This document shows, one piece after another, positions 1 through 64,000 of a stretch of DNA of 64,000 nucleotides. This DNA is from an uncultured Bdellovibrionales bacterium (lineage in GTDB: Bacteria > Bdellovibrionota > Bdellovibrionia > Bdellovibrionales > UBA1609): NCBI GenBank assembly GCA_903833275.1, contig CAILEP010000012.1, forward strand, positions 1-64,000. The letters run 5' to 3'. Each line of letters starts with the position of its first letter. Position 1 is the stretch's first letter. The position numbers and the translations under genes were made by a program. Under the pieces are notes generated by a model. That model was given only the letters and a program-made list of their open reading frames with translations. It did not search any database and was not told the origin of the DNA.

Positions 1-294
1 AACTTCAGATGTTACCAAATAGCGAAAGACCTCTACAAACAAGCCCAATTAGTACCGCTAAAGGGTGAACCCAAAGATCAGCTCATAAGGGCTACATTAA
101 GTGTGTGTTTAAACTTGGTAGAGGGTTCTGCGAGGCCAACACAAAAAGATCGCCGAAGATTTTTTTATACGGCTTTGTCGTCATTGCGAGAGGTGCAAGC
201 ACTAATTGATTTACACGAACTCAATGGTTTGGGTTGCGCGGCCGATATGCTAGGGGCTCATGTTTACAAATTGATTATGGCGGTAAAGACGTGA
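1..294 (+). CDS. Four-helix-bundle protein (S23/IVS family), 5' end outside window
   Basis: The frame is open from base 1 and ends with TGA at 292-294, so the gene starts upstream of the window. The visible 97 residues carry the family hallmarks: an early F-x-x-Y-Q-x-A helix, QLIRAT, a NLVEGSAR turn and RRFFYTALSSLREVQ in the third helix. Members are small cytosolic helical bundles first seen as ORFs in 23S rRNA intervening sequences. They are also related to the Avd accessory protein of diversity-generating retroelements. Neither an rRNA nor a reverse transcriptase is visible here, so its role cannot be assigned. A GTG at 103 is an internal codon, not a credible start, because the conserved first helix lies upstream of it. 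Confidence 0.75.
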   Translation, partial: NFRCYQIAKDLYKQAQLVPLKGEPKDQLIRATLSVCLNLVEGSARPTQKDRRRFFYTALSSLREVQALIDLHELNGLGCAADMLGAHVYKLIMAVKT

Positions 295-404
295 TTCTTC
301 CAGGTCTCGGCCCCTGTGGCTGGTTTCAGAAACTGTCCCGCTACAGTGGGCCGCCGTCTGTGGATTGAAACTGTTTTTATCCCCAAATACCCACGGGTTT
401 ACTA

Positions 405-480
405 CGGCCTGTTTTCTGGTGGATGCTGCGTTGTCGTGCGGTAGCCGACAATGATGCGGCGTCCACCAGAAAACAGGCCG
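405..480. repeat. Long palindromic intergenic element, copy 1
   Basis: Perfect 19-base arms (405-423 and 462-480) enclose a 38-base centre that itself contains a second hairpin (TTGTCG 431-436 pairing with CGACAA 446-451). The right half, read on the minus strand (481 back to 457), matches 45938-45962 over 25 consecutive bases, so this is a dispersed repeat and not a simple terminator. It lies between two converging genes, 17 bases beyond the stop of the S41 protease gene, and may end transcription from both sides. Confidence 0.75.
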
Positions 481-497
481 GGTGGTTTACTCGTGGT

Positions 498-2171
498 TTA
501 CTCCACCAATTCAAGAATTCGATCGGTATAGAAGTTGCGATAGTCTTGATAGCCGTATTTAAAATCGTCGTGGGTGATCGGGTAGTCAAAATCGGGCACG
601 GCCCCGTGATTCTCAACTGCGACTCCGTCGGGACGGTAAAAAAGAGACTTCGTCATTTCAGGCGTAATTTGCGAATAGAAAAGCGCGCCTTGTTTCACTA
701 CGTGGCCGCCAAGGCCCATGGTGCGAGTGCCGATCAATTTCGCTCGCCCGTATCCCTTCATTAGAGACGGAAAGGCATCGCCGCCCGAGCCTGAGAGCTC
801 GTCAATCAGCATTACAATGGGTTTCGTATAGCGAATGGTATTCGGGTAAACGAGCGGCTGACCATCTAGGGCCGTCAGCGGGGTCATGTTATCACCCTTT
901 AGCCAAGCGGCTTTAATCAATTCGCAAACATGCGAAACATTGGCCGAAGCCATCGTATGTTCGCCGGCTTCTTTCGCCCAGCCCTGACATTGTAGATATT
1001 CTTCTTTATTGGCGAGCAATTGAAACTGCATCGGCGCTACTGGGCGGTCGATAAAAAGTGAAAGGATGCGGTGTAAATAGTCAACCGATCCACCGCAGTT
1101 GTGATCTTGATCAATGACGAGGCCCACTGTGTTTTTCTCTAGTTCAGAAACAGCATATTCGTATTGCGAAAAGCGCAGATCAAAATTGCCGTCTTCGGGC
1201 GAGTAGTGCGGGATACGCAAATACCCGATATTGCCTTTGGCGGTTGGGTAATAGTACGCCACAAAAGGGGCTTCCATTATGACGGTTGCTTTTGCCGGTT
1301 GTTCAACTCGCGAAAGGCCTGAGCAGCGAAATGACCTTTCAACTTGGGGGTTTTCAATTTCTTTGTAGAGTTCGAAAATCGAAAGATCGTCAAAATTCGC
1401 AGAGGCAGGGGCCGCGAGACTATTGGTGAGGTCGCCGAAACGCTTCGCTCGGCCGTTTACGCTCGAAAGAATTTCATCAAGCGCTTGGCCTTGTACGGCC
1501 CATTTCAAGGTCACTTCTTTAACGACATCCGAATTGCCACGACGCACTTTAATTGTGACCTCGCCCTGGGGAGTGGGCATACGCGAAGCCGTGCGCATAG
1601 TGAGAGCCATGACGGCAATTCTTCTTTCGGCCTGGGCGAAGCCTAAGCCTCGATATTTTTGCAACTCATCAACCACATCTTTAATATCGCGACCGCCAAA
1701 GCCAACGATCTCATCGCCCTTTACAAACGGAAAGATCGCTTCGGGCAATTGGGTGCGATTGACATTATCAATCAATACTTTGCCTTCGACCAAATCGGCG
1801 GCGAAGGGCAGAGAGGCTATTCGATCGGTTGGCAAGGTGGCGCGAAAGTGGCCGTCGTGAAACTCTGCAATAAACTGCATCAATAAATAGTAGAATTCAG
1901 CGTTGGATTTGGTCTGACTGGCCTTTTCAGCATAGGTCGCACGCAATACATCGACGTCGATATTCAAATTTAATTTTTTATACTGAAGGGGGCCATAACC
2001 CGATTTTACCAATGAAACAAGCTGATCGAGATCGCTTAGTTTTTGTTCATTGGTAAGATTGCTTATTGGCTCTGCAAACGCCGAAGTGCCCGTGCTAAAA
2101 GCGATGGCACAGAAAGCGATGACACCGCTCAAAATAACAGAGCCCAAAAACCGACTTGCGTTGATCTTCAT
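498..2171 (-). CDS. Exported S41-family (C-terminal processing-like) peptidase
   Basis: A 557-residue protein with a signal peptide (KINASRFLGSVILSGVIAF... ending near AFA-EP), an N-terminal helical part, a PDZ-like stretch (KGDEIVGFGGRDIKDVVDEL) and a C-terminal S41 core. The core shows VIDQDHNCGGSVDYL and then LIDELSGSGGDAFPSLM around residue 460, where the nucleophile serine is expected. The following GTRTMGLGGHV replaces the GK of Ser/Lys-dyad members, so it may belong to the tricorn/IRBP-like branch or be catalytically different. It probably acts in the periplasm on protein or peptide substrates, which are unknown. The ATG at 2171 is preferred over a TTG at 2183 because GGGGGGA sits at ribosome-binding distance before it. 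It is followed by the long palindrome at 405-480. Confidence 0.8.
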   Translation of the reverse strand: MKINASRFLGSVILSGVIAFCAIAFSTGTSAFAEPISNLTNEQKLSDLDQLVSLVKSGYGPLQYKKLNLNIDVDVLRATYAEKASQTKSNAEFYYLLMQFIAEFHDGHFRATLPTDRIASLPFAADLVEGKVLIDNVNRTQLPEAIFPFVKGDEIVGFGGRDIKDVVDELQKYRGLGFAQAERRIAVMALTMRTASRMPTPQGEVTIKVRRGNSDVVKEVTLKWAVQGQALDEILSSVNGRAKRFGDLTNSLAAPASANFDDLSIFELYKEIENPQVERSFRCSGLSRVEQPAKATVIMEAPFVAYYYPTAKGNIGYLRIPHYSPEDGNFDLRFSQYEYAVSELEKNTVGLVIDQDHNCGGSVDYLHRILSLFIDRPVAPMQFQLLANKEEYLQCQGWAKEAGEHTMASANVSHVCELIKAAWLKGDNMTPLTALDGQPLVYPNTIRYTKPIVMLIDELSGSGGDAFPSLMKGYGRAKLIGTRTMGLGGHVVKQGALFYSQITPEMTKSLFYRPDGVAVENHGAVPDFDYPITHDDFKYGYQDYRNFYTDRILELVE

Positions 2172-2247
2172 AAATCCCCCCAAAAGATTTTATTAGTGAA
2201 CCTTGAAGGCTTCTAACAGAAGGGGGGGCAGTTGGTAAATGCGATTT

Positions 2248-3348
2248 TTAAACGTGCAGGATCCAATTGCCTGGCGCTTTGATTTCGCCGTGCTGTATAC
2301 CCTTCAGATGCGAGAGCAGCTGCTGGGTCGCCGGGTTCTGTTCGGGTAGTGAAATTAATTCGGGCTGAGCCTCGAGTGTATCCTGAAATAAAAACTCACC
2401 AATGGGGCTAACCACGGCGGCTGTCCCACAGGCGAAAGTCTCGGTGATCTTGCCCGTCTGAATCTGCTTTCGAAGGTCAGTAAATGAAAGCTGGGTTTCG
2501 ACCGGCTTCAACCCTAATGCGGGTGCGACTTCGAGAAGCGAACGGCGTGTGACTCCATCAAGAATGCAGCCGTTGAGAACCGGTGTTAAGAGCTCTTTAC
2601 CTCGTACCGCAAAGAAATTCATGCCGCCAAGTTCGTCAATAAAGTCGTGGTGAAGGGCATCGAGGTAGAGCACCTGATCGCACTCTCGTTGCGCGGCCAG
2701 GCGTTGGGGCCAAATACTGGCGGCGTAATTAGCGGCGGTTTTCGCTTCGCCAAGCCCTCCAGGGTAGGCTCGAACAAATTGTCGGTTGACCATAACCCGC
2801 GCGCGCTTCGGTTTTGCGCCACCAAAATAACCACCCGCAATCGAGCTCATAATATAAAATATGTAGCTCTGTGCCGCGCCCACTTTAATCTTATGATCGG
2901 CGGCGATTAGCAGCGGTCGCAAATAGAGCGAGTGGTCGGGCTCAGAAGGTACATTGTCAGCGACAAAGGCGGTGTATTCTTGAATGCATTTGAGAAACAC
3001 GTCTTCGGGGACATCAGCCATCACCATGCGGCGAGCTGAATTGCGAAAACGCGTAGCATGTTTGTCGGCGCGAAAAACCCCAACTCGGCCGTCTTTTTGC
3101 CGAAATGCTTTCATTCCTTCAAAAATGCTCTGACCATAATGCAACACGCTTGAAGTTGGAGAAAATGGTTCGTCTTCGAGGGGTTTGATTTCGGCATTGA
3201 AATCGTTGGTGCCATCGAGATGTAAGTTCATGCGAAGGATGTGGGGCGCAAACACAGCCCCGAAAAGCGGGTGAGGGGTAAAATGAACCGGAGGCAATTT
3301 CTCGCATCGTTTGATCTTCACAGTTGCGTTCTTGGTAATTGCATTCAT
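2248..3348 (-). CDS. ilvE: Branched-chain amino acid aminotransferase
   Basis: A 366-residue fold-type IV PLP aminotransferase of the longer BCAT (type II) branch. It interconverts leucine, isoleucine and valine with their 2-oxo acids using 2-oxoglutarate. Visible hallmarks are LHYGQSIFEGMKAFR (residues 69-83), RPLLIA, and the PLP lysine K203 in GEAKTAANYAAS, followed by LYLDA and GVTRRSLLE. Length and motifs are normal. It is cytosolic and monocistronic in appearance. With the leucine dehydrogenase at the other end of the window it gives two routes for branched-chain amino acid deamination. Confidence 0.95.
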   Translation of the reverse strand: MNAITKNATVKIKRCEKLPPVHFTPHPLFGAVFAPHILRMNLHLDGTNDFNAEIKPLEDEPFSPTSSVLHYGQSIFEGMKAFRQKDGRVGVFRADKHATRFRNSARRMVMADVPEDVFLKCIQEYTAFVADNVPSEPDHSLYLRPLLIAADHKIKVGAAQSYIFYIMSSIAGGYFGGAKPKRARVMVNRQFVRAYPGGLGEAKTAANYAASIWPQRLAAQRECDQVLYLDALHHDFIDELGGMNFFAVRGKELLTPVLNGCILDGVTRRSLLEVAPALGLKPVETQLSFTDLRKQIQTGKITETFACGTAAVVSPIGEFLFQDTLEAQPELISLPEQNPATQQLLSHLKGIQHGEIKAPGNWILHV

Positions 3349-3554
3349 GTTTCGCCCTCAATTTTGGCCTTAATTCTCGGCCTTAAATTTGACTTCTGTA
3401 ATTGCGATTTATATGGCCTGAATATGACCGCCAGGCCGTAAAATGTCACGTTGATTATAGTTTGTTCAGGTGTAACCCAGTGAAAGGTCAATAGTTTTCA
3501 GTAGAGCGCGGCACCAAGCTTGCTACTTGTATAGGTTGCTAAGGAGCAACCCAT

Positions 3555-4217
3555 ATGAAACGCATTATTTTAGGCACTCTATGTCTCTTTGTATCAACGG
3601 TTTCAACAACTGCGGTTTGGGCCCAAGAGGCCTCGATCCAGGACGTGACCAAACTTGAGCGTAAGACAAACGAACTCGAACTTGATAAAGACGTCGAGAG
3701 CATGGAGCAATATGGTGAAGCGGCTTCGGTAAAAGAAGCTGAGGTTGAGACTCGCCAACTCGAGAAAGAAACTCGCCAACTTGAGAAAGACATTGCTCGG
3801 TTGCACAATCAAAATCTAAAAGCCAAAGAGAAGTCGCAGCGTTATGCTGACTTATTCAAGCAAAAGGCAAAGTTAGCCGCTGACTATCAGGCCCGCGCTC
3901 ACAAAGCCGAACGAGAAAAAAATGCTTCTGAGCGTTCGAAGCAGAAAATCGAAGCAAAAGTAAAAAACAAAGAGCAGCAAGTAATTCAATTGGTGGCCGA
4001 CCGTAAGGCTAGCGAAAAGCGCTTAGCTGAGTTGAAACATGATGATCGCGACCTTCGCGGTCGTTTAGCTCGTGCCGAAAGTCAAATTAAGCGCAATCAA
4101 TTGCGCAAAAAGCAGCTGCATGAGCGCGCTGTACGGCTGGCTCGCTCTAACGGCAAACTGAAACATAAAGTGATGACAGCTGAACGTGAGAGCAATCGAA
4201 CTTCGATCGTGCGATAA
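3555..4217 (+). CDS. Exported coiled-coil protein, unknown function
   Basis: A 220-residue protein with a clear signal peptide (KRIILGTLCLFVSTVSTTAVWA, cut before QEAS). The rest is almost wholly charged heptad-like sequence rich in Lys, Glu, Arg and Gln, with a short tandem duplication ETRQLEKETRQLEKD near residue 70. It is probably a long periplasmic coiled coil. The start is supported by AAGGAG at 3541-3546, eight bases before the ATG. The gene for another small exported protein starts 33 bases after its stop, so the two are probably co-transcribed. I do not recognise a specific family. Confidence 0.8.
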   Translation: MKRIILGTLCLFVSTVSTTAVWAQEASIQDVTKLERKTNELELDKDVESMEQYGEAASVKEAEVETRQLEKETRQLEKDIARLHNQNLKAKEKSQRYADLFKQKAKLAADYQARAHKAEREKNASERSKQKIEAKVKNKEQQVIQLVADRKASEKRLAELKHDDRDLRGRLARAESQIKRNQLRKKQLHERAVRLARSNGKLKHKVMTAERESNRTSIVR

Positions 4218-4250
4218 CTTTTGGCCACGCGGGGCCCGGTAGGAGTCATT

Positions 4251-4682
4251 ATGAAAATGTTAATTTGTGCAATTTTGAATTTTGCCACGGCGTTTAGTGC
4301 CGCAAGCGCAGACACCACCATTTCGGCAAAGTTAGTCGCGTTAAAGCCAGATAACGCTGTGATTGTTGATAAAGCCACAGGGGCAATTTCTAATCAAGAA
4401 GTCTACACCACTGTCCCGACAGTTCTTAATGAGATTTTTATTTATGAGATCTCAAGCGGCAAAGAAATCGGCAAACTAAATCCAGATGGCAGCAATCAAC
4501 TTTCCGTTTCTGATGTCTCGAACATACTCGTTTGGTTTCTAATAGCGACGGATGAAGAATCAACAAATTATCGTCTGACTCTTTCTCAGAACGGCGTGAC
4601 AATGAAAGATTCATTTCGGCCCATGTTACATGAAGCTGGCGTATATAGAAGTGCTGGTACCGTAAAGAATTTCGCCAAATAG
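4251..4682 (+). CDS. Small exported protein, unknown function
   Basis: 143 residues when started at the ATG of 4251, which has TAGGAG nine bases upstream and directly begins a signal peptide (KMLICAILNFATAFSAASA-DTT). The in-frame TTG at 4221 would put a charged leader before it and is less likely. The mature part of about 120 residues looks beta-rich (KLVALKPDNAVIVDKATG, NEIFIYEISSGKEIGKL). There are no cysteines in the mature part and no recognisable motif. It is probably periplasmic and in one operon with the coiled-coil protein upstream. Confidence 0.7.
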   Translation: MKMLICAILNFATAFSAASADTTISAKLVALKPDNAVIVDKATGAISNQEVYTTVPTVLNEIFIYEISSGKEIGKLNPDGSNQLSVSDVSNILVWFLIATDEESTNYRLTLSQNGVTMKDSFRPMLHEAGVYRSAGTVKNFAK

Positions 4683-4758
4683 TTCCTTTTGGAGTCGCTG
4701 GTCTAACTGACCGGTCGGTGGCCTTGGCTCATAGGGTATTCTGTGATGCTAACCGAAG

Positions 4759-5322
4759 TCACACTCGAAGCGGCCCGAATCGAGGGTCGCTCTGCCAGCG
4801 CAATAAAAATCTTGTTTCGCTGCGCGAATACCCCTGAGACTCCATTTGATTAATTATGATATAGTCATCAAGACTAAGCATAGCTTTAAAGCCAACCACA
4901 ATCCGTGAGAATGGGCGGCCATCCCAAAAATTTTTGGCAGCGGCAATTTTATTCCACTTCGAAGTGCCGGTCACCGCCATAACAATCGCCCCCGTCACCG
5001 CCCGAATAAAGGCACGGTAAGTGTGTCTGTTCGTAAGCTGTAAGTGAATGTGAAGGTGATTGCCGACATTGGCGCTTGTTTTCAGGCGCACGCCGTTTTT
5101 CTTCGCGAATTGTTCGAGAATTTGTTTAATTTTGGCCTTGTGGCGAAGAAATGACCACGCCCCCGTGGCTTTTTTAGAGCGCAATACGAAATGCATCGTG
5201 TGCTGGGTCGAAATCGGTCGACCCGTTTGGCGACCCTTGCGTTTTTTAAAGTGATCGCCGCCGTAGACTTTTGTGCTTTTTTTGAGAAGGGCATGTTGCT
5301 TATGCGTCGAGATTTTTAACAT
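4759..5322 (-). CDS. IS200/REP-associated-type HUH transposase (Y1_Tnp)
   Basis: A 187-residue protein from the ATG at 5322. It has the order expected of REP-associated tyrosine transposases: GRPISTQHTMHFVLRS (residues 34-49), the HUH motif in NHLHIHL (H91 and H93 as metal ligands), FWDGRPFSRIV, and a C-terminal tyrosine (Y154 in LDDYIIINQ) where the DNA-linking residue is expected. Such proteins nick single-stranded DNA at palindromic repeats, and chromosomal copies are usually single and associated with REP sequences. No terminal IS ends are evident. Long palindromes elsewhere in the window (405, 45938, 47930, 56564) are candidate substrates, but this link is inference. A start further upstream, the TTG at 5358, is possible but less likely. 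Confidence 0.8.
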   Translation of the reverse strand: MLKISTHKQHALLKKSTKVYGGDHFKKRKGRQTGRPISTQHTMHFVLRSKKATGAWSFLRHKAKIKQILEQFAKKNGVRLKTSANVGNHLHIHLQLTNRHTYRAFIRAVTGAIVMAVTGTSKWNKIAAAKNFWDGRPFSRIVVGFKAMLSLDDYIIINQMESQGYSRSETRFLLRWQSDPRFGPLRV

Positions 5323-5671
5323 GTGAGCGATGGTATAAAAAATGAACTTTATAGTCAATTGCGGATTGAGTCTTTGCCTTGACCTTTTCTTTGCGCAAAG
5401 GCAAGGGCGCTACTTAGCGAGTGTGTAAACTGACGCAGAGGGCTCTGCTTAAGCCAGTGCCCGGCGAATTCGGCCGTCGGTCACACGTGCAGCCGGCGAG
5501 ATTGGCTTCCTGAATCGTTGCCTGAACCGTTGCCGGAAACCTTGAAAACTCATGCCGGCGCTGCCTGACTGGGCCGAAACTTGGTGACCACAATTTTAGT
5601 CGGAGGCCATTTCTGTTTTGTCTGACTCTGGCAATTTGGTGCGCAATCGCGGGAAATCACCGCGACGGCCT
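5323..5671. other. Intergenic stretch with no recognisable gene
   Basis: About 350 bases between the transposase start and the end of the antiporter gene. Neither strand offers a convincing coding frame with a ribosome-binding site. It holds a 12-base palindrome (CTTTGCGCAAAG, near 5389-5400) and several GCCGGC-containing stretches between 5480 and 5560. It may include the promoter of the transposase gene, but I see no clear -35/-10 pair. Confidence 0.5.
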
Positions 5672-7444
5672 CTACAGCTTGGCCGATCGAGGGCCGAGTT
5701 CGCCGTGCAGGGCTTTGCGTAGCTCGGTGACCAGGTCGCCAACCAAAGGGGCCTCGACATTAAAACTTTGCAGAGTCAGGTCGATCACTTTCAAGGCGGT
5801 TTCGCTTTCGCTCACCACAAAGTGCGTGGGCGGATGGTCGCGAAGGCGCTCAAGATCTGTCAAATAATGGGTTCGGGCGATGACGGGTATATTTGGCCGT
5901 AAATGGTGAATCGAGCGCAAGATTGGCCCAAGCATACTAGCGCCCGAGGTCACCGCGACAATTAAGCGAGCGCGATCAATGGCGGCGGCTTTTAAAATCT
6001 CAGGGTGAGCGGCGTCGCCAAATAGAATTGGTAGGCTTGGCGAGTTAATGCGCACAGTTTCAGCGTTCAATTCAATAATTTGAAAGGGTATTTTTAAATG
6101 TTGAAGGACTCGGCAAAGACTTTGGCCAGCGACCCCGTAGCCGATAATGATAACGTGTTCAGCGAGGCCCTTTTCGCCGGTGAGCTCACTCATGTCAGCA
6201 TCGGGCACATAGCGCCTTAAAATCTTTCTTAAGCGATTGCGAAAACCAGACGCAAGTTTTGAAGCTGCGGTTGGCATGACGCGATCCCAGAATTCGCCAT
6301 GCAGTAAGAATGGCAGTTTTTTGTAAACCAGCGGTGTCAGGGCCAACGAGGTGATGCCAACGGCAACGAAGTATTGCGATTCGCTATCGCTGATCAAAGA
6401 GTGCTTGCGACCCAGTTCGGCTAGAATAAAAGAGAATTCACCAAATTGAAAAAGCAAGCCAGTGACCGCCCGCGAAATGCCCGACGAGTTGCCGGCCAGC
6501 CAAACTAGAAAAAACAGAATTGCCGATTTTATTAAGAACACGCAAACGCCAATTAGAAAAATTGAGCCCGTGTGCTGAAACAAAAACTTCACATCGAGCA
6601 TCATCCCGACGGCGACAAAAAACAGTGAAAGAAATGAGTCGCGCAACGGTAAAATTTCAGCTGTAGCTTGTTTGCCGTAGTGCGAGCCGGCTAAGAGCAT
6701 CCCGGCGATAAATGCGCCGAGTGAAACCGAAAGCCCGATGCGGTTCATCAAAGCGGCAGAGCCGACGCAAATAAAGAGCACGGTGAAGAAAAACACCTCG
6801 CGGCTTTGGGTGCGAGACACCACCCTTAGTAGATAGGGCAGAGCATAGCGACTGATCAGAAATAGTAGAACGAGGGCGAGGATGATCAGCAGGACGAGCG
6901 GAAAAATCGAATCCACCAAAGAATCGGCGGCGGCTTGCCGCGACACTAAAAATGGTATGGCCAAGATCATTGGTATAACTGCGATATCTTGCATTAAAAG
7001 AACGCTAAATGAGGCTCGGCCATACGGAGTATCAAACTCTCGATTGTCATGAAGCAACTTGAGCACAATCGCGGTCGAGCTTGGTATTATGAGAAAGGCG
7101 AAGAAAATCGCTTTTTCGGGCCGAAAATCGAAGCCGAACCACAGAATGGCAGTAAAAAAGACGAGTGTTAAAAGAATTTGGCCGAGGCCTAAAACCATCA
7201 ATGGGCGACCATAGCGAACAAGGTCTTTGAAAGAAAATTCGAGGCCAATTGTAAACATAAGTAAGACAGCCGAGATCTCGGTGATGTTGTAAACCTGGGG
7301 CGAAGTGCTGATTAGGCCGAGGGCTGAGGGCCCGATAACAATCCCGGCGGTGATAAACGCCACGATTGGCGGCAGTTTAAATGAGTGAAACGCAATGGCC
7401 ACTAAAATGGCTGCGCCTAGCATAATGAGAGAATCGCCTATCAT
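5672..7444 (-). CDS. CPA2-family cation:proton antiporter with TrkA-N domain
   Basis: A 590-residue inner-membrane protein of the KefB/KefC/YbaL type. The first ~390 residues form about 12 membrane segments with family sequences such as AGIVIGPSALGLI near the N terminus, MFTIGLEFSF, IPSSTAIVLKLL, LMQDIAVIPMI and FQFGEFSFILAELG. A cytosolic Rossmann TrkA-N domain follows (HVIIIGYGVAGQSL, near residue 420) that normally senses nucleotides or glutathione adducts. It should exchange K+ or Na+ for protons. No ancillary KefG/KefF-like subunit is adjacent. The next gene on the same strand, hemF, ends 71 bases upstream of its start. Confidence 0.9.
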   Translation of the reverse strand: MIGDSLIMLGAAILVAIAFHSFKLPPIVAFITAGIVIGPSALGLISTSPQVYNITEISAVLLMFTIGLEFSFKDLVRYGRPLMVLGLGQILLTLVFFTAILWFGFDFRPEKAIFFAFLIIPSSTAIVLKLLHDNREFDTPYGRASFSVLLMQDIAVIPMILAIPFLVSRQAAADSLVDSIFPLVLLIILALVLLFLISRYALPYLLRVVSRTQSREVFFFTVLFICVGSAALMNRIGLSVSLGAFIAGMLLAGSHYGKQATAEILPLRDSFLSLFFVAVGMMLDVKFLFQHTGSIFLIGVCVFLIKSAILFFLVWLAGNSSGISRAVTGLLFQFGEFSFILAELGRKHSLISDSESQYFVAVGITSLALTPLVYKKLPFLLHGEFWDRVMPTAASKLASGFRNRLRKILRRYVPDADMSELTGEKGLAEHVIIIGYGVAGQSLCRVLQHLKIPFQIIELNAETVRINSPSLPILFGDAAHPEILKAAAIDRARLIVAVTSGASMLGPILRSIHHLRPNIPVIARTHYLTDLERLRDHPPTHFVVSESETALKVIDLTLQSFNVEAPLVGDLVTELRKALHGELGPRSAKL

Positions 7445-7515
7445 GAGAAAATGCTATCCGCAGAATACAGCGCCGACAAGATAATTGCAGGCGCCAAAGC
7501 TGAGCGATCAGATTC

Positions 7516-8319
7516 TTACCAGGCGGCAAGAGGGGGCATCGAGCACAATATGGCTTCGGGGTTGCCCCCGGACTCAAAGCCAAATTTGGTGCCGCGGTCA
7601 TAAAGCAAATTAAATTCGACATATTGGGCGCGGCGTTCAAGCTGAAGGCGGCGGTCGGCTTCGGAGTAAGGTTCGCTCAGCCGGCGGTGGTAAATCGGCA
7701 TTATAGATTCGAGAAAATTGTCGCCGATGGACTTCCACATTTTGAGATCCTGATCGGGGTTTGCTGTTTTGAAAAAGTCAAAAAAGATGCCGCCGACCCC
7801 ACGTTCGCGGTTGTGATGCTTGATAAAAAAGTACTCTTTGGCGTGCTGTTTAAACTTGGGGTAGAGCTCGGCGCCAAAGGGGGCGAGGCATTTTTCAGCC
7901 ACAGAATGAAAGTGGGCGGTGTCCTCTGCGAACTCGAAGCCCATGGGGGTGAGGTCAAAGCCGCCCCCGAGCCACCAGTCGCCCTTTTCTTGGGTTTCGC
8001 CTTTGCGAATATAACGAATATTAAAATGGACGGTTGGCATTTTGGGGTTTCGCATGTGGGTGATCAAACTAACGCCGGTGGCGAAAAATGGGATTTTTTC
8101 TTGTGAGCCCGGGTATTGCGGCCCGCTGACCCCTGACCAATTAACGGCTGCTTTTTCGAAAACATCGCCGCGCAGAAGAGATATTTCGCCGCCACCGGTG
8201 CCCTTGCCATAGGCCCAAGGTTTTCTGACGAATCGACCGTTGGTTTCAATCGACTCGAAACCTGCAATAATGCGTTCTCGCAAATCTTTTAAATAGGCTA
8301 CAATTTCGTGTTCGGTCAT
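7516..8319 (-). CDS. hemF: Oxygen-dependent coproporphyrinogen III oxidase
   Basis: A 267-residue cytosolic enzyme that decarboxylates coproporphyrinogen III to protoporphyrinogen IX with O2. The family is very conserved and its motifs are intact: NWSGVSG, MRNPKMPTVHFNIRYI, DWWLGGGFDLTP, HHNRERGVGGIFFDF, YVEFNLLYDRGTKFG and the terminal GGNPEAILCSMPP. It is somewhat shorter than the ~300-residue enterobacterial enzyme at the N terminus. It implies aerobic heme synthesis and sits divergently beside the ferrous-iron genes feoAB, forming an iron/heme neighbourhood. Confidence 0.96.
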   Translation of the reverse strand: MTEHEIVAYLKDLRERIIAGFESIETNGRFVRKPWAYGKGTGGGEISLLRGDVFEKAAVNWSGVSGPQYPGSQEKIPFFATGVSLITHMRNPKMPTVHFNIRYIRKGETQEKGDWWLGGGFDLTPMGFEFAEDTAHFHSVAEKCLAPFGAELYPKFKQHAKEYFFIKHHNRERGVGGIFFDFFKTANPDQDLKMWKSIGDNFLESIMPIYHRRLSEPYSEADRRLQLERRAQYVEFNLLYDRGTKFGFESGGNPEAILCSMPPLAAW

Positions 8320-8490
8320 TTTAAGCTGCTCATCTGGTTGGGGTCCGCCTTGTAGTTCGTCTTTACGCTATTCTTTATATTCAATTGGTTTTCATCTGCT
8401 ATTTGTATGATCAAACTCATGTATTGCGAGTTTTTTATTTGCTACTCCTTATAGTTTGCAGGATGTCTCACCAGAATCAACGGAAAGTGT

Positions 8491-8712
8491 ATGCAGCGCC
8501 TTACCGAAATCAGCCAGACGACAGAAAAACGTATTGTCGACATAACGGCCGAGCCCGAGTTGCGCGAGCGCCTACTCGAAATGGGCTTGGCGCCCGGGCG
8601 TACTTTACGTCGATTAGGGTCATTGCCCTTCGGCGGGCCAACAATTGTGCAAGCGGGGTCGTTGTTTCTGGCGCTTCGCCGCAATGAAGCTGAAAGTGTG
8701 TGGGTCGAATAA
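8491..8712 (+). CDS. feoA: FeoA ferrous iron transport accessory protein
   Basis: A 73-residue SH3-like protein with the family signature LRERLLEMGLAPGRTLRRL and a closing ALRRNEAESVWVE. FeoA is a small cytosolic partner of FeoB needed for Fe2+ uptake. GGAAAG lies five bases before the ATG. Its TAA overlaps the ATG of feoB by one base, which implies translational coupling. The 170 bases between hemF and feoA should hold divergent promoters, but I could not identify a convincing Fur box. Confidence 0.92.
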   Translation: MQRLTEISQTTEKRIVDITAEPELRERLLEMGLAPGRTLRRLGSLPFGGPTIVQAGSLFLALRRNEAESVWVE

Positions 8713-10625
8713 TGTCAGGAATAATGTCAGGGATAAAGTCAGCCGAATCCATCGCGCTCGTCGGCCCGCCAAATTCTGGCAAAACCACGCTCTTTAACTG
8801 GCTTACGGGCCGCCAACAGAAGGTCGTCAATTACGCCGGCTCGACGGTGGATATTGCGATTGGCGAATCACTGGATTTTTATGGGCCGCGATTGAGCCTT
8901 ATTGACACTCCGGGTACCTATAGTTTGTCGCCAAAATCGCAAGATGAAGAGGTGACGCTTAAGACTCTATTTTCGCCGCAGTTTGCCATTAAGAAAGTGA
9001 TTGTTGTTCTCGATTCAACCCAGATCTCGCGCCAAATACACCTCGTGCGCCAGGTTCAAGAATCGGGGTTTCAAGTGGTGGTAGCCATCACCATGCACGA
9101 TTTGCACATGCGTGAAGACAGTGCGGTTGACGTAAAGAGGTTGGCTGAGTTATTGCGCGCGCCGGTTTGCCCGATCGATGGGGTCTTGGGCGGGGGGGTC
9201 AAAGAGCTCGTACAAAAAGTCAGCGCTCTCGGGGTGAGCGTCGGCGGCCAGGTGAGCGCGGCTCCGATTCGGGCCGAGTCAGCCCCGAAGTGGTCACTTG
9301 AAAAACTCAAAGAAGTTTTCGGCGAGGGCGAGCGAATCGCGCGAGAAGTGGTGCGCAAAGAGCTAAAAGTCTACTCTGAAACGGAAAATATCGACAAATG
9401 GCTGCTTCACCCAGTATTGGGGTTGCTATTTTTTGCCGTCATCATGTGCGGGCTTTTTACCTCTATTTATTGGCTGGCACAGCCGATTATGAATGCCGTA
9501 GCCGCCGTCTTTGTTTGGGCTGGGGCGCATATGTCAGGTCTTTTTGGCGAAAATTTATTCTCCGCTTTTCTTTCTGACGGTGTTCTCGCCGGCAGCGGTG
9601 CAGTGCTTGTTTTTGTGCCCCAGATTTTTATTTTATTTTTGGGCATCACGCTTCTTGAAGACACCGGGTATTTAGCGCGTGCCGCGACTCTTGCCGATCG
9701 ACCTTTATCATTTTTTGGGCTCAATGGCCGCGCTTTCGTGCCGATATTATCGGGTTTCGCTTGTGCTGTGCCGGCGATTATGGCGGCGCGCTCGATTACT
9801 TCTAAAAAAGAACGCTGGATTGCCACTTTTATCATTCCGTTTATGACCTGTTCGGCACGTTTGCCGGTTTATGCACTTCTCATTGGCTTTCTCTACAGCG
9901 ATCGAGCTTTTTTGGCGGGGTTGCTTTTAGCCGCTCTTTATTTGGGTGGGCTTATGGTCGGTCTAATTGCCGCGGGTCTGCTCAATCGGTTGGTCAAAAC
10001 AAAAACCCCAAGTCTTTTTATCATGGAGTTGCCACTCTACCGTCGCCCCAAAGCGTCGGTGGTTCTGCGCAATAGCTTTCGTCGCACCAATGCGTACCTA
10101 ACTAAAACGGCGCCGATTATTTTGGTTTTGTCGGTTTTGGTTTGGGCCGCGACGACCTTCCCCAATTATCAGGCCAGCTCACCAAAAGTTAGACTCGAAA
10201 GCAGCGTGGCCGCGCAGGTTGGCAAAACAATCGAGCCACTTTTCACTCCGCTAGGGGTTGATTGGCGGGTTGGGGTTGGCTTAATGAGTGCCTTCGCCGC
10301 ACGCGAAACCTTCGTGTCTTCGCTCGCAGTACTTTTTAATATTACTGACGTCGATGACAAAGATGTAATGAGGACTTCACTGATCGAAAAGATGAAAACG
10401 GCCAGATTTGAAAGCCACGTGGGGGCACTTGCAAACCGACCCATTTTTACTCTGGCTTCGGTGGCGTCGTTGATTGTCTTTTTTATGTTGGCTATGCAAT
10501 GTATGTCGACGAGTTCAGTGGCTTATCGCGAAACGGGTTCGTGGTGGTTTGCTACGACCCAGGTGGTTTTAATGAACGTGCTTGCCTATGGTGCCGCCGC
10601 CGCGGTTTTTGCCCTCTTAACATAA
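8712..10625 (+). CDS. feoB: FeoB ferrous iron transporter
   Basis: A 637-residue fusion of a cytosolic G domain and a membrane channel for Fe2+ import. G1 is GPPNSGKT (residues 18-25), the switch threonine lies in AGSTVD and G3 is DTPG (65-68). The expected G4 NxxD reads TMHD (127-130), an unusual change at the guanine-specificity motif. The membrane part has both gate regions, GFACAVPAIMAAR and TCSARLPVYALL, with their cysteines. At 637 residues it is shorter than the ~770-residue E. coli protein, and no feoC follows. The ATG at 8712 (TAATG overlap with feoA) is preferred over a GTG at 8700. Confidence 0.95.
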   Translation: MSGIMSGIKSAESIALVGPPNSGKTTLFNWLTGRQQKVVNYAGSTVDIAIGESLDFYGPRLSLIDTPGTYSLSPKSQDEEVTLKTLFSPQFAIKKVIVVLDSTQISRQIHLVRQVQESGFQVVVAITMHDLHMREDSAVDVKRLAELLRAPVCPIDGVLGGGVKELVQKVSALGVSVGGQVSAAPIRAESAPKWSLEKLKEVFGEGERIAREVVRKELKVYSETENIDKWLLHPVLGLLFFAVIMCGLFTSIYWLAQPIMNAVAAVFVWAGAHMSGLFGENLFSAFLSDGVLAGSGAVLVFVPQIFILFLGITLLEDTGYLARAATLADRPLSFFGLNGRAFVPILSGFACAVPAIMAARSITSKKERWIATFIIPFMTCSARLPVYALLIGFLYSDRAFLAGLLLAALYLGGLMVGLIAAGLLNRLVKTKTPSLFIMELPLYRRPKASVVLRNSFRRTNAYLTKTAPIILVLSVLVWAATTFPNYQASSPKVRLESSVAAQVGKTIEPLFTPLGVDWRVGVGLMSAFAARETFVSSLAVLFNITDVDDKDVMRTSLIEKMKTARFESHVGALANRPIFTLASVASLIVFFMLAMQCMSTSSVAYRETGSWWFATTQVVLMNVLAYGAAAAVFALLT

Positions 10626-10652
10626 TGATAGTGGCCCCTCCGAAAGTGTGGC

Positions 10653-10678
10653 AATACGCGGCTAAACGCCGCGTTATT
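10653..10678 (+). terminator. Hairpin after feoB
   Basis: A ten-base stem (AATACGCGGC with GCCGCGTTATT, one bulged base) around a TAAAC loop, 28 bases after the feoB stop. It is GC-rich and stable, but the following T run is poor, so it is a weak candidate for intrinsic termination. Confidence 0.45.
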
Positions 10679-10736
10679 CAATGACTCGCCCAATCTAGGT
10701 GCTAGCGTTGTAGTTAACTTTTAAAAGGAGATCTCT

Positions 10737-11210
10737 ATGAAAAATATTTTTGCAGTTCTCGCGATTCTTATTGGTACAACTTTGGGCATTCAAGGGTTTG
10801 CTGACGACACTCAACTTGTTCATGCCACTCTGGCCACAAAAGAGGTCAGCTTTTTTCACCAGGGTATACATAGCTTCTACAGCTGCGATTATGTACAGAA
10901 CGAAACTGAAAAAGCACTTTCGGCACTTGGGGCGCGAGATGCGAAAGTGAGATGCGCCGGTGGCTTGCCGTACGAAAGCTACACGCATGTAACGGCCTCG
11001 TTTAAGGCGATTCGAGAGACTAGTGCTGATAAGTCTACGATGACCGCAAAAATGACCAGCATCATACTTCGTCATTCTGACTCGTGCGATCTTCATGAAG
11101 AGATCTTGCGCAACTTGCTGCCCGCATTTGAGGTTTATAGCAAGCGCGTCCACAGCTCTTGCTGGGATTCTCAAGGCGACGTCGAGTATGACGTAACAGT
11201 ACTTCGATAG
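10737..11210 (+). CDS. Small exported cysteine-containing protein, unknown function
   Basis: 157 residues with a signal peptide (KNIFAVLAILIGTTLGIQGFA-DD) and a strong AAAAGGAG ribosome-binding site. The mature part has four cysteines (in SCDYVQ, VRCAGG, DSCDLHEE and SSCWDSQ), enough for two disulfides, which fits a periplasmic or surface location. It begins just after the feoB hairpin and ends 41 bases before the cytochrome lipoprotein gene. No family is recognised. Confidence 0.7.
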   Translation: MKNIFAVLAILIGTTLGIQGFADDTQLVHATLATKEVSFFHQGIHSFYSCDYVQNETEKALSALGARDAKVRCAGGLPYESYTHVTASFKAIRETSADKSTMTAKMTSIILRHSDSCDLHEEILRNLLPAFEVYSKRVHSSCWDSQGDVEYDVTVLR

Positions 11211-11251
11211 AATTTAGTTAAAGGAATAAACTTAAAACAACCAGAGGCACA

Positions 11252-12529
11252 ATGAAAAACCATCACGGTAAACCCACAAAAAATAGCGGTCTGAAGAGCG
11301 TAATGAGGGCGGTGGCCTCGATGGTCGTGGCGCTGGCAGCAGTGTCGTTAACCCATTGTGCCTCGCAATCGAAGTCAAGTGCGACTTCGGCCACTGATAA
11401 AGCTGAGAGTAAAACGTGGGCAAAGGGCATGCGCGGTATGGCTGAAAGTCTTCAGCGCCTGATGCCTTATGTTTTTAGTCGAGACGAATTCAATGACCCC
11501 AATAATCGTGCAGCGATCCATGACAGAATTGCCAACTTCGCCGCTGGAGTGGCCGAAGTGCCTAAACATGCTGGCGAAGCGATGCTCGGCAAAGACCCGC
11601 TGGTGCAGTTTTCGATTGCGCGTTTAACATCAAATGCGCATCACGCTCAGCAGGCCTTTGATGAGGGGCACCTCGAGTTTTCGCGCACCGTTTTGCGTGA
11701 AAGCATGGGTCTTTGTTTCAGCTGCCACTCTTCGCAACAGTTTGGCCCACAAGATAATTTTTCGACATCATCATTGAGCCCAAATTTTCGAATTTACCCA
11801 ACAGAGAGAGCTGACTATTACGTGGCCACTCGGCAATTTGATAAAGCTGTTGATCTGTTAGAAGGGGTTTTGAAGTCGCCAGCTCAGTTGCTCGACGACC
11901 CTCATGAACAAGTTGATTCGCTACGCAAATATTTGTCGCTCGAGGTTCGGGTGAAGAATGACCCCAATCGTGCGGCGGGTCTTCTTGAAAAATTTCTTTC
12001 ACAAAAAGATCTTCCTTATTTTATCGCGGCCGATGCTGAAGTTTGGTTAAAGAGCCTAAGAGATTGGCAGCGCGAAAAACCTTCGACGACATCAGCCTTG
12101 GTTCGGGCCCAAGCCTTAACCCGTAAGGCGCGAAATCTGCAAGCTACCGGTGGCTACCAGTCGGGGTATGTCGATTTCTTGCGTGTCACTTCAATATTGC
12201 ACGAGGGGTTGCGCTCAGCCGCAAGTCTAAAAGACAAATCTCATTATTATGAGATGCTGGGTCAGAGTTACGACACGCTTTCTGAAATGGGCACTTGGGA
12301 TTTGCCTGAGGTCTATTTCGAAGCCTGCATTCGCGCTTCGCCCAAGAGTGAAGAGTCGAAGCGTTGCTATCGCGAATTTGAGCGTGCCATTGTTCTCGGT
12401 TTTTCAGGTAGCGCTGGTGTCTTTATACCAAAAGAAGAGCGTGAGCGCATGAACGATCTCAAAGCCTTGGCCGGATTTTCGGTGTCGAATGATTTTGCGC
12501 CAGCAGAGAAATCGCCCGAGAAACATTGA
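11252..12529 (+). CDS. Monoheme c-type cytochrome lipoprotein with helical repeats
   Basis: 425 residues. The N terminus carries a lipoprotein signal ending at C36 (SLTHC), and a single covalent heme site C155-F-S-C158-H159 follows. After the heme site the sequence is helical and TPR-like (ADYYVATRQFDKAVDLLEGVL; KSHYYEMLGQSYDTLSEMG). It should be an outer-membrane-anchored periplasmic monoheme protein, possibly an electron carrier or a heme-binding scaffold, but no partner is adjacent. Its last 71 bases overlap the end of the convergent znuB-like gene on the other strand. Confidence 0.8.
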   Translation: MKNHHGKPTKNSGLKSVMRAVASMVVALAAVSLTHCASQSKSSATSATDKAESKTWAKGMRGMAESLQRLMPYVFSRDEFNDPNNRAAIHDRIANFAAGVAEVPKHAGEAMLGKDPLVQFSIARLTSNAHHAQQAFDEGHLEFSRTVLRESMGLCFSCHSSQQFGPQDNFSTSSLSPNFRIYPTERADYYVATRQFDKAVDLLEGVLKSPAQLLDDPHEQVDSLRKYLSLEVRVKNDPNRAAGLLEKFLSQKDLPYFIAADAEVWLKSLRDWQREKPSTTSALVRAQALTRKARNLQATGGYQSGYVDFLRVTSILHEGLRSAASLKDKSHYYEMLGQSYDTLSEMGTWDLPEVYFEACIRASPKSEESKRCYREFERAIVLGFSGSAGVFIPKEERERMNDLKALAGFSVSNDFAPAEKSPEKH

Positions 12530-13328
12530 AGACGCGTTCGTAAAGAAGGCGACCAATGAGTATGATAAAAAAGCTCGTGGTCAGCGTTGCGACGATGCCG
12601 GCGCCAGCCGGCCAATCGAAGCGTGTTGATAAATAAAATGAAAAAAGCACGGCGAGAACGCCGAAAACCCATGAAAAAAGCAGGCGCGATCGAATCGATT
12701 TTGCAAAGCGACAACCAAGTGCTGCCGGTACGACGAGAATTGAGAATACGACCAAAACGCCTGCATGATGGGTCGAAAAAGTAATGACGACTCCAAATAG
12801 AAAATAGAAAAGAAAATCCCAGGCGAAAGAACTGCGCTCGCCGTTTGAAATGGCCCAAAATTGACGACGAAATAAATAATGAATGACTCCAATGGCTGAA
12901 TAGACGAGGGCGGTTTCGAAAACTGAGCCCCATGAGACAAACAAAATATTACCGATCAATGCTGTTTTAATGTGCTCGTCGCCGTGGGGCAATTGGGCCA
13001 TCACTAGAATAAGAACGCCGCTTGCGAAGGCATAGGTGATGCCAATAATCGCTTCTTGCGAAATTTGTTTTTCGAATTTACGAAAAAGCGAGAGGCCAAG
13101 TGAAACAAGTAAGCAAAGCAGCAACGAGAAAAAGAAGGCACTCGAGCTATTTTCAGATTGAGTGACCCAAAGGCTAACCGCTGAGCCAAGGGCTGAGATT
13201 TGCGAAAGGCTGATGTCGACAAAAATAACGTCGCGTTTAAGAACGTGCAAACCAAGGTAGGCGTGAATGCCAACAAGCAAAATTGAAAGTACGATGGCTG
13301 GCGCTAAAAATTGAAGCATTTGTGACAA
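12459..13328 (-). CDS. znuB: Zn/Mn ABC transporter permease (ZnuB-like)
   Basis: A 289-residue inner-membrane permease of the ABC-3 family, with about eight hydrophobic segments and family sequences such as GLHVLKRDVIFVDISLSQISALGSAV, GITYAFASGVLILVMAQ, VVFSILVVPAALGCRFAKSI and FDWPAGAGIVATLT. It imports zinc or manganese with the binding protein encoded 27 bases upstream. The ATP-binding subunit (ZnuC) is absent here and must be encoded elsewhere, or be supplied by another transporter. Its 3' end overlaps the convergent cytochrome gene by 71 bases. Confidence 0.88.
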   Translation of the reverse strand: MSQMLQFLAPAIVLSILLVGIHAYLGLHVLKRDVIFVDISLSQISALGSAVSLWVTQSENSSSAFFFSLLLCLLVSLGLSLFRKFEKQISQEAIIGITYAFASGVLILVMAQLPHGDEHIKTALIGNILFVSWGSVFETALVYSAIGVIHYLFRRQFWAISNGERSSFAWDFLFYFLFGVVITFSTHHAGVLVVFSILVVPAALGCRFAKSIRSRLLFSWVFGVLAVLFSFYLSTRFDWPAGAGIVATLTTSFFIILIGRLLYERVFNVSRAISLLAQNHSTPKIRPRL

Positions 13329-13355
13329 AGAACTTACCTCAGGAGGTTGGGTGAC

Positions 13356-14294
13356 TTATTTTTTCAGTTTTGAGCCTTCAGTTTCGAACACTTTAACAAG
13401 TTTTTCAATCAGGGCTTCGGTGCTTTCGGTATTATCATCGCCCCGCACAGACACCGCTACTCTCGCGACCGCCACATCGGGTATTTCTTGGCGCAATTTG
13501 GTGGCCGGTGAGTCGTCGTAAAAGTTTTCGATAAGGACTAGCTTTATATTGTGCGATTTCATTTCGTTGATGACGGCAATCAGGTGGGTTGCGGTCGGGG
13601 GTATGCCCGGTTTCGGTTCGAGTTGCCAATTCGAGCGGACTCCGAATCTATTCAAAAAATAAGAAATTGTCTTGTGATAGGTGACGACTTCTTTGATTCC
13701 GGTTTTTGTGATTCGAGCTTGCCACTCCTTGGTTTTTTCAGTCAGCTTTTTTTGAAAGGCGGCGGCATTGTTTTTAAATTGTTCGTGGTGAGCCGAGTCG
13801 ATTTCACCCATGCGCTCAGCGACGAGTTCGGCCGCCTTGCCCATTCGAATCGGGTCGAGTTGAAAATGGGGGTTTCCGCCGGGGTGCACATCACCCTGTG
13901 CGCGAGTGACCGACCCTGTCGGCACTTCTATTGGGTCAATGGCTTCACCCAGCTCATAATAGCCCCGTGACCCGATTTGAATTTTCGGGTTGCGTGCACC
14001 TTCGATCAGAGGGCGAATCCAGGCGGCTTCGAGTTCGAGGCCTTGAGCCACTACAAGATCGGCGTTGGTCATCTTGGTCATGAACGAGGGTTTTGCTTCA
14101 ATTTGGTGAGGGTCTTGGGTGCCCTTGGCCACGGCAAATGTCGAAACTTGGTCGCCGCCAATGACATCAATCATGGCTGCCAAATCGGTTGTTGTGGTGA
14201 CGACATTTAATTTTGCTTGAGCGACCGAGGCACCTAAAAATGAAAGGGCGATAAATGTGAGTGCGAGGGGGGCTGATATTAAAAATGTTTTCAA
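13356..14294 (-). CDS. znuA: Zn/Mn ABC transporter substrate-binding protein (ZnuA-like)
   Basis: A 312-residue periplasmic metal-binding protein with a signal peptide ending ASVAQA-KL. The expected ligands are H63 (QDPHQIE), H143 (GNPHFQ), H207 (TYHKT) and an aspartate at 260/261 (ENFYDDSPAT). It has no long His/Asp-rich loop of the type common in zinc-specific members, so zinc versus manganese cannot be settled. The gene lies between a porin gene 15 bases upstream and znuB 27 bases downstream, which suggests one operon moving a metal across both membranes. Confidence 0.9.
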   Translation of the reverse strand: MKTFLISAPLALTFIALSFLGASVAQAKLNVVTTTTDLAAMIDVIGGDQVSTFAVAKGTQDPHQIEAKPSFMTKMTNADLVVAQGLELEAAWIRPLIEGARNPKIQIGSRGYYELGEAIDPIEVPTGSVTRAQGDVHPGGNPHFQLDPIRMGKAAELVAERMGEIDSAHHEQFKNNAAAFQKKLTEKTKEWQARITKTGIKEVVTYHKTISYFLNRFGVRSNWQLEPKPGIPPTATHLIAVINEMKSHNIKLVLIENFYDDSPATKLRQEIPDVAVARVAVSVRGDDNTESTEALIEKLVKVFETEGSKLKK

Positions 14295-14309
14295 TTGAAG
14301 CTCCCTTTT

Positions 14310-15485
14310 TTAATAAGAGTGGGCTGGGTGAGAGCCGATTGTGTAATTGGCCAAGACGTAAATGCGTTTTTCGTTACCATGATAAGGCATGAGGGTTTGG
14401 CCATGCCCCTCGCTGTACTCGAGGCGGTAGGCTGAAAATTCTGTGGCGGTAAAGGTGACGCCAGCCGTGTAGCGCTGCGAGCAGAGGTTTTCAAGAGGCG
14501 AACTTGGGTCGATAGCAACCGTAACCGCATCGTTAACGTTCAGAAAGTCGTATCGGGCATTTGCAGCCCATCGCTCGGCAAATTGATATTGGCCCCATAC
14601 ATTACCGCCCGTGTCGATTTCATCATTGATCATTGTGCGCGGCATTTGGCCCATTGTGCGTCGAATGTATTCAATGCCGGCGATGCCAGAATGATATTTG
14701 CCTCCATTCACTGGCCGCCATTTAAAAGTCAAATCGGCACCTTGAAGGTTGGTAAACGAAAGTGTTGAGTTCGCGCCGTAAGCATATGAAACACCGGCTT
14801 CAACGGTCGCTGACTCGCTGATGTCGAAAAGACTTTTGTAATGAAATAGAGCCACGCCATCGTTCGACGAAGGTGGGCGAAACTCTGTATTGGTGCCGCC
14901 CCCGCGCAAATATTGAGCGGTGACTTCGCTGTACCAACGTTCGGTCGGCAGCAAGTAAGCCGCCGATAGCCCAACATCGTTTAATCCATCATCACCGCCA
15001 AGTAACATAGCGTTGACTAACGGCACGTCGATAAACGGAAAGGCATGTGAGTGAAGCAGATTGTGCCTGCCAAAAGCGGCCTTGAATTTACCAACCTTAA
15101 AGGTAAATCGTGGGATTTCATTGGTCTCGGCGTAGAGCTCTTCGGGCTCGATCTTCCAGCTTTCGTTGGTTTGGCTGGCCGGTAGAGTTTGGCCAGGCTG
15201 TGGTACATCGGAGTACTCTGGGGCCACCGTGAGCACCATATTGAGTCGGCTGTAAGGGTCGACGTCAGCGTAGAAGTTGATTTCGGCTTCTTCGATGTCA
15301 ATGCCATTTCGCGTGGTCGCAGTGTTTTGATTTGAATTGCGGTACAAAAAAAGCGCATTGGCGCTGATGTTCGGTGTCTTAAGTGCATTTTGAGCTTGGC
15401 CCGAAACGCCAAGAAAATAAACGGCAAACAGAATGGCGAACGATTGGGCAACTGATCTGGCGAATGATGTTTCGAATCGAAGCAT
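14310..15485 (-). CDS. Outer-membrane porin-like beta-barrel of the metal-uptake operon
   Basis: 391 residues with a signal peptide (ending GVSGQA-QN) and alternating beta-strand sequence throughout (FTFKVGKFKAAFGRHNLLHS, AAYLLPTERWYSEVTAQYLR), closing with IYVLANYTIGS...Y. It resembles porin-type barrels, without a TonB box. Because its stop is 15 bases from znuA, it is likely the outer-membrane entry pore for the same metal. AAGGGGG precedes the ATG by four bases. A divergent promoter region with the dioxygenase gene separates them by about 127 bases. No clear Zur operator is seen. Confidence 0.8.
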   Translation of the reverse strand: MLRFETSFARSVAQSFAILFAVYFLGVSGQAQNALKTPNISANALFLYRNSNQNTATTRNGIDIEEAEINFYADVDPYSRLNMVLTVAPEYSDVPQPGQTLPASQTNESWKIEPEELYAETNEIPRFTFKVGKFKAAFGRHNLLHSHAFPFIDVPLVNAMLLGGDDGLNDVGLSAAYLLPTERWYSEVTAQYLRGGGTNTEFRPPSSNDGVALFHYKSLFDISESATVEAGVSYAYGANSTLSFTNLQGADLTFKWRPVNGGKYHSGIAGIEYIRRTMGQMPRTMINDEIDTGGNVWGQYQFAERWAANARYDFLNVNDAVTVAIDPSSPLENLCSQRYTAGVTFTATEFSAYRLEYSEGHGQTLMPYHGNEKRIYVLANYTIGSHPAHSY

Positions 15486-15612
15486 GCGGCCCCCTTAGCG
15501 GTGTCCTATATTGACCAGTTTTTAAACAGCGTGGCAACGATTAATTTGAGTCTGTCTACACGTGTAATTGCCTCTATCTCTGTTACAATTTTGTGATTGT
15601 AGGTGAGGGGAT

Positions 15613-16389
15613 ATGAGCGAATTAATGCCAACGGTTTTTATCGGACACGGCTCGCCGATGAATGTATTTGCAGAGAGTGAGCATGCGACGATGCTCAAGG
15701 GCGCCGCCAAGAAATGGCCGCGACCTGAAAGTATATTGATGGTGTCGGCTCATTGGGAGACCGCGGCCGCTAGCGTTTTAAAAGTCGACCAGCCGAAGGT
15801 GATCTATGATTTTGGTGGCTTTCCGCCTGAACTTTATAAGGTGCAATACCCAGCGCCCGGCGCCCCGGCTCTTGCTGAACGAGTGCATGAACTAGCTCCC
15901 GAAGTCGCTCTTGTAAATAATTGGGGTTTTGATCATGGGGCTTGGACAATTTTGCATCATCTGTATCCGGAAGCCAAAATACCAATGACCCAACTTAGTT
16001 TGTCGCGAGCATTTAACTATCGCCAACATTTCGAATTGGCGGCGAAATTAAAATCGTTGCGTGCCGAAGGGGTTTTGATTCTTGGCAGTGGCAACTTGGT
16101 GCACAATCTGCGAGCCATAAAATGGCAAACTGATGCGCCGGTCTACGATTGGGTCACACGGTTTGATCGAATTTTACGCGATAAAATTTTAGAGCGTGAT
16201 CTTAGTTTTCTACTAAACCCTGAGTCTATCGATGCCGAGTTGGCTCATCTCGCGATGCCATCTCTTGAGCACTATCTGCCCGTTCTATATACACTCGGCT
16301 CGACCGAACCCGGCGAAAAAATCGATTATTTGCATGAAGGTATTCAGAACGCCTCGATTTCGATGAGGTCTTTTGTGGTGGGTGGCTAG
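15613..16389 (+). CDS. 4,5-DOPA-type extradiol dioxygenase (YgiD/LigB family)
   Basis: 258 residues matching the class III extradiol dioxygenase family, in which a divalent metal is held by histidines. Visible hallmarks are FIGHGSPMN (H12), SAHWE (H47), NNWGFDHGAWTILHHLYP (H108) and GSGNLVHN (H164). Bacterial YgiD opens the ring of L-DOPA and related catechols. The physiological substrate here is unknown. The start follows AGGTGAGGGG. It is transcribed alone, divergently from the porin gene. Confidence 0.88.
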   Translation: MSELMPTVFIGHGSPMNVFAESEHATMLKGAAKKWPRPESILMVSAHWETAAASVLKVDQPKVIYDFGGFPPELYKVQYPAPGAPALAERVHELAPEVALVNNWGFDHGAWTILHHLYPEAKIPMTQLSLSRAFNYRQHFELAAKLKSLRAEGVLILGSGNLVHNLRAIKWQTDAPVYDWVTRFDRILRDKILERDLSFLLNPESIDAELAHLAMPSLEHYLPVLYTLGSTEPGEKIDYLHEGIQNASISMRSFVVGG

Positions 16390-16409
16390 AGGCTTGGGTC
16401 TGCAATATG

Positions 16410-17612
16410 TTAGAGTCTTTTCATCACCGCTGCGTAAAAGCCGTCAGAGCCGTGGATGTGCGGCCAGATGCGGTGCTCTGAAAGTAACGACCATTTGGTG
16501 CCAACCGTAGAATTTAGAAACCATTTAATTTGGTCCTCATTTTCACGCTTTAAAATACTACATGTGGCGTAGACCATGATGCCGCCGGGTTTGCACATTT
16601 CTGAATACTTCGAAAGTATGTCTTTTTGCAAATTGCACACCGAGCTGATCTGCTCGACGGTGAGCTTCCATTTTGTATCGGGGTTTCGACGAAGTGTTCC
16701 GAGGCCCGAGCACGGTGAATCAATTAAAACTCGGTCAAAGCTATTTGCGAGTCGTTTGATCACTTGGGGCGAATCAATTAGTTTTGTTTCTAAGATTGTT
16801 GCGCCTGCGCGTGAGGCGCGCTGTTTGAGGTCTTGCAACTTAAAGTCGTGAATGTCCAGCGCCACAATTTTGCCCTGATTCTGCATGAGGGCCGCCAGGT
16901 GCAGCGACTTTCCGCCAGAGCCTGCGCAAGCATCAACAACTTGCTGACCGGGCTGAGCTTGTAGCAAAGGCGCGATCGCCTGCGAGCCGGCGTCCTGCAT
17001 TTCAAATTCGCCTTTTTTAAAAGCTTGAGTGGCAAACACATTTTCTCGCTTCTTCAAATAGAGGCCATCACGAATGTTCACTGAGCTTTTGATTTTATCG
17101 GCGCTGACCTTTTCTAATTTCAAATCTTGAATCAGTTTTTCAATATTGGTTTTAAGTGTATTGGTGCGCAAAAAAATAATTGGGTCTTTGTTGAGGCTTT
17201 GCATGATTGGGGCCCATTCGGCGCCAAATTCTTTTTGACCCAGTTCACAAAGCCAATCAGGGAAGGAGTGCTCAATTGCGGCAGGCTTTTTGGTCTTCAG
17301 GCGACTTTGTATTTTCGCCGTATCAGTATTCTTAAATTCGGGTCGCACAACGGGTTTTAGATTTTGTGTAACGAGGTACGCGGCAATGATGGGCCAAAGC
17401 GCCTGAGACTCGGCGACAAATTCAAGATTTCTTTTATGTCGAATAATCCCGTAGACTCCCTCGGCAAAAAAGCTTCGTTCTTCGGTCGACCACTTGTTAT
17501 TAACGCGCATGTATTTGTCGATCATACGGTCGGCATGTTTGCCTTTTTCAAAAACCTCGATCAGGGCTTGAGACAGAGTATTTAGAATGTGAAATTGCAC
17601 AGCTTTGCTCAA
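16410..17612 (-). CDS. RsmB/NOL1-family RNA cytosine-C5 methyltransferase
   Basis: 400 residues: a NusB-like helical N terminus (HILNTLSQALIEVFEKGKHA), a linker, and a Rossmann methyltransferase with SAM motif DACAGSGGKSLHLA (227-240). The two catalytic cysteines are C301 (DSPCSGLGTLRR, attacks C6) and C351 (YATCSILKREN, releases product). The family methylates 16S rRNA C967 or other C5 sites. Assignment to RsmB itself is likely but not certain. Its ATG overlaps the TGA of the upstream methyltransferase gene (ATGA at 17609-17612), so the two are translated together. Confidence 0.88.
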   Translation of the reverse strand: MSKAVQFHILNTLSQALIEVFEKGKHADRMIDKYMRVNNKWSTEERSFFAEGVYGIIRHKRNLEFVAESQALWPIIAAYLVTQNLKPVVRPEFKNTDTAKIQSRLKTKKPAAIEHSFPDWLCELGQKEFGAEWAPIMQSLNKDPIIFLRTNTLKTNIEKLIQDLKLEKVSADKIKSSVNIRDGLYLKKRENVFATQAFKKGEFEMQDAGSQAIAPLLQAQPGQQVVDACAGSGGKSLHLAALMQNQGKIVALDIHDFKLQDLKQRASRAGATILETKLIDSPQVIKRLANSFDRVLIDSPCSGLGTLRRNPDTKWKLTVEQISSVCNLQKDILSKYSEMCKPGGIMVYATCSILKRENEDQIKWFLNSTVGTKWSLLSEHRIWPHIHGSDGFYAAVMKRL

Positions 17613-18430
17613 ACTGAAAACCGGCTTTGCAAATCTTGAAGGCCGAGTTCATCTAAAATCCACTGCAGGCGGTCACGAGCGTGTTTTCGAGGGCCCTCGA
17701 TTTTTTTGGCGACGATAAGTTCATTTTTCATCGAATGGTCGTGGCCGACAAGTTCGGTCACAGTGACTTGATAACCGTGGGCCTCTAGGCGCAAGCAACG
17801 CAGGACATTCGTTAGGTGGCTGCCAAATTCGCGAGTGTGGATGGGGTGGCGCCAAATCTCAGTCAGTGGGCTCGCCAATTGCTTTGATTTATTTAGCCGC
17901 AAAGTCTTTGCAACTTCGGCTTGGCAGCAGGGGACTAAAAGGATGTATTTGGCATTTTTATTGAGCGCAAAATTAATCGCATCGTCGGTGGCGGTGTCAC
18001 AGGCGTGCAAGGCTGTTACGATATCAATCTTTTCCGGAAGCTTTTGTGACTGAATCGATTCGGCGACCGAAACATTCAAAAACGACATATTTTGAAAGCC
18101 AAATTTCTTTTGAAGTTCGCTCGATTTTTTTACCAGCTCGTCGCGGGTTTCGACGCCGTAAACGTGGCCCTTCGTCAGAGACTTGTAGAACAGGTCATAA
18201 ATAATAAAGCCCAAATAAGACTTTCCGGCGCCGTGATCTACGAGATTCAAATCAGCATCCGATTTTTGCAGATCTTTTAGAAGTGGCTCAACAAACCCGT
18301 ACAGGTGATAGACTTGTTTTAACTTTCGACGGCTATCTTGATTGATTTTGCCGTCGCGAGTGAGAATATGTAACTCTTTGAGAAGCTCAATGGATTGGCC
18401 ATCGCGCATTTCTTCTAGTGGCTTTGTCAT
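17609..18430 (-). CDS. Class I SAM-dependent methyltransferase (Methyltransf_32-like)
   Basis: 273 residues from the ATG at 18430. The core has DHGAGKSYLGFIIYDLF (motif I region), VYGVETRDELVKKS and IDIVTALHACDTATDDAINFAL followed by LLVPCCQAE. This HACDTATD...PCCQ arrangement is that of the Methyltransf_32 group (PF13679). The substrate is unknown. Its tight coupling to an rRNA methyltransferase suggests an RNA or translation-factor target, but that is inference. A TTG at 18457 would add nine residues and is less likely. Confidence 0.75.
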   Translation of the reverse strand: MTKPLEEMRDGQSIELLKELHILTRDGKINQDSRRKLKQVYHLYGFVEPLLKDLQKSDADLNLVDHGAGKSYLGFIIYDLFYKSLTKGHVYGVETRDELVKKSSELQKKFGFQNMSFLNVSVAESIQSQKLPEKIDIVTALHACDTATDDAINFALNKNAKYILLVPCCQAEVAKTLRLNKSKQLASPLTEIWRHPIHTREFGSHLTNVLRCLRLEAHGYQVTVTELVGHDHSMKNELIVAKKIEGPRKHARDRLQWILDELGLQDLQSRFSV

Positions 18431-18606
18431 GGCGCCCAATTTAAAGCAAAAAACCAAAGGGGTCTATGGCCCTTTATTGGCTAAAAGGGCTTGTGAAAAA
18501 TGACCCCAAAATTGTCACTCGAAATGGGCTCTGTCTAAAGATTTAACACCTTGAAAGAGCTGGAGAATACCTAAAAGACAGCTCAGCTGGCACTAAAGGT
18601 GCACTA

Positions 18607-19944
18607 GTGTCTTGGGTGAGAAAACTAAGCCCTATTTTTGCCAAGATTTCGAGCGCTTTGATTGCCGTTCAGCTGCTATTCAGCTTGAATTCTGCTTCAG
18701 CCGCTTCGCCATTTGGCATACCGTTTATGAGCTTAGAAAATGCCACCTATGGCTTTGAGTTTGAGTTTAGCAACCCGCTGATTTTGAAAAATTGGAACCC
18801 TAAGAAGGGGCTGATCCCGGGCTATGACGATGCCTATTTTGACGGACGTGAGCCGTTTGATGCTATGCGAATGGCTCATGTTGTTGCACAGCTTTGCGCG
18901 CAATCAAAAGACTGTCAGGTAAAAGAAGAATCCTACAAATATTTTAGAAACGAATTTCGGGTGGTGTTCGCTGACGGCTATTGGATTCGCATAAGCTTTG
19001 ACCCGGCCTGCGTCGAAATTCAGGGCAAACCCCTGACTAAAAAAGAATACCGAGATAAGAGTGAATTACTAGAGAAGTACGTTTTCGAAGCCGCCAAAAA
19101 AGCCGGATTGGTGTTGGATAGAAAAGAAGGTATGGGCCATTTTAATATTGGTGCTCAATCGGCGTTTGGGCGAGATGAGGTCAACGGACTCAGGTTCTTA
19201 AGTTACTTTGTCGACTTTCAAAATCACCCAGAATTGTCAATGGGCGCCATTGGCAAAGATGTTGGCGGCAATTCGCCAACCCTGACCGTGCTGCACCCTT
19301 CGCAATCGGCGGCGTTACAAGCTCTGGTCACCGGAGTCGTTAAAAGAAAATATAAATTGAGCGCCGTGGCGGCTTATATTAATCGATATGTCTACACCCA
19401 CACTCTCGATAATTTGAGCGCCCAAAATAACCAACTTGATCGCCGCGAGAGTCAGCACAACCAAGCGATCACGGTCGAAGATTTTGAGAAATTTTCTCGC
19501 AAGCAATTTGCCGATAAGATTGATTTGCCTATGGAGATCAGGCCCATTTTTGCCCAAGAATCAATCGAGCAGTTTATTTTGCAAATCGAATTATTTGAGC
19601 TTCGAAATAATTTTTTGGCAGGCCGGGGCTATCCTTTGAAGTTTTTGAATCTAAAGAAAAATCGTTTTTCGAAGAGCGAACTGGTTTCGCGTTTTTACGT
19701 TTACGTGACTGAGGCGGGCGGGGACTTCGAGCATTTTAAGCCACTGTTACATAAGTCTTTGCGTAATATTGCGCCCGACAAATTCGTTCTGACTGGGCAT
19801 CTCGACCTCAAGCGTTCTGAAGATTTGAAGTTAGCCAAGCTTCATGCTCCTTACATTGCGACCTCGAGTTGGGTTCGCGAACGCTTTTTGAAGCTTTTTT
19901 CAGATTTAGAGAGTTGTCTGGGGCTTCTCAGTTCAAGCCATTGA
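18607..19944 (+). CDS. Exported protein with carboxylate-amine-ligase-like motifs
   Basis: 445 residues starting at a GTG with AAAGGTG upstream and a signal peptide (ending NSASA-AS). The mature protein opens with YGFEFEFSNP (from residue 48) and later has GMGHFNIGAQSAFG, PELSMGAIGKDVGGNS and LPMEIRPIFAQES. This resembles the G-E-x-E-F, H-containing strand and E-x-R pattern of the glutamate-cysteine-ligase/amidoligase fold. Those enzymes are cytosolic and use ATP, so an exported member would be odd; it may have lost activity or act before export. No neighbour explains it. The family assignment is from motif resemblance only. Confidence 0.5.
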   Translation: MSWVRKLSPIFAKISSALIAVQLLFSLNSASAASPFGIPFMSLENATYGFEFEFSNPLILKNWNPKKGLIPGYDDAYFDGREPFDAMRMAHVVAQLCAQSKDCQVKEESYKYFRNEFRVVFADGYWIRISFDPACVEIQGKPLTKKEYRDKSELLEKYVFEAAKKAGLVLDRKEGMGHFNIGAQSAFGRDEVNGLRFLSYFVDFQNHPELSMGAIGKDVGGNSPTLTVLHPSQSAALQALVTGVVKRKYKLSAVAAYINRYVYTHTLDNLSAQNNQLDRRESQHNQAITVEDFEKFSRKQFADKIDLPMEIRPIFAQESIEQFILQIELFELRNNFLAGRGYPLKFLNLKKNRFSKSELVSRFYVYVTEAGGDFEHFKPLLHKSLRNIAPDKFVLTGHLDLKRSEDLKLAKLHAPYIATSSWVRERFLKLFSDLESCLGLLSSSH

Positions 19945-19970
19945 AATACTTCACAAACGGCTATATAAGG

Positions 19971-19990
19971 TTTCAACTTCGAGGTTGAAA
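19971..19990 (+). promoter_or_regulatory. Hairpin or operator at the bdh ribosome-binding site
   Basis: A perfect 7-base inverted repeat (TTTCAAC 19971-19977, GTTGAAA 19984-19990) with a six-base loop. It contains the GAGG ribosome-binding site and the first base of the ATG of the 3-hydroxybutyrate dehydrogenase gene. It could restrict translation or serve as a small repressor site. Seven base pairs could also arise by chance. Confidence 0.35.
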
Positions 19991-20790
19991 TGTTGAATAA
20001 TAAGAATGCCAACGGCACGACCAAAATCGCTTTGATAACGGGGTCGTCGAGCGGCATCGGCTGGGCCATCGCTGAGCATTTTGCAAAAAGTGGATTGACC
20101 ATTTGGCTTCATGGCGTCGAGCCGAAGCCGGCACTTGAAGACCGAGCCATTTTTTTGCGCACTACTTACGCAGTTGAAGTCGAGACCTTTTCAGTGGATC
20201 TCAGTAGCCCCAGTGCTCTCGAAACTTTTGCCGAAGAGCTGACGGCGCGTGAGGCGATGGATGTTTTGGTTAACAATGCCGGGCTTCAGCACGTGGCCCC
20301 AATTGAGAAATTTGAAATTGAAAAGTGGAATAAACTTTTGCACGTGCACCTGACCGCGGCCTTTCGACTGATTCAAGTCGCCCTGCCCAACATGCGAAAA
20401 AACAGCTGGGGGCGCATTATCAATATGAGCTCAGTGCATGGGCTCGTGGCGTCTGAGCAAAAAGCAGCTTACGTAGCCGCGAAGCATGGGCTGATTGGGT
20501 TAACCAAAGCCGTCGCGCTTGAAACTGCCGGGGCTGGTATAACCTGCAATGCTATTTGCCCAGGGTGGGTGAGAACTCCGTTGGTCGAGCGTCAAATTGA
20601 AGACCGGGCCAAGGCGTCAGGTCGAGATTTTGAGGTCGAAGCCAGTGCTTTATTAGAAGAAAAGCAACCGTCGAAACGATTCACTGAGCTTGAACACATA
20701 GCGGGTTTGACCCAGTTTCTCTGCTCAGAAGCGGCGAGTAATATCACTGGCTCGAGTATACCGGTCGATGGCGCCTGGCTCGCGCAATAG
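19990..20790 (+). CDS. bdh: D-3-hydroxybutyrate dehydrogenase (SDR family)
   Basis: 266 residues of a classical short-chain dehydrogenase. The NAD site is TGSSSGIGWAIA, followed by NNAG. The catalytic Ser/Tyr/Lys lie in NMSSVHGL and YVAAKHG, and the family-typical AICPGWVRTPLVE, QPSKRF and SSIPVDGAW match bacterial 3-hydroxybutyrate dehydrogenases. It oxidises 3-hydroxybutyrate to acetoacetate, the substrate of the ScoAB transferase encoded at 26.7-28.1 kb. The two gene sets are about 6 kb apart, so they are not one operon. Confidence 0.92.
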   Translation: MLNNKNANGTTKIALITGSSSGIGWAIAEHFAKSGLTIWLHGVEPKPALEDRAIFLRTTYAVEVETFSVDLSSPSALETFAEELTAREAMDVLVNNAGLQHVAPIEKFEIEKWNKLLHVHLTAAFRLIQVALPNMRKNSWGRIINMSSVHGLVASEQKAAYVAAKHGLIGLTKAVALETAGAGITCNAICPGWVRTPLVERQIEDRAKASGRDFEVEASALLEEKQPSKRFTELEHIAGLTQFLCSEAASNITGSSIPVDGAWLAQ

Positions 20791-20887
20791 GTAACCCTGC
20801 AGAGCGTCGGCATCGAGCTGCCCGCTGGCGTCAATCTAGCTCTTGGTCGAGTCAATTTAAGTCCTAAAATCACCGATCAGTTTAGTG

Positions 20888-21580
20888 ATGAATACCAATG
20901 TTTTCGTAGTGTTCACTCTTAGTCTCACCCTCGCTTTCAGCTATTTTTATACTGAGCTGCGAGAGTTTTACAGCCCCACAAAGGGGTTGCGGGCCGAGGT
21001 GCATGCTCTTGAACACAAAGTTCAAGAAGAGAAATTTAAGCAACTTGTTCTGTCGTATGAGTTTTTCGATTTTCGTGATTATGTTGCGACCCTATTGCCA
21101 AAAGCCATTCGAGAAAAGGGCGGCGAAGAGACCGAGAAAAGTTACCCGCTGCGTTCGCTAGCGAGTGTCGTGCAAAAACAAACAAACGAAAAGTTAAGCG
21201 TCGAAAAAGCCAAAATGATTTTCGAGTCGGCTAAAAAGCTTTTTCGCGACCAGAAATTTGAAGATGCAAGCAAGTCGCTTACGGCGCTTATAAAAAACCA
21301 CCCTTATTCGGCGTATTTGCCCGAGGCGATGTTTCTGTTGGTTGAAAGTCACTTTCAGCTTCGTCAGTACGATCGATGCATCCCATGGGTGAACCAAATG
21401 ATCGAGATCTACCCCGAGAATGAGCTGACCGGGTATGCCATGGTTCGGCTCGGTAAGATCTTCGAACATCAGGATCGCCACGAAGAGGCTATGGATATTT
21501 ACAAGACGATAATCAAATCGTTTCCGCAAAGAGATTTAGCGGGGGTTGCAGACAACGCCCTTCGCGCCGAGCAGTTATGA
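20888..21580 (+). CDS. Membrane-anchored TPR protein
   Basis: 230 residues (ATG 20888; the GTG at 20885 is possible). An N-terminal hydrophobic segment (VFVVFTLSLTLAFSYFY) without a lipobox anchors it. A charged helical part follows, then C-terminal TPR-like repeats such as AKKLFRDQKFEDASKSLTAL, FLLVESHFQLRQYDRCIPWV and KIFEHQDRHEEAMDIYKTII. This layout resembles YbgF/BamD-like envelope TPR proteins. Its stop overlaps the ATG of the next gene (ATGA at 21577), so the two products probably work together. Confidence 0.75.
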   Translation: MNTNVFVVFTLSLTLAFSYFYTELREFYSPTKGLRAEVHALEHKVQEEKFKQLVLSYEFFDFRDYVATLLPKAIREKGGEETEKSYPLRSLASVVQKQTNEKLSVEKAKMIFESAKKLFRDQKFEDASKSLTALIKNHPYSAYLPEAMFLLVESHFQLRQYDRCIPWVNQMIEIYPENELTGYAMVRLGKIFEHQDRHEEAMDIYKTIIKSFPQRDLAGVADNALRAEQL

Positions 21581-22347
21581 AGCGGGCGCACTCTTTACAG
21601 CTCCTATTAGCGCTTTTCGTTTTCACCCTTGACGTGAAGGTTCGGGCTCGGGTTATTGAGTTGCCACATGGCTGCGTTAAGGGTGAAGCGGCGTGTGCCG
21701 TGCTCAACCTATCAGGTGTCTTGAAAAAGAAAATGGTATGGGGCGATCTGCGAGTGAGCGAGGGCGGTTCTTACCTGATTACTTCAGCCAATCAATTGCG
21801 TCTCATTCGTGGCCACTTTTTTGTTGAGGCTCATGAGCCCATCGAAGTTTCGACGCTCTACGGGGTTTTTAAAGTCAAATTTGGCCGCGCCTTTTTCGAC
21901 GTTCGAGATCAAATCGTGAATTTCACAAATGTGTCATCGAGCGATTTCAAATATCAGCCTCGCGGTGATCAGCAGGACTATGAGTTGCCAGTCGGGTTCG
22001 CGAATTACCTAACGCTTATTTCAACCAATGGGGCTGCCGAAGCTGGTTACCCCAAGATCGCTGAGTTGAAGCCGTTGGTTAAAGGGTGGGGCGGGCTCTA
22101 CGGCCAAGGCGAAATCGCTACATTTAAAAGTCAGCTGAATACTTTTGCGCTTGTCTGGACTAAGGCCCAAAAGATCGTGGGGCCATGGTACACCGACACA
22201 GTTAACCGCGAAATTGCGGCGGAGAAGGCCGAAGAAGCTCGTTTGGCAGCCATTCGAGCTAGACAAAGAGCTGAGAGCGAACACTGGCGCGCCCTGTTTC
22301 GCGACCGAAATTTTGTCGGCGTTGACCCCGGCGATACCCACGACTAG
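21577..22347 (+). CDS. Exported protein, possibly FecR-like beta domain
   Basis: 256 residues with a signal peptide (HSLQLLLALFVFTLDVKVRA). The middle (GSYLITSANQLRLIRGHFFVEAHEPIEV... KVKFGRAFFDVRDQIVNFTNV) has the repeated beta-strand feel of FecR-type domains. A charged helical tail (EIAAEKAEEARLAAIRARQRAE) ends the protein. Two cysteines sit near the N terminus (HGCVKGEAACAV). It is translationally coupled to the TPR protein upstream. The FecR resemblance is weak, and I assign no function. Confidence 0.65.
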   Translation: MKRAHSLQLLLALFVFTLDVKVRARVIELPHGCVKGEAACAVLNLSGVLKKKMVWGDLRVSEGGSYLITSANQLRLIRGHFFVEAHEPIEVSTLYGVFKVKFGRAFFDVRDQIVNFTNVSSSDFKYQPRGDQQDYELPVGFANYLTLISTNGAAEAGYPKIAELKPLVKGWGGLYGQGEIATFKSQLNTFALVWTKAQKIVGPWYTDTVNREIAAEKAEEARLAAIRARQRAESEHWRALFRDRNFVGVDPGDTHD

Positions 22348-22457
22348 ACCAAAATTCAAACCTTCCGAAATTCGATCAAAAATACCAATGACCGTGTTAA
22401 CATTAGGGGTAGCTAAGCCTCAGTTTTTTATCTAATTCTGACTAAGGGGAGACAAGG

Positions 22458-24128
22458 ATGTCATCCGTAAATTCAGCAAGCGGTCGCAATGACCAAAACG
22501 ATGAAATTCGCAAGATGCGAGAAGACTATCGTAAGAAAGAAGCCGAGCTCATCAAAAAGCAAAATAAAGAAATTGCGGCGCTTAACCAAAAGCATGATGA
22601 AGAATTAGGTAAGGCCGAAAAGCAGCATGCCAGTGACCTCGGTGTTTCGCGTGAGAAGACACAAGAGGCGATCACTCAACGCGATGCTAAGTATCAAAAA
22701 GAAATTGAAGATCTTCGTAAAATGCAAGCCAAGCAACTTGAGCGGCTGACGGCTGAGAATCAGGTCAAAATCGAAACCCAGCGGTCGACTTCCGACAGCG
22801 AAAAGGGCGACGCAACCTTAGCCAAAAATGACCGCGAGCAAGATTTGTTAAAAAAATACAACCAACAGGCTTCGCAGTACGAAAACAAATTTGCGGATCA
22901 AGTGCAGACGCTTCGTCAAGATGAGGCTGAGTCTATTAATCATCAAAAAGAAATGTTGAATAAAAAACACGAAGCAGAGACCAACCAAATGCGTGATGAG
23001 CGCAATAGGCGGGTGGCCGCTCTCGAGAGCGAAAATCGCGAACTTTACAGCACAAGTTCGCAGCGGATCAAAGATCAAGAAGTCAGGCACTTCGCGGACA
23101 ATCGCCGCATGCAAGATGCTCATATGGCCACGATGAGAAAAGAAGAGATGGCGCAAAATCAAATGAATGACGAAAATCGCGAAGGCTACCAAGAAAGCGT
23201 TCGCGACCTGCGCAGTCGATTTGCGAAAGAGCACGACCGTGAAGTGGCCAGCGGCAATAGCGATCGAGAGAAATTTCATTCGGACGTAAGCGGCCGAATC
23301 GACGGTCAGGTCAATCGGTTGGAGCATGAGTTGGTTCAGGCTCGAGATCAGAACGTTTTGCAAGAAACGAAATCGAATGCAAAAAACAATCGCGAAATGC
23401 GCAATCTGCAAGATTCTTACCAAACCAAATACGACATTCTTGATAAAAATAAACAACAGATTCTAGATGAGGCAAATGACCGCATCGCCGCAAAAGTCAA
23501 AGTTGTGCATGGCGAAACCGACAAGCAAATGGCCACAAATACGCGCTACTATATAGATCAAATGGAGGTTGGTAATTTTAAAAATCGCCAAGCCCGCGAG
23601 CAAATGGAGACTGATTTTGCGGCTCGTCAGAAGTATCAAGAGGCGCAGGGTAATAGCCGAGTTGATAAAATTCGTGGCGAAAGCCAAAATGCTGAGATTG
23701 AGTTGAAGTCGAATTTTGACATGAACACTGAAGTTCAAAAGGCTGGATTCGAAGAAAAGAAAAAAGACATCGTTTACAATCTTGAAAAAGACAAAAACTC
23801 TTCGCTATCAAGACTGCACAATCAAGCCCTCAAGCAAGAAGTAGAAAGTCAGCAGACTCTTGCCTCAGTTGTGAATAAATATGAAAAACGCATTTCTGAG
23901 ATGTCAGATCAGATATTGCGTGAGCGCCGGTTGCGCGACAATCATGAGCGCCAGGTCTTAAAGGGGCTTAATCGTGAGCACGAGACCGAAATGGAGTCTT
24001 TGCAGATGAAGTACGAAGATCGCGCAAAACAGGTCGAAGTCGCTCACAATCGAGATTTGAAGGATGTTGACCGTCGCAGCCAACAAAAGCTTGATGAAGT
24101 TTTGACAAGCGTAAAGAAACAAACGTAG
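22458..24128 (+). CDS. Long cytoplasmic coiled-coil protein
   Basis: 556 residues with no signal peptide or membrane segment. The whole length is very rich in Glu, Lys, Gln, Arg and Asn in heptad-like order (AALNQKHDEELGKAEKQHA; REMRNLQDSYQTKYDILDKN). It should form a long rod and could be a filament or scaffold protein. Bdellovibrio is known to have a coiled-coil cytoskeletal protein (Ccp), but I cannot say this is it. AAGGGGAGACAAGG precedes the ATG, so expression may be high. It ends ten bases before the pyruvate kinase gene on the same strand. Confidence 0.8.
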   Translation: MSSVNSASGRNDQNDEIRKMREDYRKKEAELIKKQNKEIAALNQKHDEELGKAEKQHASDLGVSREKTQEAITQRDAKYQKEIEDLRKMQAKQLERLTAENQVKIETQRSTSDSEKGDATLAKNDREQDLLKKYNQQASQYENKFADQVQTLRQDEAESINHQKEMLNKKHEAETNQMRDERNRRVAALESENRELYSTSSQRIKDQEVRHFADNRRMQDAHMATMRKEEMAQNQMNDENREGYQESVRDLRSRFAKEHDREVASGNSDREKFHSDVSGRIDGQVNRLEHELVQARDQNVLQETKSNAKNNREMRNLQDSYQTKYDILDKNKQQILDEANDRIAAKVKVVHGETDKQMATNTRYYIDQMEVGNFKNRQAREQMETDFAARQKYQEAQGNSRVDKIRGESQNAEIELKSNFDMNTEVQKAGFEEKKKDIVYNLEKDKNSSLSRLHNQALKQEVESQQTLASVVNKYEKRISEMSDQILRERRLRDNHERQVLKGLNREHETEMESLQMKYEDRAKQVEVAHNRDLKDVDRRSQQKLDEVLTSVKKQT

Positions 24129-24138
24129 ACTTGCCGGT

Positions 24139-25608
24139 ATGCTATCAGAACGTCGCACTAAAATTGTGGCCACTATCGGCCCGGCCACTAGATCACGCGA
24201 AAATCTCGAGAAGGCTATCCGTGCCGGCATGAATGTGGCGCGCCTCAATTTTTCGCATGGCGCGCACGCTGAGCATTTACAAGTTATCAAAGACCTTCGT
24301 TCGCTCTCAATTGAATTGAACGCCCCGGTGGCCATCTTACAAGATTTGCAAGGCCCCAAGGTTCGTGTGGGCCGCCTTAAAGATGGGCAGGTGACGCTTG
24401 TTGAGGGCAGCGACATCATTATCTCAACTCGTGTCGAATTGGGTGATGCTAAGGTTATCCCGACCGATTTTAAAGAGCTGCCTGAGTCATGCAAAGAAGG
24501 CACTCGTATTTTGCTCGATGATGGCCTTTTAGAGGTCGTCGTTAAAAAGGTCGAAGGCACTGAGGTTCATTGTAAAGTTATTTTCGGCGGAGTGCTAAAA
24601 GATCGCAAAGGGATGAATTTGCCGGGCGCTAGTTTGCCGGTTGAGTGCATGACCGATAAAGACCTTGAAGATCTCGAATTCGGTCTCGCCAATAACGTTG
24701 ATTACGTGGCGTTGAGCTTTGTTAGACGCGGTAGTGATATTCAGAAGTTGCGCGAGCTGATTCAGGCCAAATGCCCCAGTACCCGTATTATTGCAAAAAT
24801 TGAAATGCTCGAGGCTTTGCAGAACTTGCACGAGATCGTTATGTTGAGCGACGGAGTCATGGTAGCGCGCGGCGATTTGGCGGTTGAAATTGGCCAGACG
24901 CTGTTGCCGCAGAAGCAAAAGCAAATTATCGCGCTTTGCAACGAGTTAGGTCGACCTGTAATCACCGCGACCCAAATGCTCGATTCGATGGTTGAGAATC
25001 AGCGCCCCACGCGGGCTGAGATTACAGACGTGGCCAACGCTGTGCTGGATGGTTCTGATGCCACGATGTTGTCGGCCGAAAGTGCGAGCGGCAAATATCC
25101 GTTTCGCTGCATCTCAACTATGCATGACATTATTTTAGAGGTCGAAAGATCGAGCGATCTTTATTACGATATTTCTCTCGAGCGAGAGTTTTTTGATGTG
25201 GCTGAAACCATTGGTGCCAGTGCGTCGCTTTCAGCTTTGAAGCTCGATTCTCCGGCGATTGTTTGCCTTTCGACGACAGGCAAAACGGCCATGTTGATTT
25301 CTCACTTTCGGCCAAAAGCCAAAATAGTGGCTGTGACACACGTGCCCGAGACTCTCAATCGCCTCGAACTTGTTTGGGGGATTCAAACTTTGTTGATCAA
25401 CCCCTATAAAAACAGCGAAGAGGCGATGGAGCAAATTGAAGACAAACTTCTACAGTATGGGATCTGCAAGCCTGGCGATAAAATCATTTTGACTCTCGGG
25501 TTGCCAGTTCACCAAGCTGCGAAAACCAACACCATGCGAGTGTTCACGATTGGAGCAGGGCGAGGCGCTAAGATCAAGAAGTCCGATCTGCCCCTTAGAT
25601 TTCAGTAG
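24139..25608 (+). CDS. pyk: Pyruvate kinase
   Basis: 489 residues. It transfers phosphate from phosphoenolpyruvate to ADP in the last step of glycolysis. Intact motifs are RTKIVATIGPATRS, GMNVARLNFSHG, QDLQGPKVRVG, IIAKIEMLEALQNL (catalytic lysine), MVARGDLAVEIG and TATQMLDSMVENQRPTRAE, with the usual C-terminal domain. It lies ten bases after the coiled-coil gene and may share its transcript. It ends 22 bases from the convergent cNMP-binding-protein gene. Confidence 0.97.
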   Translation: MLSERRTKIVATIGPATRSRENLEKAIRAGMNVARLNFSHGAHAEHLQVIKDLRSLSIELNAPVAILQDLQGPKVRVGRLKDGQVTLVEGSDIIISTRVELGDAKVIPTDFKELPESCKEGTRILLDDGLLEVVVKKVEGTEVHCKVIFGGVLKDRKGMNLPGASLPVECMTDKDLEDLEFGLANNVDYVALSFVRRGSDIQKLRELIQAKCPSTRIIAKIEMLEALQNLHEIVMLSDGVMVARGDLAVEIGQTLLPQKQKQIIALCNELGRPVITATQMLDSMVENQRPTRAEITDVANAVLDGSDATMLSAESASGKYPFRCISTMHDIILEVERSSDLYYDISLEREFFDVAETIGASASLSALKLDSPAIVCLSTTGKTAMLISHFRPKAKIVAVTHVPETLNRLELVWGIQTLLINPYKNSEEAMEQIEDKLLQYGICKPGDKIILTLGLPVHQAAKTNTMRVFTIGAGRGAKIKKSDLPLRFQ

Positions 25609-25630
25609 CTTAATCAGCCGATTTTAATTT

Positions 25631-26617
25631 TTAGCCTGGTATTTTTGAGAGCGCAAAAATGATTTCCCAATAGGGCTGAAGAATTTCGACATCTTTTAGT
25701 ACGTATTTTTGGGTCAGAATGCCACCGTTGCCCGATTGTTTATCTTGCACAAGTTTTTTCTCAACTAGAGAGTCGGTGTCGTTAACGCCAACAAGATAGC
25801 CAAGGTCTTTCATTGAATTATTCTGCATCTCGGTCAGATTGATTTCGACGACACCCTTGTCGTTGGCCAAAACTTTGCGCCCGTAAAAGAGCAGTGCCTT
25901 GAGCGCTGGCATTTCTTTTTCAACGAGGGTGATTCGCTTTGATTCATCTTTAAATAAATAATCATTGTAATAGTCGACAAAACGGGCGAGCTGTTCGTGT
26001 TTGAGCACCGTGACTTTTTTGCGGCCCTCGCCGATATCTTCAACCTTCATAAGGCCAAGGCCTTGAAGAGCTTCCATCATTTTATCAAGTTTGTTCGTCG
26101 GTGTTTGAAAAATCTGAATGCAATAGTTGCGAAGTGTTGTGTAGGGTATCAACAGCGCGTCGCCTTCTTTTTCTCCGCATTTATAGGTGACGAGCGCAAT
26201 AATGGCGCACAGGCGTGTGACCAAATAGGGTGTAAATGCGGTGGCGTCTGAATGCGATTCTCTTTCGAGATTTTTAATTTTCGCATTGGCATCGCGCAAT
26301 TTGCCATTGATGTTTTTGACCATCGCCTTCAGCCATTCTGGGAAGGTTTTAAACTGTGCGTAGAGCGCAGAGAAGGGGAGGATAATAACCGTTGAATCTT
26401 GTTTGGCGCGAGCGCCTGCAGAGCGTGGCTTGTTATCAAAGAACGCCATCTCGCCGAGCATTTCACCCGGGCCGAGATCGGCAAGTTCTACTTCACCCGC
26501 GCCCTTAGCTTTGGTGATTGAGATGCGCCCCTTCTTGATCACGTACATCGAATCTGAAGGGTCACCTTCGCGAAAAAGTAGATCGCCTTTTTTGAATTCT
26601 TTGAGCTGGCCTGACAC
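25631..26617 (-). CDS. Cyclic-nucleotide-binding-domain protein
   Basis: 328 residues beginning at a GTG with AGGAG eight bases upstream. Residues ~8-120 form a cyclic-nucleotide-binding domain: LLFREGDPSDSMYVIKKGRI, then the phosphate-binding cassette GEMLGEMAFFDNKPRSAGARA with its Glu and Arg. The remaining ~200 residues have helical segments and an acidic/basic mix (NYCIQIFQTPTNKLDKMMEALQGLGLM) that could hold one or more winged-helix-like units, but no clear CRP helix-turn-helix is seen. It is probably a cAMP- or c-di-GMP-responsive regulator. The output is unknown. Confidence 0.75.
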   Translation of the reverse strand: MSGQLKEFKKGDLLFREGDPSDSMYVIKKGRISITKAKGAGEVELADLGPGEMLGEMAFFDNKPRSAGARAKQDSTVIILPFSALYAQFKTFPEWLKAMVKNINGKLRDANAKIKNLERESHSDATAFTPYLVTRLCAIIALVTYKCGEKEGDALLIPYTTLRNYCIQIFQTPTNKLDKMMEALQGLGLMKVEDIGEGRKKVTVLKHEQLARFVDYYNDYLFKDESKRITLVEKEMPALKALLFYGRKVLANDKGVVEINLTEMQNNSMKDLGYLVGVNDTDSLVEKKLVQDKQSGNGGILTQKYVLKDVEILQPYWEIIFALSKIPG

Positions 26618-26698
26618 TAATTACTCCTCATAATTATTATGCTATGAGAAGTCGAAATTAGTACTGGACTCTCGTCGAGAGTTTTGGGCTGTGGGCGA

Positions 26699-27361
26699 TT
26701 AAAAGCGCATTTCGTGAGCGTCTTTGGCCACGGTAACGGGTGCTGCTGTCGCTTTTTTGATTTCGTCAACGCTGAAGCCGGGGGCCCATTCTTTGAGCAC
26801 AAAGCCTTGGTCGGTAATATCGAAAACGGCCATGTCAGTCACGATAAGATGTACGCAATTTTTGCCCGTAAGCGGTAGCGTACATTTCTCAACAAGCTTG
26901 CTCTGGCCTTTGTTATCGAGCTGTTGCATGGCAACGATGACGTATTGTGCACCGGCAACGAGATCCATGGCGCCGCCCATGCCCTTTACAAGTTTGTTCG
27001 GTATCATCCAGTTGGCGATGCTGCCGAATTGATCCACTTGCATGGCGCCTAGAACGGTAAGGTCGACATGACCGCCGCGAATCATGGCGAAACTATCAGC
27101 CGACGAAAAAAAACTGGCGCCGGCTACGGTCGTAATCGTTTGTTTACCGGCATTAATCAAATCCGGATCGACATTGGCCTTGGTCGGAAAGGGCCCCATG
27201 CCGAGCAGGCCGTTTTCGCTCTGTAACATAACTCCTTTTTCAGCCGGGATATAATTCGCCACAAGTGTCGGGATGCCGATGCCGAGGTTCACGCAATATC
27301 CATGCTCAACTTCGTGGGCGATACGCTGGGCAATTTGTTCTCGAGTCAAATGGTGAGACAT
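26699..27361 (-). CDS. scoB: Succinyl-CoA:3-ketoacid CoA-transferase, subunit B
   Basis: 220 residues from the ATG at 27361. The catalytic glutamate lies in SENGLLGMGPFP, and GIGIPTLVANYIP, GGHVDLTVLGAMQVD and GMGGAMDLVAGA are characteristic. With subunit A it moves CoA from succinyl-CoA to acetoacetate. A TTG at 27370 would overlap the scoA stop (TTGA). The ATG has GAAGG at a better distance. The gene order on the minus strand is thiolase, scoA, scoB. Confidence 0.94.
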   Translation of the reverse strand: MSHHLTREQIAQRIAHEVEHGYCVNLGIGIPTLVANYIPAEKGVMLQSENGLLGMGPFPTKANVDPDLINAGKQTITTVAGASFFSSADSFAMIRGGHVDLTVLGAMQVDQFGSIANWMIPNKLVKGMGGAMDLVAGAQYVIVAMQQLDNKGQSKLVEKCTLPLTGKNCVHLIVTDMAVFDITDQGFVLKEWAPGFSVDEIKKATAAPVTVAKDAHEMRF

Positions 27362-27366
27362 AGATT

Positions 27367-28062
27367 TCAACCTTCGGTTAGCGTCAGATTTTCGATACGG
27401 TTTTGGTAATTGGTGCCTTTGAAAATTCTTTGAATGTAAATACCAGGAGTGTGAATTTGATCGGGGTCAAGGGTACCCACTTCAACCAGCTCTTCAACTT
27501 CAGCCACGGTGATTTTGCCAGCCGTGGCGACCATCGGGTTGAAGTTGCGTGCAGCTTTACGAAAAATCAGGTTGCCGAACTTATCGCCGCGCCAAGCTTT
27601 AACAAAGGCAAAATCACCTTTGATAGCGCGCTCAAGAACATATTCGCGGCCGTCAAAAACTTTAATCTCTTTGCCTTCGGCCACTTTGGTGCCGACGCCT
27701 GTTGGAGTATAAAAAGCGGGTATCCCAGCCCCACCCGCGCGTAATTTTTCGGCCAGAGTACCCTGCGGAGTCAGATCGACTTCAAGTTCGCCACTTAAAA
27801 ATTGCTTTTCAAAGGTTTGGTTTTCGCCAACGTAGCTCGAAATCATTTTCTTTATCTGGCGAGTGTGCAGTAGAAGACCGAGGCCAAAATCATCGACGCC
27901 GGCGTTATTTGAAACACAAGTTAGATTTTTTACGCCCAGTTCACGAAGGGCCATGATGCTATTTTCAGGGATGCCGCAGAGGCCAAACCCGCCAAATAAT
28001 AGCGTCATGCCGTCTTGCACGCCCTTCAGGGCTTCAAATGCATTTTTACAAACTTTATTCAT
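27367..28062 (-). CDS. scoA: Succinyl-CoA:3-ketoacid CoA-transferase, subunit A
   Basis: 231 residues of the alpha CoA-transferase subunit, with [58 protein letters not shown] and [10 protein letters not shown]. It pairs with ScoB and, with the thiolase upstream, turns acetoacetate into two acetyl-CoA. The leader of about 70 bases before its ATG holds a 32-base tandem duplication (28080-28143). Confidence 0.94.
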
Positions 28063-28079
28063 TGGGCGCCCTCAGATTT

Positions 28080-28143
28080 TCTGGTTTATTGTTTCGAGGG
28101 CTCACGCCCTTTCTGATTTATTGTTTCGAGGGCTCACGCCCTC
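28080..28143. repeat. 32-base tandem duplication containing a hairpin
   Basis: Two nearly identical 32-base units (28080-28111, 28112-28143), each holding the stem GAGGGC-TCAC-GCCCTC. The second unit includes the stop codon and last codons of the thiolase gene. The first lies in the thiolase-scoA gap. It looks like a recent slippage duplication of the end of the thiolase gene, leaving two hairpins ahead of scoA. Confidence 0.8.
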
Positions 28144-29312
28144 TCAATAATCACCGCCACAGCTTCGCCCCCACCAATGCAGAGCGTGGCGAGACCGTAG
28201 CGTAGATTTTGATTTTTCAAAGCATAAACAAGGGTGGTCATGAGACGCGCGCCGCTGGCGCCGATCGGGTGCCCGAGGGCGACGGCCCCGCCAAGGGCAT
28301 TGACCTTTGCGGGGTCAAGGCTGAGATCACGAATTGCCGCCATCGTTACGCAGGCGAACGCTTCATTAATTTCAAAGAGGCCGATGTCGCTCGCTTTGAG
28401 TTGGGCCTTTTCGAGGGCGCGCTTGATGGCGCCGACAGGTGCGGTGGTGAACCACTTCGGGTCTTGGGCAAAAGTGGCGTGCGACACGATTCGGGCGAGC
28501 GGCTTTAATTTTTGGCCTTTTACTTTATCTTCAGAAGCGAGAACTAGGGCCGCGGCGCCGTCATTGATTTTGCTCGCATTGGCCGCCGTTATAGTGCCAT
28601 CTTTATCAAACGCCGGCTTTAGTTGCGGGATTTTATCAAACTTGGCTTTAAACGGCTCTTCGTCTTGAATTACGCGAACGACTTCTTTACCGGCCTTCAC
28701 TTCAACTTCAGCAATCTCGTCTTTGAATACGCCCTCTTTGATTGATTTTTGCGCCCGTGTGTAACTTTCAATCGCAAAGGCATCTTGTTCTTCTCGGGTA
28801 AATTTATATTCGCGCACGCACATTTCGGCCGCGGTGCCCATATGAAAGTTATTATAAGGGTCCCATAGACCGTCTTTCACCATTGAGTCGGCGGCGATAA
28901 TGGGGCCGAGGCGATAACCGGTGCGAGAATTTTCGAGAAGGTGTGGGGCAAGCGACATGTTCTCTTGCCCGCCTGCAATCGCGATTTCGCAGTTGCCGAG
29001 TTGAATCGAATCACTTGCGAGCATCAGCGCTTTTAATCCAGAACCGCAAACCTTATTAATCGTCATGCACGCAACAGAAGTTGGTAAGCCGGCATAAATC
29101 GCCGCTTGTCGCGCGGGGGCTTGGCCGACCCCGGCAGTTAAAACTTGGCCCATTATGCACTCCTCGATTTGTGTTCCTTGAACCCCAGCGCGGCTCAATG
29201 CCGATTTTATTGCGGTGGCCCCGAGGTGAGGGGCGGCGAGAGTTGAAAGTGCTCCTTGAAATGTGCCGATAGGTGTTCGAGCGGCGCCGACGATAAAAAC
29301 TGATTTTGCCAT
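28134..29312 (-). CDS. Acetyl-CoA C-acetyltransferase (thiolase)
   Basis: 392 residues from the ATG at 29312 (ACAAGGAG upstream). The thiolase motifs are intact: active-site cysteine in NKVCGSGLKALMLAS, VAGGQENMS-type sequence (AIAGGQENMSLAPH), GHPIGASGAR and the terminal LCIGGGEAVAVI. It cleaves acetoacetyl-CoA to two acetyl-CoA, or condenses them. In this operon with scoAB it completes 3-hydroxybutyrate/acetoacetate use. An upstream in-frame start at 29342 would add ten atypical residues and is rejected. Confidence 0.95.
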   Translation of the reverse strand: MAKSVFIVGAARTPIGTFQGALSTLAAPHLGATAIKSALSRAGVQGTQIEECIMGQVLTAGVGQAPARQAAIYAGLPTSVACMTINKVCGSGLKALMLASDSIQLGNCEIAIAGGQENMSLAPHLLENSRTGYRLGPIIAADSMVKDGLWDPYNNFHMGTAAEMCVREYKFTREEQDAFAIESYTRAQKSIKEGVFKDEIAEVEVKAGKEVVRVIQDEEPFKAKFDKIPQLKPAFDKDGTITAANASKINDGAAALVLASEDKVKGQKLKPLARIVSHATFAQDPKWFTTAPVGAIKRALEKAQLKASDIGLFEINEAFACVTMAAIRDLSLDPAKVNALGGAVALGHPIGASGARLMTTLVYALKNQNLRYGLATLCIGGGEAVAVIIERA

Positions 29313-29399
29313 AAAGAGTGGGCTCCTTGTAAAAGTAGGCAATTGTCACCAATGACGCTTTTTGTTGTCAACACGAACCCCTTATGTTGAAGTAGATTC

Positions 29400-30491
29400 A
29401 TGCGAGTCATCATTTATAAAATGTTGCGCATCAGTTTGGGCTTCGCTGTCAGCACGGCGGGGGTCTTTGGTGTCGTCAGTAACGCCCACGCGAATACAGG
29501 CGTACCGCTTGCTCCGATTCGACTGAAAGTTGAGCCCCAAGATCGTATTTTCATAAAGGGCTACCGCGGTCGCGTTGAGTACTTTGCCAAAGACAATTTG
29601 ACCGACATCGTGGTGACGGTTCACGAAGTTGAACGCGCCAATGCGGGTGCGATAAAAAAAGCTACCAAAATTTTTGGCAGCGACGATTGGCAAGTGACAG
29701 TAAAGCGCGAAAACAACACGATCATCATGAGTATCGATGGCCCAACCTCAAAGCAAACGTGGAGCGAATTGCTCGTTGGCGGCAATATGTCGCCTGAGGT
29801 CCCGGAGTTCGTGATCAGCGCGACGGGGCCTTCTCGACCTCTCGAGGTCAGTTGGCATGATGGCCCGATCAAAATAGAAAATTTGGCTTCAGAGCTGCGC
29901 GTGACCTCGGTCAAAAGTAATATCGAAATTGCACAGGGGCACGGCGATGCCACTGTCAGTTTGCAAGAGGGTGAGCTCGATATAAAAAATCGCAAAGGCC
30001 CTCTTTATATCGAGAGCTATAATGCGAAGGTAAACATTTTAGGTTCAGATGGCCCGGTTCGTCTTGAGAATTTTGCTGGTGATACAAATTTGCATGGCGC
30101 CGACGGCAGCGTCGATTTTATGTCGTATAAGGGCGCGGCAAAATTAGCGGCGATTAAAGGTCGTCTCGAATTTAAAAATGGCGTGGGCGCTATTCATATT
30201 GAAAAGTTTGAAGGGGAGTTGCGCGGCCAATCCGCTCAAGGTGCAGTGACGGCTGAAATTCTCGGCGATGCCGATGTTCGGCTGCAATCTGTCGAAGGCG
30301 CCGTGAATTTGCATTTACCGTCGAGTGGCGCCTGGGTGAATCTTGTGACAACGGATGGTCAAATGACAGTGCCGAGTTATTTAAAGCCGACTCGGCTGCC
30401 GACCCAGATCGTTCGCTCTGGAAAACTTAAGGGCTCGGCGAGTGGCAGTATTTATGTTCGGACAACCTCGGGTGAAATTCGCATTCATTAA
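29400..30491 (+). CDS. Exported repetitive beta protein (DUF4097-like)
   Basis: 363 residues with a signal peptide (MLRISLGFAVSTAGVFGVVSNAHA). The mature part has short repeated strands of the kind seen in right-handed or sheet-stack beta repeats: LEVSWHDGPIKIENLASELRV, VNILGSDGPVRLENFAGDTNL and LEFKNGVGAIHIEKFEGELR. This resembles DUF4097-type domains, which often sit on the cell surface or periplasm. Function is unknown. Start at 29400 or at the internal ATG 29421; the second is closer to a standard signal peptide. It is divergent from the thiolase operon. Confidence 0.65.
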   Translation: MRVIIYKMLRISLGFAVSTAGVFGVVSNAHANTGVPLAPIRLKVEPQDRIFIKGYRGRVEYFAKDNLTDIVVTVHEVERANAGAIKKATKIFGSDDWQVTVKRENNTIIMSIDGPTSKQTWSELLVGGNMSPEVPEFVISATGPSRPLEVSWHDGPIKIENLASELRVTSVKSNIEIAQGHGDATVSLQEGELDIKNRKGPLYIESYNAKVNILGSDGPVRLENFAGDTNLHGADGSVDFMSYKGAAKLAAIKGRLEFKNGVGAIHIEKFEGELRGQSAQGAVTAEILGDADVRLQSVEGAVNLHLPSSGAWVNLVTTDGQMTVPSYLKPTRLPTQIVRSGKLKGSASGSIYVRTTSGEIRIH

Positions 30492-30541
30492 TTCCTTTCA
30501 TTTTTCTTTGATTTTTTTTCGCAAGTTTTTCTCGCAAGTTA

Positions 30542-30570
30542 TTGACAAGCTGGTTAAAATCCCTCACATT
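30542..30570 (+). promoter_or_regulatory. Possible sigma-70 promoter for a leaderless or short-leader gene
   Basis: TTGACA at 30542-30547, 17 bases of spacing, then CACATT at 30565-30570. The start codon is at 30579, so transcription would begin at or next to the ATG. No Shine-Dalgarno sequence is seen. The -10 match is weak. Confidence 0.35.
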
Positions 30571-30578
30571 CGCTCGAT

Positions 30579-31127
30579 ATGGCGAAAAATCAAAATACAC
30601 CTAAGTCGAAAAACACAAGTAATTCCGCAGAGAAAGGCGCAGAGAGCGCGGCTGAAAAACCGGCTGAGTCGACGGTTTTGACGCCTGCAGTCGTTAACGC
30701 AGCCCCAACTACGGGCCCCATTGACCCTGCGGCCGAGGTAATTTCAGACGAAGAAGTGGTTTTAACCGACGCGGAAGGTCGCCGCTACTGTCGAGCCACG
30801 GACTGCGATCAAATCGGTATTGTTGATGGCTACTGCCGCTTTCACTATTTGCTTTACTGGAAGAAAATCCAAAACCGCAAGCGCATTTTGGCCGATGGCA
30901 AGCTCGAGCGTTACATTGAAGAGTTGACCTCGCGTTACACAGACAAATTTGTCGAACTTTTGCGTAAAGACACACGCACAGAAAAAGATTTTCTTGGCGC
31001 CCTACAAGAGCTTGATCTCGATGATTCAGCGTCGGCAACGGCGAATGAAGAGGATGAGGCGAAGACCTACATCGAAGAGATCAGTGGTGTGGCCGCTCCC
31101 GAAGCCCGGGACGACGAAGGTTTCTGA
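30579..31127 (+). CDS. Zinc-knuckle-like small protein, unknown function
   Basis: 182 residues, cytosolic. The first 60 are low-complexity (Ala, Glu, Lys, Pro, Ser, Thr). A probable metal site follows: C71-x4-C76-x9-C86-x2-H89 in a YCRATDC...GYCRFHY context. A helical, charged region (KRILADGKLERYIEELTSRY) and an acidic tail end it. The single zinc site and acidic tail suggest an interaction role, perhaps with nucleic acid or a transcription or translation partner. No family name is offered. It lacks a ribosome-binding site. Confidence 0.75.
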   Translation: MAKNQNTPKSKNTSNSAEKGAESAAEKPAESTVLTPAVVNAAPTTGPIDPAAEVISDEEVVLTDAEGRRYCRATDCDQIGIVDGYCRFHYLLYWKKIQNRKRILADGKLERYIEELTSRYTDKFVELLRKDTRTEKDFLGALQELDLDDSASATANEEDEAKTYIEEISGVAAPEARDDEGF

Positions 31128-31163
31128 AGTCGCCCAAAAATACCGGTGGGAGCTTCTGTTTAA

Positions 31164-31709
31164 ATGGGATTTTCTGACCTTCAGCCGTCGTTAAGGGGCC
31201 CCGAGCTTTCGTTGCGCCCGTTATTACAAGCCGATTTTGAATCGCTATTTGCTGCCGCCGGAGACCCATTGATTTGGCAGCAGCACCCAGAACCAATGCG
31301 CTTTCAAAAAGAAAATTTCAAAAGGTATTTTCAGACCGGCATTGAGAGTCGAGGTGCATTTCTGATTAGTTCAAATGCCTCGGGCGAAGTGCTTGGTTGC
31401 TCGCGTTTTTATGATCACGACGTTCAACTCAAGCAAATATCTATTGGTTACACTTTTTTGGTTCGAAAATGTTGGGGTGGTGTTTTCAATCGAGAGCTAA
31501 AGCATTTAATGCTGCTTCACGCCTTCAATTTTGTCGAAACGGTTTTGTTTGAGGTTGGGCCGGATAACATTCGTTCAAGAAGGGCGCTTGATAAAATCGG
31601 CGCGAGGTTAACCGGCGAAAAGCTTAAAATCGCGGCGGATGGGCAAAAGCGCCCCTCGCTAACCTACACGCTGCTAAGAGAAAACTATAAGAGTCTGATC
31701 AATGCTTAG
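31164..31709 (+). CDS. GNAT-family N-acetyltransferase (RimJ/RimL-like)
   Basis: 181 residues. GPELSLRPLLQADFESLF at the start, GEVLGCSRFYDHD in the central strand, then IGYTFLVRKCWGGVFNRELKHLML (acetyl-CoA loop region) and EVGPDNIRSRRALDKIGARLTG are the RimJ/RimL signature. It probably acetylates a protein N terminus or a small amine. The substrate is unknown. GGGAG lies 11 bases before the ATG. Its last 11 bases overlap the convergent gene. Confidence 0.85.
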   Translation: MGFSDLQPSLRGPELSLRPLLQADFESLFAAAGDPLIWQQHPEPMRFQKENFKRYFQTGIESRGAFLISSNASGEVLGCSRFYDHDVQLKQISIGYTFLVRKCWGGVFNRELKHLMLLHAFNFVETVLFEVGPDNIRSRRALDKIGARLTGEKLKIAADGQKRPSLTYTLLRENYKSLINA

Positions 31710-32307
31710 CTGGCTTTTTCTTAGTGGCCTTTGGCTTTGCACTTTGCTTACGGGCCTCGGCTCCGACATCGATGTCTTCGTCTGAGGTTGCCTCGTCGAC
31801 ATCGCCAAGGCCAAGCAGCGATATCACAGCTTGTTCGTCATCGCTTGGGTCGTTGCCTTTAACTAGGCCGTCTTCGAGCTCGCCGAGAATTCGATCGGCT
31901 TCAGATTCAAGCGACGTATTGGTTGTCGTCACCTGCAAGAAAAGTTTTTTGCCGTCGAAGTTATGCGCTTGCCACTCACGCGGAAAGCTTTCGAGGCCGT
32001 CTTCGGCTTCAAAAAACTGCAGCATCATTGACGCGGCGCAATCAATGCAAACCTGAATTTGCTCCAGAGCATTTTGTTTTTTGGCATTAAAATCGAGCGA
32101 AACTTCGAAATTGGCCTGAAGCAATCGGCCATTCTCAAGATAACCGGCTTGAAACCAGAGCTCGGCCGGGTAAATTCGGCCGCTGATAACGATCTTGCCG
32201 CTTTTCGCGGCCTGTTCGAAGTTCTCTTCAAAAACTTCACGAATTTGACCGCAAAGTTCAGTGGGGAGCGAGGTCCATTTTAACGATGATTTAAGCCGAG
32301 GGTGCAT
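31699..32307 (-). CDS. Conserved-looking protein with basic tail, unknown function
   Basis: 202 residues, soluble. Residues 1-130 look like a mixed alpha/beta domain (GKIVISGRIYPAELWFQAGYLENG, ANFEVSLDFNAKKQNALEQI). An acidic stretch (DPSDDEQAVISL...EATSDEDIDVG) and a Lys-rich C-terminal tail (KPKATKKKPAKH) follow. The acidic-then-basic ending could bind nucleic acid or protein. I do not recognise it. It converges on the acetyltransferase gene with an 11-base overlap and is divergent from miaB. Confidence 0.65.
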   Translation of the reverse strand: MHPRLKSSLKWTSLPTELCGQIREVFEENFEQAAKSGKIVISGRIYPAELWFQAGYLENGRLLQANFEVSLDFNAKKQNALEQIQVCIDCAASMMLQFFEAEDGLESFPREWQAHNFDGKKLFLQVTTTNTSLESEADRILGELEDGLVKGNDPSDDEQAVISLLGLGDVDEATSDEDIDVGAEARKQSAKPKATKKKPAKH

Positions 32308-32415
32308 GTTCTAAAGCCTCTGATTTGATCTAAAATAATTAAATATTGAGCGCGAGAATATATCTCTGTAATTCGTTGGTTGACAAGTTGAATCAAAGGC
32401 CACAAATCATTGGCA

Positions 32416-33777
32416 ATGCAAGAGCCACAATCGCCAAACACTGATCCGCTTTCAACCGCCGGCACGCGCCGTGGCGTTTACATCTCAACCTACGGTTGCC
32501 AGATGAACGTCAACGACACCGAGCGAATGTACACCCTGCTTGAAATGGTTAACTACGAGCCCGTTTCGCGCCCCGAAGATGCTGAGCTCATTATTATCAA
32601 TTCGTGTAGCGTGCGCGAGAAGCCAGTGCATAAAGTGCATTCAGAGGCGGGTCGCTACCGAAAGCTCAAAGCTAAGAACCCCAATCTTCGCATCGGAGTT
32701 GGCGGTTGCGTCGGCCAACAAGAAAAGGGCAATCTTCTCGAAGACGTACCGGTTCTTGATTTCGTGTTTGGCCCCGACAACATCGATAATCTGCCCAAGA
32801 TAGTTCAAGAGATGCGCGACAAGAATCTGCGGCCAGTGGATGCCAAGTTTTCGCACGGCGAACCCTATCAGATTGAAACCCTGATTCGCAAACCCGGCGT
32901 GGCGGCGTTTGTTAATATCACGAAGGGCTGCGATAATTTCTGCACGTTTTGTGTGGTGCCGTTTACGCGTGGGCGCGAGCGCAGCCGTTCGTTAAAAGAA
33001 CTAATCGTCGACATTCAGAAGCTCACCCTTCGCGGCGTTAAAGAAGTGACCTTGATTGGCCAAAACGTGAACTCGTATAAATCAGATTGCGGCGCCAATT
33101 TCGGCGACCTTATGTCGCGGGTCGCGACCGATACTGATGTTGAGCGCATTCGTTTTACCACTCCGCACCCGAAAGATTTTAATCTCGACTTGGCGCAAAT
33201 CATTCAGAAGCATCGAAATAAAATTATGGAGTATATGCATCTGCCGGCCCAGTCGGGTAACTCTGAAGTGCTTGAGCGCATGAACCGTGGCTACACGCGC
33301 GAAGAGTACATTGAAAAGGCCAGGATGCTGGCGCGAGAAATACCGAACTGTGTTTTTTCGACCGACTTGATTGTCGGCTTTCCGGGTGAAACCGAAGAGC
33401 AGTTTGAAGACACCCTGACACTGCTTGATGAGGTGCCGTATGAAAGCATTTATGCCTTTAAGTACAGCTCTCGGCCGTTTACCAAGGCAGCGAAGTTTAC
33501 CGACCAATTGGATGAAGTAACTAAATCTGAACGATTAACGCGACTGCTGGCTAAGCACCGCAGCATTTCGTTTGAAGTAGCTAAGAAGTACGAACAGAAA
33601 ATCCTCGATGTGCTAGTTGAAGATTTTCAAGAAAAAGACAGTTCATGTTATGGGCGAAGTACGGGCAATAAATCTGTACATTTCGCCGGTCGACGTGATT
33701 TGATAGGCCAAACGTTGCCGATTCGGGTGACTGAGGCTTATCCGCAAGTTTTCTACGGGGAGTTGGTTGAATCATGA
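32416..33777 (+). CDS. miaB: tRNA-2-methylthio-N6-dimethylallyladenosine synthase MiaB
   Basis: 453 residues from the ATG at 32416 (the TTG at 32410 is possible). The N-terminal UPF0004 domain has its three cluster cysteines (TYGCQMN, INSCSVREKP, GGCVGQQ). The radical-SAM domain has C-x3-C-x2-C in GCDNFCTFC, HLPAQSGNSEVLERMNRGY and DLIVGFPGETEEQF, and a C-terminal TRAM domain follows. It adds a methylthio group to i6A37 of tRNAs reading U-starting codons. It is followed by the DUF151 gene with an ATGA overlap, heading a run that continues to dnaE. Confidence 0.96.
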   Translation: MQEPQSPNTDPLSTAGTRRGVYISTYGCQMNVNDTERMYTLLEMVNYEPVSRPEDAELIIINSCSVREKPVHKVHSEAGRYRKLKAKNPNLRIGVGGCVGQQEKGNLLEDVPVLDFVFGPDNIDNLPKIVQEMRDKNLRPVDAKFSHGEPYQIETLIRKPGVAAFVNITKGCDNFCTFCVVPFTRGRERSRSLKELIVDIQKLTLRGVKEVTLIGQNVNSYKSDCGANFGDLMSRVATDTDVERIRFTTPHPKDFNLDLAQIIQKHRNKIMEYMHLPAQSGNSEVLERMNRGYTREEYIEKARMLAREIPNCVFSTDLIVGFPGETEEQFEDTLTLLDEVPYESIYAFKYSSRPFTKAAKFTDQLDEVTKSERLTRLLAKHRSISFEVAKKYEQKILDVLVEDFQEKDSSCYGRSTGNKSVHFAGRRDLIGQTLPIRVTEAYPQVFYGELVES

Positions 33778-34268
33778 CTTCTTTCAATGCTGAATTAGAA
33801 TCTAAAAAAGACTGGGTAGAAATGTTTCCGTTTGGTTTGGCTGTCGGGGCCGAGCACATGCGACCCGTTATGATCTTCAAAGACAAGGCCAAAAAGCAAG
33901 TTTTGCCAGTTTGTCTGAGCCCCATTGATGCGGGTATCGCGGTGTCGCAGTCGGCGATCGAGGCCGACAGCTCGCCGCATGATCTTTCTTGGAGCATTTT
34001 GAAAAAGATCGGCATCAAACTTGAAAAATGTTTTTTTAAAGAACTCAAGGGTCACCATCAGTACGTCGAGTTGAAATTCACCGGGCACAAAGACCTCGAA
34101 TGTTTTGAGGCTCGAGCCGACGATGCTATTTCGTTTTGTTTACAGGCCGGTTGCCGATTTTTTGCGACAGTTGAATACATCGAAAAATCGCGCGTGCTTG
34201 AAGGTGAGATGTTGGTCGCGGGTGTGTCTCGTCGACCCGAAGTGAATCCGCACCCGTATTTGAATTGA
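33774..34268 (+). CDS. DUF151 (bifunctional nuclease-like) protein
   Basis: 164 residues. The N-terminal ~125 residues match the DUF151/BFN fold: RPVMIFKDKAKKQVLPVCLSPIDAGIAV, SPHDLSWSILKKIGIKLEKC and DDAISFCLQAGCRFFATVEYI. Some members have weak nuclease activity, and many are of unknown role. Its ATG overlaps the TGA of miaB (ATGA at 33774), so expression is coupled. Acidic residues implied in catalysis cannot be confirmed by eye. Confidence 0.85.
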   Translation: MTSFNAELESKKDWVEMFPFGLAVGAEHMRPVMIFKDKAKKQVLPVCLSPIDAGIAVSQSAIEADSSPHDLSWSILKKIGIKLEKCFFKELKGHHQYVELKFTGHKDLECFEARADDAISFCLQAGCRFFATVEYIEKSRVLEGEMLVAGVSRRPEVNPHPYLN

Positions 34269-34300
34269 TTTAGAAATTCTATTAATGAAAGGCTTTGTTC

Positions 34301-34849
34301 ATGCTCATTCCGCTAACGCAACTTGGGCCGCAAGGTGAGCCAAAAGTGGGTCGAGGCACCTTCGTAGCCCCGAATGCGACTCTCGTCGGTGACGTCGAGC
34401 TGGGTGAGAATTGCTCGGTGTGGTTCAACGCGGTTCTGCGCGGCGATGTTATGCCCATTCGTATTGGCAATGAAACCAATATTCAAGACGGCACAATTGT
34501 TCATGGCACTTACAAAAAATGCGGCACAACGATTGGCTCGCAGGTGACGGTTGGGCACGGCGTGATTTTACACGGCACTGAGATTGGCGATCGCGTGCTC
34601 ATCGGCATGGGCGCTATCTTAATGGATCAATCTAAGGTCGGTTCTGAATCTATTGTCGCGGCGGGGGCGTTGATCACTGAGGGTAAAGAGTTTCCGCCCG
34701 GAGTTTTGATCGTCGGTCGACCGGCAGTGGTCAAGCGCGAACTGACGAGTGAAGAGCGGGGCTTTTTAACCAAGTCGGCGAATAACTATCTTATGTATAA
34801 AAAATGGTATGACGACATAGTTTGTCAGGATCACAGTGTTTCAAATTGA
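34301..34849 (+). CDS. Gamma-carbonic-anhydrase-like left-handed beta-helix protein
   Basis: 182 residues from the ATG at 34301 with AAAGG upstream. It has the hexapeptide repeats of the left-handed beta-helix (VGDVELGENCSVWFNAVLRGD; IRIGNETNIQDGTIVHGT) and the histidines that form the trimer-interface metal site (VHGT, VGHGVILHGTEIG). It resembles YrdA/CaiE/PaaY-type proteins, some of which hydrate CO2. Activity cannot be read from sequence. It lies between the DUF151 gene and guaB. Confidence 0.88.
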   Translation: MLIPLTQLGPQGEPKVGRGTFVAPNATLVGDVELGENCSVWFNAVLRGDVMPIRIGNETNIQDGTIVHGTYKKCGTTIGSQVTVGHGVILHGTEIGDRVLIGMGAILMDQSKVGSESIVAAGALITEGKEFPPGVLIVGRPAVVKRELTSEERGFLTKSANNYLMYKKWYDDIVCQDHSVSN

Positions 34850-34858
34850 GGTAAGTTC

Positions 34859-36322
34859 ATGATCGAGTTTAATGATGTAGCGCTCACATTCGATGATATT
34901 CTTCTGGTGCCGCAATACTCCGAAATTTTACCGTCGCAAATTTCGACAGTGAGTCACTTCGCGCGTGACGTTTATTTAAATATGCCGATCACTTCGTCGG
35001 CGATGGATACTGTGACTGAAAGTAAGCTAGCCACAGTGATGGCGCAAAGTGGCGGTTTTGGGGTCATCCACAAAAACATGTCGGTGCAAAATCAGGCGTT
35101 TCAGGTTGAGCGTGTAAAAAAATATGAAAGCGGTATGATTACCGACCCCATCACTTTGACCCCCGACCATTTGGTCAGTGACGCGCTCGAGTTAATGAAA
35201 AAATACTCGATCAGCGGAGTGCCGATCACGGTCGAACGTAAACTTGTAGGCATCTTGACCAATCGCGATTTGCGTTTTGAAACCAACACCACTCAACGCA
35301 TCGGCGACGTCATGACGAAAGAAAATCTCGTCACCGCCAAAGTCGGCACCAATTTGGCCGAAGCGAAAATCATTTTGCAAAAGCACCGAATTGAGAAATT
35401 GCCGGTCGTGGACGATCAAAATTATCTGCGTGGTTTGATTACGATCAAAGATATCGAAAAGGCCAAGGCCTTTCCGAATGCAACCAAAGATAAACTGGGT
35501 CGTCTTTTTGTGGCGGCCGCTATTGGCGTTGATGCGAGTTCGAGAGAGCGCGCGAAGGCCCTGGTTGCGGCCGGTGTCGATGCTCTTGTAATCGATTCGG
35601 CCCATGGGCATTCGCGCAATGTCATGCAACAGGTTGAGTATATTCATAAAGAATTTTCGAATACGATTTTGGTGGCCGGTAACGTAGTAACCGCCGAGGC
35701 CACCGAGGCTCTTATCGGGGCCGGGGCTGACGTGGTTAAAGTTGGGGTTGGCCCAGGCAGCATCTGCACTACACGAGTGGTATCGGGTGTAGGCATGCCG
35801 CAAATTTCGGCTGTTCAAATCTGTTCTGAAGTGGCGCGTAAGCACGGCAAAACCGTGATCGCAGATGGCGGCATCAAATTCTCTGGCGATATAACGAAGG
35901 CACTCGCCTTGGGTGCGAACGCTGTGATGGTGGGCAATCTTCTGGCCGGGGCGGACGAAGCCCCTGGCGAAACGATTCTGTATCAAGGCCGTACTTATAA
36001 AGTCTATCGTGGCATGGGCAGTTTGGGCGCAATGGCTGAAGGTTCGAAAGATCGTTACTCTCAGGGCGATATCGATGATCTCGGTAAACTTGTGCCCGAA
36101 GGCATCGAAGGCAAAGTGCCTTATAAAGGTTCAGCGTCGGCGATTTTGCATCAGCTAATCGGCGGCTTAAAAGCTGGCATGGGTTACCTGGGCGCGCCCA
36201 ATATTGAGCTTTTACAAAAACGCGCAAAATTTGTGCGGATCACTCCGCAGGGTTTGCGTGAGTCGCATGTTCACGATGTCACGATCACCAAAGAGTCCCC
36301 CAATTATAGGCTTGAGATTTAG
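34859..36322 (+). CDS. guaB: Inosine-5'-monophosphate dehydrogenase
   Basis: 487 residues. It oxidises IMP to XMP, the first committed step to GMP. The catalytic loop [20 protein letters not shown] carries the active cysteine. The barrel is interrupted by paired CBS domains ([20 protein letters not shown] to [11 protein letters not shown]), and the flap [16 protein letters not shown] is intact. GAGGTAAG sits before the ATG. guaA begins four bases after its stop, so the pair is co-expressed. Confidence 0.97.
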
Positions 36323-36325
36323 TCT

Positions 36326-37849
36326 ATGCAGCGGGGGGTATTGATACTTGATTTTGGTTCGCAGGTTTCGCAATTAATTGCGCGACGCTTACGTGAGCTC
36401 GGATATTATTCTGAGCTTTTGCCATACAATACTCCTATCGAAAAAATTCGAGAAAAAAACCCGCTTGGCATTATTCTAAGCGGCGGCCCGTCGTCGGTTT
36501 ATGATGAAGATGCGCCGAAGGCCGAGGTGCGTGATCTCATTCAAATCGCGCCCCTTCTAGGCATCTGTTATGGCATGCAGCTATTGGCCCATGTTTATGG
36601 GGGTATGGTTGAGCAGTCTGATAAGCGCGAATACGGCCTGAACACCGTCGAATGGCGAACGCCCTTTAAGGGGGTGCCTTCAAAACAAAAAGTTTGGATG
36701 AGTCACGGCGATGTTGTGAAAGTGCCGCCCCCGGGGTTTGAAGTTTTGGCTTTTTCTGAATCGAATCACCCAGCAGCCATGCGGGCACCGAGAATCTTGG
36801 CCGTGCAATTTCACCCCGAAGTCTCGCACACTGAAGCCGGGATCGAAATTCTTCGGCATTTTTGCAAAGAGCTTTGCCATGCGGAACCCAATTGGAGCGC
36901 TGAAGACGTTCTTGACCACACTTTTCGTAAAATACGAGCGCAAGTGCCAGACGGTGAGCGAATTCTTTGTGCGCTCAGCGGCGGGGTCGACTCAACGGTG
37001 GTCGGTAAACTGTTAACCCAGGCTCTGGGGCCAGAGCGCGTGGTTTGTGTTTTTGTCGACAATGGCTTGCTCAGAAAAAATGAGTATCAAGAAGTTATAG
37101 AAATTTATCGAACCCTCGGCCTCAATGTTGATGGCGTAAATGCTCGAAAGCTTTTTCTCGGCCGATTGAAGGGTGTTATCGACCCAGAAGAAAAACGCAA
37201 AATTATTGGTCACACCTTTATCGATGTCTTTAAAGACGAGATTAAAAAGCACAAGGGTATTACGTTTTTGGCTCAAGGCACTCTTTACCCCGATGTGATC
37301 GAGTCGATTTCTCCGCGGGGTGCGAGTGTCACAATTAAATCGCATCACAATGTGGGTGGGCTGCCCAAAGATCTTAAACTAAAATTGATCGAGCCTTTGC
37401 GCGAACTTTTTAAAGATGAAGTTCGGGTTTTGGGCGAAGAATTGAAGATACCGAAAGCAATGTTATGGCGACACCCCTTTCCGGGCCCGGGGCTGGCGAT
37501 TCGAGTTATTGGTGAGGCCAGCGAAGAGGCTCTAGATGTATTGCGCGAAGTTGACGCTATTTTTGTTGAAGAGCTTCGACGTGCCGATCTCTATGTGCAT
37601 ATCTGGCAAGCCTTCGTCGTGCTATTGCCAGTGCGGACAGTCGGTGTGCAGGGCGATGGCCGCACTTACGAACGCACGGTAGCGCTTCGTGCCGTGACCT
37701 CAACCGACGGCATGACGGCCGACTGGTTTGCCTTCCCAACCGAATTTTTGCGTCAAGTTTCAAACCGCATTACCAACGAAGTTCGCAGCGTCAATCGCGT
37801 TGTTTACGATATTACTAGCAAACCTCCCGGCACCATCGAGTGGGAGTAG
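36326..37849 (+). CDS. guaA: GMP synthase (glutamine-hydrolysing)
   Basis: 507 residues. The N-terminal class I amidotransferase has the nucleophile cysteine in LLGICYGMQLLAH and the partner His-Pro-Glu in QFHPEVSHTE. The ATP pyrophosphatase P-loop is ALSGGVDSTVVG, followed by the dimerisation domain ending NRVVYDITSKPPGTIEWE. It converts XMP to GMP, completing the step begun by GuaB. dnaE starts four bases after its stop. Confidence 0.97.
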   Translation: MQRGVLILDFGSQVSQLIARRLRELGYYSELLPYNTPIEKIREKNPLGIILSGGPSSVYDEDAPKAEVRDLIQIAPLLGICYGMQLLAHVYGGMVEQSDKREYGLNTVEWRTPFKGVPSKQKVWMSHGDVVKVPPPGFEVLAFSESNHPAAMRAPRILAVQFHPEVSHTEAGIEILRHFCKELCHAEPNWSAEDVLDHTFRKIRAQVPDGERILCALSGGVDSTVVGKLLTQALGPERVVCVFVDNGLLRKNEYQEVIEIYRTLGLNVDGVNARKLFLGRLKGVIDPEEKRKIIGHTFIDVFKDEIKKHKGITFLAQGTLYPDVIESISPRGASVTIKSHHNVGGLPKDLKLKLIEPLRELFKDEVRVLGEELKIPKAMLWRHPFPGPGLAIRVIGEASEEALDVLREVDAIFVEELRRADLYVHIWQAFVVLLPVRTVGVQGDGRTYERTVALRAVTSTDGMTADWFAFPTEFLRQVSNRITNEVRSVNRVVYDITSKPPGTIEWE

Positions 37850-37853
37850 CGAG

Positions 37854-40800
37854 ATGAGTTTCGTTCACCTCCATGTTCATTCGCAATATTCATTGCTCGA
37901 AGCCACTTGCGAATTCGAGGCGCTGTGCGCGCGCGCCAAAGATTTCAACATGTCGACCGTGGCGCTGACCGACTATGGCAATATGTTTGGTGCCATCGAA
38001 TTTTATTTCGCGGCCAAAAAGGCTGGGGTTAAGCCCATTCTTGGTATCGAAGTTTATATTGCTCCAAAAGGGCGATTGGTAAAGGGCGAAGATCAAGACA
38101 CCACTCGTATGCCGAACCGACGTTTGGTTTTGCTTGCACAGAACTACGAGGGCTATCAGAATCTTTGTCAAATTTCGTCCATCGGTTACCAAGAGGGTTT
38201 TTACTATAAGCCTCGAGTCGATTACGAAATTTTAGAAAAATTCAGCAGCAATCTGATCGTGCTTTCGGGCGGCTTGATGGGCGATATCGCCTGGACATTT
38301 AAAAACTTGGGTGTCGAGCGCGCCAAAGAACGCCTCGATTTCTACCAGCGCATTTACGGCGATCGTTTTTACCTCGAGATCAATCGCACCGGCATCAACG
38401 ACTGGAAAGAAATTGAGCCCTTCTTAATTTCAGAAGCTCGGCAGCGTAACATAAAACTTGTTGCAACCAACGATGTGCACTATTTATTGCCGCAAGATCA
38501 GGTGGCGCAAGAAGTATTAATTTGCATTGGCAGCAACAAAACGCTGCAAGACCCTTCGCGCTATCGCTTGGGCTCAGATCAATTTTATTTCAAGAGTGAA
38601 GAGCAGATGCGCGCACTCTTTAGTGATTTGCCTGAGGCTTGCGATAACACTTCTGAGATCGCCGAACGTTGCGACGTGAAGTTCAACTTGAAGACCGCAG
38701 ATGGCAAGCCCATCTATTTGCTGCCGTCATTTCCGACCGAAGGTGGGCGATCTCTGGCCGACGAGATCAAGCGACTTTCGCGCGAAGGCCTTGAGCGACG
38801 TTTCGTCGAGTTGGCGGGTCGAGGCGAGGCCGTGTCGGATGAAAAACGCCCCGTCTATTTCGCCCGTCTCGAGTTCGAGCTACGAGTTATCGATCAGATG
38901 GGCTTCAATGGTTACTTTTTAATCGTTCAAGACTTCATCAGTTGGGCCAAAAATAATGATATCCCAGTGGGGCCTGGTCGGGGTTCGGGGGCCGGCTCGA
39001 TTGTCGCTTGGTCGTTGGGTATTACTGATTTAGATCCGATGCAGTACAACCTCATCTTCGAGCGTTTCTTGAACCCTGAGCGTATCTCGATGCCTGATTT
39101 TGACGTCGATTTTTGCCAAGAAAACCGCGGGCGCGTTATCGATTACGTGGTGAATAAATACGGCGCGGGTTCGGTTTCACAAATTATTACTTACGGTAAA
39201 TTGCAGGCCAAAGCCGCCATTCGAGACGTGGGCCGAGTGCTCGGTATGACGTACGCTGAAGTGGACGTTATTTCGAAGTTAATGCCTGATAAGTTAGGGC
39301 TCACACTTAAAGAAGCACTTGAGCTAGAGCCACGTCTCAGGCAGGCGGTCGATGATGACCCCAAAATCGCAACGCTTCTTGATCTCGCTCAAAAAATAGA
39401 GGGTCTTACGCGCCATGCAGGTATTCACGCTGCCGGAGTGATTATAGCCGATGGCGATATCGTGAGCCGCGCCCCGCTGTATCGCGGGGCCGATGGCGAG
39501 AATGTCGTTCAGTACGACATGAAGCATGCCGAAAAACTCGGCCTGATTAAATTCGACTTTTTGGGTTTAAAGACGCTTACGCATGTGCAAGACGCTTTTA
39601 AGTTAGTCGAAAGAAATCGTAAAAAGAAACTCACCACGGCCGATATTTCGCTTAAAGACCCGGGTGTTTATAAAATCATGTGTCGTGGCGATACCGCCGG
39701 TATTTTTCAGTTTGAGGGCGAGGGCATCACCGACCTTATTCGAAAATCTCAGCCGAATTGCTTTGAAGATATCGTGGCGATTAACGCGCTTTATCGTCCG
39801 GGCCCGATGGATATGATCCCCGATTACGTCGAGCGCAAGTTAGGTAAAACCCCGGTTAAATTTCTTTTTAAAGAGCTTGAGCCGATCTTAAAAGAAACTT
39901 ACGGCATCGTGGTTTATCAAGAGCAAGTGCAGTTAATTGCGGCGACAATAGCTAATTACAGTCTTGGTGAAGCCGATGTTTTGCGACGAGCGATGGGTAA
40001 AAAAGACCCCGAAGAAATGGCGAGGCAGAAATCGCGCTTTCTCAGTGGTGCGGCGAAAAACAATCATGATCCAGATAAAGCCGAAGAGCTTTTTGACCTT
40101 ATGGCCAAATTTGCCGAGTACGGCTTTAACAAATCACACGCGGCGGCCTATTGCGTGGTCGCGGCCTACACGGCCTATTTAAAGAACTATTACCCCACCG
40201 AGTTCTATGCAGCGTTGTTAAGCACAGAGATGAGCGACACCGACAAAGTGGTGAAGTACATCAAAGACGCGCGTTCGCATGATATTGTGGTGCGGCCGCC
40301 TCACATTAATTTTTCTGAATATAAATTTAATGTCGTAGGTGATGAGATCGTATTTTCACTTGGCGGAGTAAAAGGCGTCGGCGAGGCCGCCGTTGAGGCC
40401 ATCGTTGAGGCGCGCCGCGAACAGCCTGACCAAAAATTTGAGTCTCTTGAGAAGTTTTTTGAAGTTGTCGACCTACGGCGGGTGAATAAAAAAACGGTCG
40501 AATGTTTGATTAAGGCCGGTGCTCTTGATGGGTTTGGTTTTAATCGCGCCGAGCTTACGGCTGGTTACGCGCGTTTTATTGATCGGGCTGACAAACGAAA
40601 GAAAGACGCCAACGTCGGCCAGGGCAGCCTGTTCTCTTTTGCCGCTGACGATGCGGTTGCGGGCGGGGCCGAGACCGAAGATCACGAGTCGGTGCAGCTT
40701 GAGAAGGCGCCCGATTGGTCGCGCTCGGCACGGTTGGCGTTTGAAAAGGAAGTTTTAGGCTTTTATCTCAGCGGGCACCCGCTCGATGCTATTCAAAATT

Positions 40801-41387
40801 TGTTAAAGCCTTACACCACCAATTCGATTCGAGACCTTGAGAATGTGGCGACAAAGTCAAAGGTCTCCGTGGCGGGTCTCGTATCGGGCCTCAAAGAGAT
40901 CATTACAAAAAAAGGCACTCGCATGGCCTTCGGTACCCTTGAAGATACCAGTGCAGGGCTTGAACTTGTGATCTTTCCGGATGTCTTCGCTCAGAACGAA
41001 GTGGCGCTAAAGTCGGATGGCGCGCTGGTCATTTCGGGCACCTTTGAAAAAGGCGATGGAGCAGAGGGTGGCCGGGCGGCCTTGAAGATCTTGGTTGAAA
41101 AGATTCAGCGCGTACAAGACCTCTTTAAGCAGGCTAAGAAGTTGAAGATCGAACTCAAAGCCGATCGCTTTGAATCGAACGAATTGAACAGTAAGATGGC
41201 CCTTCTTAAAGAGGTTTTCGAAAAGAACCCTGGGCCCACGTCGTGTCTTTTGCAAATACATTTGCCCGACATTGAACAGGTTGTTGATCTCGAAATCTCG
41301 AGCCCGCGAGGGGTTGACCTAAATCCGCAGTTTTTTGAACGCGTTGCAACCATACTTGAGGAGCCGCACTGGTCGCTTTACAGTTAA
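37854..41387 (+). CDS. dnaE: DNA polymerase III alpha subunit
   Basis: 1177 residues from the ATG at 37854, with GGGAG ten bases upstream. Longer readings would run back into guaA without support. The protein opens with the PHP domain (FVHLHVHSQYSLLEA). The polymerase core has GPGRGSGAGSIVAWSLGIT and catalytic aspartates in PDFDVDFCQENRG, followed by RPGPMDMIPDY, the HhH region and an OB fold (SVAGLVSGLKEIITKKGTRM). It is the replicative polymerase and is of usual length. Confidence 0.97.
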   Translation: MSFVHLHVHSQYSLLEATCEFEALCARAKDFNMSTVALTDYGNMFGAIEFYFAAKKAGVKPILGIEVYIAPKGRLVKGEDQDTTRMPNRRLVLLAQNYEGYQNLCQISSIGYQEGFYYKPRVDYEILEKFSSNLIVLSGGLMGDIAWTFKNLGVERAKERLDFYQRIYGDRFYLEINRTGINDWKEIEPFLISEARQRNIKLVATNDVHYLLPQDQVAQEVLICIGSNKTLQDPSRYRLGSDQFYFKSEEQMRALFSDLPEACDNTSEIAERCDVKFNLKTADGKPIYLLPSFPTEGGRSLADEIKRLSREGLERRFVELAGRGEAVSDEKRPVYFARLEFELRVIDQMGFNGYFLIVQDFISWAKNNDIPVGPGRGSGAGSIVAWSLGITDLDPMQYNLIFERFLNPERISMPDFDVDFCQENRGRVIDYVVNKYGAGSVSQIITYGKLQAKAAIRDVGRVLGMTYAEVDVISKLMPDKLGLTLKEALELEPRLRQAVDDDPKIATLLDLAQKIEGLTRHAGIHAAGVIIADGDIVSRAPLYRGADGENVVQYDMKHAEKLGLIKFDFLGLKTLTHVQDAFKLVERNRKKKLTTADISLKDPGVYKIMCRGDTAGIFQFEGEGITDLIRKSQPNCFEDIVAINALYRPGPMDMIPDYVERKLGKTPVKFLFKELEPILKETYGIVVYQEQVQLIAATIANYSLGEADVLRRAMGKKDPEEMARQKSRFLSGAAKNNHDPDKAEELFDLMAKFAEYGFNKSHAAAYCVVAAYTAYLKNYYPTEFYAALLSTEMSDTDKVVKYIKDARSHDIVVRPPHINFSEYKFNVVGDEIVFSLGGVKGVGEAAVEAIVEARREQPDQKFESLEKFFEVVDLRRVNKKTVECLIKAGALDGFGFNRAELTAGYARFIDRADKRKKDANVGQGSLFSFAADDAVAGGAETEDHESVQLEKAPDWSRSARLAFEKEVLGFYLSGHPLDAIQNLLKPYTTNSIRDLENVATKSKVSVAGLVSGLKEIITKKGTRMAFGTLEDTSAGLELVIFPDVFAQNEVALKSDGALVISGTFEKGDGAEGGRAALKILVEKIQRVQDLFKQAKKLKIELKADRFESNELNSKMALLKEVFEKNPGPTSCLLQIHLPDIEQVVDLEISSPRGVDLNPQFFERVATILEEPHWSLYS

Positions 41388-41391
41388 ACCT

Positions 41392-42594
41392 ATGCGTTTT
41401 TCGATGATTTTTTCTAATTCATTAAAATTTTTTGCAACGGCGATCTTCTTTCTTACTATTTTGACCGGTGCCGCCCACGCTCAAGAAGTCATCGATGTGG
41501 TTCGCCACGAAAAAATTGAGTCAGATGACGCGAGTTCGGCACAAACCAATCTCATGAATCAGGCCATTGAAGAAGCGTCGATTGAAAGTATCAAGACTAT
41601 GATCGGCGAAGAAAAAGTTGAGCATTCGCGCGAGATTATTAAAAATAAAATTATCAAAAACTCAGGCCGCTATGTTTCGTCATCGAGCGGTCAGAATTTT
41701 ACTCACCAAGCCAATCTCTACTTGATGGACGTGCAACTGAGAATTTCTTTGAAGGCGCTGCGAGCGCTGCTTCTCGAAAATGGCCTTCTGTATCAGCTCG
41801 ATGGGCCGCCCAAGGTATTGCCGCTGATTCAAATGGTCGACAGGGTCAATGCTCAAAGTTACGGTTGGTGGTACAACTCGGGCGCCAAAGAGCACGGCCA
41901 TTTAATTGAGAATCTCGATATATTTCAAAAAAATCTCAAAGACGAATTCTTAAAAATTGGTTTTTTTGAGTTGTCGCCTGTCGCCGGGCATTTCGTGCAG
42001 TCGATCCCTGAAACCTATAGAACAGAAAATTTGCAGAAGGTAGACACTCTTTTTATAAGTGAGTATTTTAAAAGTTCGATTGTGACCCGTGGCCAAATTA
42101 TGTTTCGGGCCAAGCCAGGTACGGATTCTGTCTATGTAATAGATGTTAAGCTTGAGGCGTTGCAGTCGGCCAATGGGCGCTTGATGGCAGAGGTGGTTCG
42201 AACCTACGAAACTCAGCCGGGTGTTTTTCAGAAAGTCGTCACTCAAAAATTCAGAGAAGTTTCACCGCATATTGCTGAAGACCTTAGTGCACAATTGGCC
42301 GATGCTTGGCGAAAAGGCACTTTTGGGGCCTCAGTGGTTAAACTGATTGTTGAAGGCGCCATTAGCCCCAAAGACCTTGAGGAATTTAAACGAGCTATTG
42401 TTTTGCAGGTGCGCGATATTAAAAGTCTACGCGAGCGACTCATTGAGCATCATCGTACGACTTTCGAGGTTGATTCTTCGGCAGTACCCCAGCAGTTAGC
42501 TCAATCGATACGCGCGGCAAAATTTACCCGGCTCAAAGTCCAGGTTGAGCAGGTCTCAAGCGAGGGTGTTACGCTGAAGGTTGAGCTCCTTTAA
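41392..42594 (+). CDS. Exported protein of unknown function upstream of a FlgT/CsgG-like gene
   Basis: 400 residues from the ATG at 41392, five bases after dnaE, with a signal peptide (FFATAIFFLTILTGAAHA-QE). The start of the mature part (NQAIEEASIESIKTMIGEEKVEHSREI) resembles the small N-terminal modules of FlgT-like proteins, and the middle (GQIMFRAKPGTDSVYVIDVKLEAL) is beta-rich. It ends 46 bases before the next gene, whose product has CsgG/FlgT-type domains, so both may form one envelope complex. The family call is weak. Confidence 0.6.
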   Translation: MRFSMIFSNSLKFFATAIFFLTILTGAAHAQEVIDVVRHEKIESDDASSAQTNLMNQAIEEASIESIKTMIGEEKVEHSREIIKNKIIKNSGRYVSSSSGQNFTHQANLYLMDVQLRISLKALRALLLENGLLYQLDGPPKVLPLIQMVDRVNAQSYGWWYNSGAKEHGHLIENLDIFQKNLKDEFLKIGFFELSPVAGHFVQSIPETYRTENLQKVDTLFISEYFKSSIVTRGQIMFRAKPGTDSVYVIDVKLEALQSANGRLMAEVVRTYETQPGVFQKVVTQKFREVSPHIAEDLSAQLADAWRKGTFGASVVKLIVEGAISPKDLEEFKRAIVLQVRDIKSLRERLIEHHRTTFEVDSSAVPQQLAQSIRAAKFTRLKVQVEQVSSEGVTLKVELL

Positions 42595-42640
42595 CTTTGC
42601 CGGTTGAGAAACACCCACTTTTTCATCTAAAATAAATAAT

Positions 42641-43585
42641 ATGAAGCTAATACGTTTTTCGATATTAGGTGGCCTCGCAATAGTTGGAGCCGTTGGCTGT
42701 TCGCTCATGTCAGTTGAGTCGCGCCATAAAGACGGTGCGCCGCAAGTCAGAGATGTGCCATTCGAAGCTCGCGAGAGCGATGAGATGCGCAAGAAGGTTT
42801 TGGTATTGCCCTTTCTGGATAGCGAGCTTCAGCGTTCAACAAGCGTCAAAGAGGTCGCGCGACGAACGGTGGTCGATGAGCTGAACGACACCCGTAGTTT
42901 TATTGTTATTAACAACAGCGATCTACCACAAGACGTTGGCAGTTTTGTTAAAGAGAACAAAGACTATGACGTTGTATCTGTGGCCCGCTTGGCCAATAAC
43001 CTGGGTATTTCGGCAATTATTGAAGGGCATATAATCGAAATTCGCGCGCACCGAATGGGTGATGAGATCGGTGTGTTTCGAAAAATTCGCGCCCAAGTCG
43101 ATGTTTCAGTTCAGGTTCGCGTATTTGCTGCGAAAACGGGGCGAGAAATTTATAACACCGTTAAAAAGGCCACCGTTGAGTCTGAAACCACTCGGGTCGC
43201 AGAAAATACTTTTTCTGATCGCGATCTGCAAGATGACCCCACTTTGGTTCGCGTCGGCGTTCGAAAAGCCTTTAAAGAAGCCATGTCAGGGATCGTAAAG
43301 TCAGTCGAAAAATTATCGTGGGAAGGCCGAGTGGCCATGGTGAGTGGTGAAAAAATCTACGTCAACTCAGGTCGTTTAACCGGCCTACAGATCGGCGACA
43401 TATTAAAAATCACCGAAGAAGGCAATGAGATTTTCGACCCCGAATCTGGCAATTTTATCGGGGCCGCCCCGGGTCGTATGAAGGGCACCATCGAAGTGGT
43501 CAGTTACTTCGGCAAAGATGGCTCTATCGCCATTGTGCATTCGGGCTCGGGTTTCAAAGAAAACGATCGCGTCGAAATTTACTAA
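42641..43585 (+). CDS. Lipoprotein with CsgG/FlgT-like domains
   Basis: 314 residues. A lipoprotein signal ends at C20 (AVGCSLM). The middle (KKVLVLPFLDSELQRSTSVKEVARRTVVDEL, IIEGHIIEIRAHRMG, VSVQVRVFAAKTGREIYNTV) follows the CsgG/FlgT middle-domain pattern. The C-terminal (EKIYVNSGRLTGLQIGDILKI, IEVVSYFGKDGSIAIV) is the small beta domain typical of FlgT. It is likely an outer-membrane-linked periplasmic protein, perhaps part of a flagellar basal-body ring or a secretion complex. No flagellar genes adjoin it. Confidence 0.7.
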   Translation: MKLIRFSILGGLAIVGAVGCSLMSVESRHKDGAPQVRDVPFEARESDEMRKKVLVLPFLDSELQRSTSVKEVARRTVVDELNDTRSFIVINNSDLPQDVGSFVKENKDYDVVSVARLANNLGISAIIEGHIIEIRAHRMGDEIGVFRKIRAQVDVSVQVRVFAAKTGREIYNTVKKATVESETTRVAENTFSDRDLQDDPTLVRVGVRKAFKEAMSGIVKSVEKLSWEGRVAMVSGEKIYVNSGRLTGLQIGDILKITEEGNEIFDPESGNFIGAAPGRMKGTIEVVSYFGKDGSIAIVHSGSGFKENDRVEIY

Positions 43586-43647
43586 ACCGCAATATTTTAA
43601 ATTTTGTCTACAACCCGAAGCCGTGTTAAAAGTGAGGGGTGTCAGAA

Positions 43648-44439
43648 ATGGATTCAGTCGATCATTTTAAAAGCCTGAGCGCAGATGCCTTGCAACTGTT
43701 AGTCGATGCCCCGAGCGTTGAGCGGGCGCGAGAACCGGTATTGGGTTCTTCGTTGCCGATACCTGTGGTGGCAGCCGAGCGCTCGGTGATCACTCCGATT
43801 TGGCTGGGCCAAATACCCTACGTCGAGTCGATGTTGGCAACCCAGGCCCTTGCTGACAGTAGTAAGGCTAGCGGCAATATGGCTCAGGCGCCAAAAGAAA
43901 AAATCGAGGGTCTCGAATACCCTCTGACGATCACTCTTGGGCGCCGAGCTGACCCTCTACGTGATATTAAAGCTTCAATTCGAATTCTACGTGATCGAAA
44001 TATCCCGATAGTGGGTGTTGAACGGGGCGGTCAGGCGACCCTTCATAACCCCGGTCAGCTTGTTATTTACCCCCATATTAATCTGCGCGAGCGGGGTCTA
44101 AAGGTAAAAGAGTATGTGGCCGTTATTGAAGTCGTAACGAAGCGCTTCTTGCAGCGCTTTGGCATTGAGGCTTTCTGCAAAGGCGATGAACCAGGGCTTC
44201 ACACCGTGTCAGGTAAGATTGCCTTTTTTGGAGTGCGCGTGCAGCACGGCTTTACCTCGCATGGTCTTTCGATCAACGTGCGAAATAATCTGGATGATTT
44301 TGCGATGATTCGCTCGTGCGGTAAAAGCGAAGAGGCGTTCAGCCGGATGCAAGATTATGGGGTTACCGCCCCTCTGTCGTTTCTATTTAAGTGCTGGTGC
44401 GAAGAGTTCTTTAAAGAGCCTATTGACCGGCCTATTTAA
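43648..44439 (+). CDS. lipB: Octanoyl-[acyl carrier protein]-protein transferase
   Basis: 263 residues. It moves octanoate from ACP to the lipoyl domains of 2-oxoacid dehydrogenases. Core motifs are intact: VERGGQATLHNPGQLVIYP, the catalytic lysine in SGKIAFFGVRVQHGFTSHGLSINV and the catalytic cysteine in IRSCGKS. The N terminus is about 45 residues longer than usual before the typical opening WLGQIPYVES, and the normal EHPPVYTLG reads LEYPLTITLG. The ATG at 43648 is preferred over the GTG at 43639 because the GAGG lies only one base before the GTG. Confidence 0.88.
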   Translation: MDSVDHFKSLSADALQLLVDAPSVERAREPVLGSSLPIPVVAAERSVITPIWLGQIPYVESMLATQALADSSKASGNMAQAPKEKIEGLEYPLTITLGRRADPLRDIKASIRILRDRNIPIVGVERGGQATLHNPGQLVIYPHINLRERGLKVKEYVAVIEVVTKRFLQRFGIEAFCKGDEPGLHTVSGKIAFFGVRVQHGFTSHGLSINVRNNLDDFAMIRSCGKSEEAFSRMQDYGVTAPLSFLFKCWCEEFFKEPIDRPI

Positions 44440-44483
44440 CCGCCCTATTGTAAAGGGCAATTCAAAACCAATTTGAATTTGAT

Positions 44484-44560
44484 GCGGGTATAGCTCAGTT
44501 GGTTAGAGCGCGTGGTCGACATCCACGAGGCCCACCGTTCGAGTCGGTGTACCCGCACCA
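44484..44560 (+). tRNA. tRNA-Val (anticodon GAC)
   Basis: 77 bases including an encoded CCA. All arms pair: acceptor GCGGGTA with TACCCGC, D arm GCTC/GAGC, anticodon arm CGTGG/CCACG and T arm CACCG/CGGTG with loop TTCGAGT. The seven-base anticodon loop reads TCGACAT, so the anticodon is GAC and position 33 is C, where U is almost universal. E. coli tRNA-Val(GAC), from memory, has TTGACAT here. It lies alone between lipB and icd. Confidence 0.92.
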
Positions 44561-44596
44561 TTTTTATTTTGCATCGTAGGTTCGAGGGGGATCAGC

Positions 44597-45934
44597 GTGG
44601 CCAATCATCCAAAGTTTCAAAAATTAACTCCGCCGAAAGAAGGCGAAGTGATTACCATGTCGGCATCCGGCTTAAATGTGCCGAGCAACCCGATCATCCC
44701 GTACATCGAGGGCGACGGCACTGGCCCCGATATCTGGCGCGCCTCACAAGCGGTGCTCGATGCCGCGGTTAAAAAAGCTTACAGTGGCAAACGCAAAATT
44801 GTTTGGTTTGAAGTGATGGCTGGCGAAAAATCATTTAAGGCATTGAATGATTGGTTACCCGAAGACACGCTCACGGCGTTTCGACATTACTTGGTTTCGA
44901 TCAAAGGCCCATTAACGACCCCGATCGGCAAGGGTATGCGTTCGCTCAACGTGGCGATTCGTCAAATGCTAGATCTCTATGTTTGTTTGCGCCCGGTAAA
45001 GTATTTTGCCGGAGTGCCCTCGCCAGTTAAAAACCCACAAGATGTCGACATGGTCATCTTTCGTGAAAATACCGAAGATATCTATGCCGGTATCGAATTC
45101 GAAAAAGACTCTGACGATGTAAAGAAAGTTTTGGGTTTTATAAAAGACAACTTTCCGAAGATGTATTCAAAAATCCGATTTCCTGATTCAACGGCCATCG
45201 GCATCAAGCCCGTTTCGAAAGAGGGCACTGAGCGCCTTATTCGGGCGGCTATCGAATTTGCAATTTTGCAAAAGAAACCGTCGGTCACAATTGTACACAA
45301 GGGCAACATTATGAAGTTCACCGAAGGTGGGTTTCGCAATTGGGGCTATGAACTTGCTGAGCGTGAATTTGGCGAAAAAGTTTACACTTGGGAGCGATGG
45401 GAGAAAACCAAAGCTGCTAGTGGTGAAGAGATCGCCAATAAAGAAATGGAAGCTGCAACTCGCGCTGGTAAAATTATTATTAAAGATTCAATCGCCGACA
45501 TCGCCCTTCAGCAGGTGTTAACACGCCCGAAAGAATTCAGCGTGATCGCAACTCTTAACTTGAATGGTGATTATCTATCTGATGCTCTTGCGGCCCAAGT
45601 GGGCGGCATCGGTATCGCGCCCGGCGGTAACATTAACTACAAGACGGGTCACGCCGTGTTCGAAGCCACACACGGCACGGCGCCAAAGTATGCAAACCTT
45701 GATAAAGTGAACCCGGGCTCAGTGATCTTGTCGGGTGAGATGCTGCTGCGTCACCTCGGCTGGGACGAAGCGGCCGACCTCGTGGTGAAGGGCATGCTTG
45801 CCGCGATCGAGTCACGCACGGTAACTTATGATTTTGCTCGTATGATGAAGCTGGAGTGCACTCCCGATCAGGCCAAGCACATCAAAGAAGTGAAGTGCTC
45901 TGAATTCGGCCAGGTCGTCATCTCGAAGATGTAA
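44597..45934 (+). CDS. icd: Isocitrate dehydrogenase (NADP+)
   Basis: 445 residues from a GTG with GAGGGGGA upstream. It oxidatively decarboxylates isocitrate to 2-oxoglutarate in the TCA cycle. Intact motifs are [15 protein letters not shown], the phosphorylatable-type serine in [45 protein letters not shown]-type ([15 protein letters not shown]), [23 protein letters not shown] and THGTAPKYA. An internal ATG at 44657 would give a length closer to the E. coli enzyme (about 416 residues). A repeat element follows its stop. Confidence 0.95.
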
Positions 45935-45937
45935 TAC

Positions 45938-45982
45938 CCGGCCTGTTTTCTGGTGGACGCCGTGTCAAAGGCGGACGGCGTC
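45938..45982. repeat. Palindromic intergenic element, copy 2 (half copy)
   Basis: The first 25 bases (45938-45962) match the minus strand of copy 1 (481-457) exactly. A second hairpin follows: GACGCCGT at 45956-45963 with ACGGCGTC at 45975-45982. It fills the space between the icd stop and the end of the convergent barrel gene (46004), as copy 1 fills a convergent gap at 295-497. Confidence 0.75.
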
Positions 45983-46003
45983 GATATCAAATAATTGGAA
46001 ACC

Positions 46004-47719
46004 TTAAAACGAAAAAATCGCTGTAGTGCTGACGACTTCTTCTTTGAAGTTTTCTGATGAGTCACCACTGCAATTTGAGTGATAGTTGCTATAGGCATAG
46101 CCAACGCCCCATCCGATGTTTTTTGTAATCATGATTTTACCATTGATCGCCGTATCAAGGTGATGATCAATACGTTTCTCGCCCGGGACATCGACACCAT
46201 TGGTCCAATTGTCGTAATTGATCTGCTTGTAGGTCACACTTGGTGAGAGCGTCAGCTTCAAATCTTGATTCAAGACGATATCGCCTTTGAGGCCGCCACC
46301 GTAATAAGAACCGTTTTCTCCAGCCAAAGATTCGTCTGAAACCTGACCGATCATTGCGGTCGGGCCGAACGAAGAGCTGCCGACTTTGAAGTTGAGGTCA
46401 AATGCGGCTTCGGTAGTGAGAAGCTTCTTAAGCGGAGCCTGCAATAGCCAGCCGCCCGTTGTACCATCGCTTTGTCGGCCTTGGCGCTGGGTATAATCGC
46501 GCTCTGTGATTGAGGGGCGCGCTGCTATTTCGATGTATTGGTTTGCGGCCAAGGCAAGGCGAGCGTTGGCTTGGTATTCGTTAAAGGTCTGGGTCACAAG
46601 GCGAGGGTCAAGAATATTGGCGGCATAATCGCTGTAGATATTTGAGTTTTCGCGATGCAAATAGTAGCCACCGAGGGCTGTATTGAAGCCATTGCCAAAA
46701 TCAAAACCAAGCTTCTCAGTCAACTTACCATCCGTGTATCGAATGGGCATACCGCGATCGATCTGGTTAATGTCGAGGCCGGCTATATAATCGGGCCACA
46801 TTTCGTCGTGGTAAGCGCCATCTAATGTGGTGGTAGATGTCGCCATTTCTGAAAGTTTAGCCGTGTAGCCAAGGTTGGCCGTAAGATCAGTCGACTTGTT
46901 CAAATTCGAAATTGTTTGATCTGAGAAATCTTTGACGCTGGCGCCGAATGAGCCACTCCAGCTTGTCGTTTTGAAGTTAAGAGTTGGAGCAATTTGATAA
47001 AATGTCCCTTTGGTGCCTTGTTTGTCAGGGTCGATATTCGAGTCGTGGCCAACGGTGAAGTTGACTGAACCTGAGTAGGGTGATTCGGCTTCAGGTTTTG
47101 CAGCCTCTATTTTTGTGGTCGTCGAACCACCAGCTGTTGTGTCGGCCGTTGGCGGCGTGAGGCCGGGGGTCGCGGTCATCGCATAAAGGCTAGCGGCGTT
47201 CTGTGCGTCGGGGGCGCCTTCTCGTCTTATATATTGCAGGCTGCTCTTTGGCGGCTCGTTGGTGGCAACAAGTGTTTGTGCATTTTTCTTAGCTGAGGCC
47301 GTAGCGAGCTGAAGCGATGAGGCTTCTGCTTTGATTTCTTTATTTATCGTGGCCCGAGAAAGGATTTTATTATTTTGAGACCCAATCGTTGATTTTGGTT
47401 TGTTCTTCGATGCAGCAAATAGATTCTTTGATCGGCTCGACTTTACCGCGCTGGCTTTTGCCGTCGTTGTCTTTGCGGCCGTCTTAGCTGCTGCCTTTTT
47501 GATTTTGGCCTTCGTGGATTTATTGATCAGTTTGTCGGTCTGAGCCGGGACTTCATCAAGGTTTGAGATGCCACCATTATTGCCGTACTCATTATAGAGC
47601 GGCCCTGCAACTGCGCGGCTGACGCCTCCGAGGACTAGCGTAGCAACCGTGACGGCCACTGCGATCTTCTCAATTAGGAGAGAACTGTTCGGTTGATTTT
47701 TGGTGGCTATAGTCTTCAT
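46004..47719 (-). CDS. Outer-membrane beta-barrel protein with Lys/Ala-rich N-terminal linker
   Basis: 571 residues. After a signal peptide (ending SRAVA-GP) come about 160 residues of low-complexity basic linker (KAKIKKAAAKTAAKTTTAKA). A barrel of about 350 residues follows with repeated amphipathic strands (SGSVNFTVGHDSNIDPD; AFDLNFKVGSSSFGPT; LTLSPSVTYKQINYD) and the terminal VVSTTAIFSF, whose last Phe is a typical barrel-assembly signal. A GAGG precedes the ATG. The linker could bind peptidoglycan. The barrel's cargo is unknown, and no family was recognised. Confidence 0.75.
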   Translation of the reverse strand: MKTIATKNQPNSSLLIEKIAVAVTVATLVLGGVSRAVAGPLYNEYGNNGGISNLDEVPAQTDKLINKSTKAKIKKAAAKTAAKTTTAKASAVKSSRSKNLFAASKNKPKSTIGSQNNKILSRATINKEIKAEASSLQLATASAKKNAQTLVATNEPPKSSLQYIRREGAPDAQNAASLYAMTATPGLTPPTADTTAGGSTTTKIEAAKPEAESPYSGSVNFTVGHDSNIDPDKQGTKGTFYQIAPTLNFKTTSWSGSFGASVKDFSDQTISNLNKSTDLTANLGYTAKLSEMATSTTTLDGAYHDEMWPDYIAGLDINQIDRGMPIRYTDGKLTEKLGFDFGNGFNTALGGYYLHRENSNIYSDYAANILDPRLVTQTFNEYQANARLALAANQYIEIAARPSITERDYTQRQGRQSDGTTGGWLLQAPLKKLLTTEAAFDLNFKVGSSSFGPTAMIGQVSDESLAGENGSYYGGGLKGDIVLNQDLKLTLSPSVTYKQINYDNWTNGVDVPGEKRIDHHLDTAINGKIMITKNIGWGVGYAYSNYHSNCSGDSSENFKEEVVSTTAIFSF

Positions 47720-47929
47720 AAAAACCTCGGCCCTTTTTGCGGGCGACTCAAGTTTCGAACCAGTACAAATGCGGCACTAATATGACACCGACATGGCATC
47801 AATATGACGCGTTGTATAAATTATCATGTAAAATCTAGAAATCATAGCAAATTCAAATAGATGACGAATTTTGTCACTTTGAATGAATGCTTAGCAAGGG
47901 CTGTGCCTGCCAACTCGGATTAAATAGAG

Positions 47930-47986
47930 GAAAAAAGGTACGGCGTAACTTTTCGCCAGGAAAAAAGTTACGCCGTACCTTTTTTC
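47930..47986. repeat. 57-base perfect palindrome supplying the end of the LytM gene
   Basis: Arms of 24 bases (47930-47953 and 47963-47986) pair perfectly around a nine-base loop. The right arm contains the last codons and stop of the LytM peptidase gene, so the C-terminal KKKGTA is encoded by the repeat. Runs of A and T at the outer ends make it a good bidirectional terminator. Its sequence differs from the elements at 405 and 56564. Confidence 0.8.
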
Positions 47987-48765
47987 TTCAAGTAAGGGGC
48001 GGGGTCAATGGGGTCTTTGTTTTTGATTAGTTCAAAGTGCAGATGCACTCCGGTGGCGCGGCCGGTTCGACCCATCTCGCCGATGAGAGCTCCGGCTTTT
48101 ACTTCTTGGCCCATGTGGGTGCGAAATCGATTGAGATGCCCGTACAATGTCGCCCACGTTTGATTGTACTCAAGCAAGATCATGTTTCCGTAACCTCGAA
48201 AACTGTGCCCGGCATAAACCACGACGCCGTCGTGGGCAGCGAATATGCGATCGCCTCTGCGGCCGGCAATATCAAGCCCAAGATGTTCACGCCGACCTTC
48301 GGTTTGAAACCCGCGATTCACTTTGAGTAGAAGCACGGGCCATTGCAAACGAAAAGGGCCTTTGTTCGCATAAGGCCGAGTATTTTTTTGTACATCGGGT
48401 GATTTAAGAACTTCGTCAGGAGAAGCGAAATCATCGGGGCGATCATTTTCTTCGGCCGTTTCAGGGGGCAATGTTTCGAGCTCAGCATCCTCGCCGTCAG
48501 TTGAATTCTCGGCTGAGTCTTTGGCGACTTTGTCGGAGCTTTGTTTTGATTCAGGATCCGTGCCCTGCGGCGAATATTTACCGACGCCAGAATACTCCGC
48601 AGATGTTGGTGACGACTGTGCGCCGCTTTGAAAGGTCGAATGTGAAAGATGCCCACAATTAACAAGACTAAATAGAGTGGCCCCGGCTACGGCCAGAAGG
48701 GCGAACGCAAACTTGCCTTGATCGTGAGTAAAGATTTTAAACGGCGTAAATCGGAAACTTTTCAC
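47968..48765 (-). CDS. M23 (LytM) family lipoprotein peptidase
   Basis: 265 residues from a GTG. A lipoprotein signal ends at C37 (LVNC). A disordered acidic linker follows to about residue 130, then the M23 domain with metal ligands H161 and D165 (HLGLDIAG) and the H241-x-H243 pair (VHLHFE), plus H210. All are present, so it may be an active peptidoglycan endopeptidase, anchored to the outer membrane. It overlaps the end of glyA by 29 bases. Its last codons lie in the palindrome at 47930-47986. Confidence 0.88.
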
Positions 48766-49990
48766 ACAGAGCCTTTACGTCGGACTTCACTTTCGAAAGG
48801 GTCGACGCATTCTTGTGATCGTCGAGAACATTGCAAATCCAATCGGCGATAAGTTTCATCTCGGCTTCTTTCATGCCCCGAGTGGTTAGGGCTGGAGTGC
48901 CAATGCGCAAGCCCGAGGTGACAAAAGGCGAGCGCTTCTCATTCGGGACCGTATTTTTATTCACCGTGATGCCAGCATGATCGAGTGCAATCTCGCCATC
49001 TTTGCCGGTCAGCTCTCGCTCAGATAAGTCGACGAGCATTAAGTGGTTGTCGGTACCGTCAGTCACGAGGCGATAACCGCGCTTCATAATCCCAGCGGCG
49101 AGGGTCTGAGCGTTTTTCACAATCTGCGTGGCGTAATTTTTAAAATCGGGTTTCAGCGCTTCTGCAAACGCCACCGCTTTTGCCGCAATAATATGTTCGA
49201 GCGGGCCGCCCTGAATGCCCGGAAATATTCGCGAGTTCAATTCTTTGGCGCGCGCTTCGGTAGTCAAAATCATACCGCCGCGTGGGCCGCGTAAAGTTTT
49301 ATGCGTGGTCGTTGTAACATAATCACTGTAGGGCACCGGGCTTGGGTGAACTCCACCCGCGACGAGGCCGGCAAAGTGAGCCATATCGGTCATGAGAACA
49401 GCCCCGACGCTGTCGGCGATTTCACGAAACACTTTGAAATCCAGCACGCGTGGGTAGGCACTGTAGCCGGCGATAATCATTTTCGGCTTTTCTTTTTTGG
49501 CCAGAGTTGCCATGTGGTCGTAGTTGATGCGCTCATTCTCGGGGTCGAGGCCGTAAGAAACGATGTTATAGAGCAAGCCACTGAAATTGACTGGCGAGCC
49601 ATGGGTCAAGTGCCCGCCGTGTGAAAGACTCATGCCCATCACTTTATCGCCCGGCTTAAGGGCGGCAAGATAAACCGCCATATTGGCTTGTGAGCCCGAG
49701 TGGGGTTGAACGTTGGCGTGTTCGGCGCCGAAAAGGGTGCAGGCTCGTTCGATCGCCAGGGCCTCAGCTTTATCGACAAACTCGCAACCGCCGTAGTAGC
49801 GCTTGCCCGGGTAGCCCTCAGCGTACTTGTTGGTAAGCACAGAGCCTTGCGCTTCGAGCACCGCCGAAGACACATAGTTTTCAGAGGCGATCATCTCGAG
49901 GCCGTACTCTTGGCGATCAAGTTCGGATTTAATAATTTCGGCAATTTTAGGATCAGCTTGGCTCAGAAAGTTTTGCGACTCGACGCTCAT
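48737..49990 (-). CDS. glyA: Serine hydroxymethyltransferase
   Basis: 417 residues. It interconverts serine and glycine with tetrahydrofolate, supplying one-carbon units. Intact motifs are [53 protein letters not shown]-type ([16 protein letters not shown]), [12 protein letters not shown] and the PLP lysine in [23 protein letters not shown] precedes the ATG. The gene overlaps rpiB by 38 bases at its start and the LytM gene by 29 bases at its end. Confidence 0.97.
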
Positions 49991-50438
49991 GGCGGCCCCC
50001 TTCGAAGTTGGTTTTCAAAAATGTTTCAAGAATGGCCCTGGCGGCCTTGGCATTTGTAAGCTTCGCGCCCAGGCAGAGCACATTCGCGTTGTTATGGGCG
50101 CGGGCCAGGCTTGCCATCTCTTCGCTCAGGCAAAGTGCGGCACGAATTTTCGGGTTTCTATTGGCCCGAATGGCCATACCTTGACCCGAGCCGCAGATTA
50201 AAACACCAATGGCGCGCTCGTTGTTCGCGTAAGTCGCCAGAACTTTCTGTACAACTTTGTTGGCATAGTCGGGGTAGTCGACAGAGGCGGTATCAATAGG
50301 GCCCAAATCTTGCCACGGCAGTTGCGTCAGTGAAGTCTTTAATTGTTCTTTTAATTCAAAGCCGGCGTGATCACTGGCAATAAATATTTTGTCGTAGAAT
50401 GTTTTAGTGTTTTGATCGGCGCTACTTTGGTTCGTCAT
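49953..50438 (-). CDS. rpiB: Ribose-5-phosphate isomerase B
   Basis: 161 residues, cytosolic, interconverting ribose 5-phosphate and ribulose 5-phosphate. The RpiB/LacAB signatures are present: [23 protein letters not shown], the catalytic cysteine in [15 protein letters not shown], and the end [11 protein letters not shown]. Its stop lies inside glyA (38-base overlap), and fabF ends 53 bases upstream of its start, so it is probably part of the fab-glyA transcript. Confidence 0.93.
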
Positions 50439-50491
50439 GTTTCACGCTCAAAGGTCAAAAAGTTAACATTGCCGTTTTAAACGACGTCGAA

Positions 50492-51790
50492 TTAAACTTT
50501 GCCAAACAAGAGGCAAGCGTTCGTGCCGCCAAAACCGAAACTATTGTTCAAGACATACTTTACACGAACTTCGCGCGCCGATTTTGCCGTGTAATCAAGA
50601 TCGCACTCGGGGCTCGGGTTGTCGAGGTTGATAGTCGGCGGCAGTTGTCCGCGATTCAGAGCTAAAATTGAAAATACACTTTCGATAGCACCAGCGGCAC
50701 CGAGGGTGTGGCCGGTCATGCTCTTTGTGCTCGAGATCATAGTTTTGCGAGCCGCTTCGAGGCCAAAGGCAGTCTTAATCGCTTCAGTTTCGGCGACGTC
50801 GCCAGCCGAAGTGCTGGTGCCATGAGCGTTAACATAACCTATGTCATTTGGTGAAACTTGGGCATCGCCGATGGCCAGTTGCATGGCGCGCACGGCACCG
50901 GCACCGCCCGGGGCGGGGTTGGTCATATGATAAGCGTCGCTCGAAGCGCCGTAGCCGATGATTTCAGCGTATATGCGTGCGCCGCGTTTTCGAGCGTGCT
51001 CGTACTCTTCGAGAACAAGGGTCGCGGCCCCTTCAGCAAGTACGAAGCCGTCGCGATCTTTATCCCAGGGTCGCGAAGCTTTTTCGGGGTTTTCATTGCG
51101 AGTTGAAAGCGCTTTCATGGCGGCAAAACCGCCGAGGCCAAGGCCTGAAATAGCAGCTTCAGTGCCTCCGGCAACCATGGCGTCGCATTGGCCGTAGCGA
51201 ATGTAATTTGTGGCTTCGCCGATAGAGTGGCAGCCAGTGGCACAGGCCGAAACCATGGCGAAGTTGGGGCCTTTTAATCCGTAGGTCATGCTCACGTGGC
51301 CAGCCGCCAAGTTGATAATCACATTCGGAATAAAAAACGGAGAGATTCGGCTCGGGCCACGCTCAAGTAAAATTTTGTGGGTCTCTTCGATGCCAGGCAA
51401 GCCACCGATACCGCAACCGATAAAAACGCCGGTGCGATCGCGCAGTTCTTCGCTCGCGGCAAGCGCTGATTCAAGGCCAGAGTCTTTCATCGCCTCATTG
51501 GTGGCAACGAGCGAAAGCTGGATAAAGCGGTCCATTTTCTTTAAATCTTTTTTTGAAATGACGGGTTCAGGGTTGAAGTTTTTAACTTCGCCGGCGAAAT
51601 GGACATCAAATTTTGAAGCATCAAAAAGCGTGATGTTGGCAATGCCAGATTGGCCCTTGAGAGCGTTCTCAAAAGTCTGCGGGGCCGTCAGCCCCAATGG
51701 AGTCACGGCGCCTAAGCCCGTGACGACCACGCGTCTACGAGCTGACGAGCGGGACAGCGAAGCGTTAAGCCCGCCGCCGGCCGAGGGCAT
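50492..51790 (-). CDS. fabF: 3-oxoacyl-ACP synthase II
   Basis: 432 residues. It elongates fatty acids by condensing acyl-ACP with malonyl-ACP. The catalytic triad is present: the cysteine in VSACATGCHSIGEA and the two histidines in VNAHGTSTSAGD and STKSMTGHTLGAAG. The start has AAGGTAAGG upstream, inside acpP. About 16 residues precede the usual opening (RRVVVTGLGAVTPLG). It starts one base after acpP. Confidence 0.96.
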   Translation of the reverse strand: MPSAGGGLNASLSRSSARRRVVVTGLGAVTPLGLTAPQTFENALKGQSGIANITLFDASKFDVHFAGEVKNFNPEPVISKKDLKKMDRFIQLSLVATNEAMKDSGLESALAASEELRDRTGVFIGCGIGGLPGIEETHKILLERGPSRISPFFIPNVIINLAAGHVSMTYGLKGPNFAMVSACATGCHSIGEATNYIRYGQCDAMVAGGTEAAISGLGLGGFAAMKALSTRNENPEKASRPWDKDRDGFVLAEGAATLVLEEYEHARKRGARIYAEIIGYGASSDAYHMTNPAPGGAGAVRAMQLAIGDAQVSPNDIGYVNAHGTSTSAGDVAETEAIKTAFGLEAARKTMISSTKSMTGHTLGAAGAIESVFSILALNRGQLPPTINLDNPSPECDLDYTAKSAREVRVKYVLNNSFGFGGTNACLLFGKV

Positions 51791-51791
51791 T

Positions 51792-52028
51792 TTACGCCTT
51801 ACCTTTTGATTGAAGGTATTTTGTCACGTCTGAAACCGTACGAAGCTTTTCAGCGTCTTCATCCGGGATTTCAAGATCAAATTCTTCTTCCATCGCCATT
51901 ACGAGCTCAACGATATCGAGGCTGTCGGCGCCGAGATCATCAATGAACGAAGCCTCAGGCTTAATGCGGTCGCCTTCAACGCCCAATTGTTCTTCTATGA
52001 TTTTTTTAATTCGTGGTTCCATTGACAT
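51792..52028 (-). CDS. acpP: Acyl carrier protein
   Basis: 78 residues. The 4'-phosphopantetheine serine S36 lies in [21 protein letters not shown], and the protein is highly acidic as expected. It carries the growing acyl chain between FabD, FabH, FabG and FabF, whose genes flank it. GGAGGAG lies upstream of the ATG. Confidence 0.97.
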
Positions 52029-52070
52029 CTACTCCTCCTGTAAAGAGCTAATTTTGTATCAAAAAACAAG

Positions 52071-52808
52071 TTACATGTACATGCCACCATTGACATGTAT
52101 CGTCTGCCCTGTGATGTACGCGGCGTCATCACTCAGCAAAAATGAAACAGCAGCAGCCACATCTTGGGTATTGCCGAATTTTTGCAGCGGGATTTTGGCA
52201 AGGATAGCATTTTTCTGGGCCTCGGGTAGCACTTCTGTCATTTCGGTCGAAATGAAGCCGGGCGCAACGCAATTTAGGCGAATTTGGCGTGACCCTACCT
52301 CTTGAGCGATCGACTTTGTCATGGCATCCACACCGGCTTTGCTTGCGGCATAATTGGCTTGGCCAGCATTGCCGCTGTGCCCAATAACGCTCGTCACGTT
52401 CACAATCGAACCCCGGCGCGCTTTCAGCATAAGTTTGACCGCGATGCGCGAGCAAAGAAAGGTCCCGCGCAAGTTGGTCTGAATGACTTGATCAAAGTCT
52501 TCGGCTTTCATTCGTAGAAGCAGCTGATCTTTGGTGACGCCAGCGTTATTCACCAGCCCGTCAAGTTTTGAAAAGCTCTCGATAACCTTCTTAAACCCGG
52601 CGTCGATTGACTCTTCAGATGATATATTTATTTCGACCATCATATGGCCTGAGCCTGATAGGCCTGCGAGTATTTTCTCTGCGGCGTCTGGTCGCGAGGT
52701 GTAGGTGAGTGCGATGCGGGCGCCGTCTTTTGCAAGTCGCTCGACGATACCGGCACCGATACCGCGGCTGCCACCTGTTACAAGAATATTTTGGCCGGTC
52801 AATTTCAT
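52071..52808 (-). CDS. fabG: 3-oxoacyl-ACP reductase
   Basis: 245 residues of a short-chain dehydrogenase that reduces 3-oxoacyl-ACP with NADPH. Motifs are TGGSRGIGAGI for the cofactor, NNAGVTKDQLL, VTSVIGHSGNAGQANYAASKAG for the catalytic Ser/Tyr/Lys, and the terminal GQTIHVNGGMYM typical of FabG. It lies between fabD and acpP in the classic order. Confidence 0.96.
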   Translation of the reverse strand: MKLTGQNILVTGGSRGIGAGIVERLAKDGARIALTYTSRPDAAEKILAGLSGSGHMMVEINISSEESIDAGFKKVIESFSKLDGLVNNAGVTKDQLLLRMKAEDFDQVIQTNLRGTFLCSRIAVKLMLKARRGSIVNVTSVIGHSGNAGQANYAASKAGVDAMTKSIAQEVGSRQIRLNCVAPGFISTEMTEVLPEAQKNAILAKIPLQKFGNTQDVAAAVSFLLSDDAAYITGQTIHVNGGMYM

Positions 52809-52827
52809 GCTCGAACGCCTCTAGTCT

Positions 52828-53823
52828 CTAATGGATCGTATCTTGCCTGGTTTCGCTATAGGCCCTCTCGGCGGCCTTCAGCTCTTCAAGTGTCGTAAGA
52901 TTAAAAGTGATTATGTTTTCGCTGTCAATTTTCTTCACCAATCCGGCGAGAACTTTGCCAGAGCCAAATTCGATACATTTGCTAACCCCGAGTTCGCGCA
53001 TTTTTAGTATGCACTGTGACCAAAGCACTGGGGCCGAAACTTGACGAATAATATTTTCGCGAAGCTTTGATGGCGTCGTCTCAGGTGTCGCCACAAAGTT
53101 CTGCACAACGGCAAAGTGGGGCTGGCGAAACTCTGCGGCGGTCAGGACTTCGCGCATTTTCTCTTCGGCTGGCTTCATAAGTGAGCAATGAAAGGGGGCT
53201 GAAACTTTAAGGGCAATAAATTTCGCGCGTGCAGGAGGGTCTTTGAGTGCTTCTTTTTTGTAGTTGGCTTGTAACCACGAGATCGCAGCTTGTTTACCGC
53301 TGATCACCACTTGCCCCGGCGCATTGAAGTTGGCGGGTGACAAGGGTTTCTCGCCCGATTCAGTTTCGACCCATCGGCAGACTTCGCGAACTTGGTCGTC
53401 ACTCATGCCCATGACAGCACACATGCCGCCGACTCCGACCGGTACGGCGGCTTGCATGGCTTCGCCTCGAGTGCGAACAGCCGAAAGTGCCTGGCGAAAA
53501 TCCATCGCTTGGGCGGCAACTAATGCGGCGTACTCGCCTATCGAGTGGCCGGCCGCAGCTAAAGGCTCAAACCCCGTGAGGTTTTGAAACACTTCGTACG
53601 CCACCGTTGAAACGAGTAGTAAGCAGGGTTGCGTGTTCGCAGTTAATTGAAGATCTTCTTCGCTGCCCTTAAAGCAGAGTTTTTTAAAATCAATTTTGAG
53701 AAGGTCGCTGGATTCTTCGAATCGCAAGCGCGCTTCTTTAAAATTTTCGAAGAGAAATTGACCCATGCCTGGGTGCTGAGAACCTTGACCCGGAAAGATG
53801 GCGGCCCACTGATTTGCCATCAA
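52828..53823 (-). CDS. fabD: Malonyl-CoA:ACP transacylase
   Basis: 331 residues. It loads malonate onto ACP. Hallmarks are FPGQGSQHPGMGQ, the catalytic serine in AAGHSIGEYAALVAA, PVGVGGMCAVMG, and the histidine in KVSAPFHCSLMKPAEEKM. It begins one base after the fabH stop. Confidence 0.95.
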   Translation of the reverse strand: MMANQWAAIFPGQGSQHPGMGQFLFENFKEARLRFEESSDLLKIDFKKLCFKGSEEDLQLTANTQPCLLLVSTVAYEVFQNLTGFEPLAAAGHSIGEYAALVAAQAMDFRQALSAVRTRGEAMQAAVPVGVGGMCAVMGMSDDQVREVCRWVETESGEKPLSPANFNAPGQVVISGKQAAISWLQANYKKEALKDPPARAKFIALKVSAPFHCSLMKPAEEKMREVLTAAEFRQPHFAVVQNFVATPETTPSKLRENIIRQVSAPVLWSQCILKMRELGVSKCIEFGSGKVLAGLVKKIDSENIITFNLTTLEELKAAERAYSETRQDTIH

Positions 53824-53824
53824 T

Positions 53825-54832
53825 TTAATACCTTAACAGCAAAGAGCCGCTGGTGATCCCAGCCCCAAATGCTGTCAGCATAATATTTTGGCCGCGACGA
53901 ATGCGATTGTCACGAACCGCACGATCAAAGGCGATCGGCACTGTGGCGGCCGAGGTGTTGCCCATGTTTTCAATTTCATTAATAACTTTAGTCATCGGTA
54001 TGCCGAAGTGCTTTGCCACTCCTTCGATAATGCGAATGTTCGCCTGATGGGGCACAACCCAGTCGACATCGGAGCCTTGCATTTTATTGTGCTCGAGCGC
54101 TTCGCTGCAACATTGGCTCATAGTGCGCACGGCGTTTTTAAAAACTTCGCGGCCCTTCATGCGCATAAAATGCAAACCCTTGTCGAGGTTCTCGTGAGTA
54201 TAAGGGTAGCCCGAACCGCCCATCGGCATTTCGAAAAGATCAGAAATTTTACCGTCAGCATGAAGATGATGAGAGTAGATTTTAGAATCATCTTCAGTTG
54301 TATTTCGACTCATGACAAACGCGCCGGCACCATCGCCGAAGAGAATGCAGGTGTCGCGATCTTTGTAATTTACATAACGAGTGAGAATTTCGGCGCCAAC
54401 AACAAGCACGTGTTTGTAAACACCGCCGGCAATAAATTCGTTGGCCATTGAGAGCGCGTACAAAAAGCCCGAGCAGGCTGCCGACAAATCAACAGCCATG
54501 CAATCGCGTGCGCCTAACTTTCTTTGTAGTACACAGGCGGCCGTCGGCATCAGTTGATCTGGCGAAACGGTGGCGACCAAAATCGCATCGAGATCGGTGG
54601 CGGTAATGCCGGCCGCTTCAATTGCTTTTTGGGCCGCGATAAGGGCAAGATCGCTGGTCACTTGATCGGGCGCAGCCACGTGGCGGTTTTTAATGCCAGT
54701 GCGCTCGACAATCCAGGCATCGTCGGTATCGACGAGTTTTTCAAGATCAGAATTTGAAAGCAATTTGGTTGGTAAATAAGATCCGGTGCCCGCAATGCGA
54801 GCCCGATAATAAGGTCGAGTTTCAGGTATCAA
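53825..54832 (-). CDS. fabH: 3-oxoacyl-ACP synthase III
   Basis: 335 residues. It starts fatty-acid synthesis by condensing acetyl-CoA with malonyl-ACP. The catalytic Cys/His/Asn lie in DLSAACSGFLYAL, VPHQANIRIIEGVAKHF and ENMGNTSAATVPIA. It lies directly downstream of rpmF with only 25 bases between. The plsX gene that usually separates them is absent. Confidence 0.96.
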   Translation of the reverse strand: MIPETRPYYRARIAGTGSYLPTKLLSNSDLEKLVDTDDAWIVERTGIKNRHVAAPDQVTSDLALIAAQKAIEAAGITATDLDAILVATVSPDQLMPTAACVLQRKLGARDCMAVDLSAACSGFLYALSMANEFIAGGVYKHVLVVGAEILTRYVNYKDRDTCILFGDGAGAFVMSRNTTEDDSKIYSHHLHADGKISDLFEMPMGGSGYPYTHENLDKGLHFMRMKGREVFKNAVRTMSQCCSEALEHNKMQGSDVDWVVPHQANIRIIEGVAKHFGIPMTKVINEIENMGNTSAATVPIAFDRAVRDNRIRRGQNIMLTAFGAGITSGSLLLRY

Positions 54833-54857
54833 GGTTCACTCCCCGAAACAATTCTAA

Positions 54858-55040
54858 CTAAGCTTGAGTGGCGACAACAACTTCGCGACCATCATAATGT
54901 CCGCAAGAACCGCAAACATAATGGGGGCGTTTTAGAGCGCTACAATTTGGGCAGGTCATAGCGTGAGTTGTGGTGAGGCCGTCGTGTGATCGGCGCATAC
55001 CGCGGCGTGAACGTGTCGTTTTCTTCTTTGGGGTTGGCAT
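54858..55040 (-). CDS. rpmF: 50S ribosomal protein L32
   Basis: 60 residues. The start [19 protein letters not shown] and the four-cysteine zinc site ([22 protein letters not shown]) are diagnostic. It lies 70 bases after the YceD/DUF177 gene, the usual partner. Confidence 0.97.
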
Positions 55041-55110
55041 ACATGCACTCTCTGTTAAAAGTTAGGCTTTGAAGTTTAGGTAGACGTTTTCGCGTAATTC
55101 TAGAGTAAAA

Positions 55111-55701
55111 TCAACTTCTTTTGCTGGTAACGCTCAAGTTCTTTAAAACCTCAAAGGGATTGCTCTCTTTTGGGCTCGAAGTGTCTGAAATCTGAGCTTT
55201 TTTGTAGACCTCTTCGCAATCGGGGCGGCTGCAGTGAACTTGGTAGGGTTCAGCGGCGGCAATATGCTCATGTACAAAGTCGCTAAGGCTAAAATCATGC
55301 GACGTAACATAATTGCAGTAGGGGCCGTTATCGAACTGTGAGCCGGTGTGACCTGAGTGTCCGGCACGGGGGCGCTCGTCCATAACAATAATAATCTCAT
55401 TAAATTGCTCATCAACCGGCAAGATCATTTCGCGACCGCAGCGAGAGCAGGGCAGATTCATCCCTGAATGAATTTCGCCTGATATTTCGTACACATTGCC
55501 CATGGCTCTCAAGCGAAGCTTTATATCGTAAGGGAGGTCGCCAACGATGTCTTCGAGGCTTTTGTTAAGCTCGCCGCTGGCGCGCGAATAGATAAAATCT
55601 TCGCCGTCATCATCGAGGTCTTTAAGGTTGACCGAAGTGCGGTATGTCGTCAGGCTTGATGGATTACGCATAACTGGCAGGTCTATGCCATAGAGTGTCA
55701 T
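55111..55701 (-). CDS. YceD/DUF177 family protein
   Basis: 196 residues. The family region runs from NLKDLDDDGEDFIYSR through MNLPCSRCGREMILPVDEQF, with further cysteines near the C terminus (YCNYVTS, HCSRPDCEEV). DUF177 proteins sit upstream of rpmF in most bacteria and are linked to 23S rRNA or ribosome maturation. The start at 55701 abuts the divergent gene's start (55702). A start at the ATG of 55671 would leave 30 bases between them. Confidence 0.85.
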   Translation of the reverse strand: MTLYGIDLPVMRNPSSLTTYRTSVNLKDLDDDGEDFIYSRASGELNKSLEDIVGDLPYDIKLRLRAMGNVYEISGEIHSGMNLPCSRCGREMILPVDEQFNEIIIVMDERPRAGHSGHTGSQFDNGPYCNYVTSHDFSLSDFVHEHIAAAEPYQVHCSRPDCEEVYKKAQISDTSSPKESNPFEVLKNLSVTSKRS

Positions 55702-56565
55702 TTGGTCAACATAAAAAAGATTCTGATTTTCGTGGTTTTAGTTTTCGGGCTGGTGCAGGCCGCTTTGGCCGAAAATCGCTATATCGTTGGTCGATCAACC
55801 TCCATTTATGAGGGGCCGAGCCGCGATTTTAAATCTGACCGGCACTACAATCGTGGGCAAACTGTTGATGTTGAAGAGAACTGCGAAGAGGGCTTTTGCC
55901 GAGTGAAGTTGGGTGCTGACATTGGCTACGTTCTGCGAAGTGCGCTTATTGACTGGCAGCTTGTCGGGCGGGTGGGTAGCACTGGTGAGGGTGTCTCCGC
56001 CGAAAAGCCCAAGCGATGGCAGTTTCGCTTTGAAATAATTGAATCCTACCTGCAAGAAGCCGCCCATGACATCCAAACGTCGCTAAATTCAACTTATAGT
56101 TTAAGTGCCTTCAAGGGGCTCAATACCAATTTCGCAATTGGCGTCGAGTATGCCAAAGATATTAATTGGAGTTGGCTCGCCGGGCTAATCTATCGTCGCG
56201 TCGACACCGAAGGCGATTCGGTTGAAACGGGCACAACGCTTACAAATCGTTTTCGCCTCGAGCAAACCTTTGTCGGTGGGACGGCGGGTGTGCGCTACTA
56301 TTTAAGTCATCACGAGCGCTGGAGTATGAGTGGTAACCTCGAGTATTCGAAAGGGCAGAGTATAAAGCTTGTTGTGCTTCAGGGGCCGGCAATTGATAGC
56401 TCTGGGTTGAAATTGCCGCTCTATGTAATTGCAACGGGTGGTTTGGGGTACACAATGCCACTGATGTCGCACTATTCTCTCGAGCTTGGCTTGCGTGCGG
56501 GTGCGGTTATGACGACGATCCCGGCGACAGTGGTCGCCGAAGGTTTGGTCGCTCTTCGGTTTTAA
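55702..56565 (+). CDS. Exported protein with SH3b domain and outer-membrane barrel
   Basis: 287 residues beginning at a TTG, which is the only start that gives a full signal peptide (KKILIFVVLVFGLVQAALA-EN). An SH3b-type domain follows (YIVGRSTSIYEGPSRDF, VDVEENCEEGFCRVKLG), then a C-terminal half of amphipathic beta strands (LNSTYSLSAFKGLNTNFAIG) ending EGLVALRF with a terminal Phe. The pairing of an SH3b module with a small barrel suggests an outer-membrane protein that binds peptidoglycan or protein. Its stop is at the edge of the palindrome at 56564. Confidence 0.75.
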   Translation: MVNIKKILIFVVLVFGLVQAALAENRYIVGRSTSIYEGPSRDFKSDRHYNRGQTVDVEENCEEGFCRVKLGADIGYVLRSALIDWQLVGRVGSTGEGVSAEKPKRWQFRFEIIESYLQEAAHDIQTSLNSTYSLSAFKGLNTNFAIGVEYAKDINWSWLAGLIYRRVDTEGDSVETGTTLTNRFRLEQTFVGGTAGVRYYLSHHERWSMSGNLEYSKGQSIKLVVLQGPAIDSSGLKLPLYVIATGGLGYTMPLMSHYSLELGLRAGAVMTTIPATVVAEGLVALRF

Positions 56566-56621
56566 GGTGCCAAGCACTTTTTGGTAGCGCACCTGCGCTA
56601 CCAAAAAGTGCTTGGCACCTT
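56564..56621. repeat. 58-base perfect palindrome between two converging genes
   Basis: 28-base arms (56564-56591 and 56594-56621) pair perfectly around a two-base loop. The element begins inside the TAA of the plus-strand gene and ends at the first base of the minus-strand gene's stop, so it fills the space exactly. It should stop transcription from both sides and is likely a mobile REP-type sequence. It does not match the palindromes at 405 or 47930. Confidence 0.8.
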
Positions 56622-58198
56622 CAGAAATACAGGTGCAGCTGTAGGAGAGCGAGGTCGGTTTTTGTGTCGAGATCGTTGATTGTGTCTTTGTCGTCACGGT
56701 TGATAATATCGAAATCAAGAGAGGTTCCGGAGATGAGGTAAGCTTTGGCGCCGACGCTAAGTTGGGTTGAGCTGCCTTGTTTTAAGTTGCGCGCCACATT
56801 CGAAGTCGCCCAATTTGCCTTGAGATAGGTTTCTCGCCAAATGCGGTATCTCGCATCGATCGTGCTCACCGTCCCGGCGTCAGCTTGCCCGGGCAGAAAT
56901 TCTCTTTTTACATTCGTGACATCAAAGTTAACGATAAAGTTTCGAAGCATAAAGCCGCCGCTCAGGCTGAGCATTTTGTTTTCAAGGTCAGGGTTTGCGG
57001 TAATGCTGCCGCGCGGGCCTTTGGTGTCCCAGTAAGACAGCATAAATGAAGCGCCATAAGATACAAAGCGGCCACCGAGGTTAAGCGCGTAGCCTGAATC
57101 GCGATAAAATTTCGCATTGTTTGTCGATTCTGTCGGCATAATGAGGTGCAAGTTTACGAATGGCACGTTTGGTGAGCCGCCAATGGTGACCGCTTTGTAT
57201 ACGGCTTCAGCCGACCGCGCATTGTTTTGGTAATAGGCATCGCCCGTGAGGGGAGTGTTGTCGGCGAATCGAATCTGATTGAGCAGGCTTGTGTGGTCAG
57301 GAGTTTCGAGCCCAAACATGGGTTTATAGAGGCCCGCCATCATATAGGTCGCATAGGGCAAATCATCGACCATTAAGTAGGCGGTGCGCATTTGGGTGCC
57401 GCCCTCAGCAATCCATTCAATGTCTTGAGTGCTGAGGCTTGGGATATTAAATGAGCGCGTTTCAAAAACAAATTGAACATGCTCTGGGATTGGTCGAACT
57501 CGAACCCCGAGATCAAGAGACATAGGTGAAAAATAGCGCCGAGTAAGGGTTTGGCCAGCGATCGGCTTTTGTGTTCCATTGAAATAGAAGAAGCGAAAAT
57601 CGCCTCCGGCGAAAACACTTTGGCGGCGCTCGACACGGTAAGGGTCGTCTTCGGTAAGGCGAGCTAAAAACTCAGCTCGGCTGGCAACGTCGATCTGCTC
57701 TTGGCGATCGGACTTATCGTATGATTTCGGGTCGTAGTCAGCGTCTGGCAAAACGACCAAGTTGGGGCCGTCTTTCGCCATATCTACAAATCTCTGCCCG
57801 TCGTGATTCTTTGAGCTAGAAGTCAGAGCGGTCGGCATGTCGCCGTATTTTTGATATCGCAGGGGGGCGGGTGTGCCTTTATTGTGAAGGGTTAGTGAGC
57901 GTGCTGATCGCAGCCAGCGCTGTTGGTTCCAGACGCCATATTCGCTGCGCAAACCTCCGCCATTTGGGTTTACGTGGCAGCCTTGGCAGGCGAGGGTGCA
58001 GCGTCTTTCTGAGGCCATGACATTTCTTCGCGAAGGGCTATGGCAGGCCGAGCAGTTTTGCGCAAATCGATTTGAAATCCATGGTTCGGCCTTAAGTTGG
58101 GGCGAATAAGAAAGGGCCGAAAGGCCTGAAATAACAGAGAAGATGCCAAACAAAAGTGAGCGGCGAAGGTTCGAACAACACAAGATAAGGCGAAGCAT
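56621..58198 (-). CDS. Fused diheme c-type cytochrome / outer-membrane porin
   Basis: 525 residues from the ATG at 58198 with TTGGGGT upstream (a GTG/TTG-type start at 58222 is less likely). A signal peptide ends at LKA-EP. Two heme sites follow close together: C49-S-A-C52-H53 and C71-Q-G-C74-H75, then NPNGGGLRSEYGVWN. The other ~400 residues are beta-barrel-like (YALNLGGRFVSYGASFMLSYW; NKMLSLSGGFMLRNFIVNFDV) and end in LQLHLYF with a terminal Phe. The layout is like that of Cyc2-type fused porin-cytochromes but with two hemes. It suggests electron transfer across the outer membrane. No cytochrome partner is adjacent. Confidence 0.75.
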   Translation of the reverse strand: MLRLILCCSNLRRSLLFGIFSVISGLSALSYSPQLKAEPWISNRFAQNCSACHSPSRRNVMASERRCTLACQGCHVNPNGGGLRSEYGVWNQQRWLRSARSLTLHNKGTPAPLRYQKYGDMPTALTSSSKNHDGQRFVDMAKDGPNLVVLPDADYDPKSYDKSDRQEQIDVASRAEFLARLTEDDPYRVERRQSVFAGGDFRFFYFNGTQKPIAGQTLTRRYFSPMSLDLGVRVRPIPEHVQFVFETRSFNIPSLSTQDIEWIAEGGTQMRTAYLMVDDLPYATYMMAGLYKPMFGLETPDHTSLLNQIRFADNTPLTGDAYYQNNARSAEAVYKAVTIGGSPNVPFVNLHLIMPTESTNNAKFYRDSGYALNLGGRFVSYGASFMLSYWDTKGPRGSITANPDLENKMLSLSGGFMLRNFIVNFDVTNVKREFLPGQADAGTVSTIDARYRIWRETYLKANWATSNVARNLKQGSSTQLSVGAKAYLISGTSLDFDIINRDDKDTINDLDTKTDLALLQLHLYF

Positions 58199-58356
58199 AT
58201 TACCCCAATAAAAGCGGACCAATTATTTTGAAGATCGTCGCGAACCTAGACAAAGGTGTCAATAAAATCTAGGTGTTGTGAAACACAACTAGCAAAAAGC
58301 CGTAATGCGCAATAAGCGATTGCAAAACGCAACAGCATGACGGCTTAATATTAGTG

Positions 58357-58953
58357 ATGGAACACGAAGTTGAATTATTGGTCGATCGAGCGCCACCTAA
58401 ATCTTCTCAAAAGATGCGTTACGATGCTGAGATTGAGGTGATTCGAAAGACTCATGGCACACTTGAAGAAATGCGCCTTAAGCTCGGTCTATCGCGCCGT
58501 CGACTCTGTCGAGTTTTGATGGTCGACCCTTCGGCATGGACCCGCTGGACGCAACAGACCCGCTGGACGCAACAGACCCGCTGGACGCAACAGAGCCATC
58601 TGCCGGGTCGACCCGGAAGTCAACCCGATCGCGCGCCGGCCCACGTTTACAAGATGCTCGCGATGATTCTCGAACAAAACGGGGGTTTTGGGCCTGATAA
58701 TATCGATCAGCATATTATTGAAGCAAAAATCAGGGTGCAAGAGAGCGAAGCGAACTTGAAGAAAACCCGTGAGCAGATTCGATACGAACTTGACGAGCAG
58801 GGTCAAGAATTGCGTCAACAAATGAGAGCCGAGATTCAATCTCAAATTGAATCTATGCGCCAATCTCAGCAGAGGGGCTCTGAGCTCGCTTTTGGTTACA
58901 AGCTCATTTTGATTCTTAATATTGTCTTAGTTCTATACGCGCTTTTTCGCTAA
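58357..58953 (+). CDS. Tail-anchored protein with DNA-binding-like N terminus
   Basis: 198 residues (ATG 58357; the GTG at 58354 is possible). A helix-turn-helix-like stretch (TLEEMRLKLGLSRRRLCRVLM) leads to DPSAWTRWTQQ, in which TRWTQQ occurs three times in tandem. APAHVYKMLAMIL follows, then a coiled coil (RVQESEANLKKTREQIRYEL) and a C-terminal membrane segment (YKLILILNIVLVLYALF). I recall similar WTRW-x-APPHVY proteins in Bdellovibrio relatives, with only one copy of the motif. It may link DNA or RNA to the membrane, but no function is known. Confidence 0.75.
   Translation: MEHEVELLVDRAPPKSSQKMRYDAEIEVIRKTHGTLEEMRLKLGLSRRRLCRVLMVDPSAWTRWTQQTRWTQQTRWTQQSHLPGRPGSQPDRAPAHVYKMLAMILEQNGGFGPDNIDQHIIEAKIRVQESEANLKKTREQIRYELDEQGQELRQQMRAEIQSQIESMRQSQQRGSELAFGYKLILILNIVLVLYALFR
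58540..58593 (+). repeat. Three exact 18-base tandem repeats inside a coding region
   Basis: ACCCGCTGGACGCAACAG occurs three times without a change, adding TRWTQQ three times to the protein without shifting frame. Exact identity suggests recent slippage, and copy number may vary between strains. Confidence 0.9.
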
Positions 58954-59042
58954 CCGCGCGATTCTCACCATGGGACTTCAGTCTAGGTGGGTCTAACCGA
59001 TAATAAATAGTAGAGATTTGTAAATTCAAAGGCGGAGCGTGT

Positions 59043-62000
59043 ATGGTGTTCAAGCACTTTTCTCAAGTGTGTCGGGTGTCTCTGAAGTCTGTTGGCTATA
59101 CGATTGGTTTGCTCTCGTGTGCGCTCTCGATTTCTTGCACTCGGACGGTAAATCAAACGGCCCATATTACACTTTCATTGCCGCAAGAGAAAGTCGGTGG
59201 GCAGTCGGTTGGGCGCGGGGCCTCATCGACCATGGCTTTGGCCCATGTCATAATTAACGTAACTGGTCCTGGTATTTCAAGCCCTGCGTTTCTCGCTTGG
59301 GATTGGAACAACGGCAAAAACGTAAACCCAGTTACATTTAGCCTCACAGTGCCAGGTGGTTCGGGCCGCCTTGTGCAGGTTCTTGCTGTCTATAGCAATG
59401 GGATTGATTCATTTTACTATGGCGATGTGACCTCTGACATTAATGCTGACACAGTTTTGCCGGTGACAATTGCGCCTTTGGGCAATGCCGCTGTTGGCGA
59501 AGGCAGCGTAGCTGGTCGGTATTTAACCGCCACAGGTACAGGCCCCACTGGCAATTTGCGCATTATGTACACCCCGACTGGCAAACCGGCCATGTTGATC
59601 GGGACGGACTCTATAGTTGGTGGTTTTTTCGGCTCGTTTGCTCTTTCGGGCATCGGATTTAATTATTTGCTTGATGATGGTACGGATATTTTTGCCGGCC
59701 CTCTCGATCTGGCCACCTATGCCCCGGCCGGCGCTCAAGTTTCTTTTTATTTACCACAAATGTATAGTCAGCACGGCTCGGGTTCGACCCCGTCTTATCA
59801 ATTGAAGATGACGAGCAGTGCATTGTTTGGGTATTTCGGCCCAGGTGCTGCGACCAATACGGCGTTAAAGATTTGTTATCCAAGTGCAAATGGCTCGCTC
59901 AATGGGGCTTACTCGGATGCGGGCATTACACCGATCACCTACAAACCTTCAGGCACGGCGGGCAATGCGCATGTATTGAGCGCAGGCTCAAGGGCGATGT
60001 CGTCAGCGATACTCGATTCGCAGGGTCTCTGCACTGACACCATCACTGGTGATCTTATTTATACGAATTATTTGGCAGTCGATGCGAAGCAGATTGCCAA
60101 TCAAGATCAGTCACTCGCTTTTCGCGGGCCCTATCAGTCGATTATGCAGACCGGTTCAAATTGGCGAAATGCGTTTAACGTTGTTTACAGCGTTGACGGT
60201 ATCACGCCGTCTTTCACATATTTGCCTGGCGTCGTGACCTCCGGCACAAGTCGAACCGCAGCTGGTTTTGTTCAAGGTGTGGATGGTACGGATATATTCT
60301 ATCGAGCTATATCTTCTACTTATACAAACTCCCGCGATTTCGAAGGTCAAAATGGCAACGCAGATTGCTCGACGCTCGGCTCTTTGTCGACGCCCTTTGT
60401 GTTTGCACAATCGGTCGTTGTTCCGAACACACCGACGCTGATCACTGTGTCATCGGCTGACGTAGCCACGATGACGGGCGGAGGCACGCTTCAAGCGATC
60501 GCTTGCCCATACGAACTTTTAGCTTCAGGCAAAGTGTATTTACCTGCGTCAGTTGAGGCTGAGGCCGGTGGATCGATGAGTGGCCCCGGCGGGCCTGCCC
60601 AGGCGAATGCATTTTTGTTGAGCGATACGCTTGGGCAAGCCATCACTTCAGGCGCACCAACGTTTGAACTGACCGGAGCCTGTATACCGTTGGTGATTGC
60701 GGGCGCAAATGGTGCAACACCCGCTTCTTTGGGTATGGTAAACCCGGCCAACATCACTGTCACCCCAACCGCTTTTGGTGGTTCGGTTACTTACTATGGC
60801 GGCGATCCGTCTTGCGTTACGCCCTCATTGCCGAGCCCATTTGTTTCTGGTGGCACGAATGCCTTTTTGATTTTCGTAAAGGGCACGCTCGGTGTTCATG
60901 CATCAGGGTCTTTAGTGATTGCAGATACGGCTGACGGCTTAACACCGCTCACGGCCAATATTCAATTTCATGATCCAGCAGCAACCCCCGCATACTTGAT
61001 GAGTTTGGGAGTGCCTTCGGTGATCAATCAATATGGTTGCTATCCATTGCACATCACCGAATTGGTGGATGGGAGCAGCATTGGTTTGCCAATGTTGGTG
61101 GGCCCAAACCCCTCAGCGACAAGTGCGTCGGTGACCTATGCCGCAGCAGCTGGAGTTGTGTATTACACCGACCCCGCCTGTATGACAGTGGCGTCGGCGA
61201 GCCCCTATGTAAATCTTTACGGAGCGCAATTGTATTCGGGCGGCAATGGCTCAAGCCCGCTTTACTTTAGTTATACAGGTGCGCCAATCGCCTCAACCAA
61301 TATTAGTTTGGCGTCGTCGGTCACGCCCTATGCATCGTTTTCTAACAGCAATATTCTGACGGTGAACCCGGCGAATGCTCCGACAAGAATTAATGTCGGC
61401 GTTAACAATTTGGTTACCCAAAACCTTTGCACAGCGATTAATATTCAGCTTCAAGATTCTTCGGGTAACCCTGTGCCTGCGCCGACAGCGAGCGTAAATG
61501 CGACGTTGACGCTCGCGGCTGGTTCTGTTGGGCAATTCTTTCTGTCGCCCAGTTGTTCTGCTGGTGGTGCCACGTCTGCGAATGTCAATATTGGAACTGG
61601 GCAGACTTTTGCCACGGCCTATTATTTATCGTCGACTTTTGGTAATGCAAGCATGACAGCGGCGGTTTCGTCACCCTTTGTTTACTCGACAAGCCCGACG
61701 ATTACGGTCGCACCACCGCCGCCCACGGTAGCATTTTTTGCGTTACAGGCTGACAGTGCGGCTGGTGGATTGAGTTCGGCTCCGCAAACGTTTACCTCGG
61801 GTACAAACGGAGTCATTCCGTCGACCGCTCCAAATATTATGATTAATTCGACGGCAACGGTGACGGTCTATGCCGCCAATTACACAGGTGCGGCCTATAA
61901 TATCGCCACCGGTTTTAATGGTGCAGGCTATAGCGTCACGATCTCGGGCACTGGGGTGAATGGCACTTCAGTGACCATTCCGTTTAACTTCGTGAACGGC

Positions 62001-62771
62001 GCGTTTACGTTTTCGATCAATACCGCCGCGAGCCCGGGTATGTCGATTGCGGTCAATTTGACTTCACCCGCCAATACGCCGTACTTGTCTGGTTATGCGA
62101 GTTACACGACGTTTGGGCCGACGGCACCGACTTTGAATATGGTCAGCCCGGTGATAACTACGGCTGGCGCACCAGCGCATTTCATCGCGAACCTTTCGGC
62201 GCCTGCAGCTGGCCCGGTCAGTTTCTTTTATACAACGACAGATGGGACCGCGGCTTCACCGAGCAGTTATACTGCCAGATCAGGCACCATGACGATAATG
62301 GCTGGAGCGACTTCGGTCACTTTGCCGCCCGTAACGACTCTTGCAAACGGGTTGGGTTGGAACTTTACCATGAACATAAGTGCGATTTCGGGCGCCACGC
62401 CTGGCGTTGTGTCGGCGCTGACTACGCTGGGTAAGCCGACGGTCATGGTTTCGAGCCCTTCAACCACCGCGGGGGGGACATTGTTCTTCGTGGTCTCTCT
62501 AATTGCGCCTGAAAATGCGAATATGCTGGTGACACCTTTAAGTATGGTGCTTTTTAATTACGCGACTGCAAGTGGCGCCGCCACGACGGTGGGTACGGAT
62601 TACACGGCGGCCTCTGGCAGCGTAACGATTAATGCTGGCAGCTCTACGTCGACGATAATGGTAAATACGGCATCCCCAGCTGGTACTGGCAAAACGGTAC
62701 AGCTCAATGTCACCGGGATTGTAAATGCGGCGCCTGCGGGCGGCACGGTGACGGGCATCGGCAGTTTCTAA
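59043..62771 (+). CDS. Large surface lipoprotein with Calx-beta-like C terminus
   Basis: 1242 residues. A lipoprotein signal (GLLSCALSISCTRT, cysteine in LSISC) is followed by about 1000 residues of Ser/Thr/Gly/Ala-rich beta sequence with repeated patterns such as TGACIPLVIAGANG and QYGCYPLHITELVDG, each with one cysteine per module. Near the C terminus are two Calx-beta-like units (TTDGTAASPSSYTARSGTMTI; GTDYTAASGSVTINAGSST). It should be exposed on the outer membrane and could act as an adhesin. No export-partner gene is adjacent. The start has GGCGGAG upstream. Confidence 0.75.
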   Translation: MVFKHFSQVCRVSLKSVGYTIGLLSCALSISCTRTVNQTAHITLSLPQEKVGGQSVGRGASSTMALAHVIINVTGPGISSPAFLAWDWNNGKNVNPVTFSLTVPGGSGRLVQVLAVYSNGIDSFYYGDVTSDINADTVLPVTIAPLGNAAVGEGSVAGRYLTATGTGPTGNLRIMYTPTGKPAMLIGTDSIVGGFFGSFALSGIGFNYLLDDGTDIFAGPLDLATYAPAGAQVSFYLPQMYSQHGSGSTPSYQLKMTSSALFGYFGPGAATNTALKICYPSANGSLNGAYSDAGITPITYKPSGTAGNAHVLSAGSRAMSSAILDSQGLCTDTITGDLIYTNYLAVDAKQIANQDQSLAFRGPYQSIMQTGSNWRNAFNVVYSVDGITPSFTYLPGVVTSGTSRTAAGFVQGVDGTDIFYRAISSTYTNSRDFEGQNGNADCSTLGSLSTPFVFAQSVVVPNTPTLITVSSADVATMTGGGTLQAIACPYELLASGKVYLPASVEAEAGGSMSGPGGPAQANAFLLSDTLGQAITSGAPTFELTGACIPLVIAGANGATPASLGMVNPANITVTPTAFGGSVTYYGGDPSCVTPSLPSPFVSGGTNAFLIFVKGTLGVHASGSLVIADTADGLTPLTANIQFHDPAATPAYLMSLGVPSVINQYGCYPLHITELVDGSSIGLPMLVGPNPSATSASVTYAAAAGVVYYTDPACMTVASASPYVNLYGAQLYSGGNGSSPLYFSYTGAPIASTNISLASSVTPYASFSNSNILTVNPANAPTRINVGVNNLVTQNLCTAINIQLQDSSGNPVPAPTASVNATLTLAAGSVGQFFLSPSCSAGGATSANVNIGTGQTFATAYYLSSTFGNASMTAAVSSPFVYSTSPTITVAPPPPTVAFFALQADSAAGGLSSAPQTFTSGTNGVIPSTAPNIMINSTATVTVYAANYTGAAYNIATGFNGAGYSVTISGTGVNGTSVTIPFNFVNGAFTFSINTAASPGMSIAVNLTSPANTPYLSGYASYTTFGPTAPTLNMVSPVITTAGAPAHFIANLSAPAAGPVSFFYTTTDGTAASPSSYTARSGTMTIMAGATSVTLPPVTTLANGLGWNFTMNISAISGATPGVVSALTTLGKPTVMVSSPSTTAGGTLFFVVSLIAPENANMLVTPLSMVLFNYATASGAATTVGTDYTAASGSVTINAGSSTSTIMVNTASPAGTGKTVQLNVTGIVNAAPAGGTVTGIGSF

Positions 62772-62820
62772 TATTGAATTTTGACGCGGCTGCGCATTGG
62801 CGTGGCCGCTTACATTCCTC

Positions 62821-62846
62821 ATTCAGCTAATCTATTCAGCTAATCT
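62821..62846. repeat. 13-base direct repeat upstream of leucine dehydrogenase
   Basis: ATTCAGCTAATCT occurs twice without gap (62821-62833 and 62834-62846), directly before the -35 box of the promoter at 62848. It could be an operator pair or chance slippage. Confidence 0.5.
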
Positions 62847-62847
62847 A

Positions 62848-62877
62848 TTGACCGACAATTTACCACCGCATCATAAT
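62848..62877 (+). promoter_or_regulatory. Probable sigma-70 promoter of leucine dehydrogenase
   Basis: TTGACC at 62848-62853, 18 bases, then CATAAT at 62872-62877. The start codon of the dehydrogenase gene is about 40 bases downstream with GAGGAG in the leader. Both boxes match four or five of six consensus bases. Confidence 0.55.
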
Positions 62878-62917
62878 GCCCATTCAAAGCCTATTTTTGA
62901 ATTTGAGGAGCATTAGG

Positions 62918-64000
62918 ATGCACACTTTTGAATTGATTGAAAAGCACGGCGACAACCACGAGCAGGTGGTTTTTTGTCGCAATAAAGAAGCCGGCCTTCG
63001 CGCCATCATTGCCATTCATAATACAGCCCTCGGCCCGGCCCTTGGCGGCACCCGCATGTGGCCGTATAAATCTGAAGAAGACGCGCTTGTCGACGTTCTG
63101 CGCTTATCAAAAGGCATGACGTACAAAGCCTCGGTCGCTGGTCTTAACTTGGGTGGCGGTAAAGCCGTCATTATTGGTGACCCAAAACGAGACAAAACTG
63201 AAGAAATGTTTCGCGCATTTGGGGCTTTTGTGAACTCTCTGGGTGGCGCTTACATTACGGCTGAAGACGTCGGTACGACAGAAAAAGAGATGGAATATAT
63301 TTTCATGGAGACTCCTTTTGTGACGGGCATCCCGGCTGCGTTTGGTGGTTCAGGCGACCCGAGCCCTTACACCGCCCACGGCGTATTTATGGCGATCAAG
63401 GCATCAGTAAAAGAAAAACTTGGTGCTGATAACCTTCAGGGGTTGCGAATCAACGTGCAGGGCCTTGGTAATGTTGGTCGCCATTTGGTTGAGTTTTTGG
63501 TCGGTGAGGGGGTGCACGTTGGCGTCGCCGATATCGATCAGGATAAAGTCAAAGCCATCACGGCCCGTTTTAAAGATCTTAAAGTTCTCGATGCCAATGA
63601 TATCGTCACGACGGAGTGCGACGTGTTCGCGCCATGTGCTTTGGGCGCCGTCATCAATGACCAAACAGTTTCAAAGTTAAAATGTAAAATCGTCTGCGGT
63701 GGGGCCAACAATCAGCTCGCCGAAGCGCGCCACGGCGATGCTCTGCGTGAATTGGGGATATTGTATGCTCCCGATTTCGTCGCTAACGCCGGTGGTTTGA
63801 TGAATGTATTTGTCGAATTAGAAGGCTACTCTTCTGACCGCGCCTTTGATAAAACCAAAAAGGTGTACGAAAATCTTATGCGGGTTTTCACCATGGCAAA
63901 AACGGAAGGTCTATCGACCCACGTGGCAGCCGATCGAATCGCCGAGGCTCGTTTGAGCAAAATTTCGAGTTTGCGCAGCCACCTGCAGGGGCGAACAGCT
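62918..64000 (+). CDS. Leucine dehydrogenase (Glu/Leu/Phe/Val dehydrogenase family), 3' end cut by window
   Basis: 361 residues are visible and the frame is still open at the window edge, so the C terminus is missing by only a few residues compared with typical 360-370-residue enzymes. It deaminates leucine and other branched-chain amino acids with NAD+. Substrate and catalytic lysines are K70 (MTYKAS) and K82 (LGGGKAVIIGDP). The Rossmann motif is VQGLGNVGRHLVEFL, and HNTALGPALGGTRMWPY near residue 34 is a family hallmark. GAGGAG is nine bases upstream of the ATG. Confidence 0.93.
   Translation, partial: MHTFELIEKHGDNHEQVVFCRNKEAGLRAIIAIHNTALGPALGGTRMWPYKSEEDALVDVLRLSKGMTYKASVAGLNLGGGKAVIIGDPKRDKTEEMFRAFGAFVNSLGGAYITAEDVGTTEKEMEYIFMETPFVTGIPAAFGGSGDPSPYTAHGVFMAIKASVKEKLGADNLQGLRINVQGLGNVGRHLVEFLVGEGVHVGVADIDQDKVKAITARFKDLKVLDANDIVTTECDVFAPCALGAVINDQTVSKLKCKIVCGGANNQLAEARHGDALRELGILYAPDFVANAGGLMNVFVELEGYSSDRAFDKTKKVYENLMRVFTMAKTEGLSTHVAADRIAEARLSKISSLRSHLQGRTA

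Follow-up and report, generated by a model that had tools for sequence, protein, structure and literature searches.

A two-heme cytochrome-porin of the Bdellovibrionota, a candidate one-piece outer-membrane electron conduit

Introduction

Can a single polypeptide provide both the barrel that crosses the outer membrane and two c-type hemes to carry electrons through it? Most of what is known about outer-membrane electron transfer concerns large conduits built of several proteins, together with the one-heme protein Cyc2. The question is raised by a gene in a 64,000-nucleotide stretch of DNA (the window) from an uncultured Bdellovibrionales bacterium, for which a sequence-only reading had proposed a two-heme domain fused to an outer-membrane barrel. 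In the open-licence literature, whose silence is weak evidence of absence, we found neither a two-heme fused cytochrome-porin nor the diheme family itself described, and that literature yielded no account of extracellular electron exchange in Bdellovibrionota.

The gene and its surroundings

The diheme cytochrome-porin gene (56621..58198, stop codon included) encodes 525 amino acids on the minus strand, a strand that the sequence-only reading had left out, with its ATG at 58198 and its stop at 56621. The ORF is real rather than a product of chance, because homologues are present in 26 of 60 relatives and on over 40 GTDB contigs, two sets that overlap. There is an in-frame TTG 24 nt upstream of the ATG; the ATG was kept as the start because a GGGG stretch lies a few nt 5' of it. 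The gene is present as a single copy in the host genome.

On one side the diheme gene meets a convergent neighbour (55702-56565, plus strand). The two are separated by an inverted repeat whose 27-bp arms pair perfectly around a loop of 4 bases (56564..56621; z -11.8). It is probably a strong bidirectional terminator, and its arm has no other occurrence in the window. On the other side is a divergent gene (58354-58953, plus strand) whose start resembles a helix-turn-helix and which contains TRWTQQ as a short tandem repeat in frame; this gene may be a linked regulator. Thus, flanked by a convergent gene and hairpin on one side and by a divergent gene on the other, the diheme gene is apparently transcribed alone. 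A gene resembling 58354-58953 is likewise divergent to the diheme homologue at another locus, L062 (9434-9829). The window also encodes a large lipoprotein-like secreted protein of 1242 aa (59043-62771, plus strand), and L062 has a 907-aa lipoprotein in the same relative position.

No cytochrome gene is adjacent to the diheme gene in the window, and no multiheme cytochrome gene of the kind that accompanies MtrB/PioB porins flanks it there. Elsewhere in the window, a lipoprotein-like protein (11252-12529, plus strand) carries CxxCH once, as CFSCH, and matches no Pfam family significantly. The host genome encodes two cytochrome c assembly proteins and two heme-copper oxidases; therefore, the host is probably able both to make the diheme protein and to use its electrons.

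The diheme head

The protein begins with a predicted signal peptide (residues 1-37; 58088..58198, minus strand), recognized from the sequence and modelled as a helix at residues 10-27. It is probably cut after LKA, so that the mature protein would start at EPW. The head that follows (residues 37-98; 57905..58090, minus strand) is the best conserved stretch in an alignment of 40 full-length diheme proteins, with the near-invariant sequence AEPWxSNRFAQNCxxCHxPxRxNxxxxxRRCTLxCQGCHVNPNGGGxRxxYGxW. The first heme motif, C49-S-A-C-H53 (58040..58054, minus strand), and the second, C71-Q-G-C-H75 (57974..57988, minus strand), which is followed by VNPNGGG, are each invariant in 40/40 homologues, so the two-heme proposal stands where unconserved motifs would have refuted it. 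The two motifs behind the signal peptide, the extra cysteine C67 between them and the terminal Phe are all where the sequence-only reading had placed them.

C67 (57998..58000, minus strand) is also invariant (40/40), and the spacing C-x3-CxxCH is found in 0/24 one-heme relatives. In the 40 aligned proteins the only invariant cysteines are C49, C52, C67, C71 and C74, and the only invariant histidines are H53, H75, H302 and H522. C67, being confined to the diheme proteins, may be an axial ligand of one heme, and would have arrived with the second heme. The AlphaFold2 model, from which hemes are absent, is of lower confidence in the head region (pLDDT <50 at residues 68-72).

The predicted barrel and its histidines

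The C-terminal part of the protein is predicted to form a 16-stranded beta-barrel (residues 195-525; 56624..57616, minus strand). AlphaFold2, run on the 40-sequence alignment, gave a model with mean pLDDT 82.7, pTM 0.82 and 16 strands over residues 195-524. VIA matched this model to Omp32 (1e54) over residues 193-525 (Z 22.0, rmsd 3.0 A, 287 residues) and also to OprO/OprP (Z 21); by sequence, the window protein had no match in the PDB. Agreement between the 16-strand prediction and solved 16-stranded porins makes a closed barrel, the absence of which would have told against the original proposal, well supported at the level of a model. The barrel that had been judged by eye to span about 400 residues therefore stands as a predicted barrel of shorter length, about 330 residues, because a linker of about 95 residues separates it from the head.

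In classical porins the long loop after strand 5 folds into the lumen. The corresponding loop 3 of the model (residues 292-333; 57200..57325, minus strand), delimited by DSSP and the alignment, contains the motif PMFGLETPDHTSL and the candidate heme or metal ligand H302 (57293..57295, minus strand), which is mostly preceded by Asp. The other invariant barrel histidine, H522 (56633..56635, minus strand), is the fourth residue from the C-terminal end, within the last strand, and by strand alternation probably faces the lumen near the periplasm. Both are invariant not just in 40/40 diheme proteins but in 24/24 one-heme relatives as well, so the idea that H302 and H522 are distal ligands of one heme each is weakened. 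M226, another invariant residue considered as a heme ligand, is thought unlikely, since strand alternation would place it on the lipid side.

Distribution

Within the phylum the diheme family is patchy (37 of 369 genomes). A scan of 84,980 species found 48 loci, nearly all labelled Bdellovibrionales, Oligoflexales or related groups, together with one from Eisenbacteria and two from Ignavibacteria. The nearest named homologues of the window protein are in Bdellovibrionales MAGs, and no match to it was found in plasmids, which also lacked a match to a monoheme relative, or in viral contigs. Thus, by sequence comparison, the protein is a member of an unnamed family that is confined almost wholly to Bdellovibrionota, and its patchy occurrence places it outside core respiration. 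Two homologues come from MAGs labelled "Streptomyces griseus" (L054) and "Zetaproteobacteria" (L060); they group with Bdellovibrionota, and the MAGs are probably mislabelled.

Monoheme relatives

The proteins encoded at the two Ignavibacteria loci are 360 residues long and have a single heme motif (ALPRF...CQNCHIDPNGGGMRNYYG), together with a loop-3 motif (TPAYGTRIDDHT) and a C-terminal His as in the diheme proteins. Searches of the phylum of the Ignavibacteria and of Eisenbacteria then yielded many more one-heme members, and CxxCH is invariant once in 24/24 of these relatives. An hhalign comparison of the diheme and monoheme profiles spans the full length of both (probability 99.8, E 4e-28) and opens a gap of 22 residues within the heme motif. 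On this alignment, the two-heme head is a one-heme head with an insertion of about 22 residues that carries C67 and the second CxxCH. A monoheme model likewise has a 16-strand barrel, with OprO/OprP as the best matches (Z 25).

These proteins make up the "NPxGGG" diheme/monoheme cytochrome-porin superfamily, defined in the present analysis by a CxxCHxNPxGGG head, loop-3 PxFG...H, C-terminal HxxF/Y and a 16-strand barrel, and the window protein has all of these features, the last as a prediction. In the tree the diheme proteins of Bdellovibrionota form one clade (99/99) and the monoheme proteins another (96/91), and the diheme protein from Eisenbacteria, which has a long branch, is placed next to the monoheme clade, a position compatible with a second heme that was gained once, gained twice or lost. 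As far as homology can tell, the window protein is the two-heme branch of a widespread unnamed superfamily with one-heme members and not an isolated oddity.

Cytochrome genes near the loci

At many monoheme loci the neighbouring gene encodes either a c-type cytochrome of small size or a small protein with CxxCHxNPxGGG. At L086, L089, L090, L091, L093, L096 and L105, a recurrent small cytochrome (FxxDVxPIxxxxCLPCH...WIxQGAKNN) is encoded immediately beside the monoheme cytochrome-porin and is likely to be its electron-transfer partner. Proteins of 227-250 aa with C(A/S)NCHxxPxGGG heads are encoded just upstream of monoheme cytochrome-porins at L100 (613-1341), L101 (2615-3364), L102 (2705-3385) and L104 (2697-3380); these may be partners of the downstream proteins. 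Of 45 diheme loci, 15 encode a CxxCH protein no more than two genes away (odds ratio 2.6, p 0.014); the excess is weak, and no conserved operon partner emerged from these loci. A partner-like lipoprotein of L035 has nothing better than weak matches in the window's own genome.

Possible functions

What might such a protein do? We lean towards a compact one-piece outer-membrane electron conduit, or a small-donor oxidase, that feeds periplasmic cytochromes. The signal peptide would send the protein to the periplasm, where two c-type hemes would be attached to the head; the C-terminal 16-stranded barrel would insert in the outer membrane so that its two ends face the periplasm, and the head would sit at, or plug, its periplasmic mouth. 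A soluble small redox partner, perhaps Fe2+, another metal or a small reductant, would enter the barrel from outside, and the two hemes would pass electrons between this partner and periplasmic c-type cytochromes, which would in turn feed the respiratory chain. Ligands for heme or substrate inside the barrel could come from loop 3 (H302) and the last strand (H522). This reading draws on the invariant heme motifs (40/40), the 16-strand porin fold and the invariance of H302 and H522 in both branches; on full-length homology to monoheme cytochrome-porins and profile-level similarity of the head to Cyc2-type proteins; on CxxCH genes near many monoheme, Cyc2-type and 15 of 45 diheme loci; and on the cytochrome c assembly proteins and two heme-copper oxidases of the host. 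Against it stand the lack of a cytochrome gene adjacent to the window gene, the patchy distribution and the sharing of the barrel histidines with one-heme relatives.

A bolder form of the conduit reading is tentative and, on present evidence, rather doubtful: through the 22-residue insertion a Cyc2-like head would acquire another heme, with C67 as a possible Cys ligand, the loop-3 and last-strand histidines would ligate hemes or substrate in the lumen, and one polypeptide of about 55 kDa would be a complete conduit of new architecture. If this is true, it would follow that extracellular electron exchange takes place in the Bdellovibrio phylum.

A family that joins two hemes in one chain, and whose candidate ligands are fully invariant, would offer a conduit of very small size for study and engineering, and its presence would mark Bdellovibrionota that may exchange electrons extracellularly.

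The same architecture could instead belong to a redox-coupled uptake porin, in which the barrel admits, for example, a ferric complex that the heme head reduces at the periplasmic mouth, for import and not for respiration. The barrel does resemble general and substrate-selective porins (Omp32, OprO/OprP), and loop 3 has its invariant His, mostly with Asp before it; however, many monoheme relatives adjoin c-type cytochromes and no linked transporter is seen next to the window gene, and we consider this function unlikely. A role in defence or sensing, in which hemes at the cell surface quench or detect reactive oxygen, NO or metals and no energy is gained, would suit an accessory distribution within one phylum and a possible open or Cys-ligated heme site (C67). 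Since the fold is that of a porin and not of a receptor, and no obvious signalling partner lies beside the gene save the divergent helix-turn-helix-like gene, such a role seems quite improbable. It is hardly credible that the protein is an ordinary porin, with CxxCH pairs that play a structural part or hold some other metal instead of c-type heme, given that CxxCH is invariant twice in 40/40 diheme proteins and once in 24/24 monoheme relatives, that the head weakly matches c-type cytochrome models only and that it resembles the Cyc2 head at profile level.

Comparison with known systems

Like MtrAB, PioAB and MtoAB, the diheme protein would move electrons across the outer membrane through a barrel; unlike these systems, which consist of two separate proteins with a decaheme wire and a 26-strand barrel, it is one chain. 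The window protein had no significant match to the MtrB/PioB models or to any other Pfam/NCBIfam family; at E<=1, weak, sub-threshold matches of CxxCH/c-type cytochrome models to the head were all that appeared.

In the iron oxidase Cyc2, a single heme is combined with a 16-strand barrel, the model of which resembles OprO/OprP, and with AXPXFAR[Q/K][T/Y] and PXL motifs (PMC8406198). Six Cyc2-type references were taken from plasmid records by a query with a consensus head peptide, and only the retrieved database proteins were used. (Scanning Bacteroidota genomes, viral contigs and three plasmids for the Cyc2 motif as a DNA pattern gave nothing useful; the spacing of the first pattern was probably wrong.) The references contain the strict upstream motif in 3/6, its relaxed form in 6/6 and PXL in 6/6, and a c-type cytochrome gene adjoins 5/6 of their genes. 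The Cyc2-type head aligns with the diheme head (E 1e-5, probability 82) over only about 43 head columns, and with monoheme heads at E 1e-8. As a control, a CxxCH family unrelated to these gave E 4e-3 to 2e-2 against the heads. The likeness to Cyc2 is thus limited to the head, at profile level: the barrels do not align, and the upstream motif and PXL after CXXCH are each found in 0/40 diheme proteins. The families may still be cousins, because C-terminal regions are reported to be without significant homology even among accepted Cyc2-like proteins (PMC5566968).

Close counterparts are the monoheme "ALPRFAxR..CxxCHxNPxGGG" cytochrome-porins of Ignavibacteria/Bacteroidota and Eisenbacteria, which share full-length homology, the predicted 16-strand barrel, loop-3 PxFG...DHT and the C-terminal His, and differ in having one heme and no insertion with C67 and the second CxxCH. 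Through them, fused cytochrome-porins reach beyond the Cyc2 motif currently used to find such proteins. With Cyc2 the diheme protein has in common a single chain, an N-terminal c-heme head after a signal peptide, a predicted 16-stranded OprO/OprP-type barrel, a head that is similar at profile level and a small cytochrome gene that is often adjacent in the group. It departs from Cyc2 in its two CXXCH motifs (40/40) instead of one, as the sequence-only reading had emphasized, in the extra invariant C67, and in the loop-3 and C-terminal His motifs, which are absent from 6/6 references. Because the Cyc2 motifs and single heme are lacking and its His motifs are absent from the references, the window protein is not filed as Cyc2; it probably works like Cyc2 without being Cyc2.
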